NCBI GenBank assembly: GCA_022842725.1
Contig: JALHOZ010000010.1
Span: 1 to 64,000 of the forward strand
Origin: Saprospiraceae bacterium
GTDB lineage: Bacteria > Bacteroidota > Bacteroidia > Chitinophagales > Saprospiraceae
DNA length: 64,000 bases
Direction: 5' to 3'
Shown here: positions 1 to 64,000 of the stretch, piece after piece
How the letters are laid out: every line of letters begins with the position of its first letter
How positions within the stretch are numbered: position 1 is the stretch's first letter
Made by a program: the position numbers and the translations under genes
The notes under the pieces: generated by a model
What the model was told of the DNA's origin: nothing
Seen by the model: only the letters and a program-made list of their open reading frames with translations
Database searches by the model: none

Positions 1-1
1 A

Positions 2-1660
2 AACAGTATGGTACAACGTATGGAAGTGGTCAAAGGTCCTGCCTCAACCTTGTATGGTTCGGAAGCTGTCGGTGGTCTTATCAATATCATCACCAAAAGC
101 GTGGATAATGCGCCCAGGTTTTCTTTTGACCTCTCATCATCTCATTACGGAGACGTCAATCTCGATATGGGGACTAAGTTTCAGTTGGGGAAAGCTAAAT
201 CCCTGCTGAGTGCCAATATGTTTTTGTTGGACCACAAATGGGATATCAATAATGACAACTTTACAGATGTGACCTTACAAAAAAGGGTTTCGTTGTTTAA
301 TAAATGGGAGTTCCCGAGAGAAAAAGACAAAATATCATCACTGGCCATCCGTTACGTCTGGGAAGACAGATGGGGCGGAGAGATGTTGTGGAACAAATCC
401 TTTCGTGGTGGCGACAGTGTGTATGGTGAAAGCATCTACACCCACAGATTGGAATTGATCGGAAAATATTCTTTGCCCGTCAAAGAAAATATAGCTTTTT
501 CGTATTCTTACAATTACCACGATCAGAATTCCGTATACGGCAATTCCCTTTATTTGGCCAAACAGCACGTTGGGTTCGGTCAGTTGGTTTGGGACAAAAC
601 CTGGAAATACCACGACCTGATCGCAGGAATCACAGCCCGGTATACCTGGTTTGACGACAATACACCGGTCACAGCCGACAGCGAAAATCTGAGTATCAAC
701 AGACCCGATAAAGTTTTCCTTCCGGGAATATTTGTTCAGGATGAAATATCTTTTACCAAAAAACAAACCTTGCTGGCAGGCATGCGGTATGATTACCACC
801 CTGTCCACGGTAATATTTACACCCCGAGATTGAGCTACAAATGGACACCAAACGAAAACAATACTTTCCGGGTTGGCCTTGGCAACGGATTTCGGGTAGC
901 CAACGTATTCAGTGAGGACCATGCGGCGCTTTCCGGTGCAAGGGAAGTGATTCTGGCGGATGACCTGCAACCGGAAAAATCGTACAACGCCAATATTAAT
1001 CACGTCACAAGGTTTTTCCCGGAGTTTGGATTTATCACCCTGGACTTTAGTGCTTTTTACAATTATTTTACCAACAGAATCATTGCCGACTTTTTTAAAG
1101 AAGACGACAAAATATTTTTTGAAAATCTCAACGGGTACAGTATCAACCGGGGATTGGCACTTAATGCCGAATGCAACTTTGAATCCGGATGGCGTTTTAC
1201 CCTCGGTGGAACATACACCGATATTTTTGTCATCGAGGACGATGTCGTCACCGGACAACAAACCAAAGAACGACAGGCGCTCACTCCTTTTTTTACCGGC
1301 AATGCCATGTTAAGCTATTCGATACCAAAATGGAAAATGACCTTTGACTATACGGCCAATGTGGTCAGTCCGATGCGTCTGCCCATACAGGAAAACGATT
1401 TCAGGTCAGAATATTCTCCCTGGTACAGCTTACAAAATATTCAGTGTACGAAAACCTTTAAAAAAGGTTGGGAATTGTATTTCGGTATCAAAAATTTATT
1501 GAATTTTATTCCTGCTGACCCCATCATGAGACCATTTGATCCATTCGACAAACAGGTCGACATCAACAATCCGAACGGATATACTTTTGATCCTTCTTAC
1601 AGTTATGCTTCGCTACAAGGCATCAGAGGATTTGTAGGTGTTCGCTGGGATTTGTATTGA
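2..1660 (+). CDS. TonB-dependent outer-membrane receptor, C-terminal part (5' end outside window)
   Basis: The reading frame is open to the left edge, so the gene starts before the window; the first internal ATG at base 8 is not the true start. The visible protein begins at the end of the plug domain, with the typical VKGPASTLYGSEAVGG and NIITK stretch. A long series of alternating aromatic beta-strands follows and ends in RWDLY, with a terminal aromatic residue as expected of an outer-membrane barrel. Such receptors import iron complexes, cobalamin or other ligands using TonB energy. The last third has the KNLLNF pattern of many ferric siderophore and vitamin receptors. The substrate cannot be told. 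Family assignment is very secure; specificity is unknown. Confidence 0.93.
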   Translation, partial: NSMVQRMEVVKGPASTLYGSEAVGGLINIITKSVDNAPRFSFDLSSSHYGDVNLDMGTKFQLGKAKSLLSANMFLLDHKWDINNDNFTDVTLQKRVSLFNKWEFPREKDKISSLAIRYVWEDRWGGEMLWNKSFRGGDSVYGESIYTHRLELIGKYSLPVKENIAFSYSYNYHDQNSVYGNSLYLAKQHVGFGQLVWDKTWKYHDLIAGITARYTWFDDNTPVTADSENLSINRPDKVFLPGIFVQDEISFTKKQTLLAGMRYDYHPVHGNIYTPRLSYKWTPNENNTFRVGLGNGFRVANVFSEDHAALSGAREVILADDLQPEKSYNANINHVTRFFPEFGFITLDFSAFYNYFTNRIIADFFKEDDKIFFENLNGYSINRGLALNAECNFESGWRFTLGGTYTDIFVIEDDVVTGQQTKERQALTPFFTGNAMLSYSIPKWKMTFDYTANVVSPMRLPIQENDFRSEYSPWYSLQNIQCTKTFKKGWELYFGIKNLLNFIPADPIMRPFDPFDKQVDINNPNGYTFDPSYSYASLQGIRGFVGVRWDLY

Positions 1661-1818
1661 TAAAAAAATTGGTTTTTAAACCACTCCACCAATCCCGGTC
1701 ATTTTTTCAGCTACTTTGGCTAACGGTACGTGCATTTATATGACATTGAACAGATGTTTCAGGCAACCAACCTGACCATTCCTGCACTACTGTGAGGACA
1801 ACCATTCAATAAAACATT

Positions 1819-4659
1819 ATGAACCAGATGCACATCAAAAGGAAATCGGTACAGATAACCCTCTTCATTTTATTTTTTTTCCACGTTATTTCGAATGCTA
1901 CGACATACACCATGAAGTGTGTCCCGTTTTTTTCTGTAAATTGGGATGATCCGAATTCATGGGTCCCGACAGGAGTTCCCGGTGCGGGTGACGATGTAAT
2001 CATCAATTGTGATAACTCTTTTGTGGTTACTAATGGCGAAATCACCATCAAAACACTTACGGTCGATAAACTAAGCTATATCACTGGCCAGGGAAATATG
2101 ACGATAACGGAAAGAATTGACACAAGGTTTCCTTTTTGGTGGCAAATAACCTTAATCATTGGTCCGAATGCCACCGGATTGATGACAGATGAATTGGGTG
2201 GCCAGTTTGCTGAAGGAATCATTTTTTATAATGACCTTATCGTCAACGGAAGCCTAACCCTTGATTCAAAGGATTGCAGCGGTAGAAATATCACCGTCAA
2301 TGGCACCTTAACCCAAAAAGATGGCGGAATAAATGCAACTATGCTTATTAACCCCACAGGTATAGTCAATATTGACAGCCCGACAAAACCTGTCCCCCTG
2401 AGAACCGTCTTAAATCAAGGCACCATTAACTGGAAAAAAGGAAAAATCATCGCATCATGGGGAGAAATCACAAATGAAGGCACCTTGAACATTGAAAATA
2501 AAAATGCAAATTTTGAGTATAATGGTTTTTTAATTGAATTTCAAATCAACAATTCCGGTACTATTAATATCGCACAGGATGTTGACAGTTTGCGCTTCTT
2601 CACCGCTATGACAAACACCGGAACCATCACTATGACAGGCCCTTCAAAACTGACTGTTGCAGCATTGGATAACGGCGGAACGATCACAGGAACTGAAGGT
2701 TCGTCGTTACATCTGGGCATTGAAAATTTCAGTACAGAATGTTTTATGCGAACCGGGTCAACTTTGGATGTGTCTTCATTTGTCACAGGGCCTACTGTAA
2801 TATTAGAAATACAACAAGGCAGTGATATATCACAAATTCAAAATTTTAATTTAGGTTCAGGACCAATCACCCTGAATGGTGTATTGCCTGCTGCAGCAAA
2901 CTATATCATCAGTGCCAACATTACAACCGGAACAGATCAGAGTTTTACAGGAAATTTTACGCTCAACTACGGATCCTTTACCGGTGATATTGATATATTA
3001 TTTGACATGCCGAATCTTGTGTTAAACGGAGGATATTTTGGCGGTAGTTCTACCGTTACTTTCAGCCCTTCCACGGTTGTTAGTGCCACACAGATTGGAT
3101 TTAACAAAATGGAAAACAACGGTGTGATAAATTTCAGTCCCGAAGGATATATCGCAGGAAACAATGAGGGTATCTTCAATAACGGCACCATCAATACCAG
3201 TGGCCAAAATTTCACCTTATTAGGATTTAATAACAATGAATACACAGGATTGGTGGAAAACAACGGTATCATCAATATCAATTCAAAAACATCCTCCATT
3301 TATGCTAAATTTATCAATTTAGGTACAGTGAATGTAGGCTCAAATGACTCCCTTTCATTTTCCGGAGAGTTGCAGCAACAAGGTATTTTATCCGGTCAAA
3401 GCGGCAGCAAAGTTTCGTTGAGTTATACCAATACCAGCCATACATTTTTTGACGCGGCTGTTACCCAAAACTTAGAAGTATTGGAAGCGTTTTACGGAAA
3501 TGTGACCTTCAGAAGCGGGACCATCCTTCAAAATCTGGGTTCTGTCGTTTCCACATCTTCGACTTTACAGACAAACATCGTCCTTCCTCCGGATTTAATC
3601 TATAAATTTACAAATTCAAAGATCCGTCTGAATACCATTTTTGAGCCAGCCGGTCTTTTTGAAATCGTAGACACCGATATTGAAGGTAGCGGAAATCTGC
3701 GTATCAACGAAACCTTTAATTGGTTTGGTGGCACCCTTGATGTACCGGCTCGTATCAACGGCACAGCATCGGTTTTTGTCCGTGAAAACGTAAAAAGACC
3801 CGTAATTTCTGCGCCTTTTACCAATAATGGTCAGGTCACCTTAAGCGGAGGTATCATCGAAATTAATACCGGATTTTTTAAAAATGTCGGAAAATGGAAC
3901 GTAGATTCAGATCAGGATGTCATTATGGACGGATTTACGTCTTTTACCAATGAAGGTATCTTCTCCATTTGCGCCGAACAACCGATTAAAATCATATTTA
4001 ATGTTCCTTTTATAAACACTGTATCAGGAACCTTTAAAGGAGACGGATCTTATACTTTTAATGCCGGTTTTATCAACGAAGGCACAGTAGCTCCCGGTTG
4101 TTCTCCCGGACGATTATACATAGAAGATGATGCCGAATCTTTAAAAAAGGTAGAAATCGAAGTGGAAGGCCAGGAAAGTGGACAATTTGACGAGTTGATC
4201 ATCAATGGTGACATGGTAGCTGGCGATTTGTTAAAAATTATTGTTCCAAACGGAACCATTGTAAGCGGAAGTTTAAAAATCATTCATACAACAGGTACAT
4301 TTACCGGCCAATTTACTAAGGTCGAAATGCCCGTCAATTACACTTTACAATATTTGCCGGATGGTGTAATGATCACGTCAGACGGATCGGTAAATGTTGA
4401 TGATCAGACAGCAGCAGAATATGGTATAAAAGTCACCCCTACCCTTGTCCAATCAGACTTTGTTGTACACGCAGAAAAATCTCTTCCGGTGGGTTCGGAC
4501 ATACAATTGTACAATATGTTTGGAGAATTGGTTTTAACAAACGCTACTACATCCGCCGGGCCACAAAAAATAGATGTTAATCATTTGGCAAACGGCATGT
4601 ATGTTGTCAAAATAAATAATATTCCATCATGGAGTGCCAAAATCATGATTGTGCATTGA
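1819..4659 (+). CDS. Secreted T9SS cargo protein with G-x-I/N-G repeat (beta-helix-like) body
   Basis: This is a 946-residue protein. A hydrophobic signal segment lies near residues 10-28 (ITLFILFFFHVISNA); the start may be the first Met or Met5. The body is a long run of imperfect short repeats of the type NNGTIN, NxGTI and NEGT, which suggests a right-handed parallel beta-helix or a similar solenoid. The last ~80 residues (from about YGIKVTPTL to KIMIVH) resemble a T9SS type A C-terminal sorting domain, with the NGMYVVKI motif near the end. The protein is probably exported and attached to or released from the cell surface. It lies 158 bases after the receptor gene and ends just before a strong terminator. 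No enzymatic motif was seen. It could be an adhesin; function unknown. Confidence 0.85.
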   Translation: MNQMHIKRKSVQITLFILFFFHVISNATTYTMKCVPFFSVNWDDPNSWVPTGVPGAGDDVIINCDNSFVVTNGEITIKTLTVDKLSYITGQGNMTITERIDTRFPFWWQITLIIGPNATGLMTDELGGQFAEGIIFYNDLIVNGSLTLDSKDCSGRNITVNGTLTQKDGGINATMLINPTGIVNIDSPTKPVPLRTVLNQGTINWKKGKIIASWGEITNEGTLNIENKNANFEYNGFLIEFQINNSGTINIAQDVDSLRFFTAMTNTGTITMTGPSKLTVAALDNGGTITGTEGSSLHLGIENFSTECFMRTGSTLDVSSFVTGPTVILEIQQGSDISQIQNFNLGSGPITLNGVLPAAANYIISANITTGTDQSFTGNFTLNYGSFTGDIDILFDMPNLVLNGGYFGGSSTVTFSPSTVVSATQIGFNKMENNGVINFSPEGYIAGNNEGIFNNGTINTSGQNFTLLGFNNNEYTGLVENNGIININSKTSSIYAKFINLGTVNVGSNDSLSFSGELQQQGILSGQSGSKVSLSYTNTSHTFFDAAVTQNLEVLEAFYGNVTFRSGTILQNLGSVVSTSSTLQTNIVLPPDLIYKFTNSKIRLNTIFEPAGLFEIVDTDIEGSGNLRINETFNWFGGTLDVPARINGTASVFVRENVKRPVISAPFTNNGQVTLSGGIIEINTGFFKNVGKWNVDSDQDVIMDGFTSFTNEGIFSICAEQPIKIIFNVPFINTVSGTFKGDGSYTFNAGFINEGTVAPGCSPGRLYIEDDAESLKKVEIEVEGQESGQFDELIINGDMVAGDLLKIIVPNGTIVSGSLKIIHTTGTFTGQFTKVEMPVNYTLQYLPDGVMITSDGSVNVDDQTAAEYGIKVTPTLVQSDFVVHAEKSLPVGSDIQLYNMFGELVLTNATTSAGPQKIDVNHLANGMYVVKINNIPSWSAKIMIVH

Positions 4660-4701
4660 TAAAAAAGGTGCGGACCAAATCCTTTACCTGACACAAAAAA
4701 A

Positions 4702-4736
4702 AACCTGACAGAAGTACATCTGTCAGGTTTTTTTTA
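4702..4736. terminator. Bidirectional rho-independent terminator
   Basis: An 11-bp perfect stem (AACCTGACAGA at 4702-4712 with TCTGTCAGGTT at 4719-4729) has a six-base loop. It is flanked by an A-run on the left and a T-run on the right. It lies between two convergent genes, the T9SS protein ending at 4659 and the BFN-type nuclease ending at 4756, and can serve both. Confidence 0.92.
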
Positions 4737-4755
4737 TTTTCTATCTATATTTGAT

Positions 4756-5331
4756 TTACAAATTCTTTTTTTCCTGAATAATATCACGGATGATGGCTGC
4801 TTTTTCGTAATCCTCTTTTTCCAGGGCTTCAGCCAAAGACTTTTCGAGGGATTCAATGGACATATTTTCGAGAGAAGGTTTTTTAGGAACGGCGGCGACC
4901 TTACTTTCCTGCTGTGGGTCCTCATCAAGGATGACACCGGCGGATTCAAGAATAAATTCGTAGGTGTAGATCGGACAATTGTACCTTACCGCCAATGAAA
5001 TAGCATCTGATGTGCGTGCGTCTATCTGTAATGTCCTGCCGTTTTGTTCGCAAACCAGTTGGGCATAAAAAATTCCGTCCAACAGGTTATTGATGACGAT
5101 CTCTACCAACTGAATATCAAAGGCATCCAGGGTATTTTTAAACAAATCGTGGGTCAGTGGCCTGTTGGGTGTCATATTCTCCATGGCTACCGCGATAGCC
5201 TGCGCCTCAAATCCACCTATGACGATTGGCAATCGTCTTTTTCCTACCTGTTCACCCAAAATGACCGCATAATTATGTGATTGTGTCACACTATGCGACA
5301 AGGCAATGATATCCAATCTTACTTTTTCCAT
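4756..5331 (-). CDS. Bifunctional nuclease (BFN, DUF151) family protein with C-terminal UVR motif
   Basis: This 191-residue protein has a BFN/DUF151 domain over residues 1-135, including the conserved RLPIVIGGFEA (33-43), PLTHDL (58-63) and DARTSDAISLAVR (104-116) blocks. An acidic linker leads to a UvrB/UvrC-type helical hairpin at about 158-188 (SLEKSLAEALEKEDYEKAA). Members of the family have been reported to have DNase/RNase activity, and the UVR motif normally mediates protein contacts. This two-part arrangement is common in Bacteroidota. A TACCTTTG box (complement of 5353-5360) lies 22 bases before the start, giving a short leader. It follows etfBA on the same strand after 97 bases. The family is clear; the cellular role is not. 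Confidence 0.88.
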   Translation of the reverse strand: MEKVRLDIIALSHSVTQSHNYAVILGEQVGKRRLPIVIGGFEAQAIAVAMENMTPNRPLTHDLFKNTLDAFDIQLVEIVINNLLDGIFYAQLVCEQNGRTLQIDARTSDAISLAVRYNCPIYTYEFILESAGVILDEDPQQESKVAAVPKKPSLENMSIESLEKSLAEALEKEDYEKAAIIRDIIQEKKNL

Positions 5332-5428
5332 CGGGACTATTTACAAACTGTGCAAAGGTACAAATATTCTCTAAAAAAATAATATGTTTCCTTAATTTAC
5401 CAAAAGACAACCTGAAGTTACGACCATT

Positions 5429-6385
5429 TTATTGGTGTGCCTTAAAAGTTTCGACGGCTTTTGTCAGTTTTGGAACGATGTCAAATAAATCTCCGACCAC
5501 GCCATAATCCGCTGCTTTAAAAAACGGTGCTTCAGGATCTTTGTTGATGACAACAATGGTTTTGGAATTGTTGACTCCCGCAAGATGCTGTATAGCGCCT
5601 GAGATACCTATGGCAATGTAGAGATTGGGTTTGATGGCAACACCTGTTTGTCCTACGTGTTCGTGGTGAGGCCTCCATCCGGTATCTGCTACCGGTCTTG
5701 AACAAGCTGTCGTAGCTTGTAATGCTTTGGCAAGTTCTTCGATGATGCTCCAGTTTTCAGGTCCTTTCAACCCTCTTCCCGCAGAAACCACCAATTCAGC
5801 CTCCGGAAGCGGAACGATACCTTCAGAAGTTTTTCTTTCCACTACTTTAACTTTAGCTGCCGGAAGATTAAGGGCGATGTCCTGAGGAGATACATCAGAA
5901 CCCGTTACCACAGGCTGCATACTATTCCCGGCAAGGGTCATGACTGCAACATCCGTGGTTATTTTGTAATGTGCGATAGCTTTACCTGAAAAAACGGACT
6001 TCTGTACAATGAGACCGTTGTCTACCACAGGAACAGCATTCACACCGGTGATGATACCGGCATTAAGTTTTACCGCAACCCCTCCGGCAAAAGATTTACC
6101 ATTGGCCGTATGAGCCAAAACAACGACTTTAGCCCCCAGTTTTTGAGCGGCCTCACTGACCATTGCGGTATACACCTGTGTGTCAAAATCTCCGTTGTAT
6201 GAAGCAACATAAACTTCGTTTGCGCCGTACTTACCTAAAGTCCCGGCATCGGGATTTTGTCCGTAGGTAAGTGCGTGACATGAAACGCCCATGTTTTTGG
6301 CCAACAAACTTCCGAAGTATACGGCTTCAAAGCCCGATTTTTTTATTTTTCCGTTATGATTTTCTACAAATACTAAAACTGACAT
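5429..6385 (-). CDS. etfA: Electron transfer flavoprotein, alpha subunit
   Basis: This is a 318-residue protein. The N-terminal half is the ETF alpha/beta nucleotide-binding-like fold. The C-terminal half carries the FAD-binding region: VSAGRGLKGPENW (about 200-212) and LYIAIGISGAIQHLAG (255-270) followed by NKDPEAPFFKAADYG, the ETF-alpha signature. With EtfB it forms the soluble FAD heterodimer that passes electrons from acyl-CoA and other dehydrogenases to the quinone pool through ETF-quinone oxidoreductase. It lies 18 bases after etfB and is surely co-transcribed. Length and motifs are typical. Confidence 0.97.
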   Translation of the reverse strand: MSVLVFVENHNGKIKKSGFEAVYFGSLLAKNMGVSCHALTYGQNPDAGTLGKYGANEVYVASYNGDFDTQVYTAMVSEAAQKLGAKVVVLAHTANGKSFAGGVAVKLNAGIITGVNAVPVVDNGLIVQKSVFSGKAIAHYKITTDVAVMTLAGNSMQPVVTGSDVSPQDIALNLPAAKVKVVERKTSEGIVPLPEAELVVSAGRGLKGPENWSIIEELAKALQATTACSRPVADTGWRPHHEHVGQTGVAIKPNLYIAIGISGAIQHLAGVNNSKTIVVINKDPEAPFFKAADYGVVGDLFDIVPKLTKAVETFKAHQ

Positions 6386-6403
6386 GATACTTTTTTTAAT
6401 GGT

Positions 6404-7147
6404 TTAAATAACTTTGGCTTCCTCGTGCAACAATCTCACCAGCTCGTCCATATTTTCCGGATCGATCATTTTGACACCTTTTTTCTGAACAGGCAATTCA
6501 AAGGAAACCACGCTCACTTTTGAATCGTAAGCTGCAGGCGGAACAACCACCAGGGGCTTGGATTTTGACATCATAATCCCCTTCATATTCGGAATTCTTT
6601 GTTCTGCCATACCTTTTGCTGCAGAAATCACCAAAGGTCCGGCAACTTCACAAACTTCTTCGCCACCTTCGATCTCGCGGGTCACGGTATAAACACCGTT
6701 ACCTGAGGTTTCCAATTTTGTTCCGTAAGAAATGTACGGAAGATCCATTTGTGCGGCTACCAGTGACCCAAGGACAGAACCATTGTAATCGATGGTTTCT
6801 TTTCCTAACAGGATGAGGTCATAATTTTTTTGTTTGGCAACTTCGACAATCTGAAAAGCAGCTTCATTGCTGTCTGTAGCCTTGGTATCTACCCGGATAG
6901 CATCATTGGCACCTATAGCCAATGCTTTACGGATGATAATATCATTGGAAGCATCTCCGACGGTTATGGTCGTGACATTGCCTCCGTGTTGTTCAACCAA
7001 TTCTATGGCTTTGACCAATGCATACCACTCATCATAAGGATTCATGATAAAGGTGACTCCATCTCCGTTATATTCCTTACCGTCCCCGGAAAATGAAATT
7101 TTGGATGTTGTATCCGGCGTCTTACTGACACAAACTAAAATATTCAT
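6404..7147 (-). CDS. etfB: Electron transfer flavoprotein, beta subunit
   Basis: This 247-residue protein begins with MNILVCVSKTPDT, the usual N-terminus of Bacteroidota EtfB. It contains the conserved ILLGKETIDYNGSVLGSLVA stretch and the later VTREIEGGEE segment of the family. It binds AMP and pairs with EtfA in fatty-acid and amino-acid oxidation. It is the first gene of the etfBA pair. The 180 bases upstream separate it from the divergent TPR-like gene; no clear -7 box was seen for it. Confidence 0.97.
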   Translation of the reverse strand: MNILVCVSKTPDTTSKISFSGDGKEYNGDGVTFIMNPYDEWYALVKAIELVEQHGGNVTTITVGDASNDIIIRKALAIGANDAIRVDTKATDSNEAAFQIVEVAKQKNYDLILLGKETIDYNGSVLGSLVAAQMDLPYISYGTKLETSGNGVYTVTREIEGGEEVCEVAGPLVISAAKGMAEQRIPNMKGIMMSKSKPLVVVPPAAYDSKVSVVSFELPVQKKGVKMIDPENMDELVRLLHEEAKVI

Positions 7148-7265
7148 AGATTAAAATTTTCGTGATTCAATATGTTACAAAACAACATGTGGTAAAAGTG
7201 GTTGAAGAAATGAAGTGAAAACAATGTTTACAGACGACAAATCAAAAACATTTCAACACATTTTA

Positions 7266-7273
7266 TAACTTTG
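7266..7273 (+). promoter_or_regulatory. -7 box for the TPR-like gene
   Basis: TAACTTTG followed by CA matches the Bacteroidota -7 consensus TAnnTTTG. It lies 54 bases before the ATG at 7328. No convincing -33 TTG is present. Confidence 0.45.
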
Positions 7274-7327
7274 CACAAATGTACAAATATTTTCTATTCT
7301 GCAAAAAATAAACTTAAAGTTAAAATA

Positions 7328-7645
7328 ATGACAAGATTGGAGCAACTTGAGAAAATGCATGTTGAAGATCCGAATGATGTTTTTGTGTTTTATGCCCTGA
7401 CCAAAGAGTATGAATATAATGGTCTGGAAGACCTTGCACTACAATATTATCAAAAGCTGATGGACCAACATCCGGACTACGTGGGATTGTACTATCACTT
7501 TGGAAAGTTGCTTGAAAAACATGGCAGACAAGAGGAAGCGCTCACTGTGTATAATACCGGTCTGGATGTCGCAAAACAACAAAACGATACTTTTGCCCAC
7601 GGTGAGTTGTTGAATGCGCGCACCAATCTCGAAATGGACATGTAA
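7328..7645 (+). CDS. Small tetratricopeptide-like protein
   Basis: This is a 105-residue soluble protein. The reading frame extends to 7271, but the ATG at 7328 (MTRLEQLEKM) is preferred because a -7 box lies at 7266-7273. It has three helical pairs with TPR-type spacing: DPNDVFVFYALTKEY, DLALQYYQKLMDQHPDYVGLYYHFGKL and ALTVYNTGLDVAKQQND. Such proteins act as scaffolds for other proteins. It stands 54 bases upstream of the CPBP protease gene on the same strand and may share its transcript. No specific partner can be named. Confidence 0.8.
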   Translation: MTRLEQLEKMHVEDPNDVFVFYALTKEYEYNGLEDLALQYYQKLMDQHPDYVGLYYHFGKLLEKHGRQEEALTVYNTGLDVAKQQNDTFAHGELLNARTNLEMDM

Positions 7646-7699
7646 TCCCTTTTTTATGCCTTTTTTCTGTTTAATTGTCATGAACACCAACAAAATCTG

Positions 7700-8611
7700 A
7701 TGTCTTTGAATCAAAACAAACCTTTATTTTATGAAAATGCTTCTCCCGGTTACAAATTGTGGGTTTTGTTTTTTATCATTATTGCCGCCCTGTTGGTTTT
7801 ATCGTCAGTGTTGTTTTTAATTTCTTCAGCGATGGGTGTCCCCTTTGGAGAAGCTGATACTGAAAAACTTTTTACTGAATATCCCTGGCTACTCAGGCTC
7901 ACCGTGGTATTACAGCACCTGTTATTATTCATTATTACTCCGGTCATATTTATATATCTTTTTTTTGGACGAAAATTTTTTAATTATCTTTCTGTATCTC
8001 CTGTCCGGTCCACAGACATCTGGTATTTTTTGGGATGGCTTTTTTGTTTGTACCCGTTTATGTCTGTCGTAGCCTTGTGGATGAGTTTTTTGCCTTTACC
8101 TGAATGGATGATGATGATGGATGAAGATTATTCAGAGACCTTATCCGGAGTGCTGAAGATGGAACATTTTGGCGATCTGTTGGTCAGCCTCCTGATTGCG
8201 GCCGTTTTGCCGGGTTTGGGCGAGGAATTACTGTTTCGGGGTATCATCCAAAAAGAACTGAGTCGTTTGTTTGTCAATCCACATCTTGCCATTTGGCTGA
8301 CGGCTTTTGTTTTTTCTATCCTTCACTTTCAGGTTACCGGTTTTTTTCCGAAAATGATGATCGGCCTGGTTCTTGGGTACGCATATTTTTTTACAAAAAA
8401 CTTTTGGATTCCTGTGATATTGCACATGATGAATAATGCATTTGCTACCATAGCGCTCTATAATGCTGAGCTTCCTGAAAAATCTGTTGAATCTTTCCTG
8501 AGTTATGATTCAGGTCAAATGATTATATTTGCCGCTTTTGGATTTGCTTCGATAGCGTATTATCAGATGCTTCAGGCAAAATACAGACCTAAAACAAACA
8601 TCAATGGATAG
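7700..8611 (+). CDS. CPBP-family intramembrane metalloprotease
   Basis: This is a 303-residue protein with about eight hydrophobic membrane segments. It carries the CPBP (CAAX protease and bacteriocin-processing, Abi) motifs: EELLFRG with Glu175-Glu176 and Arg180, FSILHF with His209, and LHMMNNA with His242 and Asn246. In the family these residues form the intramembrane metal site. Substrates of bacterial members are mostly unknown; some process prenylated proteins or give immunity to bacteriocins. Its 3' end overlaps the start of cdsA by 8 bases, so the two are translationally coupled. Confidence 0.9.
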   Translation: MSLNQNKPLFYENASPGYKLWVLFFIIIAALLVLSSVLFLISSAMGVPFGEADTEKLFTEYPWLLRLTVVLQHLLLFIITPVIFIYLFFGRKFFNYLSVSPVRSTDIWYFLGWLFCLYPFMSVVALWMSFLPLPEWMMMMDEDYSETLSGVLKMEHFGDLLVSLLIAAVLPGLGEELLFRGIIQKELSRLFVNPHLAIWLTAFVFSILHFQVTGFFPKMMIGLVLGYAYFFTKNFWIPVILHMMNNAFATIALYNAELPEKSVESFLSYDSGQMIIFAAFGFASIAYYQMLQAKYRPKTNING

Positions 8612-9407
8612 AAATGTATTGCGGACCCGTTCGACGACCGCCTTTATTTTTGCAATTATCGTCATCGGAGGACTGCTCGGCGGCAAAATTCCTGCCATGG
8701 TTTTGTTGGGAATTATTGGTTTAGGTTCTTGTGTCGAATATTTAAGGATGACACAAAAAAACAGTATGATAACTTTAAGTTTAGCAGGACTGTTGTTTTT
8801 GGGAGTTTCTGTTTTTTTAGCGCTTCAGCCTGTTCCACAGTTTGTGTTGTATTTGATGATTATTGGTCATTTGGTTTATATTGCGGTATCCGTTATACAA
8901 TTGTGGCGTCCGGTTTTACCCCATTCATCATTTTACCCGGTTCATGTGATATTATATTCCATGTTGCCATTATGGATCGGTATATATGCGATACGGTGGC
9001 TGGCACCTGATGCACATTTTGTATTATACACCTTGTTTTTGATATGGATTTCGGATTCGGGAGCTTATTTTGTAGGTTCTTTATGGGGAAAAAAGAAACT
9101 GTTTGAAAGACTGTCGCCTAAAAAAACGTTGGAAGGATTTTTGGGTGCCGGCGTTTTGACGTTGGTTTTTGCCTGGTTGTTTTCGATGTGGATTCCGGAA
9201 CTCAGTCTGAATCAGTGGTTGATTTTGGGTTTCTGGTCCTGGTTGGTGGGTACCTTCGGGGATTTGTACGAATCATCAGTCAAAAGAACATTCCGGGTCA
9301 AGGACAGTGGTCGTTTTATGCCCGGCCACGGTGGTTTTCTGGATCGGTTTGACAGTTTTTTATTTGTCATCAGTTTTAGCGTCTGGTTGATCTGGCTGGT
9401 GATTTAG
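8604..9407 (+). CDS. cdsA: Phosphatidate cytidylyltransferase (CDP-diglyceride synthase)
   Basis: This is a 267-residue polytopic membrane protein. The CDS family signature is complete at residues 224-250: S-x-V-K-R, then K-D-S-G-R-F, P-G-H-G-G and D-R-F-D. It makes CDP-diacylglycerol from phosphatidate and CTP, the branch point to phosphatidylserine/phosphatidylethanolamine and acidic phospholipids. It overlaps the CPBP gene by 8 bases. Psd, which acts two steps later, lies 8.2 kb downstream beyond a block of minus-strand genes. The assignment is secure. Confidence 0.97.
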   Translation: MDRNVLRTRSTTAFIFAIIVIGGLLGGKIPAMVLLGIIGLGSCVEYLRMTQKNSMITLSLAGLLFLGVSVFLALQPVPQFVLYLMIIGHLVYIAVSVIQLWRPVLPHSSFYPVHVILYSMLPLWIGIYAIRWLAPDAHFVLYTLFLIWISDSGAYFVGSLWGKKKLFERLSPKKTLEGFLGAGVLTLVFAWLFSMWIPELSLNQWLILGFWSWLVGTFGDLYESSVKRTFRVKDSGRFMPGHGGFLDRFDSFLFVISFSVWLIWLVI

Positions 9408-9557
9408 GTGGAAAGGTGCCTGTTATATTTATGATAAAACAAACCGGCAGAAAATAACTCAGGGATAAAAACAACTTTTACAAAAAACGTACATTTTGTT
9501 TTATCGTTTGTATTCATACATCAATTTTATTAAACTCTGCAACATCCGGTTATTTTT

Positions 9558-10655
9558 TTACATCTTCACAAAACGAAAAACAGTTTTGTCACTAGAAGTA
9601 ACTCCTGTAAGTGTCAGTACATACATACCCTGAGGCAAACCGGATACATCTACATCCCCTGCAGTACTACCCTTTTGTACCAACGCTCCGACATGATTGT
9701 ATATGGAGAATGAACCGTCCCCATCTAATTCGGATATCCGTAAAGATTCGTGGACGGGATTTGGAAAGATGGATAATTCATTTTCTGTTTCATTTTGATT
9801 TGTGGATGTGATACATTTTTGACGGATTTCTGCTTTGGAATTACAACCCGGGGCATTTGAATAAACTGATATACTAAATGACGGATTATCCAAATTTCGG
9901 CAGATTAAGTCTGTTGAACACATACTAAGGTTTTTGTTAAAAGCCAAAATTAATTCCGATAAACGATTAAGCGTATTTATTTCCGAAATATCATTTATAG
10001 GAGAAAAACCAACAATATCAATTTTAATAGGATCAAAGCTATTTAATCCTAAAATATTATCCGGTTTGAATAATTCAATTGTATCAACTTTTTCTATTTC
10101 ATGACCTGATAATGAATCTAATTTTTGTAAATGAAACCATAACTTACGGATATATTTTGATTTAACTCTTTCAAAAGATTTACATTTGCTATTGCCCCCG
10201 ATTATAAAATGATTAATTGTGTCAGATTCTATTCCTTCAAAACTACTTAACATATTATTACTTAACAATGAAATAAAATCAATATATTTAATATCCGAAA
10301 GGGAAATAATATTCAATAAAGAATCGTTCGATGTGATTTGTAGGTTACCAACCCACACTAAATTTTCAAGCCCATTTAAATTTTTAATGCTTGTTTTATC
10401 AATGACAATATGGTCTAATTTTGTAAATTGTGAAAGTATTTTTACATTAAATATATCCTTACCCGAAATATAAATATTTTCTAAGTAGTAACACCCCGGG
10501 TATAATAATGAAATACTATCCAACTGACTTTGTCTTGTGATATTTTTGTTTTGTAATGTACAGGGAGGCTGGGCTATACTATAAAAAGGTAAATACAGGA
10601 AAAGCAACACAACCATCTTCCAGGAGCACCATTTTATTTGTTTGTAATTCTTCAT
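9558..10655 (-). CDS. Secreted L-domain/leucine-rich-like T9SS cargo protein
   Basis: The protein has 365 residues if started at the ATG at 10655 (MKNYKQIKW), which gives a proper signal peptide (MVVLLFLYLPFYSIAQ); the open frame reaches 10748. The mature part has degenerate leucine/isoleucine repeats (LDHIVIDKTSIKNLNGLENL, LNRLSELILAFNKNL) like receptor-L or leucine-rich repeats. A cysteine cluster follows (CSTDLICRNL, GCNSKAEIRQKC). It ends with a T9SS type A sorting domain: FPNPVHESLRIS, GALVQKG, LPQGMYVLTL and a terminal FRFVKM. It is presumably a surface binding or adhesion protein. It is the last gene of the minus-strand secreted-protein block. The mature domain cannot be assigned to a known ligand. 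Confidence 0.85.
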   Translation of the reverse strand: MKNYKQIKWCSWKMVVLLFLYLPFYSIAQPPCTLQNKNITRQSQLDSISLLYPGCYYLENIYISGKDIFNVKILSQFTKLDHIVIDKTSIKNLNGLENLVWVGNLQITSNDSLLNIISLSDIKYIDFISLLSNNMLSSFEGIESDTINHFIIGGNSKCKSFERVKSKYIRKLWFHLQKLDSLSGHEIEKVDTIELFKPDNILGLNSFDPIKIDIVGFSPINDISEINTLNRLSELILAFNKNLSMCSTDLICRNLDNPSFSISVYSNAPGCNSKAEIRQKCITSTNQNETENELSIFPNPVHESLRISELDGDGSFSIYNHVGALVQKGSTAGDVDVSGLPQGMYVLTLTGVTSSDKTVFRFVKM

Positions 10656-10879
10656 ATTGTTTTTTTTTAATAACTTCCATTTAAAAAAGGTCAAGTATAA
10701 CCCAAAGATAATATATGAAACGGAACAATGAATGATTTTATTGAACATCTTGCACTACGAAAGAAACTTTTGAGAATTCAAATTCATTCATTTCTCTTCA
10801 TCATATAAACCCTGGCAAGATTTCTCCATTTTCGAAAATGTTTACAACATCATAAATCTGGTCATTTTGACACATACAT

Positions 10880-11641
10880 TCAAATCAATTTTTTTTTAAA
10901 AATATAGGAAGTGCCTAAAGAAACAAAAATATGCGAGAGTCTTGAAATGGTATGTCCCTTACTTACATTCTCAGGATCATCTAAAAATTGAATCTCCTGA
11001 TGTATTTCATAAATTTTCGAAAGTCCCTGTGCATAACCCAATTGTAAATTTATACTCCACCGCGATGAGGGCTTCCATTGAAGTGTGTTTTTAAACCCTA
11101 AAAAAATCTGATTTTCATTAAAATATCTCAAGGAAAAATTGTGCATATACAAAGTATTGGGCCTTGGTGCAAAAAAAATACCTGAAGAAAGGTTATTTGT
11201 ATGTATTGTCGAAAGTTGAAAAAAAGGAATATAATTCAATTCATTTCCAATACTGATTTTTCTTCCTACACCTGCTGTCCATTTTAATAACGTATTTGAA
11301 AATCGAATCCCCGACCCTGATATACCACCACCGGATACTACATTCAATGGTAGTAAATATTGAATTGATACATTTTCAGTTTGTCTTACAAAGTTGATTT
11401 CAAAAATCATTTTATCACTTATCTCAAAACCCGCAGACAGGGAAAAACTTCCGTTTCTTGAATAAAAACCGTCCAGATCGCTACAACAGTTATTCCAACA
11501 GGAAAAGTAGTCATTATCATTTGACACTACCTGATTGATATCGCGAATCAATCCAAAATCAACACCAAAATAATAATTGTCAAACTGAGCATATAACCGG
11601 CCGCTCCATATCATCACCAAGGTTATTAATAAGATTTTCAT
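10880..11641 (-). CDS. Predicted outer-membrane beta-barrel protein
   Basis: This protein has 253 residues from the ATG at 11641 (MKILLITLVMIWSGRLYAQ), which gives a clean signal peptide; the frame opens further upstream to 11692. The mature part alternates aromatic and polar residues in strands such as NYYFGVDFGLI, FSLSAGFEIS and WSINLQLGYAQGL. A CWNNCCSDLDG cysteine-rich turn lies near residue 50. No named family is recognised. It sits between the T9SS L-domain gene and a second small barrel gene, all on the minus strand, with 224 and 458 bases of gene-free DNA on its two sides. It is probably a porin-like or accessory surface protein. Confidence 0.65.
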   Translation of the reverse strand: MKILLITLVMIWSGRLYAQFDNYYFGVDFGLIRDINQVVSNDNDYFSCWNNCCSDLDGFYSRNGSFSLSAGFEISDKMIFEINFVRQTENVSIQYLLPLNVVSGGGISGSGIRFSNTLLKWTAGVGRKISIGNELNYIPFFQLSTIHTNNLSSGIFFAPRPNTLYMHNFSLRYFNENQIFLGFKNTLQWKPSSRWSINLQLGYAQGLSKIYEIHQEIQFLDDPENVSKGHTISRLSHIFVSLGTSYIFKKKLI

Positions 11642-12099
11642 ATTATTTATTTTTAATGTAACACAAAAATTCTCACATTTCAGCCAATGCATACTCTATA
11701 ACTCTGATCCGTTTTCAAATCCACATTCAAAAGTAGAAAACAATTCAAAGGATTACACAAGTCTGCAACTTATGTATAAACATCAGTCTTTTTTAAGCAT
11801 TTTTTATAAAATTGTATTTAAAATTTTACAACATAAACACATTACCTCCTAAAGTTACTTAAATCACTACAAATATAATTAATAAATCTGCAATCTCTTA
11901 ATATTTCCATTTTTTTTCAGACTTACATTCCAACATAAAAGCAGCAGGATATTTTTTATGTGGACCAACAGTTCTGTTTAGTCTGTCAATATCTGTTATT
12001 TATTGGATACAATTATCATACTGCCCAACATCCGCATTAAAAATAAACTAAATATTTTTTTACCCCAAATATTTACTCCAACCCTACAATGACCGGATT
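11642..12099. other. 458-base gene-free AT-rich spacer
   Basis: Very AT-rich DNA with many short T and A runs. I see no open frame of note, no RNA gene, no strong hairpin and no clear TAnnTTTG box. It must carry the promoter of the 253-residue barrel gene and possibly the end of the transcript from the upstream small barrel gene. Confidence 0.5.
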
Positions 12100-12633
12100 T
12101 TAAAATCTATAGGTAACGCCAAGTTGAGGTAATAAAGCTTGTATTTTTGTATTGTGGCTTGTCATATTGATCAGATTGATTTCACCCAAAATCCCCCATC
12201 GTTCTCCAAACTTATGATGGATACCAAAGTTGCCGCCTGTGATAAAAAAAGGAACTGTAAATGAGGTATTAAACTCGTTTCTTTCTCTGTATACGCCGAC
12301 ATCAATTCCCAGTCGGAGGTCCGTATTTTTGAAAACAGGGTAAATGTACCGTATACCAGATCTGAACATAAATCCTTTAGGAAGGACGTAAGATATCCTG
12401 GAATTGAGCGCAAATCTCGTGGTAAAGGGAACTTCAAGTGAAAATTCAGCATGAATGCCGGTGTACCCGCTTAATCCGGTATGTGCTCCGATGGTCACCT
12501 GAGCTTTGCTGCCTGAAGCCCAAAACAGAACAAGCAATAAAGGGGTGTAAACATTTTTTAGATTTTTGTTACTAAGTGATTTGGTTATCAGCCGAGACCG
12601 TGAATGGGCAAATGTTTGAATTACAGCTTTCAT
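12100..12633 (-). CDS. Small predicted outer-membrane beta-barrel protein
   Basis: This is a 177-residue protein. From the ATG at 12633 the N-terminus carries about 28 polar residues before a hydrophobic signal (YTPLLLVLFWASGSKAQ). A later alternative start codon is therefore possible, though none is an ATG. The mature ~130 residues are short amphipathic strands (FALNSRISYVLPKGFMFRSGIRY, GILGEINLINM) ending in a terminal Phe (GVTYRF), as in eight-stranded barrels. The ATG overlaps the TGA stop of the upstream frameshifted T9SS gene in an ATGA arrangement, so the two are probably translationally coupled. The partner and function are unknown. Confidence 0.65.
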   Translation of the reverse strand: MKAVIQTFAHSRSRLITKSLSNKNLKNVYTPLLLVLFWASGSKAQVTIGAHTGLSGYTGIHAEFSLEVPFTTRFALNSRISYVLPKGFMFRSGIRYIYPVFKNTDLRLGIDVGVYRERNEFNTSFTVPFFITGGNFGIHHKFGERWGILGEINLINMTSHNTKIQALLPQLGVTYRF

Positions 12634-13146
12634 ATTTTAACAATTTTATGATAATGAAAATGTTCTCCATCAAAAAGGCGCAAAATATAAGTCCCGGGTG
12701 GTAAACCAGTTACGTTTATTTCTGAAATACCATCGCCTTGGAGTGATATTTTTTCCATTCCGTTTACACAAAACATTTTGACCTCCCGAATGGGTGATTC
12801 TGAAGAAATCATTATTTTATCATTTGTAGGATTAGGAAATACCTTAGTTTGAAAATCAATGGCTTTTTCATTTGTCGAAACCAGAAGATTAGTAAAACGA
12901 ATTACCCAACCTTCAGGTGGCCACCATTTCACGTTTCCATCTATCCAGTTATCAAGCAATTCAAATCTTTGAAAACTATCGATTTTTAAACACATGATAA
13001 TAAGAAACAAAATATTCGTCTCTATAGGGTACGATTTGGTTGGCCCCTTGCGGTACACCATCAAAATCGATAATTTTGGCATAACGGGTTTGACCTGAAA
13101 GGGGTATAGTACAAAACAGGAAAAAGAAGAAGAGTAAAGGTCGCAT
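12630..13146 (-). pseudogene. Frameshifted short T9SS cargo gene
   Basis: Two overlapping frames make one sensible gene. Frame one starts at the ATG at 13146 with a clear signal peptide (MRPLLFFFFLFCTIPLSGQ) and continues through DFDGVPQGANQIVPYRDEYF to a TAG at 12978-12976. The other frame carries the rest: IDSFQRFELLDNWIDGNVKWW and then a complete T9SS type A sorting domain (FPNPTNDKI, LPPGTYILRL, HKIVKI). Removing one A from the five-A run just before the stop would join them into a protein of about 170 residues. That is very short for T9SS cargo, so an internal deletion is likely too. The cause could be real decay, a sequencing error in the A-run, or slippage. Its stop overlaps the next gene's start (ATGA). 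Confidence 0.7.
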
Positions 13147-13198
13147 TCTGTTGCAAATTGGTGGTTCTTTATGTACATTTCAAAAGAATACAATAAAA

Positions 13199-15793
13199 TT
13201 ACAAACTTTTTCTGACACCAACCAAAATACTTCCGGGAAATCTATTAAATGTTTTAAATCCTACAAACTCATCGTTAAATAACCCTTCAGAAATAGTCAT
13301 GGGTTGAATATTGGTGATATCAATACCTTGAAACATCAATGTCCATTGGTTTTTTAATGTAAATTCCCAAATGTAATGTAATTTCACAAAACGATTTCTG
13401 ACATCAAAGTTTTTTGAAAACTGTTGGTTCCATGAGAATTCGTGTTCCATTCTGATTTTGTTTTTTTGAAAAATTAATTTTCCGGATCCTTCCAAAGTTC
13501 TGAATCCATAAGCCACCAATTCGTTTCTGAAAGATTGTTGATTACTCTTCAGCATCAGCTCGATGTTAGCCATTTTTTTATATTTTGACGAAAGTAAAAA
13601 GGAAAGGCCAATATTTTGAGTTTCAAAATTCCGGCTTTCGTCAATCATTTGATTTTGTCCTGTATACATGGCTTTGACATTCATTACCCAATGTTTATTG
13701 AGGGTATACTCAAAACTGTTATTGGACAAAAACATTAAAGATCTTTTTGCTCTGAAATACAACATCAGAATATATTGTTGTTCGTAAACAGAACCCGCCA
13801 GAACCGGATCTGTTATATCACTGTATTCAAACTGCAATTGATACCTTTTTTTGTCCCCCGGCATTAAAAAAACATACAGCAAGGAAGCTGTTTTGGAAGT
13901 AACTCCTGTTGAAGAAGATGTTCCGCCACTTTGAATGCTTTGTCCGTCTGTGATATCTTCTGTTTTTCGGACTGTTGTCTGACCCGGCAGATTTTTATCT
14001 AATTTACCCCTTACCAATATGTAATGAAAACGGGAAAAATTAAACCTCACTTTCGCCGTTAATCCGACAAATGTTTTGTCAGTGCGACCTGCCCATTCAT
14101 CTTTTCTATGGATGTTTCTCGCAGATCCTGATAAAGTCATCCACCATACATTCGTTTTAAATTCGTAAGAAATTCCGGGTTCATGGATGATATCTGTTAT
14201 GGACTGCCGTCCTTCCTCAATGCCTCTCAATACAGGATTCCGGGATATATTAAATATTTCTTCCGGATTTTTATAATGATAAAAAAGTCCGAAACGATGT
14301 TTTTTAAATTCTTTTTCCAACAAAAATGAAGAATTAAAATGTCGGCTCGTCCTGATATTTTGTTGATTAAGACTGGTTACATTTTCATTAAATATACCGA
14401 AAGAATCCTGAAAGGTCAGTTCTCCGGAATTTCGTTTGTAAAAGTAGTTTTGTGAAATCTGATAATTCCATTTTCCTTTTAAAGTTCCCGATAAATAGTA
14501 TTGAGGAAATATGGAATAATGGCTTTTTTTACTGGATAAATGATTCGAAAATAATCTTCTGTCTAATGTTCCTAAAAGTTTACTTCCTTCCCGGATATTA
14601 CCCCATTCCATCGGAACTTCGATCTCAAGATGAAGATTTTTAGAAAGCGTCAGTCGGTTATTTAACACAGCGTATACCAACGGGGTTTTTTGATCACCCT
14701 GGGTATTTCCGGTGATATTGTTTAGCGAAAGAAAATAGTTTTTTGAAAAAAAATGTCCCAATTCTCTTGATGCATAATAACCTGTGACAGAAAATTGAGT
14801 GGCTACATATTTATTTGGCTCGTGATTCCATGCTGAAGACACCACTGATTCCCTGTTTTTGAGGAGATCCTGAGGTTTGACAAATGACTCAGGCAACAGG
14901 GCATCAATATCTCCACCTGCCTGCGTAAGGCTCCTTGCCAGAGAAGATTGTAATCCCAGAAAATCCATGGCAGTAAATGCCGGCTGTCCCGTGTTGTCAG
15001 ATCTGATAAATGTATTTCCAGAAGTCTTCTTTCCTGCAAAAAACTGATTGGTTTTTAACACCGCCCTGTCTTTATACCCAGCCAATAAAGTGGCGTCACC
15101 TTTTAATGTATTTTTTGCTTCTTCTTTCAACACTATATTCATGGCAATCAAATCTGAATACCTACCGGATAAAATATCTCTGAAAGATTTATATTGTTCA
15201 ATGACCTGAATTTTTGCCACATCTTCAATCAGAAAACTTTCACCGGTCAGCCTGTGTTGATTTTGTAATATATCTTTCCCCTCCAGCAATAGTTTATCAA
15301 TTTTTCGGTTGTTGTAATAAATCTGACCTTCATGGTCAACAGATATTCCGGGCATGGAAGTCAACACATCCCGTAAAGTTCTGTCACCACTTTTTGAATA
15401 AGCTTTTACATCATAAGTCAAAGTGTCACCCGACAAAACAAGCGCGATTCGTCTCTCTTTGATCTCTACTTCCGGCAATACCTGTTGACTGAGTGGCAAT
15501 ATCAAACGGTGTACCATCTCAGGATTTAAAAACAAAGATATTTCAGAATAAACCTCATTAAATCCCATTGCTTCAAATTTTACGACCACTTCATTTTGTG
15601 GTAATTTTATATTCCAAATGCCATTTGAATCCGTCACTGTTATAGCCAATATCCTGGAAGAGTCAGGAGACAGGATATAAACCATAACATCAGAAACCGG
15701 CTTCAGGTCAGGGTCTGTAATTTGTCCTCCCGCAGTCTGAGAAAAAGCAGATTGATATAAAAACAAAAAACAAAAAATGGCCGGATATTTCAC
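13199..15793 (-). CDS. TonB-receptor-like outer-membrane protein with carboxypeptidase-regulatory-like N-terminal domain
   Basis: This is an 864-residue protein with a signal peptide at 1-18 (FLFLYQSAFSQ). A CarboxypepD_reg-like beta-sandwich follows at about 20-105 (GGQITDPDLKPVSDVMVYI), and a plug-like region at about 125-215 (TLRDVLTSMPGISVDHEGQIYYNN, LLLEGKDIL). About 600 residues of barrel strands end in VGVRKSL. This architecture, without a TonB box that I can identify, is the type often found beside GLPGLI-family genes. Its start is 82 bases after the GLPGLI gene. The cargo or substrate is unknown. It may be a receptor or exporter for the small cysteine-containing peptide encoded upstream; that is speculation. 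Confidence 0.82.
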   Translation of the reverse strand: MKYPAIFCFLFLYQSAFSQTAGGQITDPDLKPVSDVMVYILSPDSSRILAITVTDSNGIWNIKLPQNEVVVKFEAMGFNEVYSEISLFLNPEMVHRLILPLSQQVLPEVEIKERRIALVLSGDTLTYDVKAYSKSGDRTLRDVLTSMPGISVDHEGQIYYNNRKIDKLLLEGKDILQNQHRLTGESFLIEDVAKIQVIEQYKSFRDILSGRYSDLIAMNIVLKEEAKNTLKGDATLLAGYKDRAVLKTNQFFAGKKTSGNTFIRSDNTGQPAFTAMDFLGLQSSLARSLTQAGGDIDALLPESFVKPQDLLKNRESVVSSAWNHEPNKYVATQFSVTGYYASRELGHFFSKNYFLSLNNITGNTQGDQKTPLVYAVLNNRLTLSKNLHLEIEVPMEWGNIREGSKLLGTLDRRLFSNHLSSKKSHYSIFPQYYLSGTLKGKWNYQISQNYFYKRNSGELTFQDSFGIFNENVTSLNQQNIRTSRHFNSSFLLEKEFKKHRFGLFYHYKNPEEIFNISRNPVLRGIEEGRQSITDIIHEPGISYEFKTNVWWMTLSGSARNIHRKDEWAGRTDKTFVGLTAKVRFNFSRFHYILVRGKLDKNLPGQTTVRKTEDITDGQSIQSGGTSSSTGVTSKTASLLYVFLMPGDKKRYQLQFEYSDITDPVLAGSVYEQQYILMLYFRAKRSLMFLSNNSFEYTLNKHWVMNVKAMYTGQNQMIDESRNFETQNIGLSFLLSSKYKKMANIELMLKSNQQSFRNELVAYGFRTLEGSGKLIFQKNKIRMEHEFSWNQQFSKNFDVRNRFVKLHYIWEFTLKNQWTLMFQGIDITNIQPMTISEGLFNDEFVGFKTFNRFPGSILVGVRKSL

Positions 15794-15875
15794 TTGTCTA
15801 CGATTATAAGATAAACCTTTTTTACAGGAAATCAGGTCAGAAAATTCAGAACATCAAACTCAAATATATCAATAT

Positions 15876-16538
15876 TTATTTTGATATTCCTGCTAATTTA
15901 TCCTTTTTATACTTTTCGAAAGCTTTTTCGGACAACCATTGATGAATCTCAGGAATACGTAACGTAAATGTAGAAGGTAATTTTTCAATTTTCACCATTT
16001 CAAGCACGGTATTTCCTGATTCAAGCCTGATGATCAACCCGGGCAGACCACAAAAATTTTTAGGTCCGTCATAAAGACTGATTTCATCTGTAAAATAGGC
16101 TGTATATAATACATCATTCAGTTGAATGGTTGCCTTGCGCGTTTTATATTGACCAATTTGTTTTGTTTCATTGGTAACAGTCCAATCGTCAGCCACCAAT
16201 AATGGTGATTTAGTACCTGCCACACAATTGTGTGTAAGTTTATCGTACAAGGCCATACTCTTTGTATCAAAATTTTTAAAGTAAACCAGATCCATCACTT
16301 TTGATGAATTAAAAGCAATATTCCCACTATGTATAGTAGTGTCTTTATAAAAAATGGATTGGTTTCCATTTGTTTGTAATACATAATATCGTTTGGTGTT
16401 TTCAATAGAATTTTTAACATCACTGCTGAAACTTTTTAACTCCGTGGTTGACAGATTTACTTTTTCATTGTACGTAACCTGAAAATAATTTGTACTACCT
16501 GTGCTAAAGATTAGTATAATAAATATTATATAGATCAT
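15876..16538 (-). CDS. GLPGLI family protein
   Basis: This 220-residue protein starts at the ATG at 16538; a GTG lies one codon earlier. A hydrophobic signal or anchor (IYIIFIILIFSTGS) covers residues 2-16. The family-defining hexapeptide GLPGLI is present at residues 164-169 inside NFCGLPGLIIRLE, preceded by a tract ending DEISLYDGP. Cys106 and Cys163 may pair. The family is confined, as far as I know, to Bacteroidota and has no established biochemical function. Members commonly sit next to a TonB-receptor-like protein, as here, with the barrel gene 82 bases downstream. A tiny secreted-peptide gene lies 245 bases upstream on the same strand. Confidence 0.92.
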   Translation of the reverse strand: MIYIIFIILIFSTGSTNYFQVTYNEKVNLSTTELKSFSSDVKNSIENTKRYYVLQTNGNQSIFYKDTTIHSGNIAFNSSKVMDLVYFKNFDTKSMALYDKLTHNCVAGTKSPLLVADDWTVTNETKQIGQYKTRKATIQLNDVLYTAYFTDEISLYDGPKNFCGLPGLIIRLESGNTVLEMVKIEKLPSTFTLRIPEIHQWLSEKAFEKYKKDKLAGISK

Positions 16539-16785
16539 CACCTTTTATTTTTTTAAAATGATTAATTTATTGTTTTCTTCCGAAGCTTAAAATTTTTAAA
16601 ACCTAGTATTTTATAATTTATTTTTGACAACTTGTTTATTATTTACATAATTTAAAACATACATATAATCAACCAAAACTTTATATAAATAAAAATACTT
16701 AAAAATATATCTAAATTACATTTAATGGACAGATTTATATATAAAAAGTGGAATTCGCACTTTAGTGCGAATTCCTGTAAATAAA

Positions 16786-16974
16786 TTAACACGGCCCACC
16801 GTAATTCTCTACAGTACCATTTTCATATACAATGGTTACTGCACCCGGACATCCATCATCATAAACAGTAGCTTTGCCATTACCGTCAATGTAAATCAAC
16901 CACTCCGGAGAAACGTTGATTGCATTAAGTGAAATTGTAAAGAAAAATCCCAAAACAAACAAAAACTTTTTCAT
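16786..16974 (-). CDS. Small secreted two-cysteine peptide (62 residues)
   Basis: MKKFLFVLGFFFTISLNA is a textbook signal peptide. The mature part of about 43 residues is acidic and contains two cysteines, Cys42 and the very last residue Cys62. Two halves look related: IYIDGNGKATVYDDGC (27-42) and IVYENGTVENYGGPC (48-62) share an I-x-x-(D/E)-x-G pattern, then Tyr, Gly and Cys. A disulfide-linked mini-domain is plausible. I do not recognise the family. The gene stands upstream of the GLPGLI and TonB-like genes on the same strand. It is preceded by a leader region with two hairpins. It could be a peptide signal, a bacteriocin-like product or a structural surface peptide; no evidence decides between these. 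Confidence 0.7.
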   Translation of the reverse strand: MKKFLFVLGFFFTISLNAINVSPEWLIYIDGNGKATVYDDGCPGAVTIVYENGTVENYGGPC

Positions 16975-17661
16975 TTTAAAAAAATTAATAATAACTCCCC
17001 TTCTTTATCAACGGCATGAGGGAAATATCCGTTGCAGGAGTATAATAAAATGTCAGAAAGATTCCATACCTTTGACCCCGTATCAGCCAGATACACGGAG
17101 GGTCTGTATACCCATAACGGGTTTAAGCAGGCTCTCTTTTATTTTATAAAACTCACCGCCTCAAAAAAACGTAAAAAGAAAATAGCTTAACCCCTTTTGA
17201 ATCATTATAACCCTAAGCGTCTGTCTTGATTTTGTCCGCCCCTGTCAGATTTGTTTCCATGAATTAAAAAGCACCTGTCCATCGTTCTTTTTCTGTTTTC
17301 TTTATATAACGCAAATATATTTGTTGTATTTGAAAAAAAAAAAAAAACAAGCTTTATTTTTTATTATTATTAAAAAAATGTCGCCGGAAAGACAATAATC
17401 TACACACTAAAGAATAAAATACGGTCAAATCAATAATGTCATAATTTAATTTGGTAAAATATAGTTAATTTTTAAGGGCCGATACAAGGAGTTTTGTGAT
17501 AAATGACTACTATCTCTCGCGATATGTTAGTTGAAACCGTATATACCATCGTTGCCACCACGTTTTATACGAAAAGTAAAAGTAGTTTCATATTTAAAAA
17601 AATGTTATAACTTGCAGCCTCAAAGTAAAAACAAGTTAAAAACCAACAACTTTTACCACAC
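16975..17661. other. 687-base intergenic region between divergent genes
   Basis: This region contains the structured leader of the small peptide gene (about 17009-17120), an A-run at 17333-17348 and very AT-rich DNA. At 17610-17622 the sequence TATAACTTGCAGC resembles the -7 region seen before other genes here but lacks one T of TAnnTTTG; it probably drives psd, 45 bases downstream. No further coding region is supported. Confidence 0.5.
17009..17104 (-). promoter_or_regulatory. Structured 5' leader of the small peptide gene
   Basis: Two inverted repeats are visible. CAACGG (17009-17014) pairs with CCGTTG (17029-17034) around a 14-base loop. GACCC (17074-17078) pairs with GGGTC (17100-17104), enclosing CGTATC/GATACACG. 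The first lies about 35 bases before the peptide's start codon. A further ACCC/GGGT pair follows just beyond. They could be part of a regulatory leader, a small RNA or a terminator of something upstream. No known riboswitch was recognised. Confidence 0.35.
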
Positions 17662-18321
17662 ATGATGACTATCCACAAGGAGGGTTTACAGACATTATCC
17701 TTATCGTTTATTCTTTTAAGTGCTTTGTACCTGGGTGTAAAATATGCGGCACCGGAGGCAGCAATCTACTTTTTAATATTGGCTCTTCCCTTATACATTT
17801 TTCTAATTTCTTTTTTCAGAAAGCCAAAACGAACTTTTCCACAAACTGATGAACATACCATCATCTGCCCTGCCGACGGAAAAATTGTTGTCATAGAAGA
17901 GGTTTTTGAAAACGAATACCTCAAAACCAATTGCAAAATGGTTTCTGTATTTATGTCCCCGTTGAATGTACACATCAACTGGTACCCGAATCGTTGTAAA
18001 GTGGTATATGAAAAATATCACCCCGGAAAATATCTGGCCGCATGGAATCCAAAATCCAGCATTGAAAATGAAAGAACAACCGTCGTCATTGAAACTTCCG
18101 GCGGTCTTGTTTTACTGCGCCAGGTGGCCGGTGCTTTGGCCAGACGAATTGTTTGTTATGCAAAAACCGGTAGCCATCATCAGGGTGGCGACGAAATGGG
18201 TTTTATCAAGTTCGGCTCCAGAGTCGATATATACCTACCTCCTGATGCCGACATTCATGTAGCTTTAGGTGATGTAGTCAAAGGTTGTTCCACCAAAATT
18301 GCCACCCTTAAAAAGGGATAA
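17662..18321 (+). CDS. psd: Phosphatidylserine decarboxylase proenzyme, short form
   Basis: This is a 219-residue protein. Two hydrophobic segments cover residues 10-52. The Psd fold follows with CPADGKIVVIEE (Asp72), MSPLNVHINW (His104) and the self-cleavage site FGSR at Gly185-Ser186, where the serine becomes the pyruvoyl group. It converts phosphatidylserine to phosphatidylethanolamine in the inner membrane. The short form is usual in Bacteroidota. It is convergent with the Lrp-like regulator, with 10 bases between them. Its usual partner cdsA lies 8.2 kb upstream, beyond the minus-strand block. Confidence 0.95.
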   Translation: MMTIHKEGLQTLSLSFILLSALYLGVKYAAPEAAIYFLILALPLYIFLISFFRKPKRTFPQTDEHTIICPADGKIVVIEEVFENEYLKTNCKMVSVFMSPLNVHINWYPNRCKVVYEKYHPGKYLAAWNPKSSIENERTTVVIETSGGLVLLRQVAGALARRIVCYAKTGSHHQGGDEMGFIKFGSRVDIYLPPDADIHVALGDVVKGCSTKIATLKKG

Positions 18322-18331
18322 AAACGGGTCA

Positions 18332-18787
18332 TTACAGTTTTACATTCCGCTTAAAAGCACATCCCAATTCCATAAATGAATCGGTTTTGATTATGCCGGG
18401 TATGTGATCGACTTTTTCATACAATACCTTGCGCATATGTTCATGGTTTTTGGCTGTAATCCGGATAAATAAGGTAAACGCTCCCGTGATATAATAACAT
18501 TCTGTCACTTCGGGAATATTTTTGAGTGCTTCAATCACCTTGTCAGAATCATAATCTTTTTCAAGGGTGAGCCCGGTAAAAGATGCCCAGTCAAAACCGA
18601 GTTTTTTTTCGTCCAAAACGGGTCTGACGGCAACCAAAATCCCATTTTCGGTCAGCCGGTTGATTCGTTGATGAACCATGGTGTTCGAAATGCCCAACTC
18701 TCCGGCTATATGGCTGAAGGCTACCCTTCCATCCTGTTCCAAACATTCCAAAATCGCAGTGTCATATTGATCCAAAGACGTATCCAT
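18332..18787 (-). CDS. Lrp/AsnC family transcriptional regulator
   Basis: This is a 151-residue protein. An N-terminal winged-helix domain (LDQYDTAILECLEQDGRVAF, then ELGISNTMVHQRINRL) is followed by the RAM ligand-binding domain from about residue 65 (VTECYYITGAFTLFIRI). Lrp/AsnC proteins sense amino acids and bind AT-rich palindromes. It is divergent from the ornithine aminotransferase gene across a 100-base AT-rich gap containing an inverted repeat, so control of rocD and of itself is likely. Which amino acid it senses cannot be read from the sequence; arginine or ornithine would fit the neighbour. Confidence 0.95.
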   Translation of the reverse strand: MDTSLDQYDTAILECLEQDGRVAFSHIAGELGISNTMVHQRINRLTENGILVAVRPVLDEKKLGFDWASFTGLTLEKDYDSDKVIEALKNIPEVTECYYITGAFTLFIRITAKNHEHMRKVLYEKVDHIPGIIKTDSFMELGCAFKRNVKL

Positions 18788-18802
18788 AAATTAAATTTGA
18801 CA

Positions 18803-18810
18803 CAAATTTA
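18803..18810 (-). promoter_or_regulatory. -7 box of the Lrp-like regulator gene
   Basis: On the minus strand this reads TAAATTTG, matching TAnnTTTG, 16 bases before the start codon at 18787. A TTTTG lies about 23 bases further upstream and may be the -33 element. Confidence 0.5.
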
Positions 18811-18842
18811 CTTAAATAAAATAAATATGACTACAAAATGAT

Positions 18843-18871
18843 GCAAATTAATTTATTTTACATAAATTTGC
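18843..18871 (+). promoter_or_regulatory. rocD promoter -7 box inside an inverted repeat, candidate Lrp operator
   Basis: TAAATTTG at 18863-18870 fits the -7 consensus, 18 bases before the rocD ATG. It forms the right arm of an inverted repeat: GCAAATT (18843-18849) with AATTTGC (18865-18871), 15 bases apart. An AT-rich palindrome overlapping the promoter and next to a divergent Lrp gene is the expected place for its binding site. Confidence 0.5.
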
Positions 18872-18887
18872 AGATAAAATAAAAAAT

Positions 18888-20183
18888 ATGGCACATACAA
18901 CCACAGACACCGCTTTATCGGCACTCAGTATCGGATTGATAGAAAAAGAATCTACGTACGGCGCACACAATTATCACCCGCTTCCAGTCGTATTGTCACG
19001 TGGCGAAGGTGTCTTTTTGTATGATGTGGATGGAAAAAGATATTTTGACTTCCTTTCCTCTTATTCAGCGGTCAACCAGGGGCATTGCCATCCAAAAATC
19101 ATCAAAGCGATGACAGATCAGGCTTCCAAACTGACCCTGACCTCGCGGGCTTTTTACAACAATCTTTTGGGATCCTGCGAAGAATATCTGTCCAAAACCT
19201 TCGGATTTGACAAAGTACTGATGATGAACAGTGGCGCCGAAGCCGTAGAAACAGCCATGAAACTGGTTAGAAAATGGGCTTACCAGGTGAAAGGAATTCC
19301 TGAAAACCACGCAATATTGTTGTTTGCAAGCCATAATTTTCACGGAAGAACGATCTCCGTCATTTCTGCTTCCAACGATCCGGACAGTACCAAAGGTTTT
19401 GGCCCTCTGATGCCGGGTATCGATAAAGTAACTTATAATGATGTAGATGCCCTCGAACAAAAACTATCTTCCAACCCTAATATTGCTGCTTTTATCGTAG
19501 AGCCCATCCAGGGAGAAGCCGGTGTCATTGTTCCTGATGATCACTACCTGACTGCGGTAAAAAATCTTTGTACAAAATATAATGTTTTGTTTGTCGCTGA
19601 CGAAATTCAGACCGGAATGGGCAGAACAGGCTCCTTACTGGCAACCTGCACCAATTGTCAATGCAACGGTGGTACTTGCAGCAAACAAAACCCATCCAAA
19701 CCGGATGTTCTTATATTGGGCAAAGCATTGTCAGGTGGTACCATGCCGGTTTCTGCCGTTCTTGCCAATGACGAAGTAATGTTGACGATCAAACCCGGAG
19801 AACATGGATCTACCTTTGGAGGTAATCCGTTAGCATGTGCCGTGACGATGGCTTCTGTCAGGGTATTGATGGAAGAAAAAATGGTGGAAAACGCCTTTAA
19901 CATGGGCAATATCTTCAGAGCCGGCCTCCGCGAAATCGCTTCCCGAAATCCTATCATCAGAGAAGTTCGGGGCAAAGGACTCCTCAACGCCATAGAAATC
20001 GACACTCCTGAATCTTCAGATCTCGGATGGAAAATCTGTCTGACGTTCAGAGACCTTGGACTGTTGGCAAAACCGACACATGGCAATAAAATTCGTTTGG
20101 CACCACCTTTGATCATTACGGAAGAACAAATCCATGAAGCGCTGGAGATCATTGAAAATGCACTAGACATGTACAGATTATAA
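18888..20183 (+). CDS. rocD: Ornithine--oxo-acid aminotransferase
   Basis: This 431-residue class III PLP aminotransferase has GAE at 117-119, FHGRT at 151-155, [13 protein letters not shown] with Asp238, and the PLP lysine Lys279 in [10 protein letters not shown]. It converts ornithine and 2-oxoglutarate to glutamate semialdehyde and glutamate, linking arginine and proline metabolism. The start MAHTTTD follows a -7 box by 18 bases. An oddity is a small four-cysteine insertion at about 254-264 ([11 protein letters not shown]) between the Asp238 region and Lys279, which could bind a metal. I recall similar cysteine-rich loops in other Bacteroidota members but cannot confirm it here. Confidence 0.95.
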
Positions 20184-20282
20184 AGAGATTTTATTTCAAA
20201 ATATCCGCATTCGACAACAAGATTACCTTTTAAAACGTTTGATGTGGATATTTTCTATTTTTCATCAATCTCTGCCTTTTAC

Positions 20283-20984
20283 ATGAAACTTTTCCGATAT
20301 TTTGTGATCCTTTTTTGTTTTTACACTTCGACAGCTGTTGCACAATACGGCGTCAGGGTAAAAAGCAATTTTGAAAATCACGGCCAACTCAATAATGTTT
20401 TGCACGACCTTTACGGAGGATCGAAAAATTTGTTTTCCCCTTCCTACGAATTGGGTGTGGATTATTGGTTTGCCCTGAAAAAAAAGCGGATTGAATTTAT
20501 GCCTGAACTGGCTTTCGCCTATGGAAACACGGATATGACAGATGATGTAAATGTCAGTATGCAAAGATTTATATTTAATTTTCATACACAGATATATGCG
20601 CTCGACCTGAACGAAGATTGTAATTGTCCCACGTTTTCAAAACAAGGACCATCAATCAACAAAGGTTTCTTTTTTCATGTGACACCCGGGCTTTCTTTTA
20701 ATCAGACGATTGTTAGCCAACCTTCCCTGTTTACTGAAGAATCAACCTCAGAAAACCTGCTGTTTCATATTGGTTTAGGACTTGGACTGGATCTTGGCGT
20801 CAGCGAATTGATTACCCTGACCCCGATGGTTTCCTACAACTTTTTTTCAACAGGAAATTATGATATAAATGTTGGTCGGGAATCCTTAACCGTGGAATCC
20901 GGTTTTACCCAATTACAATTTCAGGTCAGAGCGGGATTTCGTTTCGACTACAAACGTTCAAAATACGGAGGACGAAGAAGATAA
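20283..20984 (+). CDS. Predicted outer-membrane beta-barrel protein (233 residues)
   Basis: The ATG at 20283 (MKLFRYFVILFCFYTSTAVAQ) gives a clean signal peptide; the frame opens earlier, at 20244. The mature part has barrel-like strands (SYELGVDYWFALKK, FEFMPELAFAYGN-type stretches, LLFHIGLGLGLDLG, LQFQVRAGFRFDY) and an external CNCP loop. The C-terminal tail is arginine-rich (KYGGRRR). It resembles PorT-like or OMP_b-brl barrels but I cannot assign it firmly. The following lipoprotein gene starts three bases after its stop, so the two are one transcription unit and may act together at the outer membrane. Confidence 0.7.
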   Translation: MKLFRYFVILFCFYTSTAVAQYGVRVKSNFENHGQLNNVLHDLYGGSKNLFSPSYELGVDYWFALKKKRIEFMPELAFAYGNTDMTDDVNVSMQRFIFNFHTQIYALDLNEDCNCPTFSKQGPSINKGFFFHVTPGLSFNQTIVSQPSLFTEESTSENLLFHIGLGLGLDLGVSELITLTPMVSYNFFSTGNYDINVGRESLTVESGFTQLQFQVRAGFRFDYKRSKYGGRRR

Positions 20985-20987
20985 AAA

Positions 20988-22448
20988 ATGATGTCAAAAA
21001 CCCAACTTTTTTATATTGTACTGATTGCAGGTTTGATGCTGCTGTTGTTTTCATGTCGCAGAGATGATTATTACGAAGGCAATGACGTGAACCTCAGATT
21101 TAGTGTTGATACCCTGCGTTTTGACACCGTATTTACAAAAGTCGGTTCCGCTACCCGAATCATCAAAATATACAATCCGGTAGATCTGCCTGTAAGGGTC
21201 AATCTCACCATGGATGCCGAAAGTCAACGGTTTTTCCGATATAATGTCGAGGGTGTCAAAGGACCAATAGCCAACGATATCGAAATCAATGCCAACGACA
21301 GTATATACGTATTTGTGGAAGTCACCATCAATCCGGACGATCCGCTGATTGCCAGTCCTTTTATCATTGAAGGAAAAATATTGGTGGAAGTAAACGGAAA
21401 TACCAAAAATCTATACCTCGAAGCCTTCGGGCAAAATGCAAATTATATAACCGGAACCAATAAAGGTGCGGTTTCTTTGCTGAGCTGCCAGTTTGGACAG
21501 GTAGCCTGGGACGATCCGAAACCTTATGTTGTCTACGGCATCTTATACATCGACAGCTGCCAGCTCAATCTTCCGGCAGGCACCCGGGTGTATGTGCATG
21601 GTGGAATCGTAAGGGATGAATCCACATTATATAATGACGGACTTATCGTTTGTCTGCAAAACGGCAGAATTGTTTCCAAAGGAACGGTCGAACAACCGGT
21701 CATCATCCAGGGTGACCGTCTTGAGCCTGCTTATGCGGATGTTAAAAGTCAATGGGTTGGCGTTTTGTTTGCTCCCGGCAGCAGAGGCAATATGATAGAA
21801 CACACCACGATCAAAAATTCCATCATCGGCATTCAGGTAGATTCACTGGCAAGGGTTGATCTCAATTCCTGTCGTTTTTACAATACCGGCAATGCAGGCA
21901 TCATAGGAAGGCACGGATTTATCAAAGCCGATAATTGTCTGATTTACAACAATGACGGTCCGGCTGTCCTCCTGAGACACGGTGGAAGCTATCAGTTTCA
22001 ATACTGTACGGTGGCCAGTTACGGAGGCAGATCAGAAGCAGTGTCCATGACCAATTATACCTGTTATGAGTTTCCTTGTGAGCAGGCCTTTGTCAATCCA
22101 TTGGACGCTTTGTTTGTCAATTGTATTTTTGCAGGCAGTAATGAGGATGAAGTATCGATTGATTATGTCGGAGACAGGTCAGATTTGTTTTACAAATTTG
22201 AAAATTGTATCGTTAGGGTCAATCAACTGCTGCGAAGTGGCGACCATACAGACTTTTTTGATCACTGTACAGATTGTCACAACCTCAAATTGGGCGAACG
22301 TTTGTTTTTGAATCAAACCAAACAGGATTACAGGCTGGACACCATGTCTATAGCTTTGGGCAAAGCGCGACCGATTTTTATAACCAAAGACATAGACGGT
22401 AAAGACCGGAAAACAACAAATCCCGACCCCGGTTGTTTCGAGTTTTAA
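20988..22448 (+). CDS. Lipoprotein with right-handed parallel beta-helix
   Basis: This is a 486-residue protein. The signal sequence MLLLFSC ends in a lipobox cysteine near residue 23, followed by Arg-Arg-Asp-Asp. After an immunoglobulin-like N-terminal part (LRFDTVFTKVGSATRIIKIYNP) come repeated coil turns typical of beta-helix proteins (TTIKNSIIGIQVDSLARVDL, NCLIYNNDGPAVLLRHGG). The C-terminus has the PDPGCFEF ending seen in secreted Bacteroidota polysaccharide-associated proteins. It probably sits at the outer membrane. It is three bases after the barrel gene and eleven before the glutathione peroxidase gene. Lyase activity is not implied. Confidence 0.82.
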   Translation: MMSKTQLFYIVLIAGLMLLLFSCRRDDYYEGNDVNLRFSVDTLRFDTVFTKVGSATRIIKIYNPVDLPVRVNLTMDAESQRFFRYNVEGVKGPIANDIEINANDSIYVFVEVTINPDDPLIASPFIIEGKILVEVNGNTKNLYLEAFGQNANYITGTNKGAVSLLSCQFGQVAWDDPKPYVVYGILYIDSCQLNLPAGTRVYVHGGIVRDESTLYNDGLIVCLQNGRIVSKGTVEQPVIIQGDRLEPAYADVKSQWVGVLFAPGSRGNMIEHTTIKNSIIGIQVDSLARVDLNSCRFYNTGNAGIIGRHGFIKADNCLIYNNDGPAVLLRHGGSYQFQYCTVASYGGRSEAVSMTNYTCYEFPCEQAFVNPLDALFVNCIFAGSNEDEVSIDYVGDRSDLFYKFENCIVRVNQLLRSGDHTDFFDHCTDCHNLKLGERLFLNQTKQDYRLDTMSIALGKARPIFITKDIDGKDRKTTNPDPGCFEF

Positions 22449-22459
22449 ATCATCATACC

Positions 22460-22927
22460 ATGCGTTTACAGGATATTACCTTACATGACCTTAACGGCAA
22501 AAAAATCCCCCAGGACTATTTTTTAGGAAAAAAAGTATTGATTGTCAATGTTGCTTCAGAATGTGGCTACACCCGACAATATGCCGGTCTACAGGAATTA
22601 TATGACCAAAACAAAAACAAACTGATTGTTTTGGGTTGTCCATGTAACGATTTTGGTGGTCAGGAACCCGGAAACGAAAATGAGATTCAGTTATTTTGTG
22701 AAAAAAATTACGGGGTTACTTTTCCCCTTACGGAAAAAATGAAAATCAAAGGCCAACCCCACCCTTTGTATGATTGGTTGTGCTCAAAGGGCAAAAACGG
22801 GATCGGCGACTTTGAAGTAACCTGGAATTTTCAGAAATTTCTGGTCGATGAAAAAGGAAATCTCGAACAATGCCTTTCCCCGGGAACAGAACCCCTTTCG
22901 GAAGAAATAACGGGTTGGTTGTCGTAG
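22460..22927 (+). CDS. Glutathione peroxidase family thiol peroxidase
   Basis: This 155-residue protein starts at the ATG at 22460, just after the stop of the lipoprotein gene. The frame also opens at 22433, inside that gene. The peroxidatic Cys35 is in NVASECGYT, Gln69 in FGGQEPG, and Trp122-Asn123 in VTWNFQKF. Cys80 (FCEKNYGVTFP) sits where the resolving cysteine of thioredoxin-dependent enzymes is found. It reduces hydroperoxides, probably with thioredoxin. It is a short cytosolic or periplasmic form with no signal peptide. Confidence 0.95.
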   Translation: MRLQDITLHDLNGKKIPQDYFLGKKVLIVNVASECGYTRQYAGLQELYDQNKNKLIVLGCPCNDFGGQEPGNENEIQLFCEKNYGVTFPLTEKMKIKGQPHPLYDWLCSKGKNGIGDFEVTWNFQKFLVDEKGNLEQCLSPGTEPLSEEITGWLS

Positions 22928-23048
22928 GAACGTTTATAAAATCCAAAGGAAGATTCGGGTTGTCTTATTCCTGATTCGGTGTAAAATCATACGATTTCAG
23001 AAAAATTTTCAAAAAGTATCTTACTTTTGTTCTGTAAAATTTTTCACC

Positions 23049-23933
23049 ATGGTATTTTCTAGAATATTTTTTGTTTTAATGTTGGCTTTCCCTTTGATCA
23101 CAAACGCACAGGAAGAGGATCTGCTTTCCTTATTGGGACCTGAAGAAGAGACGACAGAATATGTGGATGCAAGTTTCAAAACCAACAGGGTTGTCAATTT
23201 ACATTCATTAGAAAGCACAGCTTCCGGCGTTTTGGATTTCAAAATTTCTCACAGGTTTGGTTTTTTGAGTGGTGGATTTTATGAATTATTTGGACTGGAT
23301 GGTGCACAGATTCGTTTTGGTTTTGACTACGGCATTACAGACAGACTTACTGTCGGCGTCGGAAGAAGCAGCCTCGAAAAAGCGTATGACGGATATATCA
23401 AATACAAATTATTAAGACAAAGTACCGGAAAAAGAAACATGCCGGTAACTTTAGCCTTTCTGGCGACGACTGCAGTGCAGACCTTAAAATGGCAGGAGAA
23501 GAGAGAAAACTTTTTCAGTTCCCGGTTATATTATACTTTCCAGATGATTGTGGGAAGAAAATTCAGTGATCGGTTTTCTTTACAACTGAGTCCTACTGTG
23601 GTACACCGAAATCTCGTGGCCACCTCTGCAGAAAAAAACGACGTTTACGGTATAGGCATCGGAGGCAGAATCAAACTTACCAAAAGAGTTGCTTTAAACG
23701 GTGAATACACCTATGTATTGCCTGATCAGATATTAGAACGATATACCAATGGATTGTCTGTAGGTTTTGACATAGAAACCGGAGGACACGTTTTCCAGTT
23801 GCATGTGACCAACAGTACGGCCATGATCGAAAAAGCCTTTTTTACAGAAAATACCGGCAGCTGGACTAATGGTGACATCCATTTCGGCTTCAACATCAGC
23901 AGAGTCTTCACGGTAAGGAGGAAAAAGGAATAA
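23049..23933 (+). CDS. DUF5777-like outer-membrane beta-barrel protein
   Basis: This 294-residue protein has a signal peptide ending FPLITNAQ. The segments VVNLHSLESTASGVLDFKISHRFG and GLDGAQIRFGFDYGITDRLTVGVGRSS are typical of the DUF5777 family of Bacteroidota barrels. Further strands run to FGFNISRVF. The function of the family is not established; members often lie near cytochrome or lipoprotein genes. Transcription is apparently separate from the upstream peroxidase gene (121-base gap). It is convergent with the T9SS repeat protein, with 26 bases between them. Confidence 0.82.
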   Translation: MVFSRIFFVLMLAFPLITNAQEEDLLSLLGPEEETTEYVDASFKTNRVVNLHSLESTASGVLDFKISHRFGFLSGGFYELFGLDGAQIRFGFDYGITDRLTVGVGRSSLEKAYDGYIKYKLLRQSTGKRNMPVTLAFLATTAVQTLKWQEKRENFFSSRLYYTFQMIVGRKFSDRFSLQLSPTVVHRNLVATSAEKNDVYGIGIGGRIKLTKRVALNGEYTYVLPDQILERYTNGLSVGFDIETGGHVFQLHVTNSTAMIEKAFFTENTGSWTNGDIHFGFNISRVFTVRRKKE

Positions 23934-23959
23934 GGGAAATGGTTACATTTTTAAGGTTA

Positions 23960-26470
23960 TCAAAGTTTAATAATCTTTAAAACAGCATTTTGATCCTTTG
24001 ATTGAATTTTCAGAAAATATATACCCGCAGGATATGGCAACAAAACATCCTGTTTAAAACATTTTTCATAATAAAGTCCGGATATAATTTTCCCTGTAAC
24101 ATCATAAATAGAAATCTCTACATTACTTTCTACCTGGTTAAAATGTAAGACAAAATCTCCAAAATTTGGGTTAGGATAAGCATTAACATGGAGATTAGGA
24201 TTTATGTCATTAACCCCGACAAGTATCACCAAAAGACAGGATGAGGTGTCAATACATTCGTTTTCAGTTATTTCTACAGCATAATTTCCACTCTCCAAAG
24301 GCAAAAAGGACTGATTACTTTGACCTGGTATCGGTTCAAAGTTTCTGTCACAATCGAGCCATCTAAACGATGCATTTTCATTTAATGCATTTATGGTTTC
24401 ACCATTGTAAAATATTCTGTTATCAGAGACATTTTCAATTTTCAAATTAAGACTGACAATTGAATCACAACCAGCTTCGTTCAATATTATTGTAGTGGCC
24501 GTATTATTTGAAGAAGTGTAAGTTATACCATTTATCCATTTATATTCTTCACAAGCGGTAATTTCATCAGTGCCAAAACTTGGTTGATGAATCGTCAGAT
24601 TAAGTTTTACGATAGAATCACAGCCAAAAACGTTTTGTATAACATGTGTCGTTGTATCGTCAGATGTTGTGTAGGTCACACCATTTATCCATGTGTATTC
24701 TTCACATGCCGTAATATTATCAGTTCCAAAACTTGGTTGGTGAATCGTCAGATTTAGTTTTACGATAGAATCACAGCCAAAAACGTTTTGTATAACATGT
24801 GTCGTTGTATCGTCAGATGTTGTGTAGGTTACACCATTTATCCATGTGTATTCTTCACATGCAATGATCTCATCAGTGCCAATACTTGGTTGATGAATCG
24901 TCAGATTAAGTTTAATCATTGTATCACAGCCGAAAACATTTTGAATAAAGTGTACGGCAGTTGTATTTGACGTATTGTAAGTTACTCCATTTATCCAGGT
25001 GTAAGGTTCACATGATGTAATCTCATCTGTGAGAACAGGTACTTTGCATGGTGACATTTTATGTACATATATTTGAAAATAATCCGGCGAACTGAGAATC
25101 TCAGTACCCGGTCCCGGATCAAAATCAACAGTTGCGGCAAATACTCCCAAATTGTAAATATTACCTTCCAAATCCAATTGCATACCATGAACTTCGTCAT
25201 AGTACATTCCTCCAAAAGACTTTATCCATTTATAATTAGCCAAACTATCCAATTGCATTATAAAAACGTCAGAGTACCCGTTAGTCACCAATGTTACTGA
25301 GTTGATTTCATTATTAAATACTACTGTATCCTGAAACATGCCTGAAAAAACAATATCTCCGGATATATCTATTTTAATAAACTGACCAGCATCATATCCA
25401 ACACCACCAAATGATTTTGCCCAAATAAAATTGCCCTCACCATCCAGTTTACATAAAAAAACATCAATTTCTCCTTTTGAAGTGAGAAAAAAGTTTTGAG
25501 GCCCCGGATCAAAATCCACCATGTCCGCATAATACCCGGTGATTAACAAATTATCTGATTTATCTAATACAATTGACCTACATATATCCACGCCTGTCCC
25601 GCCAAATGTATGCACCCAAATAAAATTACCATCTTTATCAAATTTCTGAACTAAAAAATCCCTATCACTTTTTGGTATAAAAATTATATTTTCAGATCCG
25701 GTCCAATAATTAATCGTATCCGAAAAGATCATTGAGGTAATAACATTTCCCGAAAAATCAATATTTATACTTCCACCAAACTCATCTAATTTTCCACCAA
25801 TTGATTTTACCCATAAAAACTCACCATTGAAATCAAGTTTTAAAATAAATACGTCTAAATTATCAACAGAAGTGATACGGGTAGTATCCGCTCCGTTGTA
25901 AAATTCTACTGCACCGTAAAATGAACCAATTATATGTATATTTCCAAATGCATCAAAAGTAAGTTCAGCACCATCAACCGGACCTGTTCCGTCAAATGTT
26001 TTCACCCAAACCAAATTACCGTCCGAGTCCAATTTCAGTAAAAAAAGATCTAAAATAAATAATCCTGAAAGAACATGAACATCAGAACCCGGGTCAAAAT
26101 CAACTGTGCCAGAAAAAGAACCCAGAATATACATATTTCCTAAATTGTCTAATTTAATATCAGCACTTTCATCATAAAAAAGACCTCCAAAAGATTTTAC
26201 CCATATCAGATTACCTTCTGAATCTAATTTTTGAACAAAAAAATCAAACTCACCTGCAGATGTCAAATAGGTCGTATCCACTCCCGGATCAAAATCAACT
26301 GTGCCTTCAAATGTCCCTGAAATATAAATATTACCACCATTATCTATTTCCATAGATGAACCTGCCTCAAAATCTTTTCCGCCAAAGGATTTCACCCATT
26401 CAAATTTTTGACTTTTTAATGCAGTTGATGTCAATACAAATATAAAAAGTAAAAAGATACAGTTTCTCAT
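23960..26470 (-). CDS. Secreted T9SS protein with beta-propeller-like (SBBP) repeats and tandem cysteine repeats
   Basis: This 836-residue protein has a signal peptide (FLLFIFVLTSTALKSQ). Residues ~22-460 contain about seven repeats ending DFDPGxx... and KLDxxGNxxWVKSFGG, typical of SBBP/beta-propeller modules. Residues ~482-680 hold four tandem 51-residue units of the form EITACEEYTWINGVTYT...GCDSIVKLNLTI. The end is a T9SS type A sorting domain (AYPNPNFGDFVLHF, YPAGIYFLKI, VLKIIKL). It is presumably displayed on the surface. The middle two 51-residue units are nearly identical in DNA. It is convergent with the DUF5777 gene. Confidence 0.88.
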   Translation of the reverse strand: MRNCIFLLFIFVLTSTALKSQKFEWVKSFGGKDFEAGSSMEIDNGGNIYISGTFEGTVDFDPGVDTTYLTSAGEFDFFVQKLDSEGNLIWVKSFGGLFYDESADIKLDNLGNMYILGSFSGTVDFDPGSDVHVLSGLFILDLFLLKLDSDGNLVWVKTFDGTGPVDGAELTFDAFGNIHIIGSFYGAVEFYNGADTTRITSVDNLDVFILKLDFNGEFLWVKSIGGKLDEFGGSINIDFSGNVITSMIFSDTINYWTGSENIIFIPKSDRDFLVQKFDKDGNFIWVHTFGGTGVDICRSIVLDKSDNLLITGYYADMVDFDPGPQNFFLTSKGEIDVFLCKLDGEGNFIWAKSFGGVGYDAGQFIKIDISGDIVFSGMFQDTVVFNNEINSVTLVTNGYSDVFIMQLDSLANYKWIKSFGGMYYDEVHGMQLDLEGNIYNLGVFAATVDFDPGPGTEILSSPDYFQIYVHKMSPCKVPVLTDEITSCEPYTWINGVTYNTSNTTAVHFIQNVFGCDTMIKLNLTIHQPSIGTDEIIACEEYTWINGVTYTTSDDTTTHVIQNVFGCDSIVKLNLTIHQPSFGTDNITACEEYTWINGVTYTTSDDTTTHVIQNVFGCDSIVKLNLTIHQPSFGTDEITACEEYKWINGITYTSSNNTATTIILNEAGCDSIVSLNLKIENVSDNRIFYNGETINALNENASFRWLDCDRNFEPIPGQSNQSFLPLESGNYAVEITENECIDTSSCLLVILVGVNDINPNLHVNAYPNPNFGDFVLHFNQVESNVEISIYDVTGKIISGLYYEKCFKQDVLLPYPAGIYFLKIQSKDQNAVLKIIKL
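24431..25027 (-). repeat. Four tandem 153-base coding repeats
   Basis: Units begin at about 25027, 24874, 24721 and 24568 and each encodes 51 residues with two cysteines (ACEEY and GCDSIV). Units two and three are identical over more than 100 bases, while the outer two have diverged. This points to recent duplication or gene conversion in the middle of the array. Confidence 0.92.
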
Positions 26471-26589
26471 TCTGTTTTATAATTTCAAATACTCAAAAAA
26501 TTGTAATAATACCCGTTCATTAGGTAAAGTTACAATAATATTTTTTGGTAGTAAAATGTATACCTGTAATTATAAAAAAAACAATTTTA

Positions 26590-28062
26590 TCACTTCTTAA
26601 GCACAATCTCGATCAACTCACTTTTTGTGATGGTGGAATTCAGGATAATCTGATTTTTAACATTGTTTGCATAATAGTTGATGGCAATTGTTGCAGGTGG
26701 TCTTCTACCCTCATCAACAGCGTGTAACAAAAGATAATTGACCCCGCTTTCATTAAGTTTTATCTTAAACTTGTGTTTTTTCTCATTGATTTTGAATTTT
26801 TCCAAAATCCAGTCTCCGTTAAATAAGATAGAGACGATATCGTTATCGATAATTTTGTGATCGTAGACTTCAAATTCGATTTCGACCCGGTCGACTTCTA
26901 TTACACGGTCTGCTTTGACAACTTCTCTGTCCTGCACTTTTTGCGGAACGGTTTTGATAAACGTTGCAGTTGCCGGAAGGAAAACTTCTTCTCTGATCTT
27001 TCTTGGGTAAATGACCTTATAATCATAAGGCAATTCAAAATACATCAGTTTGTCGACTTTGTTATTAACAAAAATTTCATTGATTTCAGCGGCAACACCC
27101 ATACCAAAACGGTTAAGTTTTACCAAAAACGCATGATTGTAGAAGTAATAATTGCGTCCGTACAAATTAAATTTTTCGGGAATATTTTCAAAAGAACTGA
27201 ATCTGTTTGCTTCTGTTTGTAATCCTTCTGCTTTCTGAACAATCGAAGTCAGTTTGGATTGGGTAAACGGATTCATCCAGAAAGTTCCGTTGTATTCTTT
27301 CAAATCGACTGCTTTCAGTTGATTGATGGTTTGCTGAAAGGATGACATGATTCCCGGTAATTCTTCATTATTATTTTCATACACAGCTTCTATTTCAAGT
27401 CGGGCCAAATGGTATACCTCATCAAGCGCTTTGTATATGTTTTCGGTATTACCCGGCGCACCGCCCAAAAAGTTTTTGTACGTCGTTTTGATTTGATATT
27501 CCAATTCATACTGAAACTTTTTGGAGTCTTTAAACGCTTTGGCTACCGTTTCCATTTTATCATAGACCTTGGTAATATTTTCCATTTTTGTCAGGTCGAG
27601 TTTGACAAGCATTTGTTCTACTTCAAACCTGGAGGTATTGATATAACTGGTATTATCTTTAAACTGAGTCGCCATACCAACCAACTTGGTTTTGTCAGCC
27701 TGTGGCAATACGGATGAAAGTTGAATGGCTTTTTGAAACAAAGCATTGGGCGAATGCTGGAAGATTACATCATCAAAAAGATTGTCCGGAAATAATGCGT
27801 TGGTAAACTGTGAAGGCTGGTGTGAAGGCAAATCCACAAAAGTATTCAGTTTCATATTATAATCCACCATCAGACTGTTGATGATCGGCAGATAGTTATT
27901 GACTTCATTGACATATTCGACATAGGCATTCAGTGCTTTGAGAACTTCTTTTTTGGATGAGGTTCTTGAACTTTCAGCCACTTTTCCGGTTTGTTGTCCC
28001 CAAATAAAATCCGGATTCAATAAAAACAGAACGTTTATGATGATGATAAAAACTCGATTCAT
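26590..28062 (-). CDS. Secreted protein of unknown function (490 residues)
   Basis: A signal peptide (FIIIINVLFLLNPDFIWGQ) is followed by a long helical region (LNAYVEYVNEVNNYLPIINSL, and FKDSKKFQYELEYQIKTTY). A C-terminal beta domain (VEIEFEVYDHKIIDNDIVSILFNG, GVNYLLLHAVDEGRRPPATIAI) looks like an accessory domain I have seen after periplasmic or outer-membrane domains in Bacteroidota. No cysteine, no lipobox and no T9SS sorting domain are present, so it is probably periplasmic. It lies 120 bases upstream of the SBBP gene and 59 bases downstream of mnmG on the same strand. No catalytic motif was recognised. Confidence 0.75.
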   Translation of the reverse strand: MNRVFIIIINVLFLLNPDFIWGQQTGKVAESSRTSSKKEVLKALNAYVEYVNEVNNYLPIINSLMVDYNMKLNTFVDLPSHQPSQFTNALFPDNLFDDVIFQHSPNALFQKAIQLSSVLPQADKTKLVGMATQFKDNTSYINTSRFEVEQMLVKLDLTKMENITKVYDKMETVAKAFKDSKKFQYELEYQIKTTYKNFLGGAPGNTENIYKALDEVYHLARLEIEAVYENNNEELPGIMSSFQQTINQLKAVDLKEYNGTFWMNPFTQSKLTSIVQKAEGLQTEANRFSSFENIPEKFNLYGRNYYFYNHAFLVKLNRFGMGVAAEINEIFVNNKVDKLMYFELPYDYKVIYPRKIREEVFLPATATFIKTVPQKVQDREVVKADRVIEVDRVEIEFEVYDHKIIDNDIVSILFNGDWILEKFKINEKKHKFKIKLNESGVNYLLLHAVDEGRRPPATIAINYYANNVKNQIILNSTITKSELIEIVLKK

Positions 28063-28121
28063 GTTTGTTATTTATGTAATGGTCGGTAATACAACCCTAA
28101 TGTTATAAGATTTGTTACGTT

Positions 28122-29987
28122 TTACCTTCCCAAATGTACCAAAAGGATAGAAATATCTGACGGTGAAACCCCGCTGATTCTGCTTGCCTGCCCTATCGTT
28201 CTGGGTCGGACTTTATTTAATTTTTCTCTGGCCTCAATCGAAAGAGACGTCATGTTGGCATAATTGAGGTCATCAAAAAGGCGTACAGCCTCCAGTCTTT
28301 CCATTTTGTCGACCATTTCCTGTTCTTTGCGGATATAACCGTCATACTTGATGGCGATTTCCGCACTCATGACAGACTCCTGTTCGAGGGTGTCAAAAAG
28401 AACATCCAGTTCTCCGATGGTTTGCCTTATTTCGTCCAAAGTGACATTCGGTCGGGTTATGACAGAACGTAGTTTGACCCTTTGTTTCAAAGGGGAAGAA
28501 TCTTTGGACTCCAAAAAACCATTGATCAATTCCGGATCCACGCTGTAGGAATCAAATATTTTTTCTGCCTGAACGATATCTTCTTTTTTCTTTTCTACCA
28601 AAGACATTCTCTCTTCCAATCCTTTCATTCCCAATTCGTGTACCAAAGGTGTCAACCGCAGATCCGCATTGTCCTGTCTAAGCAATATCCGGTATTCTGC
28701 CCTGGATGTAAACATCCGGTAAGGCTCGTTGGTGCCCTTGTTGACCAAATCATCGATGAGAACACCGATATAAGCTTCTGATCTTTTCAGAATAAAAGGT
28801 TCTTTGTCAGAAATGGCCAGATGGGCGTTGATACCTGCCATTAATCCCTGGCATGCTGCCTCTTCATATCCCGTGGTTCCGTTGATCTGACCTGCAAAAA
28901 ACAAATTTTTTACCTGTTTGGTCTCCAGATTCATATTGAGTTGGACCGGTGGAAAATAATCGTATTCAATGGCGTATCCCGGACGGAACATTTTCATGTT
29001 TTCAAAACCCGGCACTTGTCTCAGGGCTTTGTATTGAACATCTTCCGGCAAAGACGAAGAAAATCCGTTGACATAAATTTCGCAGGTATTCCAACCTTCA
29101 GGCTCAACAAATAGCTGATGTCTTTCCTTGTCGGCAAAACGATTGATTTTATCTTCGATCGACGGACAGTACCTCGGACCGAGACCCTGGATTCTGCCGT
29201 TAAACATGGGTGATTTTTCAAAACCTTCTTTCAGGGTTTCATGGACTTTGTCACTGGTGTAGGTAATATGACAAGGAAGTTGTTTTTCAGGCAGTTTGGT
29301 CTGTGTATATGAAAACCTTTGAATGTTTTCATCTCCCGGCTGCAACTCCATTTTGGAATAATCCAGAGAACGACCGTCAATACGCGGTGGAGTACCTGTT
29401 TTCATTCTGCCGGACTCAAAACCCAAGGTAAGCAATTGTTCCGTTATTCCTGTAGCTGCTTTTTCTCCGGCTCTTCCACCGCCGAATTGTTTTTCACCAA
29501 TGTGGATGATTCCATTCAGGAAAGTTCCGTTGGTCAGGACCACAGCATCGGATTCTATTTCCAGACCGAGTGACGTAAAAATCCCTTTACAAACCCCATT
29601 TTTGACGATGAGCCCCGGCACGGATTCCTGCCAGAAATCAATATTGGGATGTTCCTCAAGTTTTTGCCGCCACATCGAGGCAAACAACATTCGGTCATTT
29701 TGGGTACGCGGGCTCCACATGGCAGGTCCTTTGGACAGATTGAGCATCCGAAACTGAACCATCGATTCATCAGAAACAATACCGGAATATCCACCTAAAG
29801 CGTCTACTTCCCGGACGATCTGACCTTTGGCAACGCCACCCATGGCAGGATTGCACGACATCTGGGCAATGGTATTCATATTCATGGTGACCAACAAAAC
29901 TTTGGACCCCATATTGGCTGCAGCAACGGCAGCTTCACAACCGGCATGACCGGCACCTACTACAATGACATGATACTTTGGAAACAT
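28122..29987 (-). CDS. mnmG: tRNA uridine-5-carboxymethylaminomethyl modification enzyme MnmG
   Basis: The protein has 621 residues from the ATG at 29987 (MFPKYHVIVVGAGHAGCEAA). The frame opens further to 30104, but a -7 box directly before 29987 and the usual N-terminus favour the shorter form. The FAD-binding GAGHAG motif, MSCNPAMGGVAKG, and the C-terminal RPRTIGQASRISGVSP are all diagnostic. With MnmE it modifies U34 of certain tRNAs using FAD, glycine and folate. The match is complete. The gene follows a terminator after the heat-shock genes. Confidence 0.97.
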   Translation of the reverse strand: MFPKYHVIVVGAGHAGCEAAVAAANMGSKVLLVTMNMNTIAQMSCNPAMGGVAKGQIVREVDALGGYSGIVSDESMVQFRMLNLSKGPAMWSPRTQNDRMLFASMWRQKLEEHPNIDFWQESVPGLIVKNGVCKGIFTSLGLEIESDAVVLTNGTFLNGIIHIGEKQFGGGRAGEKAATGITEQLLTLGFESGRMKTGTPPRIDGRSLDYSKMELQPGDENIQRFSYTQTKLPEKQLPCHITYTSDKVHETLKEGFEKSPMFNGRIQGLGPRYCPSIEDKINRFADKERHQLFVEPEGWNTCEIYVNGFSSSLPEDVQYKALRQVPGFENMKMFRPGYAIEYDYFPPVQLNMNLETKQVKNLFFAGQINGTTGYEEAACQGLMAGINAHLAISDKEPFILKRSEAYIGVLIDDLVNKGTNEPYRMFTSRAEYRILLRQDNADLRLTPLVHELGMKGLEERMSLVEKKKEDIVQAEKIFDSYSVDPELINGFLESKDSSPLKQRVKLRSVITRPNVTLDEIRQTIGELDVLFDTLEQESVMSAEIAIKYDGYIRKEQEMVDKMERLEAVRLFDDLNYANMTSLSIEAREKLNKVRPRTIGQASRISGVSPSDISILLVHLGR

Positions 29988-29991
29988 GACG

Positions 29992-29999
29992 CAAAGGTA
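29992..29999 (-). promoter_or_regulatory. -7 box directly before mnmG
   Basis: The minus strand reads TACCTTTG, then four bases (CGTC), then the mnmG ATG. If the box works as a -7 element, transcription starts at or within a base or two of the start codon, giving a leaderless or nearly leaderless mRNA. Confidence 0.45.
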
Positions 30000-30054
30000 A
30001 TATAAATGCAATAAAATTGCTGTAAATGGATTGTTAAAAACAAAACCTGAAAAA

Positions 30055-30090
30055 CAAAAATCCCCTCGCCTGATTTCCAGACAAGGGGAC
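30055..30090 (-). terminator. Rho-independent terminator after the heat-shock genes
   Basis: On the minus strand TCCCCTTGTCTG pairs with CAGGCGAGGGGA over 12 bp (two G-T pairs) around a five-base GAAAT loop. A T-rich tail follows. It lies 39 bases after the stop of the second small heat-shock gene. Confidence 0.92.
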
Positions 30091-30128
30091 CTCCCTAAAA
30101 CCAAAATCTAAAAACTCGTACTACCTTA

Positions 30129-30569
30129 TCATTTAATTTCGATTGTTTTGGCAGGCTGCAATTTTGCTTCTTCTTTTTTTGCTATGTGCAGGTGCAAAAC
30201 ACCTTTATCGTATTGTGCATCAATTTTGTTGAAGTCTGCTGTTTCCGGAAGGGTAAAACTTCTTGAAAACTTCTCAAAATGAAATTCCTTTCTGGCATAT
30301 TTACCTTCGGTTTTTTCGCCTTCGGTCTTTTTTTCAGCTGATATGACCAACTGATTGTTTTCCAGCTGAACATTAAAATCGGATTTGTCAAAGCCCGGGG
30401 CCGCCATTTCCAGCATATATTGTTCGTCTGTCTCGCGGATATTGACCGCAGGTACCGTATGGGTATTATCAAAACCTACGAAGTCACCTAAACTCCGGTT
30501 GAAAATTTCGTCCAAAACATTTGAAAACGTTTTTACCGGAAAATCTGAATGCATTCTTAACTTGTTCAT
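30129..30569 (-). CDS. Small heat-shock protein, Hsp20/alpha-crystallin family (second copy)
   Basis: This 146-residue protein carries an alpha-crystallin domain from about 42 to 140 (PAVNIRETDEQYMLEMAAPGF, LVISAEKK, FTLPETADFNKIDAQYDKGVLHLHI) and an IEIK tail with the I-x-I-type end motif. It is an ATP-independent holdase that prevents aggregation of unfolded proteins. It lies 33 bases after another Hsp20 gene on the same strand and ends before a strong terminator, so the pair forms a two-gene heat-shock operon. Confidence 0.95.
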   Translation of the reverse strand: MNKLRMHSDFPVKTFSNVLDEIFNRSLGDFVGFDNTHTVPAVNIRETDEQYMLEMAAPGFDKSDFNVQLENNQLVISAEKKTEGEKTEGKYARKEFHFEKFSRSFTLPETADFNKIDAQYDKGVLHLHIAKKEEAKLQPAKTIEIK

Positions 30570-30601
30570 AATTTTTTGTTTTTTATGTGAATAATAAATG
30601 A

Positions 30602-30997
30602 TTATTTAATTTCTATTTTTGAAACAAACTTTTCCTTTTTGGGAATAAAAACAGCAAGTACTCCATTAAACATTTCGGCGTCGATAGCTTCTGTATTCAC
30701 TTCTGCCGGCAATCTGAAAGATCTTTCAAACGGTCCAAAATTCCATTCGTTTTTAACAAAAGATTGGTCCAAAACCTGTTTTTCTCCTTTGATGGTCAAT
30801 ATCTCTTTTTGCAGCGATATAGAAACTTCATCTTTCGTATATCCCGGAACACTCAGATAAATTTTCCATCCTGATTCCAATACCTCAATGTTTGAAAGAG
30901 GCATCATATTCAAATTTTGCCTGTTCATCCTGTTTTCAGGATTTTGTTTGTTACATCCTATTTTTTGCATTGGTCTTTTATACGTTACTGTGTACAT
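30602..30997 (-). CDS. Small heat-shock protein, Hsp20/alpha-crystallin family (first copy)
   Basis: This protein has 131 residues from 30997; Met10 (30970) is an alternative start. The alpha-crystallin domain covers about 35-128 (NIEVLESGWKIYLSVPGYTKDEV, LTIKGEKQ, FERSFRLPAEVNTEAIDAEMFNGVLAVFIPK) and ends in KIEIK. The N-terminal arm is shorter and more polar than in the partner gene. It has diverged well from the second copy, so the pair is an old duplication rather than a recent one. Hetero-oligomers are possible. Confidence 0.93.
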   Translation of the reverse strand: MYTVTYKRPMQKIGCNKQNPENRMNRQNLNMMPLSNIEVLESGWKIYLSVPGYTKDEVSISLQKEILTIKGEKQVLDQSFVKNEWNFGPFERSFRLPAEVNTEAIDAEMFNGVLAVFIPKKEKFVSKIEIK

Positions 30998-31204
30998 TTT
31001 GTAAAATTTTAATGGTTATTGATTTAAATTACAAATAGTATTGTACAAAATAAATACCAATGCCAAAATAATGTAAATTTGTCTTGTTTTTTGAAAATTT
31101 CATGTCATTATGGCATTTTGATATTAAATATACCAGCCATTATGTCAGTAATTATATAGTTATGCTCTTAAGTTTTGACTATCCAATGTGTTCATTCAAA
31201 CTCA

Positions 31205-31242
31205 TATAAAAAAAATGAGCGCCATAAAGACGCTCATTTTTC
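31205..31242 (-). terminator. Terminator after the M1 aminopeptidase gene
   Basis: ATGAGCG (31215-31221) pairs with CGCTCAT (31231-31237) around a nine-base loop; on the minus strand the stem is followed by a run of T. It lies 36 bases after the stop of the aminopeptidase gene. Confidence 0.85.
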
Positions 31243-31272
31243 ACCCTGAATAACCAAATTTTATTACAATTC

Positions 31273-33207
31273 TTATTCACCTTTGACAAATCGAAAGATA
31301 TCTGTTTTTTCTGGTCCGGCACATTCTATAAAGTACAAACCTTTGACCAAAACATGCGTATCTATCACCTGTCTGTTTTGGTCACAAATGCCGGAAATAA
31401 TCTCCTGACCTCCCGGAAGATAAATTTTGTATTGAATTTCCTGGTCGGTCAACCCTTTTATAAATAGTTGTTCTCCCACCGGATTGGGGTAAATACGAAT
31501 CTTTTGTTCATTGGTTCCAGCTACACTCGTCAGTAAACTTTCATCGTATTCCACATTACTTTTGGCCAAAAGCCACAATTCAGGGTCAAAAAGTACATTT
31601 TCAACCTCAAAATCCGCAGGCACTTCCACATAAGTGGTTCTTCCTGTAATTTCAATACTGATGTTTTGTGTTTGGCCGCCACCATTCAGTCGTAAAGGAA
31701 TCGGTATATCGTAATAACTGACAGACGGATGGGACGGCACCTGTTCGATCATCAGTTTTAATGTCTCAGATGTTCCTGCCCACGTAATATTATAGGTCGG
31801 ATAACCCTGCCCTTCATACCATTGTTCAAAAAAAGAAGTCAGATCAAAACCTGATATATGTTCGAGGTGTCCACGCAATTGATCGGTAGTCGCATAATCG
31901 TATTTTCTGTCCCTGAGATACCTTCTCAATCCTTCAAAAAAAGTAGCATCACCAAGCTTCCAACGGAGCATGTGCAACAAATAGGAACCTTTATTATAAG
32001 ATAATCTTCCACTAAAAATACGGTTGACGGAAGTGGGATTATCCACTTTGACAGAACCTCCGGTATTGGACGTTACGGAATTAATTTTACTTAGCTTCCA
32101 ATTGTACCAGTCATTATTAGACTGCGGAAAACGTTCTCTGCTCAAACCTTCGAGGTAGGTGGCAAAACCTTCATTCAGCCAGATGTCTTCCCACGAACCA
32201 CAGGTCACGTAGTCTCCAAACCATTGATGTGCCAGTTCGTGTGCCAGCAATCCCCAACCGTAGTTGATGACAAAACTCATGGTCTGATGTTCCATTCCAC
32301 CACCCCAACTGAATTGGGCATGACCGTATTTTTCATTTTTAAAAGGATATTCCACAAAAAGAGAGTCAAAAAAAGTTAAAACCCTGACATTGTCGGCTGT
32401 TCCCACTTTAGCTTGTGTCAAACTTTCGGGATACACATAATTTACCATAGGCATTTCATATCCATCAGCAAAGGTTACTATATCTTCATAAACTTCGTAA
32501 TTGGTTACGGCAATAGCCACCAAATAAGGGGTGATGGCGTGTCTGTGTTTCCAATGGTAGGTCTTTTTGCCATTGACAGCCTGGGATTCACTTATCAAAA
32601 CCCCATTGCTCGCTGCTCTGTAGATTTCCGGCGTGGTGACAATAACATCAATACTGTCAATCTTGTCATCCAAACCGTTTTTACAAGGCCACCAATCCTG
32701 CGCTCCGAAGGGTTCGGATAGCGTCCATAATACCGGCGTTCCGCTGTGTTCTGTCTGAATAAACGATCCAAATCCACTCGATGGCGGTACTCCTTTATAA
32801 AAGATGGACAGACTGTCTAACGAATTTTGGTCAATATCGGCGGGAAACCGGATTTCCAATCCATATTCAGCCGGCTGGTCAAAGCCCAGTTTTTGCCCAT
32901 GCCATAGGATACTGTCAATAGTCATTGCTTTTGACAAATCAAAATAAATTTCAGAAAACCCAGATTCCCGGACTTCAAAATAAGGCGTTACCACTCCGGA
33001 GATATAATATTGGGCCGGATCGATATTCCATTCAAACCGATAATATTTGAGATCATAATCCGCTGTCCGCGCATAGGAACGCATCATCGGATTAAACGAT
33101 GAAGATTTCAGATTGGCTTTACTGCAATAATGTTCTTCAAAAGGATTCTGGGCTTTGCTTTCAGAAAATAAAAACAAAACCATCAACATAAAAAAAATAC
33201 GATACAT
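31273..33207 (-). CDS. Secreted M1-family aminopeptidase with T9SS sorting domain
   Basis: This 644-residue protein has a signal peptide (MLMVLFLFSESKAQ), then the M1 N-terminal beta domain. The catalytic domain has GGGMEHQ (302-308, the exopeptidase motif, His in place of the usual Asn) and HELAHQWFGD (323-332) with the second zinc ligand Glu346 in WLNEGFATYLE. It removes N-terminal residues from peptides. The end is a T9SS type A sorting domain (YPNPVGEQLFIKG, VKGLYFIEC, FRFVKGE), so the enzyme is displayed or released outside. Because it carries a sorting domain it differs from cytosolic aminopeptidase N and probably serves peptide nutrition. Confidence 0.95.
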   Translation of the reverse strand: MYRIFFMLMVLFLFSESKAQNPFEEHYCSKANLKSSSFNPMMRSYARTADYDLKYYRFEWNIDPAQYYISGVVTPYFEVRESGFSEIYFDLSKAMTIDSILWHGQKLGFDQPAEYGLEIRFPADIDQNSLDSLSIFYKGVPPSSGFGSFIQTEHSGTPVLWTLSEPFGAQDWWPCKNGLDDKIDSIDVIVTTPEIYRAASNGVLISESQAVNGKKTYHWKHRHAITPYLVAIAVTNYEVYEDIVTFADGYEMPMVNYVYPESLTQAKVGTADNVRVLTFFDSLFVEYPFKNEKYGHAQFSWGGGMEHQTMSFVINYGWGLLAHELAHQWFGDYVTCGSWEDIWLNEGFATYLEGLSRERFPQSNNDWYNWKLSKINSVTSNTGGSVKVDNPTSVNRIFSGRLSYNKGSYLLHMLRWKLGDATFFEGLRRYLRDRKYDYATTDQLRGHLEHISGFDLTSFFEQWYEGQGYPTYNITWAGTSETLKLMIEQVPSHPSVSYYDIPIPLRLNGGGQTQNISIEITGRTTYVEVPADFEVENVLFDPELWLLAKSNVEYDESLLTSVAGTNEQKIRIYPNPVGEQLFIKGLTDQEIQYKIYLPGGQEIISGICDQNRQVIDTHVLVKGLYFIECAGPEKTDIFRFVKGE

Positions 33208-33404
33208 AATATAAATGATTTAACACATCAAAAGTACAAAAACCCCGGCATCCCAATCCATCATTAACTCCTTTCTAAACATGATCTTCATCACCACTTC
33301 TTTTGAGCAGCCGGATAACTGCAAAAAAAATCGCCCGGAACAACCGTATTCATCGGTTTATTCATCATGATGTTTTAAATTATAAATCTTTTTTGACGGT
33401 TATT

Positions 33405-33435
33405 TTGAATTTTACCGTTTCAAGGGTTAATTTTG
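33405..33435 (+). promoter_or_regulatory. sucC promoter
   Basis: TTG at 33405-33407 and TAATTTTG at 33428-33435 with a 20-base spacer fit the Bacteroidota -33/-7 consensus (TTG, TAnnTTTG). The ATG of sucC lies 50 bases downstream. Confidence 0.7.
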
Positions 33436-33484
33436 CAGCCTGAAACACATCAGCACATCATTCAAAGATACAAAAACAAAAAGC

Positions 33485-34684
33485 ATGAACTTACACGAGT
33501 ACCAGGGAAAACAATTATTGAACTCTTATGGCGTTGCAACACAGAGAGGCATCGTTGCTCAAACTGTTGAAGAAGCCATCCAGGCTTACCACAAAATGCA
33601 GGAAGACACTAAAACTGATTTTTGTGTCATCAAAGCTCAGATCCATGCTGGTGGTCGCGGTAAAGGGGGTGGCGTAAAACTGGCCAAAAACCTGACCGAA
33701 GTAAAAGAAATCGCCGGAAATATTTTAGGAATGATGTTGCGTACTCCGCAAACTCCGGGAGGAATGGAAGGTCCCGGAAAATTAGTCAGAAAAATCCTGG
33801 TTACTGAAGATTCTTATGCGCCGGATTTTGACGCATGTAAAGAATATTATGTATCTGTTCTTATGGACAGAGAACAAAAAAGAAATGTCATCATTTATTC
33901 TACCGAAGGGGGAATGGATATCGAAAAAGTCGCTGAAGAAACACCACATCTTGTTCACAAAGAGTGGATTGACCCGCACATTGGGCTTCAGGATTTTCAA
34001 AAGAGAAAAATCGCCTTCAACCTCGGTTTGTCAGGCAATGCATATAAAGATTTTATTAAGTTTATCGGCAATTTATACAGCGCTTTTGTGGGTTCTGATG
34101 CTACCCTTTTTGAAATCAACCCTTGCCTGAAAACAGGAGACGACCGAATTGTCGCGGTAGACTGCAAAGTGACCCTTGACGAAAACGGATTGTTCAGACA
34201 TCCTGACCTCGCTGCTATGCGCGACACCGACGAAGAAGATCCAACCGAAGTCGAAGCTAAATCTTTTGGCCTGAATTACGTCAATCTTGATGGTAATGTA
34301 GGTTGTATGGTAAATGGTGCCGGACTTGCTATGGCTACCATGGATATCATCAAACTTTCAGGTGGCTCCCCGGCAAACTTTTTGGATGTGGGAGGAACAG
34401 CAGATGCTGCCCGCGTAGAACAGGCTTTCCGCATCATCTTAAAAGATCCGAATGTCAAAGCCATATTGATCAATATTTTTGGTGGTATCGTTCGATGCGA
34501 CCGTGTTGCACAAGGTGTAGTTGACGCCTACAGAAACATGGGTAATATCGGTGTTCCGATCATCGTCAGGTTACAAGGTACCAATGCCGATCTGGCCAAA
34601 AAGCTCATCGATGAAAGTGGTCTGGAAGTTCATTCAGCCATCTTGCTTCAGGAAGCAGCTGATTTGGTGAAAAAGGCTTTGTAA
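33485..34684 (+). CDS. sucC: Succinate--CoA ligase (ADP/GDP-forming), beta subunit
   Basis: This 399-residue protein starts MNLHEYQGKQLLNSYGV, the standard SucC N-terminus. The ATP-grasp region includes AQIHAGGRGKGGGVKLA (51-67). The C-terminal half has NGAGLAMATMDII, GGSPANFLDVGGTA and NIFGGIVRCD, all diagnostic. With SucD (not in the window) it makes ATP or GTP in the TCA cycle. The gene is 12 bases before xseA; translation of the next gene may be coupled. Confidence 0.97.
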   Translation: MNLHEYQGKQLLNSYGVATQRGIVAQTVEEAIQAYHKMQEDTKTDFCVIKAQIHAGGRGKGGGVKLAKNLTEVKEIAGNILGMMLRTPQTPGGMEGPGKLVRKILVTEDSYAPDFDACKEYYVSVLMDREQKRNVIIYSTEGGMDIEKVAEETPHLVHKEWIDPHIGLQDFQKRKIAFNLGLSGNAYKDFIKFIGNLYSAFVGSDATLFEINPCLKTGDDRIVAVDCKVTLDENGLFRHPDLAAMRDTDEEDPTEVEAKSFGLNYVNLDGNVGCMVNGAGLAMATMDIIKLSGGSPANFLDVGGTADAARVEQAFRIILKDPNVKAILINIFGGIVRCDRVAQGVVDAYRNMGNIGVPIIVRLQGTNADLAKKLIDESGLEVHSAILLQEAADLVKKAL

Positions 34685-34695
34685 AGCCCTTCACC

Positions 34696-35958
34696 ATGGT
34701 ATCTTACACCCTTTTCGAACTCAATGAATACATCAAAAGGGTCATTGCATTAAATTTTCAGGAGCCCGTCTGGATTGAATGTGAATTATCACAAGTCAAA
34801 GAATCCAGGGGAAATTATTATCTGGAATTTGTTCAGAAAAAAGAAGATACTGACGAAATTATCGCTCAGTCATCAGGTTATATCTGGTTCAAATCCGTAT
34901 TGTTTCTCAAAAAAAAGTTGGGTGATCTCTTTAACGCTTTGCTCAAAGACGGTACCGCCGTCAAAATCAAAGTGAACATAGAATATCACGAACGGTATGG
35001 TCTGAAGCTCAATGTAGAAGATATTGATCCGACTTTTACAGTTGGTCAATTGGAAATGTTGCGTCAAAAAATTATTCAGAAACTGAAAGAAGAAGGCAAA
35101 ACGGACAAAAACAAAGAAACGTTTTTTCCTTCTGTCGTGCAGAAAGTAGCCGTAATCTCCTCTGAAAATGCAGCGGGTTATATAGATTTTGTCCAACAAT
35201 TGGCCCAAAACAGTTATGGTTATGACTTCCGTCACACCTTGTTTCCGGCAGCACTTCAGGGAAGCAATACAGAACGGGAAGTGGTAGCAGCCCTTGAAAA
35301 TATTTTTTTACAAAAAGAAAAATTTGATGTCATAGTAATTATCCGTGGCGGCGGCTCCAAACTCGACCTGGCAGCTTTTGACAATTACAATATTGCCTCT
35401 ACCATAGCGAGGTCTCCCCTACCTGTCATTTCAGGCATCGGCCACGAAATTGATCTTTCTGTGACGGATATTGTATCGTATTATCATGCCAAAACACCTA
35501 CAGCGGTGGCGGCATATCTCATTGAACACAATGTTGATTTTGAAGGAGCCGTTCTCGAAAAAAGCGGATATATCTGGCAATATTCACAAAATATCATCAA
35601 AAGCCACCAATTGTTGCTAAAACAATATGTCACCAATATCTCCGTTTTACCCGGAGAAATCATCCACCGGGAAAGGCTCAGCTTAAGCCACATCACAGAA
35701 AGATTGGTTTGGATGGTGGAACAAAAAATTCAAAAACAAAAAGATGATCTGGCTTTCGCCGAAAAACAACTCACCCTTTCTGACCCCAAACACATTCTCA
35801 CCAAAGGATATGTGATGGTGACCTCGGGAGTACAACCGGTGACCTCTGCCAAAAACATTAAAGAAGGACAAATATATACCCTGACTTTTTCTGATGGAAA
35901 AGTAGATATCAAAAAAACAGAAGATGGCAAAAAACAAAAGTTACGAACTGACCTATGA
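34696..35958 (+). CDS. xseA: Exodeoxyribonuclease VII large subunit
   Basis: This 420-residue protein has an N-terminal OB-fold (FELNEYIKRVIALNF, QEPVWIECELSQVKESRGNYY). The catalytic region includes VIVIIRGGGSKLDLAAFDNY (about 210-229) and PVISGIGHEIDLSVTDIV, followed by a long coiled-coil helix and a C-terminal KGYVMVTS. With XseB it degrades single-stranded DNA in both directions. Its 3' end overlaps xseB by 35 bases in another frame, an unusually long overlap that keeps the subunits translationally linked. Confidence 0.97.
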   Translation: MVSYTLFELNEYIKRVIALNFQEPVWIECELSQVKESRGNYYLEFVQKKEDTDEIIAQSSGYIWFKSVLFLKKKLGDLFNALLKDGTAVKIKVNIEYHERYGLKLNVEDIDPTFTVGQLEMLRQKIIQKLKEEGKTDKNKETFFPSVVQKVAVISSENAAGYIDFVQQLAQNSYGYDFRHTLFPAALQGSNTEREVVAALENIFLQKEKFDVIVIIRGGGSKLDLAAFDNYNIASTIARSPLPVISGIGHEIDLSVTDIVSYYHAKTPTAVAAYLIEHNVDFEGAVLEKSGYIWQYSQNIIKSHQLLLKQYVTNISVLPGEIIHRERLSLSHITERLVWMVEQKIQKQKDDLAFAEKQLTLSDPKHILTKGYVMVTSGVQPVTSAKNIKEGQIYTLTFSDGKVDIKKTEDGKKQKLRTDL

Positions 35959-36133
35959 CACCGCTCTGCAGGAACTGAACCACATCCTGGAAAGTCTGCA
36001 AAGCGGCAAAACCGGATTGGATCAACTTGCCGAACAATTGGCCCGTGCCAAAGAATTGACGACATTTTGTAAAACCAGGCTCCGGGATATCGAACATGAT
36101 GTAGAAAAGTTTAAAAAATCTCTTGAATCCTGA
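35924..36133 (+). CDS. xseB: Exodeoxyribonuclease VII small subunit
   Basis: This 69-residue protein has the usual XseB helical pattern: YDTALQELNHILESLQSGKTGLDQL, then KELTTFCKTRLRDIEHDVEKF. It forms the stalk that recruits the large subunit. The ATG at 35924 lies 35 bases inside the end of xseA. It is followed after five bases by deoB. Confidence 0.93.
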   Translation: MAKNKSYELTYDTALQELNHILESLQSGKTGLDQLAEQLARAKELTTFCKTRLRDIEHDVEKFKKSLES

Positions 36134-36138
36134 ATCTC

Positions 36139-37314
36139 ATGGTTAAAAGAGTCATCCTGATTGTATTGGATAGTGTAGGCATCGGTTACCTGCCCGATGC
36201 ACATATGTATGGTGATGAGGGCAGCCACACTTTAGGTCATATATTTCAAAAAAAACCGGAATTACACATTCCTCATCTTAGAAAACTCGGGCTTGCTAAT
36301 ATAAATAACAGTTCTCTTGGACCTCTGGAATCCCACCCAACCGCAAGTTTTGGCCGTGCTGCCGAAAAATCTGCTGGCAAAGACACCACGACCGGACATT
36401 GGGAGATCGCAGGTTCGGTTTTGGAACGCCCCTTCCCTACTTATCATGAAGGATTTCCTCAATCATTTATTTCGGCTTTCGAACAAAAAATTGGCACCAA
36501 AACCCTGGGCAACTATGCGGCTTCAGGAACAGAAATCATTCAGACTTTGGGTGACGAACATGTAAAAACCGGATTCCCTATAGTATACACGTCTGCTGAC
36601 AGCGTTTTTCAGATAGCCATTCATGAAGACGTTATGGATATCGAAAAACAATACGAAATCAACCGGATTGCCCGCGAAATGCTGACCGGTGATATGGCAG
36701 TGGGAAGGGTCATCGCACGACCTTTTACAGGAACCTCCGGAAATTATACCCGAACTTCCAATCGAAAGGATTTTGCACTACAACCTCCGGACAATGTATT
36801 GACAGCCATTCAAGATCAACATGGCGAAGTTTTGGGCGTAGGTAAAATTTATGATATTTTTGCCGGCAAAGGCATCAGCCGATCCTTCAAGACCAAAAAC
36901 AATGGCGAAGGAATCGACAGGACCCTTGACCTGATCAAAAGCGGTGAAGGCAGTCTGATATTTACTAACCTTGTGGATTTTGATATGATGTACGGCCACC
37001 GGAGAGATGTGGATGGTTACGCCCGATGCCTCGAAGATTTTGATGTGGCGTTGCCAAACATTTTATCTTCCTTTAGGGAAGATGATGTGCTCATCATCAC
37101 GGCAGACCATGGCAATGACCCTACCTGGACGGGAACAGATCATACGAGAGAATATATCCCTGTACTTTGTTACGGGCAAACCATCAAACCGGGAATGGAT
37201 TTCGGCACAAGGACCTGTTTTGCAGACATTGCAGTAACTGTAGCTGATGCTTTGGGAGTAACTTTTGTTTGTGAAGGTGCTGAAAGTTTTTATCCGGCCA
37301 TTCGCAAATCCTAA
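36139..37314 (+). CDS. deoB: Phosphopentomutase
   Basis: This 391-residue protein of the alkaline-phosphatase superfamily has the nucleophile region IVLDSVGIGYLPDA at the N-terminus, KDTTTGHWEIAG, and the metal site ITADHGNDPTWTGTDHTREYIP near the C-terminus. It interconverts ribose-1-phosphate and ribose-5-phosphate in nucleoside salvage. It ends the sucC-xseA-xseB-deoB run of closely packed genes, all on the plus strand, which are probably one transcript. Confidence 0.97.
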   Translation: MVKRVILIVLDSVGIGYLPDAHMYGDEGSHTLGHIFQKKPELHIPHLRKLGLANINNSSLGPLESHPTASFGRAAEKSAGKDTTTGHWEIAGSVLERPFPTYHEGFPQSFISAFEQKIGTKTLGNYAASGTEIIQTLGDEHVKTGFPIVYTSADSVFQIAIHEDVMDIEKQYEINRIAREMLTGDMAVGRVIARPFTGTSGNYTRTSNRKDFALQPPDNVLTAIQDQHGEVLGVGKIYDIFAGKGISRSFKTKNNGEGIDRTLDLIKSGEGSLIFTNLVDFDMMYGHRRDVDGYARCLEDFDVALPNILSSFREDDVLIITADHGNDPTWTGTDHTREYIPVLCYGQTIKPGMDFGTRTCFADIAVTVADALGVTFVCEGAESFYPAIRKS

Positions 37315-37355
37315 GCTTTTAAAACAACGCCTTGTTTGGATAAGATTTGAAAAAC

Positions 37356-37406
37356 TATCTTTGTACCATATTTTGCCTATGATTTTTTTGAAAAAAACTA
37401 TCTTTG
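37356..37406 (+). promoter_or_regulatory. Two tandem -7 boxes before tRNA-Arg
   Basis: The identical octamer TATCTTTG occurs at 37356-37363 and at 37399-37406, each preceded by TTTGAAAAA. The second copy is 14 bases before the tRNA; a TTG at 37373-37375 is a possible -33 for it. The whole 20-base neighbourhood of the two boxes is duplicated. Confidence 0.6.
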
Positions 37407-37419
37407 CACCCAATATCCA

Positions 37420-37491
37420 GGTCCCATAGTTCAACGGATAGAATAGAAGTTTCCTAAACTTTTGATACAGGTTCGATTCCTGTTGGGGCCA
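37420..37491 (+). tRNA. tRNA-Arg (anticodon CCT)
   Basis: The gene folds as a complete cloverleaf. The acceptor stem is GGTCCCA with TGGGGCC, the D stem GTTC/GAAT, the anticodon stem GAAGT/ACTTT with loop TTCCTAA, and the T stem ACAGG/CCTGT. The anticodon CCT (37453-37455) reads the AGG arginine codon. The discriminator is A and the CCA end is not encoded. A run of T follows at once and can stop transcription. Confidence 0.93.
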
Positions 37492-38532
37492 CTTTTTTTT
37501 GTTGTTGGATTTGTTGGTCCCGATAAGCTATCGGGATGTTGGATTTGTCGATTTGGGTAGAAGCGGCAGGCGAGGGTAAATTTGTTTTCGACCAAGGTGC
37601 GTCCTGAATGGCGACCCTTGAGCGAAAACAGTTCGAAGGACATATCGTAAAATATAAAATATAGTTTTTGTCTCCAAATATCGCTCAGCGGTCTTCGTTC
37701 CTCAGCTCGCCGGTCGATGGATTGCCGGCCAGCTTCGTCCAGGTTTTACCCCGCCCCTCAAGGGAGCCCTGAACGAAGCTGGCCTCGGGTGCACCAAAAC
37801 TACTGAAATCTCATTACTGGAATCTATTTTCTCTGGCTCCCGTTCAGGGTTGGGGTAAAACAGAGAAAATGACCAAAATTATTGGACCATATTCTGAGAA
37901 CGCAGGGCTAACGCCCCTATCCAAGATAACCATAAAATCTCAAAAAATCAACCACAAAACCCAGACCCTGTGCGTAATCTACAGTAACTTTTATAATTTT
38001 TCACCAGCGAGACGTGGTTCGCGGTTCCTTCCCTATTTTGAGTCCTTGTAGGTGCGCTCAAAATTGCTTCGCAACGGTCAGTCCCCCTTGAGCGAAAACA
38101 GTTCGAAGGACTAATCGAAAAAGTAAAATAAAAATATAGTTTTTTGTCTCCAAATATTGCTCAGCGGTCTTCGTTCCTCAGCTCGCCGGTCGATTGATTA
38201 CCCCCCATCATTATCAGAATCACAGATTATATTGATTACACAGATTCCACGGATTTTTATGAGCAGCGTAAACATTATATAAATCATAAATCTTTTGGGT
38301 ATAATCAGATAGAAATTCAATAGCAAATCTTTTATGTCTGACCTAACTGTCTAACCCGATTTCTTCACCTTCAATTTTACTACTAAATTCTGACGACACC
38401 GCAGTGTAAAAACTAAAAGTATCAGTAGTCCCGTAAGGTATCAAATGTTTACTGTAAACCCCGTGGTACCTGTTCTTTATAAACTGGAAGTAAATCAGAT
38501 TTTATAAGTTTCAGATTGTGGAGCAAAATATA
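37492..38532. repeat. 1-kb gene-free region rich in direct and inverted repeats
   Basis: A ~110-base direct repeat is present at about 37615-37722 and 38085-38198. Both copies contain GAGCGAAAACAGTTCGAAGG and GCTCAGCGGTCTTCGTTCC. A small hairpin, TCCCGATA/TATCGGGA, lies at 37517-37535. Between the direct repeats are perfect inverted pairs at 37727-37738/37773-37784, 37743-37752/37852-37861, 37767-37775/37841-37849 and 37826-37835/37861-37870. At 38218-38262 there is an ATCACAGATTATATTGATTA-type stretch like intergenic repeats seen in many Bacteroidota. Short frames here (for example 37869-38051) do not look coding. Confidence 0.8.
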
Positions 38533-39699
38533 TTACTTAAAATAATTTTCTACAAAACGAACCAACTCCTCCCCATGAAGGTTTTTGGCGACAATTTTAC
38601 CCTTTTTATCCACCAGATAATTGGCAGGGATGGTGGTCATTTTTAAGGTATCGAAAACAGGTGAATCATCTCCCTGAAGGTGGGACGCATGTTTCCATCT
38701 GTTGACACCATCTTTTTGAATGGCCTGCAACCAACCTTTTTCGCCGGAATCGAGGGCATAACCTACTATCGTAAAACCTTTATCCTGAAATCTTTCCCAC
38801 AAAGGGACCAATATATCTCTGTTTTCTTTCCTGCACGGTGCACACCAGGAAGCCCACAAATCAAAAAGGGTAAGCTTTTGTCCATATAAAGAATATAAAA
38901 CAACTGTATCTCCATAACTCATGGGCAATAATAACTCCGGCAAAACCATACCCACAGCAGGAGGCAGACTATTCGACAAAACACAAATCTGTTTTGTCCA
39001 TTCATGTTGAGGAGCTACTTCATGTAACGAGCTACAGATACCATTTACTTCTTCTGCCAATCTTTCATAATCAGCATTGGGAGCGCACCATCGCAAGGCC
39101 AGCGCTTTCAGATAAACATTGTTATGATCTCTGACCACATCCAGCATCCCTTGTTGCCATTTTTTTTTGGCATTTTCGACTTCCGGAAGTTGTTCTTCCG
39201 AAGCCGTTGTTTCAACTTCTTTAAACTTTCTGAAACCTTCTACCCTCTTTCGGCAGAGATCTTCCAATATTTTATTTTCGCTTACATCACCCGATACTTT
39301 GTATTGTTCCAACATAGCAGAAGCATCTGACGATAAAACAACACTGTCGCCGTCTCCATACATAAAAGGCAAATAGTTGGACCGGGTCGGATCGTCATTT
39401 TCCAATCGGTTTAAAAACTTTTCTCCTTTTTTCTGCACTGCCAGTACATACAATTTTTTTTCACCTCCGGAAGTCAATTTAGAAAAAGAAAAATTCCCGT
39501 CTTCATCGACTTTTGTTGAATCAATGACCTTGCCTTCAAAAGAAGAAACCAAAGTAGAAAATGATTTGGCTTCGATCAGATAGACCATTTTATGTAATCC
39601 CTGATCCGAAAAACGGATATTTCCGGAAACAGGAGGGGTTTGACAACCGGCACCCAAACAAAAACAAAAAGAAATAAAAGTCAATATACGTAACATCAT
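38533..39699 (-). CDS. TlpA-like thioredoxin-fold lipoprotein
   Basis: This 388-residue protein has a lipobox at FCFCLGAGC with Cys19 as the lipidation site. The N-terminal ~130 residues resemble the DUF4369 beta domain (GNIRFSDQGLHKMVYLIE). After a helical middle part comes a thioredoxin fold with the active site WCAPC (Cys286 and Cys289). Such proteins act as membrane-anchored periplasmic disulfide reductases, for example in cytochrome c maturation. It is preceded by a -7 box and stands alone. Confidence 0.9.
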   Translation of the reverse strand: MMLRILTFISFCFCLGAGCQTPPVSGNIRFSDQGLHKMVYLIEAKSFSTLVSSFEGKVIDSTKVDEDGNFSFSKLTSGGEKKLYVLAVQKKGEKFLNRLENDDPTRSNYLPFMYGDGDSVVLSSDASAMLEQYKVSGDVSENKILEDLCRKRVEGFRKFKEVETTASEEQLPEVENAKKKWQQGMLDVVRDHNNVYLKALALRWCAPNADYERLAEEVNGICSSLHEVAPQHEWTKQICVLSNSLPPAVGMVLPELLLPMSYGDTVVLYSLYGQKLTLFDLWASWCAPCRKENRDILVPLWERFQDKGFTIVGYALDSGEKGWLQAIQKDGVNRWKHASHLQGDDSPVFDTLKMTTIPANYLVDKKGKIVAKNLHGEELVRFVENYFK

Positions 39700-39751
39700 A
39701 TCTGCTAATCGTAAATAATTAAATAGATTCTGTTCTAAATTTTAGTAATAA

Positions 39752-39759
39752 CAAATCTA
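39752..39759 (-). promoter_or_regulatory. -7 box of the TlpA-like gene
   Basis: The minus strand reads TAGATTTG; a TTG lies 17 bases further upstream (complement of 39777-39779). The start codon at 39699 follows 53 bases later. Confidence 0.5.
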
Positions 39760-39877
39760 ACTTATGTTTTGCATTTCAAAAATAAATACAGAATTCAGGT
39801 CAAAATTACAAAATCCTTTACGATTCGCCACAAAAAACATCATTCCCTCTTTATGTTCATGATTCTGATTAAAAATG

Positions 39878-39885
39878 TACCTTTG
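39878..39885 (+). promoter_or_regulatory. -7 box of the 251-residue barrel gene
   Basis: TACCTTTG matches TAnnTTTG and is followed after 26 bases by the ATG at 39912. No good -33 was found. Confidence 0.45.
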
Positions 39886-39911
39886 TCAACTAAACTTAAT
39901 TTTTTTTCACC

Positions 39912-40667
39912 ATGGTAAGACACATCTTTTTAGGAATTTTTAGTTTGTTTATATTACAAAATGTAGGGTACAGCCAAAAAAAGGAATTAATCCTAAGCAC
40001 CGGTTTGGGTATCAATCCGGCTTTGTTGGACAATGAGACGGAATGGATCATTGATGAATCCTTTACCCGCGTTATTCCGGTGATGCTGGACTTTAATTAC
40101 CGGTTTTCGGTTGAAAAAAAACTGCGTTACATCGTGGGTACCGGAATCCATTATGCTCAAAACCGCTACCTGCAACCGGTCACTTCAGATATTTTCGGAT
40201 ATAATGTGGATGATGTGGTCTTTTACCAAAAACATCTGATTGTTCCGGTGCGCCTTGGGGGAGAAGTTCGGTTTGGTTCGCGGAATACCCTCGGTTTACA
40301 CTACCAACTGAAATATCATCTGGCATTACAAAAAGAAAAATTTTATGCGGAAAGCGACCAAACATCCATTTCCGGCAGTATGACCTATTATTATCAATTA
40401 ACAAACCGGACAAACAATTTTTTTTCGCATCAACTATCTTTGTTTGGCAACATGCATTTGTTTTCAGGGCACTACCTCACCTGGTCTTTAGGGTATGAAT
40501 TCCGACCTGTTTCCGGCAATTATGACTTTTTTAACGGACAGGCACAAACGATGACTGATCAGAATACCGGAGTCGTTACGACCATCACCAGCCGCTCAGA
40601 AATTAATAATGAGGAGATCAAACACAACCTGCTTCATTTTGGTATAGGATTGTCCAAACAGTTTTAA
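39912..40667 (+). CDS. Predicted outer-membrane beta-barrel protein (251 residues)
   Basis: The signal peptide is MVRHIFLGIFSLFILQNVGYSQ. The mature part has barrel strands with alternating aromatics (ELILSTGLGINPALL, FNYRFSVEKKLRYIVGTGIHYAQNRYL, HYQLKYHLALQK) and ends in GLSKQF with a terminal Phe. The family is not recognised with certainty; it resembles OMP_b-brl/PorT-like barrels. It is transcribed alone from a -7 box at 39878 and converges with glnS across 53 bases. Confidence 0.7.
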   Translation: MVRHIFLGIFSLFILQNVGYSQKKELILSTGLGINPALLDNETEWIIDESFTRVIPVMLDFNYRFSVEKKLRYIVGTGIHYAQNRYLQPVTSDIFGYNVDDVVFYQKHLIVPVRLGGEVRFGSRNTLGLHYQLKYHLALQKEKFYAESDQTSISGSMTYYYQLTNRTNNFFSHQLSLFGNMHLFSGHYLTWSLGYEFRPVSGNYDFFNGQAQTMTDQNTGVVTTITSRSEINNEEIKHNLLHFGIGLSKQF

Positions 40668-40720
40668 GATTTTTTTTAAACCGTTTCCTTTTTGATCTGG
40701 TTGTCCTTACAAACCGCTAT

Positions 40721-42382
40721 TTATTGTTTACCTTTTTCTTTGGCCCAACTGTCTTTGAGTCCTACCGTTTTATTGAATACCACCAATCCGGGTTTTGAGT
40801 CCTGATCTACGGCAAAATACCCATGACGAAGGAATTGATATTGTTTGCCGACAGAAGTAGTGGCTTCCATACCGGAGTCGATTTTGGCACCTTTGATTTC
40901 AGTCAGAGAATCTCTGTTGACGTGTTCCATAAAATCCTCAACTCCTTCTCCCGGGCTTGGGTGGGTAAACAAACGATCATAAATCCGGACTTCAGCTTCT
41001 TTGGCATCAGCCGCATTGACCCAATGGATGGTTCCTTTGGCTTTCAGACCTGAGGTATCACTTCCACTTCTGCTATCCGGAAAATAGGTAGCATATATTC
41101 GGGTTACGACCCCGTTTTCATCTTCATCAAAACCGGTACATTCGACAATAAATGCATGTTTGAGCCTCACCAATCCTCCGGGTTTCATCCGGAAATAATT
41201 GGAAGGCGCATCTTTCATAAAGTCTTCTCTTTCGATAAAAATTTCATTGGAAAACAAGATCTCCCGGTGTCCGGACGCCGGATCTTCGGGATTGAGTTCC
41301 ATAGAAAGTTTTTCAAAACCATCAAGAAAATTGGTAATGGTTAAAGGTACCGGATCCAACACCACCATAGTTCTTTCTGCCGTTTTATTGAGTTCGTCGC
41401 GAACACAAGCTTCCAACAAATTGATTTCAATGGTATTTTCTCTTTTGGCAACTCCGGCTTTATCACAGAATATCCGGATAGCCATCGGAGGATATCCGCG
41501 TCTTCGCATCCCGGAAATGGTAGGCATCCGGGGATCATCCCAACCGGTCACGATACCATCCTGCACCAGTTTGAGCAATTTCCTTTTGGAAGTAATCATA
41601 TACTCAACGTTCATCCGGGCAAATTCTGTTTGTTTGCTCGGGAATATCTCTAATTTTTCGATAAACCAATCGTACAGAGGCCGGTGGTGGATAAATTCCA
41701 AAGAACAAAGAGAATGGGTGATTTCTTCAATAGAATCTGACTGCCCGTGCGCAAAATCGTACATCGGATAGATACACCATTGGTCACCTGTCCGGTGATG
41801 ATGTTCGTGTTTGATTCGGTATATGATCGGATCTCTCATCAACATATTGGGAGATGACATATCGACATTTGCCCTAAGCACTCTCGACCCGTCAGGAAAT
41901 TCTCCGTTTCGCATTCTTTCAAACAAGTCCAGATTTTCGTCGATAGGGCGAGATTTGTAGGGACTGTCTTTGCCGGGTTCTGTCGGTGTACCTTTTTGAG
42001 CGGCTATTTCTTCCGGTGTTGAGTCATCGACATAGGCCAATCCTTTTTTGATCAGGGTGACTGCAAATTGATACAGCTTTTCAAAATAATCTGAAGCATA
42101 CAATTCTTCTTTCCAGGTAAATCCCAGCCAACTGATATCTTTTTTAATACTTTCCACATATTCTGTATCTTCTGTCGTGGGGTTGGTATCATCAAACCGC
42201 AGATTGGTAGCACCGTTGTATTTTTCGGCAAGTCCAAAACTGACACAAATAGCCTTTGCGTGTCCAATGTGCAGATAACCATTTGGCTCAGGAGGGAAAC
42301 GGGTCAATACCCTACCCTCGTGTTTTCCGTTGGCAATATCTTCTTCTATGATTTGTTCGATAAAATTTAAAGAATCGTTCAT
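40721..42382 (-). CDS. glnS: Glutaminyl-tRNA synthetase
   Basis: This 553-residue protein has HIGH at 38-41 in PNGYLHIGHAKA, the KMSKS-equivalent ITSKRKL at about 263-269, and GWDDPRMPTISGMRRRG, the GlnS catalytic signature. The last part is the anticodon-binding beta-barrel domain. It charges tRNA-Gln directly, so this organism need not rely on the GatCAB route. It is 14 bases after argS in the lysA-glnS operon, the last gene in it. Confidence 0.97.
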   Translation of the reverse strand: MNDSLNFIEQIIEEDIANGKHEGRVLTRFPPEPNGYLHIGHAKAICVSFGLAEKYNGATNLRFDDTNPTTEDTEYVESIKKDISWLGFTWKEELYASDYFEKLYQFAVTLIKKGLAYVDDSTPEEIAAQKGTPTEPGKDSPYKSRPIDENLDLFERMRNGEFPDGSRVLRANVDMSSPNMLMRDPIIYRIKHEHHHRTGDQWCIYPMYDFAHGQSDSIEEITHSLCSLEFIHHRPLYDWFIEKLEIFPSKQTEFARMNVEYMITSKRKLLKLVQDGIVTGWDDPRMPTISGMRRRGYPPMAIRIFCDKAGVAKRENTIEINLLEACVRDELNKTAERTMVVLDPVPLTITNFLDGFEKLSMELNPEDPASGHREILFSNEIFIEREDFMKDAPSNYFRMKPGGLVRLKHAFIVECTGFDEDENGVVTRIYATYFPDSRSGSDTSGLKAKGTIHWVNAADAKEAEVRIYDRLFTHPSPGEGVEDFMEHVNRDSLTEIKGAKIDSGMEATTSVGKQYQFLRHGYFAVDQDSKPGLVVFNKTVGLKDSWAKEKGKQ

Positions 42383-42396
42383 TTTTTTTATTTTAA

Positions 42397-44244
42397 TTAC
42401 ATTCTGTCAGGCATATTGATGCCCAATAGGTAAAGAGAAGTTTTTAATGCCAAAGCCACTTCTTTGCTGAGTTGCAACCTGAAAGTTTTCAATGTTTCAG
42501 TCTCTGCACCCAATATCCGGGTTTCGTGGTAATATTTATGAAATTCTTTTGCCAGAGCATAAGCGTAGTTGGCCACGCCGGAAGGTTCGTATTGTTTTGC
42601 TGCTGCTGCCACCACTTCAGGAAAAGTCATTAACAACTGTATTAATGTTTTTTCGCCTTCATTCAGGGTTTCCGGAGCGGATACAACTTTGTGTTGTTGC
42701 TCTGTTTCAGATTTTCTGAACAAAGATTGTATTCTGACAAAAGCGTTCTGGATATACGGACCTGTGGCACCTTGCATATCAACAGACTCTTTCGGATCAA
42801 AAATCATTCTTTTTTGAGGCTGAACCTTGATGATAAAAAACTTGATGGCTCCCAAACCGATTTTGGAAAATATTTCCTCCTGTTCTTCCTGAGACATGTG
42901 AGCAAGTTCACCTCTTTCTCCGGCATTCTCTTTAGCTTCTTTGATTACCTCAACGATCAGATCGTCGGCATCGACTACGGTACCTTCGCGGGACTTCATC
43001 CGTCCTGTCGGAAGATCGACCATGCCGTAAGACAGGTGAAACAAACCTTCAGCGTATGGTTCTTCGAGTCTTTTGGCTATTTCAAACAAAACTTTGAAAT
43101 GGTAATCCTGTTCGTCGGCGACGGTATAAATCATTTTTTTGGCGCCAAAATCTTCATATCTTTTTTTGGCAGTACCAATATCCTGGGTGATATAAACGGA
43201 TGTACCATCACTTCGCAGCACGATTTTTTTGTCCATGCCGGCATCTTCAAGATTGATCCACACACTGGAGTCCGGTTCGCGATAAAAAACGCCCTTGGTC
43301 AGACCTTCATCGACAACTTTTTTACCCAAAAGGTAGGTATCCGATTCGTAATAAACAGAGTCAAAAGAAACGCCGAGTGTCTCATACGTTTTGTCAAATC
43401 CATCATAAACCCAACCGTTCATTTGTTTCCAAAGTTGGATGGTGTTTTCATCTCCGGCTTCCCAATCGAGGAGCATCTGCCGGGCTTCCGCACCAAGCGG
43501 AGAGATTTCATTAAAATATTTATTTTTGAAAGCTTTAAAAAACTCAGATTGTTCCTGATTTTCTTTCTTCTGGCTTTCAAATAATTTTGCTCCGGCTTCT
43601 GATTCAGCGTAAGCCGTATATTCTTTAACAAATTCCTGTTCGAATTTTACGTAGTAATCACCGACAAAGTGGTCTCCTTTGATTCCGGAAGAGGCCGGTG
43701 TCGCTCCGTTGCCCCATTTTTTCCAGGCAAGCATACTTTTGCAGATGGCAATACCTCTGTCATTGATGACTTGGGTGGTAATGACTTCATTCCCTTCAAA
43801 TTCGAGAATTTTACCTACCGACCATCCCAACAAAATATTGCGGATATGACCAAGGTGAAGCGGTTTATTGGTATTGGGCGAAGAATATTCCACCAAAACC
43901 TTTTCGCCGGTTGGTTTTCTTGGAGAAAAATAGGATTCTTTCTGGATTTTGGCGAAAGCCTCTATCCAGAAAGAATCCTTGAGGGAAATATTGAGAAAAC
44001 CTTTGACGACGTTGTAAGAAGCAACAACCGTTGAGTTTTCCATCAACCATTTACCGATGGTTTCCCCGATCAATTCCGGAGCTTTGCCAGCTTGTTTGAC
44101 CAAAGGAAATACGACAAAGGTTATATGACCTTCAAATTCTTTTTTGGTTTCATTCAGTTGAATGTCCAAATTAACGTGCTCTTTGAGGAGGGTTTCCCGA
44201 ATAGCACTGTTTAAATCATTTTTAAGAATATTATAAAATTCCAT
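42397..44244 (-). CDS. argS: Arginyl-tRNA synthetase
   Basis: This 615-residue class I synthetase has the HIGH-type motif at SSPNTNKPLHLGHIRN and the conserved MKSREGTVVDADDLI block. The C-terminal DALR anticodon-binding domain ends ...LLGINMPDRM, the typical ArgS end. The N-terminal ~100 residues are the additional ArgS domain. It starts nine bases after the exchanger gene and leads into glnS. Confidence 0.97.
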   Translation of the reverse strand: MEFYNILKNDLNSAIRETLLKEHVNLDIQLNETKKEFEGHITFVVFPLVKQAGKAPELIGETIGKWLMENSTVVASYNVVKGFLNISLKDSFWIEAFAKIQKESYFSPRKPTGEKVLVEYSSPNTNKPLHLGHIRNILLGWSVGKILEFEGNEVITTQVINDRGIAICKSMLAWKKWGNGATPASSGIKGDHFVGDYYVKFEQEFVKEYTAYAESEAGAKLFESQKKENQEQSEFFKAFKNKYFNEISPLGAEARQMLLDWEAGDENTIQLWKQMNGWVYDGFDKTYETLGVSFDSVYYESDTYLLGKKVVDEGLTKGVFYREPDSSVWINLEDAGMDKKIVLRSDGTSVYITQDIGTAKKRYEDFGAKKMIYTVADEQDYHFKVLFEIAKRLEEPYAEGLFHLSYGMVDLPTGRMKSREGTVVDADDLIVEVIKEAKENAGERGELAHMSQEEQEEIFSKIGLGAIKFFIIKVQPQKRMIFDPKESVDMQGATGPYIQNAFVRIQSLFRKSETEQQHKVVSAPETLNEGEKTLIQLLMTFPEVVAAAAKQYEPSGVANYAYALAKEFHKYYHETRILGAETETLKTFRLQLSKEVALALKTSLYLLGINMPDRM

Positions 44245-44253
44245 TTACAAATT

Positions 44254-45225
44254 TTAACCTCTTTTTAAAAGGTAAATGATATAGCCCACATAAACTAAAA
44301 TATATACAACTCCATGCCAACGTTTAACCTCCAGCTTTCTTGAAACAATCATGAGCAGAATGATAATTGTGGATGCCATCAGAACCATAAAGGCATCAAT
44401 GTTATTTGCCTTGTTCATAGGTAAAGGACTAATAACAGCACTTAACCCTAAAATCCATAATAGATTAAAGATATTGGAACCTACCACATTTCCTACAGCA
44501 ACATCTACATTGCCTTTTCGGGCTGCAACTACAGACGTCATTAATTCAGGCAAAGAAGTACCTATCGCTACAATAGTCAAACCAATAAATGCTTCACTCA
44601 TTCCCAATAAAGTAGCAAAATGAACGGCTCCATCCACAACCCATTTTCCTCCGAAAAATAACATAGCGATACCGGCAAGTATCAATGACCATTCCCTTAG
44701 TTTATTTATCGTTGAAGGAGGTGCTTCTGTTTGATTATTCCTATCGTTAATTGCCGTCATAATAATGTAGGCAAAAAACAATAAAAAGAAGAATAAAATC
44801 AAGAAACCATCATATCTGCTTAATCCTTCCAAAGTATCATTATCTCCCCATATTTCAGCATTACCCAAAAAGCCCACAATCATGATCGCTGCTATAGAAA
44901 AAGGGATTTCAGCAATGACTGTATCCTTGGAAAGAGGTAAATTTCTAATAATCGCAGATAAACCCAAAATAAAAAAAACATTGACAATATTACTACCGTA
45001 TACGTTGCCAATAGCTATATCCACGTTACCTTGTGAACTGGCCAAAATATTGACGATCAGTTCGGGCAAGGAAGTACCAATAGATACAATAGTCAAACCT
45101 ATGACCATATCAGAAATACCCATAACTTTTGCCAAAGCAGAAGCAGCCTCCACTAAAAATTCTGCTCCTTTAATCAACAATACAAATCCCACAAAAAAGA
45201 GGACGTAAATTAAAACTGTTTCCAT
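44254..45225 (-). CDS. Sodium/calcium exchanger family membrane protein (CaCA, YrbG-like)
   Basis: This 323-residue protein has about ten membrane segments and two inverted alpha repeats. The first is IGLTIVSIGTSLPELIVNIL with GNVYGSNIVN; the second is IGLTIVAIGTSLPELMTSVV with GNVVGSNIFN. The acidic residues in GTSLPEL and the asparagine of GSN are the cation-binding signature. It exchanges Ca2+ or other cations for Na+ or K+ at the inner membrane. The ion is not resolved by sequence. It is inserted in an operon of aminoacyl-tRNA synthetases, five bases from valS. Confidence 0.93.
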   Translation of the reverse strand: METVLIYVLFFVGFVLLIKGAEFLVEAASALAKVMGISDMVIGLTIVSIGTSLPELIVNILASSQGNVDIAIGNVYGSNIVNVFFILGLSAIIRNLPLSKDTVIAEIPFSIAAIMIVGFLGNAEIWGDNDTLEGLSRYDGFLILFFFLLFFAYIIMTAINDRNNQTEAPPSTINKLREWSLILAGIAMLFFGGKWVVDGAVHFATLLGMSEAFIGLTIVAIGTSLPELMTSVVAARKGNVDVAVGNVVGSNIFNLLWILGLSAVISPLPMNKANNIDAFMVLMASTIIILLMIVSRKLEVKRWHGVVYILVYVGYIIYLLKRG

Positions 45226-45230
45226 GATAT

Positions 45231-47858
45231 TTATTTGTTTTTAAATTGTTTCAATTGTTCTTCCAGGATTTTAATCCTTTCGTTGCCATCCGCAAGTTTT
45301 GCCTTTTCCCGTTCGACGACATCAGCCGGAGCTCCGGATACGAAACGTTCGTTTTCGAGTTTTTTCAATACCGAAGCGACAAATCCTTTTTGGTATTCCA
45401 GTTCTTTGATGATTTCTTCGACCATTTCGGAAGAATCTTCCTGCAAGGTGATCCCGAGAATACATTTTTCAGTTCCGGAAATAAACACCAAACCTTCTTT
45501 ATCTTCTTTGGTTGTATCCATAGATGATAAAAAGGCCATTTTCTGCACGATCTCAGACCAACCACTTAGTTCAAAAAGGGCCTTTGACCTGTCCGTTTCT
45601 ATGATGTGAAGAGGAATTTCTTCCCGCATCCTGATACCATGTTTATTTCTGCTGTCACGAACCATGGTAATGATATCTTTTGCCTGCTCAACTTTTGCGA
45701 TCAGGTCTTTGTCATAAGATTCCACTTTTGGAAACGGACTCACGATACAATCCGTTTCAACCTTGTCTTCGTGAAGGGCATGCCACAACTCTTCTGTGAT
45801 AAAAGGCATATAAGGATGCAGTAAGGTACAAATATTTTTGAATAATGAAACGGTATTTTCTTTGGTTTGTTTGCTGATTGTACCATCCTGCGGTTTAACG
45901 ATCTCAAGATACCACGAACAAAAATCCGTCCACACAAAAGAATAAATGGAAATCAAAGCTTCGGACAAACGATATTCAGCCATGTTTTTTACCACTTCCT
46001 CAACAAGCTCTTTATGTTTTTCCGTCAGCCAGGTATATGCCAACTGATCAGCTTCGGAAGAAGATTTATGATCGTCTACCGTCCAACCTTCTACCAGTTT
46101 CAAAGCATTCCACATTTTATTGCAGAAATTTCTTCCTTGTTCAACGAGCTTTTCGTCAAACAAAAGGTCTCCTCCCGCCGGCGAACAAGACATCATACCA
46201 AAACGTACACCGTCAGCTCCGAAATCAGCAATCAGTTGCAACGCATCCGGACTGTTGCCCAAAGATTTACTCATCTTACGACGCATTTTATCCCGGACCA
46301 TACCGGTAAAATACACATCATGGAATGGTTTTTCGTTTTTCCACTCATACCCGGCCATGATCATTCTGGCAACCCATAAAAAGATAATATCCCATCCGGT
46401 GACCAAAACACTGGTTGGATAATAATAATCAATTTCTTTTTTATTTCGGAATCCGTCGAATACACTGATCGGCCACAACCAGGATGAAAACCAGGTATCT
46501 AATACATCTTCATCCTGTTTTAGATCTGACAAGATGATTTGAGGATATTTTTCTTTAGCCAAAGCTAATGCTTCTTCTGCGGTTTCGGCTACAAACACAT
46601 CTTCACCATAATACCAGGCAGGTATACGATGTCCCCACCAGAGTTGTCTGGAGATACACCAATCGCGGATGTTTTCCATCCAGTGACGATAGACATTTTT
46701 CTGATTTTTAGGAAAAAAGGAAACGGTATCGTTCATCACATTATCCAAAGCAGGTTTGACAATACTTTGCATATCAACATACCATTGCAGAGACAATCTT
46801 GGCTCAACGACGGCATTCGTTCTTTCTGACCGGCCTACATTATTCTGGTAATTTTCTGTCTTATGAATAAACCCGGCCGCATCAAGGTCTTTGGCAAATT
46901 TTTTCCTGACGACAAAACGGTCCTCACCTATATATATATTGGCTTCAGCACTCATGGTTCCGTCATCATTAAATACATCCACCACTTCCAGTTGGTGTCT
47001 TTTACCGATTTCGTAATCATTCATATCGTGCGCAGGTGTCACTTTCAGTGCTCCTGTTCCGAATTCTTTATCCACATAGTCATCCATGATGACAGGAATT
47101 TTCCGACCGATGATGGGAACAATAACATTTTTGCCTACTAAATGTGCATAACGTTCGTCTTCCGGATGAACGGCTACGGCTGTATCTCCGGGAATGGTTT
47201 CCGGTCTGGTGGTTGCGATAATCAAAAATTCATCGCTGCCGTCAATCTGATATTTTACATGAAAAAGCTGACTGTTTTCATTATTGTACAATACTTCTTC
47301 ATTAGAAAGTACGGTTTTGGCTTCAGGGTCCCAATTGACCATTCGTTTGCCCCTGTAGAGTTTACCTTTTTGGTACATATCCACAAAAACCTTGATGACG
47401 GCGTCGGAACGCACTTCATCCATTGTAAAAGCCGTCCTGTCCCAATCACATGAAGCACCAAGTTTTTGTAGTTGTGAAAGGATGATACCACCATATTCTT
47501 CTTTCCACTGCCAGGCATATTTCAAAAACTCTTCTCTGGTGAGGTCTGCTTTTCTGATACCTTTTTCACGCAACATTTTGACTACCTTGGCTTCTGTTGC
47601 AATAGATGCATGATCTGTACCGGGAACCCAACACGCATTTTTACCTTCCTGTCTGGCTTTACGGATGAGGATGTCCTGAATGGTATTGTTGAGCATGTGT
47701 CCCATGTGCAGCACACCTGTCACATTGGGCGGCGGAATAACAATCGTAAAAGGTTCTCTTTCGTCCGGTATGGAAGCAAAATAATTTTTCGAAAGCCAAT
47801 GGTTGTACCACTTTTCTTCTACATCAGCCGGAGTATATTTTGCACTTCTTTCTATCAT
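45231..47858 (-). CDS. valS: Valyl-tRNA synthetase
   Basis: This 875-residue class I synthetase has HMGH in PPPNVTGVLHMGHMLNNTIQ, the editing (CP1) domain, and the KMSKS motif in MRRKMSKSLGN. The C-terminal coiled-coil arm (LEYQKGFVASVLKKLENERFV) ends in QFKNK. All family landmarks are present. The start overlaps the upstream histidine-phosphatase gene by four bases. Confidence 0.97.
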   Translation of the reverse strand: MIERSAKYTPADVEEKWYNHWLSKNYFASIPDEREPFTIVIPPPNVTGVLHMGHMLNNTIQDILIRKARQEGKNACWVPGTDHASIATEAKVVKMLREKGIRKADLTREEFLKYAWQWKEEYGGIILSQLQKLGASCDWDRTAFTMDEVRSDAVIKVFVDMYQKGKLYRGKRMVNWDPEAKTVLSNEEVLYNNENSQLFHVKYQIDGSDEFLIIATTRPETIPGDTAVAVHPEDERYAHLVGKNVIVPIIGRKIPVIMDDYVDKEFGTGALKVTPAHDMNDYEIGKRHQLEVVDVFNDDGTMSAEANIYIGEDRFVVRKKFAKDLDAAGFIHKTENYQNNVGRSERTNAVVEPRLSLQWYVDMQSIVKPALDNVMNDTVSFFPKNQKNVYRHWMENIRDWCISRQLWWGHRIPAWYYGEDVFVAETAEEALALAKEKYPQIILSDLKQDEDVLDTWFSSWLWPISVFDGFRNKKEIDYYYPTSVLVTGWDIIFLWVARMIMAGYEWKNEKPFHDVYFTGMVRDKMRRKMSKSLGNSPDALQLIADFGADGVRFGMMSCSPAGGDLLFDEKLVEQGRNFCNKMWNALKLVEGWTVDDHKSSSEADQLAYTWLTEKHKELVEEVVKNMAEYRLSEALISIYSFVWTDFCSWYLEIVKPQDGTISKQTKENTVSLFKNICTLLHPYMPFITEELWHALHEDKVETDCIVSPFPKVESYDKDLIAKVEQAKDIITMVRDSRNKHGIRMREEIPLHIIETDRSKALFELSGWSEIVQKMAFLSSMDTTKEDKEGLVFISGTEKCILGITLQEDSSEMVEEIIKELEYQKGFVASVLKKLENERFVSGAPADVVEREKAKLADGNERIKILEEQLKQFKNK

Positions 47859-48472
47859 CCTTTGGGTTTGTATTTTAGTGTTAAAACTTCTTTATTACCA
47901 TTCGTTTTTTCGTACACGATGATAAAATTATCATAATCAGATTCATCGAAGGTTTTGGTAAAAACATCCTTTCCTGCCAGGGTATTCGTCAAAGACGGAA
48001 TGCTGTTGGAATGACCGACGATCACGGTTGCTTTTACATTATCATTTGCTTCGATATCATCGATCATCTGTCTCATATTTTTAGGGTCGTATGCCAAAAT
48101 TTTCATTGCTTTAATATCAGCCAAAGAGTCTACGGTGTATAAGGTTCGGGTATAAAACGTAGAATATATAGCATCCACCCGTGTGGCCCGCAGAATGTCA
48201 GACAATAAAGTAGCTCTTTGAAGCCCGGTATCAGTAAGGTTGGGATTATCTTTCGGAACGGTATCTTTTTCAGCATGTCGGGTGAGATAATACACCTTTT
48301 TGATACTGTCCGTAACTACATAATCTCCGGTTGTGGTAAATACCGTATCACCGCTGATTCTGACGATTTCCTGACCGTTGATGTCTTTTTGTTTTGGTGT
48401 TTCTTTACAGGAAAAAACAAAAAATGTCAGGGACAAAAAAATGATTGTATAAAATCCAATGTTTTGTTTCAT
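47855..48472 (-). CDS. Histidine phosphatase-family lipoprotein
   Basis: This 205-residue protein has a lipobox FVFSC with Cys22. The active-site RHAEK (65-69, His66) and the second histidine His154 in VIVGHSNS are characteristic of the histidine phosphatase (phosphoglycerate-mutase-like) family. It is shorter than glycolytic mutases and is probably a membrane-anchored periplasmic phosphatase, in the style of SixA or alkaline-side enzymes. It overlaps lysA by four bases at its start and valS by four at its end, so it is firmly in the operon. The substrate is unknown. Confidence 0.9.
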   Translation of the reverse strand: MKQNIGFYTIIFLSLTFFVFSCKETPKQKDINGQEIVRISGDTVFTTTGDYVVTDSIKKVYYLTRHAEKDTVPKDNPNLTDTGLQRATLLSDILRATRVDAIYSTFYTRTLYTVDSLADIKAMKILAYDPKNMRQMIDDIEANDNVKATVIVGHSNSIPSLTNTLAGKDVFTKTFDESDYDNFIIVYEKTNGNKEVLTLKYKPKG

Positions 48473-49725
48473 GATAATTCCGGTTTTGGGGTTAAAGTTT
48501 CAATTTCTACCTGTCCGCGCAATAAATCTTCCATGGTTTCACGCTCCCGGATCAGATGATCTTTGCCGTTAAGGATAAATACTTCTGCAGGACGAAAACG
48601 GCTGTTGTAGTTGGAGGACATGGTGTAACAATAAGCACCTGCATTGTAAAAAGCCAGAATATCGCCTTCAGATATTTCATTCATGCGACGGTTGACTCCA
48701 AAAGTATCTGTTTCGCAAATATAACCTACCACAGTATAAAACCGTTGCCTTCCTGTTGTATTGGAAATATTGACAATTTTGTGGTATGCATCATACAACA
48801 TAGGTCTGATCAGGTGATTGAGCCCTGAGTCTATGCCGGCAAAAACGGTGGAAGTGGTTTGTTTGACAACATTAACTTTTGTCAGAAAAATACCTGAACG
48901 GCTGACAAGAAACTTTCCGGGTTCAAACATCAGGGTGAGATTTTTGCCGTAGTCTTCGCAAAACAATTTAAAACGTGCGGTGATTTTTTCGCCCAACTCT
49001 TCGATATCGGTTTCAATATCTTCTTCTTTATAAGGAACTTTAAACCCGCTTCCAAAGTCGAGGTATTTAAGGTCCGGAAATTCTTTTGCAACCTGAAAAA
49101 GTATCTCTGCACCCTGAAGAAAAACATCAATATCCAGAATGTCGGAACCTGTATGCATATGTACACCTTCCACGTGAAGACCTGTTGCTTTCAATATCCG
49201 ATGAATGAGTGGCATTTGATGAAAAGAAATACCAAACTTTGAATCGATGTGACCAGTGGAGATTTTGCTGTTTCCTCCGGCCATGATGTGTGGATTAATC
49301 CGGATACAAACGGGATAGTCCGGAAACAGTGTTCCAAATTGCTCCAGAATAGAAATATTGTCAATATTAATTTTAACACCAAGTTTTGCTGCTGCACTGA
49401 TTTCTTCTATAGACACACAGTTAGGTGTATACATGATGTTTTGTGGTTCAAATCCCGCCTTCAATCCCAGTCTCACTTCCTGAATGGAAACGGTATCCAA
49501 ACCCGCACCGATGGAGTGCATATACCGCAGTATATTAATGTTGCTCAGGGCTTTTGCCGCATAATTAATCTGCAAATCCTCTACATCAAAGGCTCTGGTC
49601 AGACGTTTATATTGTGCTTCTATGATTGAAGATTCGTAAACATATAAGGGGCAGCCATATTTCTGCACCAATTCGAGCGGGTCAATATTACCTTCTAAAA
49701 GATATTTTCCGTCCTGAAGAACCAT
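48469..49725 (-). CDS. lysA: Diaminopimelate decarboxylase
   Basis: This 418-residue fold-III PLP enzyme has Lys58 in NYAAKALSN as the PLP lysine, HMHTGSDI for the sugar-like phosphate site, LDFGSGFKVPY, and the C-terminal ICETDTFGVNRRM and FYNAGAYCYTMSSNYNSR that make up the active site. It makes lysine from meso-diaminopimelate. It is the first gene of the six-gene operon. A related carboxynorspermidine decarboxylase is less likely given the motif set. Downstream gene starts overlap or follow closely. Confidence 0.95.
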   Translation of the reverse strand: MVLQDGKYLLEGNIDPLELVQKYGCPLYVYESSIIEAQYKRLTRAFDVEDLQINYAAKALSNINILRYMHSIGAGLDTVSIQEVRLGLKAGFEPQNIMYTPNCVSIEEISAAAKLGVKINIDNISILEQFGTLFPDYPVCIRINPHIMAGGNSKISTGHIDSKFGISFHQMPLIHRILKATGLHVEGVHMHTGSDILDIDVFLQGAEILFQVAKEFPDLKYLDFGSGFKVPYKEEDIETDIEELGEKITARFKLFCEDYGKNLTLMFEPGKFLVSRSGIFLTKVNVVKQTTSTVFAGIDSGLNHLIRPMLYDAYHKIVNISNTTGRQRFYTVVGYICETDTFGVNRRMNEISEGDILAFYNAGAYCYTMSSNYNSRFRPAEVFILNGKDHLIRERETMEDLLRGQVEIETLTPKPELS

Positions 49726-49750
49726 AAGATGATATCGTTTGTAAAATCTG

Positions 49751-49758
49751 CAAAATTA
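49751..49758 (-). promoter_or_regulatory. -7 box of the lysA operon
   Basis: The minus strand reads TAATTTTG followed by CAG, as in the sucC promoter. It lies 26 bases before the lysA start. No clear -33 TTG is seen. A spacer of about 220 bases separates it from the DUF4403-like gene. Confidence 0.55.
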
Positions 49759-49979
49759 AGGAAAAATTAACTTCTTTCAGGCTATTAACATTTCATTACA
49801 AATCATCAATGGATAAATGGCTAAACTATTGAAAGAACAAAAGATATCCATCGGACTTACATAAAAATTATAGGTCGGGAGGTGTTATGATTTGTTAAAT
49901 ATACAAACCAATAAAATGTTTAATGCTGAAGTAACGGATCCCTACCATTCAAATCTGTGGAACCAAAAATACGGAATCA

Positions 49980-51221
49980 TTATAAAGAATATACCTTGAT
50001 ACCTGCAGATATTAAAAAAAGTTCGAAAGAATCAACCTGAAATAAAATCCGACAAAACTGAGCATCAAAATCAAAGCGGTGGATCGTTTTATTTTTTATA
50101 CCGGTTTCAAATCCTTTTTGTTTCAGGGTTCTGATCAGATTATCAACTGCCGTATCGATGATGGGTTGGAGGTTTACCGGACTCATTTCCTCAATTCGGT
50201 TGCGGATGATTCGTTGGATGATCGGAGATGTCAACTGATAAAAAAACTGATTGGCAGAAACATCCACTTTGATATTGGTAAGATCCAGACGTTGCAGATT
50301 GTTATCGTAAAACGGTTCTGTGCTCACCGTAACGCTTCCCTGAATCGGAGATCGTAAAAACAATTTGGTTTCAAAGGCTGAAGTATTGCGAATAACGGCT
50401 TTTTCAACATCAAATGATTTGCCTCCGATTTCATTTTGGGACAAATATTGTATGAGCCACCGTTCCAAACCCTCATAAGAGAGATTAATGTGTAAAACAA
50501 AAGGAGATTTGTCCAAAACCTCTGTTATCGTTTTGTCAGAAAACACTATTTTTTGGGGTGCAAAAGGCGATATTTTATCAGAAAGTTGAGCTTCGTAATG
50601 TATGTAAAAAAAAGCTCTGACGAGATGATTTTCATCCTGAAAGCCGACAAAAACAATTTGTTTTATTTCAAAATTGAAATAAATATCCGGTTTCTGGTGA
50701 ACCAAAATGTTTCTGGCCTTTTTTTCCTGGAAAGACGTAAGTAAGCTTTCTATGTCAAATGAACGGTTGACTGCTTCCACCCATTTTTCAAGATGGCACT
50801 CACGGATTCTTTTGATGACGACATCAGCCAGCCACTCAACCGGAATATCCATCGATCCCATCGTGACGACAGGTGGAGAAAACCATAAAAAGTTTTCAAG
50901 ACGCAAATCTACAAATACATCTTCACCTTTTTTGGGGACAAGCGTGGCAACCAATTCCAGCATAATCCCTCCTTTGCCTTCCACCGAAAAAAGTCCCTCC
51001 GGCTTTGAAAATGTCAAATCCACAGGTAGGTGAATGGTCACAGATTGATGAAAAACAGAAAGATCTTTAGATGTAATATCTGAAATGGAACATTGCAGGA
51101 TAAATCCTCCTGCTTCAAAAGTTTCACTTTGCAGATGTTGTCTGAGAACATCGTACAAAAGGGTTTTTATGGTATCTTTCGGAAACTGAATTCCTATGCC
51201 TTTATAGGATGGTTTGGACAT
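49980..51221 (-). CDS. DUF4403-like protein
   Basis: The protein has 413 residues from the ATG at 51221 (MSKPSYKGIGIQF). The open frame runs to 51242 but there begins with TTG. The mix of amphipathic strands, the WFSPPVVTMGSMDIPVEWLAD stretch and repeated lipid-binding-like patterns (LTNIKVDVSANQFFYQLTSPIIQRI) resemble the DUF4403 proteins of Bacteroidota, which I recall as secreted or envelope proteins of unknown function. No signal peptide is seen with this start. It lies alone between lysA and the L-domain gene. The family link is my judgement, not a verified match. Confidence 0.55.
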   Translation of the reverse strand: MSKPSYKGIGIQFPKDTIKTLLYDVLRQHLQSETFEAGGFILQCSISDITSKDLSVFHQSVTIHLPVDLTFSKPEGLFSVEGKGGIMLELVATLVPKKGEDVFVDLRLENFLWFSPPVVTMGSMDIPVEWLADVVIKRIRECHLEKWVEAVNRSFDIESLLTSFQEKKARNILVHQKPDIYFNFEIKQIVFVGFQDENHLVRAFFYIHYEAQLSDKISPFAPQKIVFSDKTITEVLDKSPFVLHINLSYEGLERWLIQYLSQNEIGGKSFDVEKAVIRNTSAFETKLFLRSPIQGSVTVSTEPFYDNNLQRLDLTNIKVDVSANQFFYQLTSPIIQRIIRNRIEEMSPVNLQPIIDTAVDNLIRTLKQKGFETGIKNKTIHRFDFDAQFCRILFQVDSFELFLISAGIKVYSL

Positions 51222-51398
51222 GTTTTGCAGTTTGGACTGCAAACATATTCATTTTTTTTGTAATATTGGAAAGATTTATAAAATACAAACCTTTCGGTCA
51301 AAGTTAAAAACCATTTTACCCAACCAAAAAAGGTAAAGACTATCACTTATAACCCGAACAATGAACCAAAAAAATGTCTTACAAAAAGAAATCAGTTA

Positions 51399-52940
51399 TT
51401 ACGGACAATTGACTACTGTGGTAAACAAATTTCCGTTTTTGTCCACATTAATCCGGTAACAAAGTCCATTTGGAGAAGTAAGTATAACTCCGCGCTGAAA
51501 GTCTGACACATAAATATCTGCTTCCTGAACCTCAACATTCAAAGGCTGAAGCATAGGTGTTTCACTACAGGCATCGCCGATACCGTCATTATTGCTATCC
51601 AATTGATCAGGGTTGTGAACATCAGGGCAATTGTCACAGGTATCCCCTTTACCGTCATTATCTGAATCCATCTGATCAGGATTGTATTTTGTATCACAAT
51701 TGTCACTAAAAAAAAGAAGGTCGTAGTCAGGATCCACACATTCTTCGGCGAGCAATTCTAAAATATCAGAACATTCAGGTCCATTATTTTCGAGATAAAT
51801 CAGGGATTGGATTCTGCCAATTCTTTGTAATTGCGCAATAAAACAGCATGTATTTACCAATGGATTTTCCTGAAGATAAATATCGTTTAAGTAGGCCAGA
51901 TTATATAATCCGGAAATATCCTCCAAAACAGGGTTATTTAAAATATTCAATTGTTGGTAAACACCTAAAAGGGATATAAATCCTGTTATACTCTCCAGAT
52001 TATTATTACCTCCGATTGAAATATCCAATGCCTTCCTCAGATTTGGAATATTGTCGATGGTCGTTAGAGAGTCCAAACCGCCCAGACCCAAAGAATTGAT
52101 GCTGGTCAAGAAAGGAAGATTTACACTGTTGACCGAAGGACAACTCGTCAAATACAAAGCATTCATTTTTGTCAAATGACTGATACCGTTGATGTTTTGA
52201 AGAGAAGGACAATTATTAAAACTTAGTGTATTTAAATATGTTATACCACTGAGTTCATCAATATTGTTGATGTCTGACAATTGAATACTAAGAGATTCAA
52301 TGGAATCCGGTTTATTTAAAAAAGGTAATGAAGTCAAATTTTCACTTATAATACTGATATCCCGTGCATAATTCAAACTGTCAAAACCACCTACACTTGT
52401 CAAAGAGGTATTTGACAGAATTTGCAGACTACCTACTAACCTTTTTATATTTTTGAAGGTATTTAAATTTGTTAAAGATTCATTGCCTGAAATGAGTAAT
52501 TGATTAGGAACATGTATTTCTCCATCCAAACCTACAAACTCCAGATTATCCATTACAACAGAAGACGCTATAGGATTGCCAGTGATACTCATCACTGCGC
52601 CTATGTATTTAAGCGACTGCCACCCTGTGATACTCACAAGATTCTGATTGTAAGCAAGGTAAAAGGAACCCACAATTTTGTTCAGATTGGTAAATCCTGC
52701 AGTGGATGTGATATTGCTGTAATATATGGATAAAGTACCGCTGATATACTCAATATTACCCAAACCAACAAGACTCGTAACAGTCCCTGTGATGGTCAGA
52801 TTCCCGAAAATGGAGTCACATCCGTAATTGGTGTTAAAATTATTCACGTCAGCCTGACTGGAAAGGATAATATTAGAATTGCAGGATTGACCCGGTAGTG
52901 CCATGATCGCGCAAAGCAGTAAGGTAAAAAAGTATTTCAT
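51399..52940 (-). CDS. Secreted L-domain/leucine-rich-like protein with thrombospondin type 3 repeats
   Basis: This 513-residue protein has a signal peptide [19 protein letters not shown]. Residues ~25-380 are degenerate L-domain-like repeats ([38 protein letters not shown]). At about 404-456 are two or three calcium-binding thrombospondin type 3 motifs ([29 protein letters not shown]). The tail [18 protein letters not shown]...[10 protein letters not shown]...TTVVNCP is not the usual type A sorting domain but resembles a recurrent C-terminal region of Saprospiraceae proteins as I recall. It is probably surface-exposed. It is related in design to the 365-residue L-domain protein at 9558. Confidence 0.82.
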
Positions 52941-53306
52941 ATTCGTTTTGGTTGATATAAGTTGATAATTGTATACATAGTGTAAAAATACACTTTAAAG
53001 TTGCCTGACAGGTAAAATTTCTTTAATTATTGTTTTACAAAAATTTCTGTTTCTAAAACCAACACTAAGAATATTGTAAAACTCAAACCTAATTGTATAA
53101 TGTTTATGGGTAAGTTCCAGGTAACTTTGTGCTGATTACAGTAAGATAGACAGACGATTTACCGGCTCAAAAACCTTCAAAGCAGCAATGACCTCATTTC
53201 AATGTAACTGCTAAACAACTGTATAAAAGTTGAGAAAAATCAAAAAAATTGAATATTCCACATTTATAACCTTTATCAGATCAGATGACAACAAAACATT
53301 TTACCC
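52941..53306. other. 366-base AT-rich intergenic region
   Basis: This spacer separates two divergent genes, the L-domain gene and the membrane-protein gene at 53307. It contains a 6-bp palindrome AGTGTA/TACACT at 52979-52994 with a four-base loop, possibly an operator. No exact TAnnTTTG box was found for either gene, only near matches such as TAACCTTT. Confidence 0.4.
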
Positions 53307-53834
53307 ATGAATAAAAACATACCGGTTTACCTTTACGGGACCATAATTGTTTTGGAAGGACTATTTCTGATTTTATCAAAAAACATAGTTTTCAGTACTA
53401 TACAACTTACCACAGGCTTAGCTTTAGGAGGGGGAGCTTTGGTTGCCTTTGTAGCCGCTTTGACCAGACATAGAAAACAAGTTCAATTTGCCTATCACGA
53501 AATGCACGCCTTAACCATGCTGGTTTATGGATTTTCTGTTCTCTTCTTTTGCAGCTCTTTGGAAACGTTTATTTCTTTTACGACCTTTCTTTTTATATTT
53601 TATACCTTTTCAGAAATCATTTTTTGTAATTGGGTATTTAATCAAAAACAAGGTGTGGTTTTTCGGATTATTATAATTCGGGTGTTGTTAGGATTTGTTA
53701 CCGGTATCGGAACTATTTCTGCCCTCCACTATGTTGATTATACCATGCAAATTTTTGGTTCTTTGTTTATTCTGGTCGGCATCAATATCATTCTCTACAT
53801 TCCTGTTATGAAGTTAAATCAAAATCCGATGTAA
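53307..53834 (+). CDS. Small polytopic membrane protein (DUF308/HdeD-like)
   Basis: This 175-residue protein has six hydrophobic segments in pairs (GTIIVLEGLFLIL, GGALVAFVAAL, LTMLVYGFSVLFFC, FLFIFYTFSEIIF, and two more to IILYIPVM). The pattern and size fit the HdeD/DUF308 family of membrane proteins, though similarity is only in overall shape. Function is unknown; HdeD is linked to acid stress in Escherichia coli. It is 95 bases upstream of the SOUL protein gene on the same strand. Confidence 0.6.
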   Translation: MNKNIPVYLYGTIIVLEGLFLILSKNIVFSTIQLTTGLALGGGALVAFVAALTRHRKQVQFAYHEMHALTMLVYGFSVLFFCSSLETFISFTTFLFIFYTFSEIIFCNWVFNQKQGVVFRIIIIRVLLGFVTGIGTISALHYVDYTMQIFGSLFILVGINIILYIPVMKLNQNPM

Positions 53835-53929
53835 AAAGTACCATTCAAAAAGTTCAAAAGTCCTGTTTTTTGTTCATCCAGAAGACTCATCTATCCTCTT
53901 ATTTTTAAAATCCTGAAGTTTTAATAAAA

Positions 53930-54532
53930 ATGAAAATATTCCTTTTATCCCTCACCATCCTTTTAGTAATATTTATAGTATTTCAAATCTACACTTCTAT
54001 GTCGACTATCAAATCAGAAATGCAACCTTACAAAATAATCCGGACAGAAGAATCTTTTGAAATAAGACATTATCCGGCTGCCAATATGGCAAAAATCACA
54101 GCAAACACCCAATCCTACCGTGATTTGGGCTACACCGGTTTCCGTACATTAGCTAACTATATTTTCGGAGGCAACAAAGAGAAAAAACAAATCGCTATGA
54201 CATCTCCGGTTCATATGGATATAGGCGATACCGTTTCGACTATGGCATTTGTGATGCCATCAGACTTACAAAAAGAAAATTTGCCAACCCCGGACAATCA
54301 GGATATTATAATCCATACCACACAGCCCGAATATGTTGCCGCGCTCAGGTTTGGAGGATTTGCCAATACAAAAGCCATCCAAAAATACAGCCAAAAACTA
54401 AAAACCCTGTTAGACGAAAAAGGAATTTCCTACACCGGAAATGTTCGTTTTTTAGGATATAATCCACCTTATCAAATTTTCGGAAGAAGAAATGAAGTTA
54501 TTGTGACTTTAGATCCCGATGATTTTTTATAA
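53930..54532 (+). CDS. SOUL haem-binding family protein
   Basis: This 200-residue protein has an N-terminal hydrophobic anchor or signal (FLLSLTILLVIFIVFQI). The SOUL domain follows, with EIRHYPAANMAKI, GGNKEKKQIAMTSPVHMD, STMAFVMPSDLQ and FGGFANTKAI. The family (haem-binding proteins such as p22HBP/SOUL) binds haem or porphyrins; the bacterial role is not settled. It is followed after 65 bases by the peroxiredoxin gene on the same strand. Confidence 0.93.
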   Translation: MKIFLLSLTILLVIFIVFQIYTSMSTIKSEMQPYKIIRTEESFEIRHYPAANMAKITANTQSYRDLGYTGFRTLANYIFGGNKEKKQIAMTSPVHMDIGDTVSTMAFVMPSDLQKENLPTPDNQDIIIHTTQPEYVAALRFGGFANTKAIQKYSQKLKTLLDEKGISYTGNVRFLGYNPPYQIFGRRNEVIVTLDPDDFL

Positions 54533-54597
54533 TCAAAAACTTTTTTAATACAAAAATCACCCTTCAGTCACATTAGGCTGAAACAAACCCCACACAG

Positions 54598-55311
54598 ATG
54601 GAAACTCAAGAATTAATTACTCCTATGCCGCGAATCGGCGACAGTGCACCTGCCTTTAAAGCTATAACCACACAAGGTGAAATCAACTTTCCTTTTGATT
54701 ATTCCGGTAAATGGGTTATTTTGTTCAGCCATCCCGCTGACTTTACGCCGGTTTGTACCTCAGAATTTATGACTTTTGCAAAAAGAGAACCTGAATTTAC
54801 CGCTTTAGGATGTCAATTGGTCGGATTGTCTATTGATGGTTTGTACAGCCACATCGCATGGTTAAGAACCATCAAAGAAAAAATTGAATTTAAAGGAATG
54901 AAAAACATGGAAGTAAAATTCCCGCTGATTGAAGACATTACGATGGAAGTAGCTAAAAAATACGGAATGATCCAACCCGGCGAAAGCTCCACCAAAGCTG
55001 TAAGGGCCGTATTTTTTATCGATCCGAAAGGAATCATTCGCGCTATCATCTACTACCCTTTATCCCTGGGACGCAATTTTGATGAATTAAAAAGAGCGCT
55101 GATTGCTATGCAGACAGCAGACAAATATAGTATAGCTACACCTGCTGATTGGCAACCGGGTGAAGATGTCATTCTACCTACAGCAGGATCTTGTGGTGTT
55201 GCTAAAGACAGAATGGATGACAAAGAAGAAGGAGTCACATGTTATGATTGGTTCTTTTGTACCAAACCCCTTCCTATAGAAAAAATAAACAATCCTAAAC
55301 ATGTTGTCTAA
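54598..55311 (+). CDS. Peroxiredoxin, Prx6/1-Cys type with C-terminal cysteines
   Basis: This 237-residue protein has the peroxidatic Cys53 in HPADFTPVCTSEF, Arg at the usual place in KAVRAVFFIDP, and the long C-terminal domain of the Prx6 group. In addition Cys199, Cys215 and Cys221 (SCGVAKD, TCYDWFFC) may form the resolving site, as in some archaeal and bacterial members. It reduces hydrogen peroxide and organic hydroperoxides. No signal peptide is present. Its 3' end overlaps the next gene by 11 bases. Confidence 0.95.
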   Translation: METQELITPMPRIGDSAPAFKAITTQGEINFPFDYSGKWVILFSHPADFTPVCTSEFMTFAKREPEFTALGCQLVGLSIDGLYSHIAWLRTIKEKIEFKGMKNMEVKFPLIEDITMEVAKKYGMIQPGESSTKAVRAVFFIDPKGIIRAIIYYPLSLGRNFDELKRALIAMQTADKYSIATPADWQPGEDVILPTAGSCGVAKDRMDDKEEGVTCYDWFFCTKPLPIEKINNPKHVV

Positions 55312-55777
55312 AAAAACATTAGATCAAAAAATCATCCATATTATCAAAAACATCAGGAATGAATTCCCTGAATTATTAAAATATATTGATGAAATGCCTG
55401 TGCATGTGTGCGAAAATGCAAAACATGGTGTCAAAGCTATGGATTTGTTGGAATACCATAATTCGTTAGCCGAATTATTTATGGCCTATGCCAAACAAAA
55501 CGTCACTGACCTTCCTTCCCCAAAAAACCAACTTTCAAAATTTTACCCTATCTATCCGGCATCGGAGGATATTTATAAAAAAGGCAGGCATGATACAGAT
55601 GTAGACCCTGAAAACGTACATCAAAATAAAGCACCAAATGAAAAAGAAGGTCTTATGAATGAGCTGAATTTTAAAGATGACAGGTCAGGCAAAGATTTGG
55701 ATATTCCCGGATCAGAATTGGATGATCAGCAGGAAAGTACCGGAAGTGAAGATGAAGAAAATAATTATTACAGCTGA
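55301..55777 (+). CDS. Small acidic-tailed protein of unknown function
   Basis: This 158-residue protein is not recognised. The first ~75 residues are a mostly helical globular part (LDQKIIHIIKNIRNEFPELLKYI, LLEYHNSLAELFMAYAKQ) with one Cys40 in MPVHVCENAKHG. The rest is a charged, low-complexity tail rich in Asp, Glu, Gly and Ser (GSELDDQQESTGSEDEEN). The ATG overlaps the end of the peroxiredoxin gene by 11 bases, so translational coupling and a role with the peroxiredoxin are likely. Neither a signal peptide nor a membrane segment is visible. Confidence 0.72.
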   Translation: MLSKKTLDQKIIHIIKNIRNEFPELLKYIDEMPVHVCENAKHGVKAMDLLEYHNSLAELFMAYAKQNVTDLPSPKNQLSKFYPIYPASEDIYKKGRHDTDVDPENVHQNKAPNEKEGLMNELNFKDDRSGKDLDIPGSELDDQQESTGSEDEENNYYS

Positions 55778-55917
55778 CCCATAACACTACCCAAATTTAT
55801 ACCATACAAAAAAAGAGTTTGGTATTACTGGACAATTCTTCGAATATGTTTATGAAAAAAATAGTTGATGAGATGAAAAAGACAGATCTGTAATGCCTCA
55901 ATCTTAAAACCTTCTCA

Positions 55918-58900
55918 TCATTCCATTTTGATCATTTTAAGCATATGATTACTATTTGTTCCAACTAGATGGATAAAATATAATCCCGAACCTTTGGGAA
56001 GTAGATTTTCGAGGGAAAAATAATTTTTCCCTTTATCGACTGTCAAAGGTAAAAAAACCAAACTTCTCCCGTGAATGTCCTTTATCTCAAGATTAAAAGT
56101 GGATTTTTTTATGGTTGATATCTCCAACATCGCTGGTCCGACTGAAGGATTCGGAAAAACAGAAACCATAAACTTGTTTTTGTCTGTATCCTCTGTGGCG
56201 ACATCACATTGATAATCTATATCAAAAGAAAATGTTTCCTGACCGGGTTGTCTGTATTGGTAAACTATAAAAAAGTATGGTTTGCCGGATTCCGTTATAA
56301 AAACTTCATTATTTTCATAAAAAATATGATATTCAAAACAGGTGGAATCCATGATTTTTGCACCGGTAATAGCTCCGTATTCGGTGTTGTATGTTAATGC
56401 ACTGCCATCGCCGACAAATTGATACCAAAATTGATTCAAATATACATTAGTACATAAATCATCAATGACCAAACCGGCAGAATCCGGTTCAATAGTGTAT
56501 GTTTTACATTTTAGGTTTTCAGCTTGTCCCAAAGAAACGTTATCTATTCCTTCTGTACACCGCAAATGAAATGTTACTTCATTTAGCAGCGATGAGTTGA
56601 ATTCATGGAATCCCAAATAATATGTTTTACCCGGTTTTGTAGCCAGAATCAACGGATTATTTTCACCGGGATACACCGGCTGACTATGGAGACAAACACC
56701 TTCACATCCATCCAGAATAGATAAAACCGAACCCGTAGTCACATTTGAAAAAGAAATTTCCATATTTTCACCTGTTCCTGTCATTTCAAACCAGGCAACA
56801 CTTACCGAAGAGGGGTTACAAAAATTAATATTTGATGATGCATAATCCTTAAAGGTTATGGTGTTTGTTTCACCGCAACTTACGGGTTCTGATGAAGCAC
56901 AAAAGTGGTTGACTGCCAATGGAATCGTTTGACTTCGGAGCATACTGTTTTCTCCACTGACAAACAGGTAGTAAGTTTTCCCCTTTTCAGCAAACCATTT
57001 AAATATTTCGTTTCCTGACACATAAGTCCTTTTTATACAAATCAACTGCTCACAACTTCCTTCAAAAAGCGAAAGATTAAGTAATGGCAAATTGGCAGGC
57101 ATATCCAAAATCAAAATTGAATCATTGCCACTGAACGTATACCACACTCCCCTTTCGAACGGGGACAAACACGGTGTATTCTCTTCACTTGTGCTGTTTT
57201 CGACAATAACCTCCGTCATTCCTGAGGAAGGTAATGGAATGGCTCCGGAACACAAATCATTCACTAACAAATCATTACAAAATGTCAGAATATTAACAGG
57301 TTGATTATCATTGGATTGTATAGAAATCAAATATTCTTTGTTGGCTTCCGCAATGATATCCAATGTATTATCCGGTAAAAAAGAATATAAAGTTCCTCTT
57401 TTTAGACATACAAGTTCATTACAATCCTTTTTTTCAAATATGTTAACATCCACAGAAATATTGTCGTTTTGATTTGCCAAACGAAAGGACAATAATTGTC
57501 CGATTCCTGCTGTCTCATACCACAAATCCTCCTGATATGGAAAACATGGGTTAGTCTCACTTGATAAGGTTGCATAAGTCAAATCCGCTTTAATGGTGTC
57601 TCCACACATAAGTTCAAATGGCTGACTACAATCATCATTAGAAATAAAATCCCGACACTCCGCCGAAAACATCAACTTGTCATAACTACTTTCATCGCCC
57701 GAAAAAACAAGGTAATAATCACTTATCATATCCTGTCTGAAATAAATACTGTCCGTATTCCCAAAATTTCTGATGCATTCCAAACCATTACAATTCCCTT
57801 TTATGAGAGATACTGATCCAAAAAACCTTGTTTGATTCAGACGGTTTATGACAAATAATTTATCCGTTTTAGGGATATAAAACCATTGATGATATCCCTG
57901 AGAAATGGAGGAACAGGATAGATAATCATTAAACCCCAATGGGGAAGTAAAATTCAGAGCAACGGTATCAGAACAATTCAAAAACGAAGCGTTCGAACAA
58001 CTAAGATTTTCCGGCAATTCAGAACATGATACTTTTACCCGGATAGAAATCCCCGAATTATTGCTGTCTGAAAACTTAAAGTAGTAATCTGTATTGTTCT
58101 TTGTTTTTAAAACGACTTTTTGACCATTTTGCTGTGACAAAAATTTCTGAAACAAACATCTTCCGTTTTCTGCACATGAATTTTCAAAAACCAGCATATC
58201 CAATCCGGAAGATGTCAGATCGTTAAACTCGAAAGTGAGCAGAGCATTACCTCCTCTGTAATAATAATACAAACCTTTATCTGTATCATCACATGGATTA
58301 GAGGTATCAGGTGCTATGTTTTGCGTATTTCCGCTCAATTGATCACCACAATGTATTTCAATAGCCTCTGCACAAGCGTCATTTTCTGATTTATCATCAC
58401 ATGACAAACGAAGGTTCACAAAATATTCTTTTTGCTGATTGGTTTGGTATACAAATATATAATACGTTTTCCCCAATTCTGTAGCAAAACTAACCGCATT
58501 ACCTGAAAAATTAAACTGATAAGCCCGGATGCAAACAAGGCTGTCACATTGACCTTCTCCCAAAAGTATTTTCATATTATATAAATTCAAAGGATCAATG
58601 TCAAAAAATAGATTATGGGCTTTCCCATTACCTTCAACTTTCAGCCAGGCGCCCTTAAATGGCTCACTGCAAAAACCGAATCCTGAAGGTGGATTGTCGG
58701 CAATGTAAACACTCTTTGAATCGCCGCAAGTCAGCTCTACAGCTTCAACACATAAACCGGGTATGACACCTTCCATACACAAAATGGAAAAAGTCAGCAT
58801 GTCATCGGTATTTCCATGCTGATCAGGCTGAAGTGGCAGATTTCGCCCCAATTGAAGGTAATATGTTTTACCGGCAACAACAGGATAAACATATTCTGAC

Positions 58901-61749
58901 TGTCTCTGATACTGCAAGTAGTCTACCAAAACCAGACTGTCGCAATCATCTGAAGATTCATAAAGAACAAAAGAAACCGGATACTGGGGTTGATTTTTCA
59001 AATCAATGCGGAATAGGTCAAGAGTTGGTTCAAAAGTGTACCAAGCCTGATGGTATAAAGTATTTCCATCTTCCAACACAAAAGATGACCAGTGATTCGG
59101 ATCATACGTCAATCTTTGTCCACAGTCAACAGATAAACTTTCTTCACATTTTTCATAAGCCGGAGGCTCCGAACACATCACTGAAAAAGTCACTTTCTTT
59201 TCTGTTTCATAAGCATAAAGTTCTATATAATATGTGACCCCTGTTTCAGTCGGAATAACGGTTTGTATAAAATTAGGATCGTTAAAAAAACCGGTGGTTA
59301 TATTTTCACAGTTGTTTTTGTAGACTCTTATGTATAATGGAGCTCCCTGAATCGGTGTCAGATTTGATAAAATGTAGTGATTACCATCTCCGTTTAAAGT
59401 TAAAATAACATTGCGCAACGCACCTGAAAACGAGTGCTTGATGTTGAGGGCATTTCCGAAATCAATGGTGTTCGTTTCTCCACATGACAATTGAAGGGGA
59501 TTCTGACAATCAAAAGGCAGTTCTTCCAAACACTCTGTAATTACTGAAAAAGAAAGCGTGTCAAAAGTACTTATTCTGATAAATCCTGTTGCCCCAGCTT
59601 CTTTAAAAACAATCAATTCATTATTTGAAGAAACTTCGCACGAAAGTAAGCCGCAAATTCCTGATAAAAAATCCAATTGCGCATAAGTGCCGGAAACTTT
59701 TATTCTGTAATACCCTTCCTCTTCCGGTAAAACATACCAAAAACCATAGGATTCATCACAAATTCTTTGAAAAGAAACATTGTGTGTCGACAGGTTTTGG
59801 CGTAAAGTGTCTCCGCATATAAGTACAGAACTGTTCAAACAATCAGCATTCAATGCTTTATCATGACAAAACAAAGTAAAGGTTCCTTCTATAAAACCGG
59901 GATAAAATACTTCAAAATAATACGTTTTACCGATATCTGCTAAAAAACGACGGCCATAAAGGTTTGAAAAGGCAAAAGTATCTGCATAGATACACGTAAG
60001 ATATTCGCAACTACCTTCATAAATATTAACTTTACTGTAATTGCGGACTTTGGCTTCATATATATTTCCGTCTCCTGCAAATGAATACCACTTGCCTGAA
60101 AAATTACCACAATTTTGGATTTCTGCAAAAACTATCTCTGATGTATTTTTAAAGGTAAACGTATCTCCACAGGAAATATCTTCAGCTAAGGCACATAAAT
60201 TATAATTTCCGACAGGTCCACATGACAAAATCAATTTTTTATTGACCGGACCGTATGTATTTTTAAAAAATAAGTATGCGGTTTCTCCTGGTGATACCAA
60301 AAAAGAAAGGGTACCATTTTCTTCAAAAGCAAAACTTCCTTCTTTTGTAGGTTTCGTTGTTCCGCAGGAATCCAAAAACAGGCTGTATTCGATATACCCA
60401 TAAACCAGAGGATCCGCTTCGGCAAAAACATAGGCTTGTTCCTGACCTTGAAGAATATACCAAAATCCGTTATCCCGATTTAAATTGCCATCACAATCTT
60501 TATTTTTACCCCGAGATACCTGATAAACATCAATAATATCTCCACAAGATAAATTTCTTGCGCATAAACACGAAAAATGATCATCAAGTACAGGGTGGCA
60601 GCTTGTCGTAAAGGAAAAAGATTCAGGATTCCTTATTGAAAACCTTATATAAACTGTGGATAACTCCGTCGTGCTGACAAAAATATCCCTCAGTTGATTT
60701 ACATCCTCCTGTACAACCAAACGCATAGAATCCGGGAAGGCTGCAGGTGCTACAAAAACATGAACTATCAGATTATAAACATTTGCTATCTCAACAGAAA
60801 TTTTTTGTTTACCGACAACATTATTCAATTTATACCAAAGAGATGGATAAAAATTTTCTACAAAATCCGAAGCAGTCCAGTCGATTACATCCTGTACCGT
60901 TTCACCACATAAAAGAGGTATAGCGGTACTGATATTTGCATGTGGTTGGGACTCACCGTTACATTGCAAAGAAAAAGCCACTGTTTCAGGTTCAACCCAG
61001 TAATTATAGTAAAGAGCAATAAAATACTCCTTACCTACTTCTGTCGAAACCTGTAACGATCGGGCACCTTCAATAGAATTTGGACAGATATTTTGCCGGC
61101 AATTTCCGACAAATACTGTAGCTCGTACATAATAAGAATCCCAGGAAAGTTGTCTGACTGTTCCATCTCCCGTAAACGAAATCCAACCTGCTGGCCAGAT
61201 ACCGGACGCACAGGAAACAGCCGATGAAGATTCAGGCGACAATTTGGAAAAATCCATCATAAACGTTTCACCACAGTTCATGTGTTTTGCCCCGGAACAC
61301 AAATCATAAGCCGGAGTTTCTTCTTCTTTGTATATAAATGAAAAAGAAACAGGATCGCACTGATAATTATATTTACCTATAAAAATGTAATAATTTTTTC
61401 CTGATTCAGCGTAAAAACTGCTTCTGTTGTCAGTGATACAATGAAGACTATCACAATCTCCCTCAAAAAGGTAAAATATAAAGCCTGCTGCGGCAGGTGT
61501 TTTTTCAGTTAATGAGACCCTTTTGTTAGTACCGGCATACCGATACCAAATACCATGAAATACTTTTTCTTCCGGGCAAAAAAAAGTATCAAAAGCAGGT
61601 AATAAAATATTACCTGTTATCACAGTATCCCTGTCTAAAAGTGTGGCGTTTTGACACCAGTCATTTTCATATAAAGATTGTGTATTCGCGGAAAAAGGAA
61701 AAACTGAAAGTAATATTTTTGTAATACAAAGCAAAAAGATTTTTTTCAT
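55918..61749 (-). CDS. Giant T9SS cargo protein with about fifteen PPC-like repeats
   Basis: This 1943-residue protein has a signal peptide (FLLCITKILLSVFPFSANTQS). The body is about 15 modules of roughly 120-130 residues. Most begin C-x(3-4)-L-x-C-G-(D/E)-T and continue with G-x-W-Y-x-F-x-G-x-G, V-F-x-G-x-C-x-x-L-x-C-I and G-K-T-Y-Y-I; this is the pattern of pre-peptidase C-terminal-like domains of Bacteroidota secreted proteins. The end is a T9SS type A sorting domain (FPNPSVGPAMLEIS, GLYFIHLVG, LKMIKME). Each module has 4-6 cysteines. It is probably a surface-exposed adhesin. The PorP/SprF gene lies upstream on the same strand. The DNA of the modules has diverged, so this is an old expansion. 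Confidence 0.9.
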   Translation of the reverse strand: MKKIFLLCITKILLSVFPFSANTQSLYENDWCQNATLLDRDTVITGNILLPAFDTFFCPEEKVFHGIWYRYAGTNKRVSLTEKTPAAAGFIFYLFEGDCDSLHCITDNRSSFYAESGKNYYIFIGKYNYQCDPVSFSFIYKEEETPAYDLCSGAKHMNCGETFMMDFSKLSPESSSAVSCASGIWPAGWISFTGDGTVRQLSWDSYYVRATVFVGNCRQNICPNSIEGARSLQVSTEVGKEYFIALYYNYWVEPETVAFSLQCNGESQPHANISTAIPLLCGETVQDVIDWTASDFVENFYPSLWYKLNNVVGKQKISVEIANVYNLIVHVFVAPAAFPDSMRLVVQEDVNQLRDIFVSTTELSTVYIRFSIRNPESFSFTTSCHPVLDDHFSCLCARNLSCGDIIDVYQVSRGKNKDCDGNLNRDNGFWYILQGQEQAYVFAEADPLVYGYIEYSLFLDSCGTTKPTKEGSFAFEENGTLSFLVSPGETAYLFFKNTYGPVNKKLILSCGPVGNYNLCALAEDISCGDTFTFKNTSEIVFAEIQNCGNFSGKWYSFAGDGNIYEAKVRNYSKVNIYEGSCEYLTCIYADTFAFSNLYGRRFLADIGKTYYFEVFYPGFIEGTFTLFCHDKALNADCLNSSVLICGDTLRQNLSTHNVSFQRICDESYGFWYVLPEEEGYYRIKVSGTYAQLDFLSGICGLLSCEVSSNNELIVFKEAGATGFIRISTFDTLSFSVITECLEELPFDCQNPLQLSCGETNTIDFGNALNIKHSFSGALRNVILTLNGDGNHYILSNLTPIQGAPLYIRVYKNNCENITTGFFNDPNFIQTVIPTETGVTYYIELYAYETEKKVTFSVMCSEPPAYEKCEESLSVDCGQRLTYDPNHWSSFVLEDGNTLYHQAWYTFEPTLDLFRIDLKNQPQYPVSFVLYESSDDCDSLVLVDYLQYQRQSEYVYPVVAGKTYYLQLGRNLPLQPDQHGNTDDMLTFSILCMEGVIPGLCVEAVELTCGDSKSVYIADNPPSGFGFCSEPFKGAWLKVEGNGKAHNLFFDIDPLNLYNMKILLGEGQCDSLVCIRAYQFNFSGNAVSFATELGKTYYIFVYQTNQQKEYFVNLRLSCDDKSENDACAEAIEIHCGDQLSGNTQNIAPDTSNPCDDTDKGLYYYYRGGNALLTFEFNDLTSSGLDMLVFENSCAENGRCLFQKFLSQQNGQKVVLKTKNNTDYYFKFSDSNNSGISIRVKVSCSELPENLSCSNASFLNCSDTVALNFTSPLGFNDYLSCSSISQGYHQWFYIPKTDKLFVINRLNQTRFFGSVSLIKGNCNGLECIRNFGNTDSIYFRQDMISDYYLVFSGDESSYDKLMFSAECRDFISNDDCSQPFELMCGDTIKADLTYATLSSETNPCFPYQEDLWYETAGIGQLLSFRLANQNDNISVDVNIFEKKDCNELVCLKRGTLYSFLPDNTLDIIAEANKEYLISIQSNDNQPVNILTFCNDLLVNDLCSGAIPLPSSGMTEVIVENSTSEENTPCLSPFERGVWYTFSGNDSILILDMPANLPLLNLSLFEGSCEQLICIKRTYVSGNEIFKWFAEKGKTYYLFVSGENSMLRSQTIPLAVNHFCASSEPVSCGETNTITFKDYASSNINFCNPSSVSVAWFEMTGTGENMEISFSNVTTGSVLSILDGCEGVCLHSQPVYPGENNPLILATKPGKTYYLGFHEFNSSLLNEVTFHLRCTEGIDNVSLGQAENLKCKTYTIEPDSAGLVIDDLCTNVYLNQFWYQFVGDGSALTYNTEYGAITGAKIMDSTCFEYHIFYENNEVFITESGKPYFFIVYQYRQPGQETFSFDIDYQCDVATEDTDKNKFMVSVFPNPSVGPAMLEISTIKKSTFNLEIKDIHGRSLVFLPLTVDKGKNYFSLENLLPKGSGLYFIHLVGTNSNHMLKMIKME

Positions 61750-62282
61750 GACAACTTAATTTATGATGATCTGACTTTTAACCGACATTTTACTTTTAAC
61801 AGAATAAAGGTAAAATAAAGACAATTAAATGGTATACTTTTTTTACGATTTTTTAAAAACTTTGCTTCATTTGTCTTCATGGTACTTTTTTCTGTAATAT
61901 TTTGTTCAGAATTAAATACATCAGCATTTTGTCAATATTTTATAAAAGAAATAAACAAAATATTCTTGTTGAAAATAAAGAATACCCTTTATTTTTACAT
62001 CATTCAGACTTGAAAAAATCTCATCTGATTATACAATCATTCCTGATATGATCTAAAATTATTCAACAATTCCGAATGCCCTAAATAAATTAACTACTTT
62101 TGTAATCATTTTAGATTTCATCAAAATTTATCACCCGGATTTTTTTACTATGAATCAATGATTTGATAGTCAGAAATATACCAAATGAAATTCTTGGTAA
62201 AAGTTGTAAAGTCATAACGTAATATTCCTTAAAAAAGGAGTATAACTTCATTGCTTTTTGTCATTATCAAAACAGATAATCG
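61750..62282. other. 533-base AT-rich spacer between PorP/SprF and the giant T9SS gene
   Basis: No coding region was found. The minus strand must hold the promoter of the giant gene if it has its own. A TACTTTTG box at 62095-62102 on the plus strand has no plus-strand gene after it and may be chance, or mark a short unannotated RNA. No convincing terminator was seen. Confidence 0.4.
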
Positions 62283-63344
62283 TCAGAACTGCGGGCAAAA
62301 ATTGGTATCATTATCGTGCTCGCCGATGTACATCAACGACAATTCCAGTGTCGAAAAATTTCTTCCATCCAGGATAACGGAACCGAGTCCCCAGTCATAA
62401 CTGAGACCAATAATAAAGTTTTTTCTTTCTATGCCGATCATTGCTGCCATGGTTTCCAGATTGGTTCCTGTGACATCCTGAACGATTCTGAACATAGGTC
62501 CAACGTGAAAATATTGACCTGTTCTTTCTGCAAATTTTATTCTGAACAGAGAGCTCAGCTGTATCGTTTGTTTTCCTCCCTGTTGCAACCAGATAAACCG
62601 GGGAGAAATGTCCAACCGGTAACTCGTCATAAACTGAAGTCCTCCGTGAAACGTCAATCGTGAAGGGTATTTACTGGTTTTGATAATATTTTCGTTGAGA
62701 ATGACCGGATCATCATAATAAGATACGTTTGGTTGGGTAAAATGTTGGTAGCCAATACCCATATGGAGATTTAACTTTTTACTAGGTGATGCGGAATAAT
62801 AAATCCCTGTACTCAGATCAGGTACTGTAATATTATTGGGTGGCAGAAACTCTGAAGATGGAAGTGTAAATCCGTTGATGGCATTAAACTGATCCTGAAA
62901 ATTAAGGTTTTCGTAGTTCACTGCACGCTGCAACAACCCTCCCTGAAATCCGATACCCAGCGTTTGTTTATACTTTTTATCCAATGCTTTGTGATAAGCC
63001 AATGTCAGTAATAATTGATTGGTGTTAACGTCAAACACCCTGACTCTGTCAGAAACAAAAGTCAACCCCATGGATATGACATCATTCAATCCTTTTTTAG
63101 CATTCCGAATATCCAGTTTTACGTCACCGGAAGCCGCAAACGTTTTGTAAGATTCTTCCAATGGCTGAAAATATTGATCCCGGTACAACATCGACACCCT
63201 GAAAGTTCCTGAATACGTGCCGCTGGTAGCAGGATTAAGATACAAAGGATTGGAATAATATTGCGTAAAATGCGGATCCTGGGCTGTCAATGTTATTAAT
63301 ACAAAAAACATTAAAACAATGAAGGAAAATATTCTGAAAGACAT
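62283..63344 (-). CDS. PorP/SprF family type IX secretion system membrane protein
   Basis: The protein has 353 residues from the ATG at 63344 (MSFRIFSFIVLMFFVLITLTAQ). The longer frame to 63416 begins almost on top of the presumed transcription start and is disfavoured. The mature N-terminus DPHFTQYYSNPLYLNPATSG is the hallmark of PorP/SprF proteins. Barrel strands follow and the family's length is matched. PorP/SprF proteins belong to the T9SS and anchor or aid surface display of partner cargo. The giant T9SS protein is encoded next on the same strand, so it may be the partner. Confidence 0.95.
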   Translation of the reverse strand: MSFRIFSFIVLMFFVLITLTAQDPHFTQYYSNPLYLNPATSGTYSGTFRVSMLYRDQYFQPLEESYKTFAASGDVKLDIRNAKKGLNDVISMGLTFVSDRVRVFDVNTNQLLLTLAYHKALDKKYKQTLGIGFQGGLLQRAVNYENLNFQDQFNAINGFTLPSSEFLPPNNITVPDLSTGIYYSASPSKKLNLHMGIGYQHFTQPNVSYYDDPVILNENIIKTSKYPSRLTFHGGLQFMTSYRLDISPRFIWLQQGGKQTIQLSSLFRIKFAERTGQYFHVGPMFRIVQDVTGTNLETMAAMIGIERKNFIIGLSYDWGLGSVILDGRNFSTLELSLMYIGEHDNDTNFCPQF

Positions 63345-63426
63345 ATAAACTTTTATAAAAAACGAAATAAACATCTCTTTCTTGTCCCTGAATGTACAAA
63401 AAAGCATTGATGCCATTTTAAAAAGG

Positions 63427-63434
63427 CAAAATTA
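63427..63434 (-). promoter_or_regulatory. -7 box of the PorP/SprF gene
   Basis: The minus strand reads TAATTTTG, followed by transcription start about seven bases later, near 63420. This supports the internal start codon at 63344 rather than 63416. Confidence 0.5.
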
Positions 63435-63667
63435 CGTCATTTTGTTCAGCATATCTAAAAAAACCTTCGGCCACTTATCCTTTTATCCATGTAACTGAAG
63501 TTTTAATGATCACAAACCATCTTTTTTTATTCGTTTATTATAAAATAAACGTTGTAGAATCAGCTTCTTTTTAAAACATTTAATACTATTTAGACAAATA
63601 CCAAATAAAAATTAGGCTTTCTAAGTATTTTCTAATTTTTTATATTCCTGTCTTACCTTAATTTAGC

Positions 63668-63675
63668 TATATTTG
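63668..63675 (+). promoter_or_regulatory. -7 box of the cytochrome c peroxidase gene
   Basis: TATATTTG followed by CA matches TAnnTTTG. The leader to the ATG at 63803 is about 120 bases. It contains a 12-base direct repeat (TGACCATTAAAA at 63707-63718 and 63756-63767), a small inverted repeat GTCAC/GTGAC at 63771-63785 and a possible 13-codon micro-frame from 63706. Confidence 0.5.
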
Positions 63676-63802
63676 CATCGTTAAAATTGAACCCATGAAA
63701 TGCACATGACCATTAAAACACGTTTTGTGTTGAATATTGTCATGTAAATTCCATCTGACCATTAAAAAAAGTCACCAAAAGTGACCAAAAAAAGTCAAAC
63801 TG

Positions 63803-64000
63803 ATGAGACATATTATTTTACTTGCAATTGTTTATGCGCTTATTTTATCGTCGTGCTCCCATGAAGCACCGAATAATCTGGACTACGAATTACATAAAGT
63901 AATCGGTAATACCGCACCATATACCCTTCCAAAATCCACCGATTTTGCCAATATCCCCCAATCACCAAGCAATCCGCTTACTAAAGAAAAGGTAGCTCTC
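63803..64000 (+). CDS. Di-haem cytochrome c peroxidase-like lipoprotein, N-terminal part (3' end outside window)
   Basis: The frame is open to the right edge, with 66 residues visible. A signal sequence with lipobox LILSSC (Cys18) is followed by Ser-His. The segment FANIPQSPSNPLTKEKVAL is the conserved N-terminal approach to the first haem domain of MauG/CcpA peroxidases (usually continued by G-x-x-L-F). The haem-binding CxxCH motifs would lie downstream, outside the window. If so, the enzyme reduces hydrogen peroxide in the periplasm. The family call rests on this short stretch alone. Confidence 0.75.
   Translation, partial: MRHIILLAIVYALILSSCSHEAPNNLDYELHKVIGNTAPYTLPKSTDFANIPQSPSNPLTKEKVAL

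Follow-up and report, generated by a model that had tools for sequence, protein, structure and literature searches.

A small two-cysteine secreted peptide encoded with a GLPGLI family protein and an outer-membrane barrel in Saprospiraceae: a possible peptide-secretion module

Organisation of the locus

The window, which is the whole stretch of 64,000 nucleotides of Saprospiraceae DNA analysed here, carries on its minus strand a 62-aa peptide gene followed by a GLPGLI gene and a barrel gene, and the coordinates and lengths of all three check out. The peptide gene (16786..16974, minus strand) is supported by its open reading frame, by homologues adjoining GLPGLI genes and by its predicted fold. 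The frame starts with ATG and displays early lysines, a hydrophobic stretch, an LNA cleavage-like site recognised by eye and a cysteine as its last residue. The signal peptide, delimited by eye, would correspond to positions 16921-16974 and the mature two-cysteine part to positions 16789-16920, followed by the stop codon at 16786-16788. A terminator- or attenuator-like hairpin (16750..16775, minus strand), made of a perfect 11-bp stem and a 4-nt loop and followed by CTTTTTATAT, separates this gene from the one encoding the GLPGLI family protein of 221 aa (15876..16541, minus strand), which is assigned by its TIGR01200 match and starts with GTG, an ATG being found one codon further on. The third gene (13199..15793, minus strand) encodes a putative outer-membrane barrel of 864 aa with an N-terminal CarboxypepD_reg-like domain, a plug-like region and homology to other GLPGLI-linked barrels. 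The preliminary description had placed these three genes on one strand, as they are, and the presence of peptide homologues at the same place elsewhere takes the arrangement beyond chance. An Rfam scan of the window returned a single tRNA.

The stem-loop in the peptide-GLPGLI gap of the window has a z score of -5.03, and none of 200 shuffled sequences scored equally low. A stem-loop was found in 13 of 18 such gaps, the L168 gap being left out of the measurements (z ≤ -3.78; median -4.26), compared with a median hairpin z of -0.33 for 23 stretches upstream of canonical GLPGLI genes (Mann-Whitney p = 2.5e-4). Among further gaps, 8 of 15 reached z ≤ -4.06; a strong hairpin is absent from the remaining 5 of 18 and 7 of 15 gaps, respectively. 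Rfam matched nothing in the loci L091, L106, L168 and L170. Because the hairpin between the peptide and GLPGLI genes is terminator-like, a single common transcript is uncertain, and a strong terminator could place the peptide and the GLPGLI/barrel pair on separate transcripts. Several of the hairpin-holding gaps are just 50-100 nt long, which would leave scant room for a second promoter.

Conservation, predicted fold and recurrence of the peptide gene

Judged from its sequence and that of its relatives, the 62-aa reading frame is a real gene. Matches to the peptide profile were found in at least 13 of 298 Saprospiraceae genomes and one more relative was identified by gene position, a count that represents a lower bound. 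Lack of selection at the protein level had been set beforehand as grounds for rejecting the proposed module; the alignment of relatives and NG86 estimates point to conservation, as dN was lower than dS in two of three pairs of mature peptides, the dS of the third pair being saturated, so that these ratios are rough. The mature peptides typically follow the pattern PxW...DDG..C...GxC, with the DDG motif present in 16 of the 19 aligned sequences and the late cysteine invariant in all 19. The terminal cysteine noted in the preliminary description indeed recurs, occupying the exact end in 12 of 19 mature peptides and one of the last three residues in 18 of 19.

The peptide model (mean pLDDT 75, pTM 0.47) comprises two predicted beta-hairpins. 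The two-half design proposed earlier therefore finds support in the predicted fold but not in a duplication of the sequence, since the halves share 4 of 18 identical positions (window z 1.49) and z exceeded 2 in 4 of 20 peptides. As first described, the peptide is not recognisable: the mature part matches nothing convincingly in Pfam, NCBIfam or the PDB. NVEALA and the other NCBIfam and Pfam peptide families gave scattered weak matches at most with the 19 peptides, a Foldseek search of the PDB with the peptide model returned no match at E ≤ 0.001, and no Por_Secre_tail, the C-terminal sorting domain of the T9SS, was detected on the window peptide. A pattern search in GTDB contigs yielded 593 stretches, none of which was confirmed. 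Peptide-profile matches outside Saprospiraceae (396 genomes of the order) scored 21-25 bits in reading frames of at least 125 aa; they were read as signal-peptide matches and not counted. On reading the DNA, L098 (a 1136-aa frame in genome G279, E = 9.8e-7), L099 and L100 were discarded, and L110, which has a member-like start and is cut by the contig end, was left uncounted.

A GLPGLI gene comes next after the peptide gene in 19 of 19 loci, and a CarboxypepD/TonB-type barrel follows in 16, the contigs of the other three ending before it. These 19 loci, in which small signal-peptide genes adjoin GLPGLI/barrel pairs, provide the recurrence that the preliminary description had proposed to look for. 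For the family of the window peptide this adjacency spans ten genera, and two loci were recovered without the peptide profile, one through the GLPGLI profile (G143) and one through the barrel profile (L192). Tandem peptide-GLPGLI pairs occur at L091 and L168, and in G037 and G162 one GLPGLI gene each of the peptide-linked type has no visible upstream peptide. Across 14 modules, GLPGLI and barrel distances are correlated (Mantel r = 0.70, p = 1e-4); peptide distances showed no significant correlation with those of GLPGLI (r = 0.20, p = 0.11) or of the barrel (r = 0.10, p = 0.28). Nothing on the module itself appeared among the open-access PMC papers listed.

The GLPGLI protein, the barrel and other small cysteine peptides

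The window GLPGLI protein matches TIGR01200 with 116.6 bits for a cut-off of 50, residues 3-215 covering positions 5-228 of the 229 of the profile. Eight of ten relatives in peptide loci are also above the cut-off, the two from G098 being slightly below (49.9 and 47.7 bits). In a tree, one branch (support 100/96) sets 20 peptide-locus GLPGLI proteins apart from 22 canonical high scorers, the canonical set having been chosen by score. GLPGLI proteins are encoded by 222 of the 298 Saprospiraceae genomes, and a sample of the phylum has them in 15 of its 61 genomes; the available passages of open-access PMC papers that name the family give it no function. The nearest fold to the AlphaFold2 model (pLDDT 86.9) is NBL, the bowl domain of PNGase F-II (Z 16.9-17.7). 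Weaker resemblances were obtained with VioE (Z 9.1), LolA (Z up to 8.6; Foldseek E = 1.3e-5) and RseB (Z 8.3), the Z values of LolA and RseB lying near the level that the tool terms "common".

Regarding the barrel of the window, its CarboxypepD_reg match (E = 4e-05) is below the Pfam cut-off, as are the Plug matches seen in 1 of 13 module barrels (E = 0.059) and in 2 of 5 barrels from other GLPGLI loci (E = 0.005-0.008). Profile-profile comparison relates the module barrels to those following other GLPGLI genes (E = 2.1e-53).

Small cysteine peptides unrelated to that of the window were found within 500 nt upstream of 9 of 66 GLPGLI-first genes compared with 4 of 326 other genes (HMM count). 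They are absent within this distance from the other 57, so a neighbouring peptide would be dispensable for the GLPGLI/barrel pair; none was found in the highest-scoring GLPGLI set (0 of 26) or next to 31 of 33 GLPGLI genes of the phylum sample. The barrel is present in all eight scanned Saprospiraceae loci with unrelated cysteine peptides. In the family of G589, which is another family of the phylum, all six peptide hits, one of them the query, are followed by GLPGLI, and no barrel was seen in the short flanks examined (0 of 6). By eye, the other peptide families at this position do not display the DDG..C pattern, and six other peptides gave scattered weak matches at most with NCBIfam and Pfam peptide families. 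In G131, variable cargo lies behind a fixed leader.

A possible peptide-secretion cassette and its alternatives

The preliminary description put forward a peptide followed by an envelope partner and then by an outer-membrane receptor or exporter; this order is in keeping with the predicted GLPGLI fold and the barrel homology, and we infer from it a common role of the three genes. At nearly even chances, the module is a dedicated secretion cassette, formed of an exported small folded peptide, a periplasmic carrier and an outer-membrane conduit. A predicted Sec-type signal would take the peptide to the periplasm, where its mature part may form a mini-protein of about 44 residues with two beta-hairpins and a cysteine closing each half; a disulfide may link these two cysteines. 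The hairpin observed at the end of this first cistron would act as a leaky terminator, allowing the peptide to be made in excess of its partner protein. GLPGLI, predicted to be a half-barrel "bowl" of the NBL/LolA/RseB shape, would escort the peptide in the periplasm, and the CarboxypepD/TonB-type barrel, as its homology suggests, would pass it across the outer membrane, most likely outwards by analogy with Oar, which is required for PopC secretion in Myxococcus. A leader that stays fixed while the cargo changes, together with the tandem arrangement of peptide-GLPGLI pairs, points to a role of the released peptides between cells, in antagonism or recognition.

These last features (fixed leader with variable cargo in G131, tandem pairs at L091 and L168), as well as the 9 and 12 GLPGLI copies in G131 and G589, would also suit a bacteriocin-like peptide with GLPGLI as cognate periplasmic immunity or neutralising protein, peptide-less tandem GLPGLI genes being orphan immunity genes and the barrel an exporter or unrelated. 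We regard this reading as unlikely: the high-scoring GLPGLI loci run on into a barrel (27 of 31, by reading) and none of 26 has a peptide, which better suits a transport pair, and peptide and GLPGLI do not significantly co-diverge. TonB-type barrels are mostly importers, and one could thus imagine a secreted scavenger, its DDG motif and cysteine (16 and 19 of 19 mature peptides) binding a metal or another ligand, reimported by the barrel and received in the periplasm by GLPGLI. Such retrieval appears quite improbable, as the DDG..C pattern is missing, by eye, from the further peptide families found in this place and no evidence of metal regulation or of a ligand was found. The intervening hairpin, the non-significant peptide-GLPGLI co-divergence and the missing peptide at most counted GLPGLI genes would finally be compatible with mere neighbourhood, the peptide being an independent secreted factor that has its own terminator and adjoins an unrelated envelope pair. 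This appears very doubtful given that the adjacency holds in ten genera for the window peptide family, extends to peptide families unrelated to it and occurs in two families of bacteria, and that several short gaps probably offer little space for a second promoter.

As related bacteria share this arrangement, the GLPGLI family may handle small secreted peptides. The chances are somewhat short of even that GLPGLI proteins are, or include, general bowl-shaped carriers of the periplasm whose cargo is small secreted peptides with cysteines. Every carrier would have as its partner one peptide, out of many that are unrelated and change fast, and often a TonB-type barrel as well, in a peptide-secretion system so far undescribed. 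If so, a family whose role has long been open would become directly testable through peptide binding and exit via the barrel, and several families of secreted mini-proteins, unmatched by the Pfam and NCBIfam versions used, would be exposed.

Compared with known systems, the middle gene belongs by score to TIGR01200/PF09697 (Porph_ging), and its product is alike, in predicted fold, to the NBL of PNGase F-II and to the LolA/RseB half-barrels. It differs from PNGase F-II, whose N-terminal domain alone is matched by the 221-aa protein, the catalytic domain being absent, and from LolA, no LolA family being found by Pfam at E 0.1 in the window GLPGLI, for which the carrier role is proposed by inference. 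The N-terminal extension of Oar is a CarboxypepD-type domain. The TonB-dependent transporter Oar, needed for PopC secretion in Myxococcus, provides a precedent for export, and the available part of the report describes it as likewise a TonB-type barrel with an N-terminal extension and a plug, with no mention there of a GLPGLI-type partner (PMC6434023). PopC is a protease devoid of a signal peptide, unlike the window peptide. The leader of the latter resembles a Sec signal, unlike graspetides, and no RiPP or graspetide modifying enzyme was found among nine neighbours (four on one side, five on the other). As far as the accessible text goes, the graspetide loci of Bacteroidetes likewise associate a small, fast-evolving peptide with an adjoining TonB-receptor-related barrel, for which a function as exporter has been proposed (PMC8939145).

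Recurrence of the peptide, GLPGLI and barrel genes

On the minus strand of the window, a gene encoding a 62-aa secreted peptide (16974-16786) is followed by a GLPGLI gene (TIGR01200; 15876-16541, 221 aa) and by a gene encoding an 864-aa outer-membrane barrel of the CarboxypepD/TonB type (13199-15793), in a genome of 4.6 Mb and 87 contigs. Matches of the window peptide in Pfam and NCBIfam do not rise above chance level. A one-sequence search of 298 Saprospiraceae genomes yielded short-ORF relatives, and a profile (A1) built from nine of them (G000, G069, G098, G128, G131, G138, G142, G289 and G294) produced strong matches on short ORFs in at least 13 genomes, namely its nine sources and four new ones (G026, G041, G067 and G266). 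With G143, whose peptide was located by position and not by a peptide profile, the 14 peptide-bearing genomes span ten genera. The peptide family is real, and an order-wide profile search revealed no convincing member beyond Saprospiraceae. The G279 candidate passed the profile on a 1136-aa ORF and was dropped. At the contig end of locus L110 (G222:C91), a signal peptide followed by KPYSPNWV probably represents a further member; it was left out of the counts.

Nineteen loci were read, 17 found with the peptide (including L109, a weak match with an A1 E value of 0.04) together with G143 and L192, which came without the peptide profile. The peptide gene was followed by a same-strand GLPGLI gene in 19/19 loci and a barrel gene came next in 16 (confirmed by profile in L105, L168 and L192); in L091, L092 and L094, the contig end was reached before any barrel. 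The module proposed in the preliminary description is borne out as a recurring unit. When ten GLPGLI proteins from peptide loci were rescored, eight lay above the curated cut-off, and the remaining two, both from G098, just below it. No peptide was visible at the GLPGLI genes of G037 and G162, which are of the same high-scoring type as the peptide-linked ones.

Two further observations concern these loci. Directly 3' of the window barrel gene, the minus strand carries ORFs 12630-13193 and 12976-13146 in different frames, one with a type IX sorting tail and the other with a signal-like start, which look like one secreted protein split across two frames. In L168 (G143), a second peptide copy at about 4463 shares the signal-peptide core of the first, with no in-frame ATG at the expected position before it.

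Peptide anatomy and the repeated leader

Alignment of the 19 mature parts gave a consensus of P-x-W, then D-D-G, a Cys soon after and another near the end; no position is invariant except one D and this late Cys. P-x-W occurs in 10 peptides and DDG in 16; 16 peptides contain exactly two Cys, and 18 have a Cys among their last three residues. NG86 comparison of mature-part pairs gave dN/dS values of 0.33/saturated, 0.72/1.82 and 0.43/1.30, which are rough because dS is high. AlphaFold2 predicted four strands in two hairpins (25-29/35-38 and 45-50/55-59) for the window peptide (mean pLDDT 75, pTM 0.47), and this model matched no solved structure at E 0.001.

A 38-nt stretch beginning at the start codon is identical at seven places in G131 and present at one place in G026, of the same genus, whereas none was detected in the other five genomes searched, allowing up to 3 mismatches. 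About 190 nt upstream of this stretch are similar too, where readable. Six of the seven G131 cargoes are readable, the seventh being cut by a contig end: four two- or three-Cys peptides, one 112-aa protein with 7 Cys and one 506-aa protein. Compared across these six copies and that of G026, the signal peptides share 80-100% of their nucleotides and the mature parts 21-56% of their amino acids. The repeated leader, made up of the upstream part and the 38 nt, heads different secreted genes (L091, L092, L106, L171 and L172 in G131, L094 in G026). No GLPGLI gene follows the 506-aa cargo of L172 in the stretch read, and several contigs stop at or near leader copies.

Other peptides before GLPGLI genes and the intergenic hairpin

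Small peptides upstream of GLPGLI genes were also counted, as short ORFs with a signal-like start (by a simple hydrophobicity rule of our own) and at least 2 Cys within 500 nt. Among GLPGLI genes picked regardless of peptides, they preceded 0/26 of the highest-scoring set, 2/12 of a second and 7/28 of a third; the 20 genomes behind this last set were picked chiefly because they carry several GLPGLI copies or low-scoring ones, and some were known module carriers, which raises the rate. Pooled, such a peptide precedes 9/66 GLPGLI genes versus 4/326 other genes in the loci read (Fisher p 2.7e-5). Most belong to families other than that of the window: a Cys-rich group (L171/L219, L206, L208, L217, L223 and L200), a CC peptide (L154/L170) and, in L226, two related-looking 70-aa secreted peptides (1241-1453 and 2361-2573) flanking a single GLPGLI gene, the second preceding the barrel. 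A barrel is present in 8/8 loci with these other families.

In a phylum sample, 15/61 genomes carry GLPGLI, and such a peptide precedes 2/33 readable GLPGLI genes; the 33 include one from G203 that we added. At L259 (G203), the GLPGLI gene is preceded, at a distance of 62 nt, by a short secreted ORF that lacks Cys; requiring Cys may be too strict a rule. When one of the two peptides was searched in its own family (148 genomes), six matches were obtained, query included, in six genomes and four genera. All six directly precede GLPGLI, with gaps of 28-74 nt, and none of the short flanks contained a barrel. In L264 and L265 the peptide is followed by a tandem pair of GLPGLI genes, and the L265 mature part resembles, by eye, the Saprospiraceae Cys-rich peptides.

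Between the window peptide and GLPGLI genes, a hairpin (16750-16775) combines a perfect 11-bp stem with a T run. Folding z was -3.78 or lower in 13/18 peptide-GLPGLI gaps, -2.43 in one and weak in four (L097, L101, L106 and L109; overall median -4.26), versus a median of -0.33 for 23 stretches of different length before canonical GLPGLI genes, two of which reached about -5.9. A further 15 gaps, comprising that of L192 and 14 behind other peptides, split into eight with z of -4.06 or lower and seven above it. Terminators after genes are common; given this and the unequal lengths, the hairpin is better evidence for a gene ending behind the peptide than for a special mechanism.

Co-divergence, fold and possible function

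By profile comparison, the module barrels are homologous to those that come after ordinary GLPGLI genes, the match (hhalign E 2.1e-53) covering the plug-like region as well as the N-terminal domain; Plug domain matches remained below cut-off. Across 14 modules, with species history still mixed in, distances among the GLPGLI proteins correlate with those among the barrels (r 0.70, p 1e-4), whereas peptide distances showed no significant correlation with those of GLPGLI (r 0.20, p 0.11) or barrel (r 0.10, p 0.28). This missing correlation either counts against tight cognate pairing or reflects saturation of the short peptides. We favour a peptide-secretion cassette as the reading of the module; toxin-immunity, retrieval and mere neighbourhood of the genes remain as alternatives to it.

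The GLPGLI structure model (pLDDT 86.9, from 16 sequences) best resembles the PNGase F-II NBL domain, at a Foldseek E of 5.3e-10 and Z of 16.9-17.7; PMC9522356 describes this domain as having no known function. Much weaker matches were obtained with VioE (Z 9.1), LolA (Foldseek E of 1.3e-5 and Z of at most 8.6), RseB (Z 8.3) and ependymin-related proteins. From this modelled shape and its place between peptide and barrel, we infer that the GLPGLI protein could act as a carrier.
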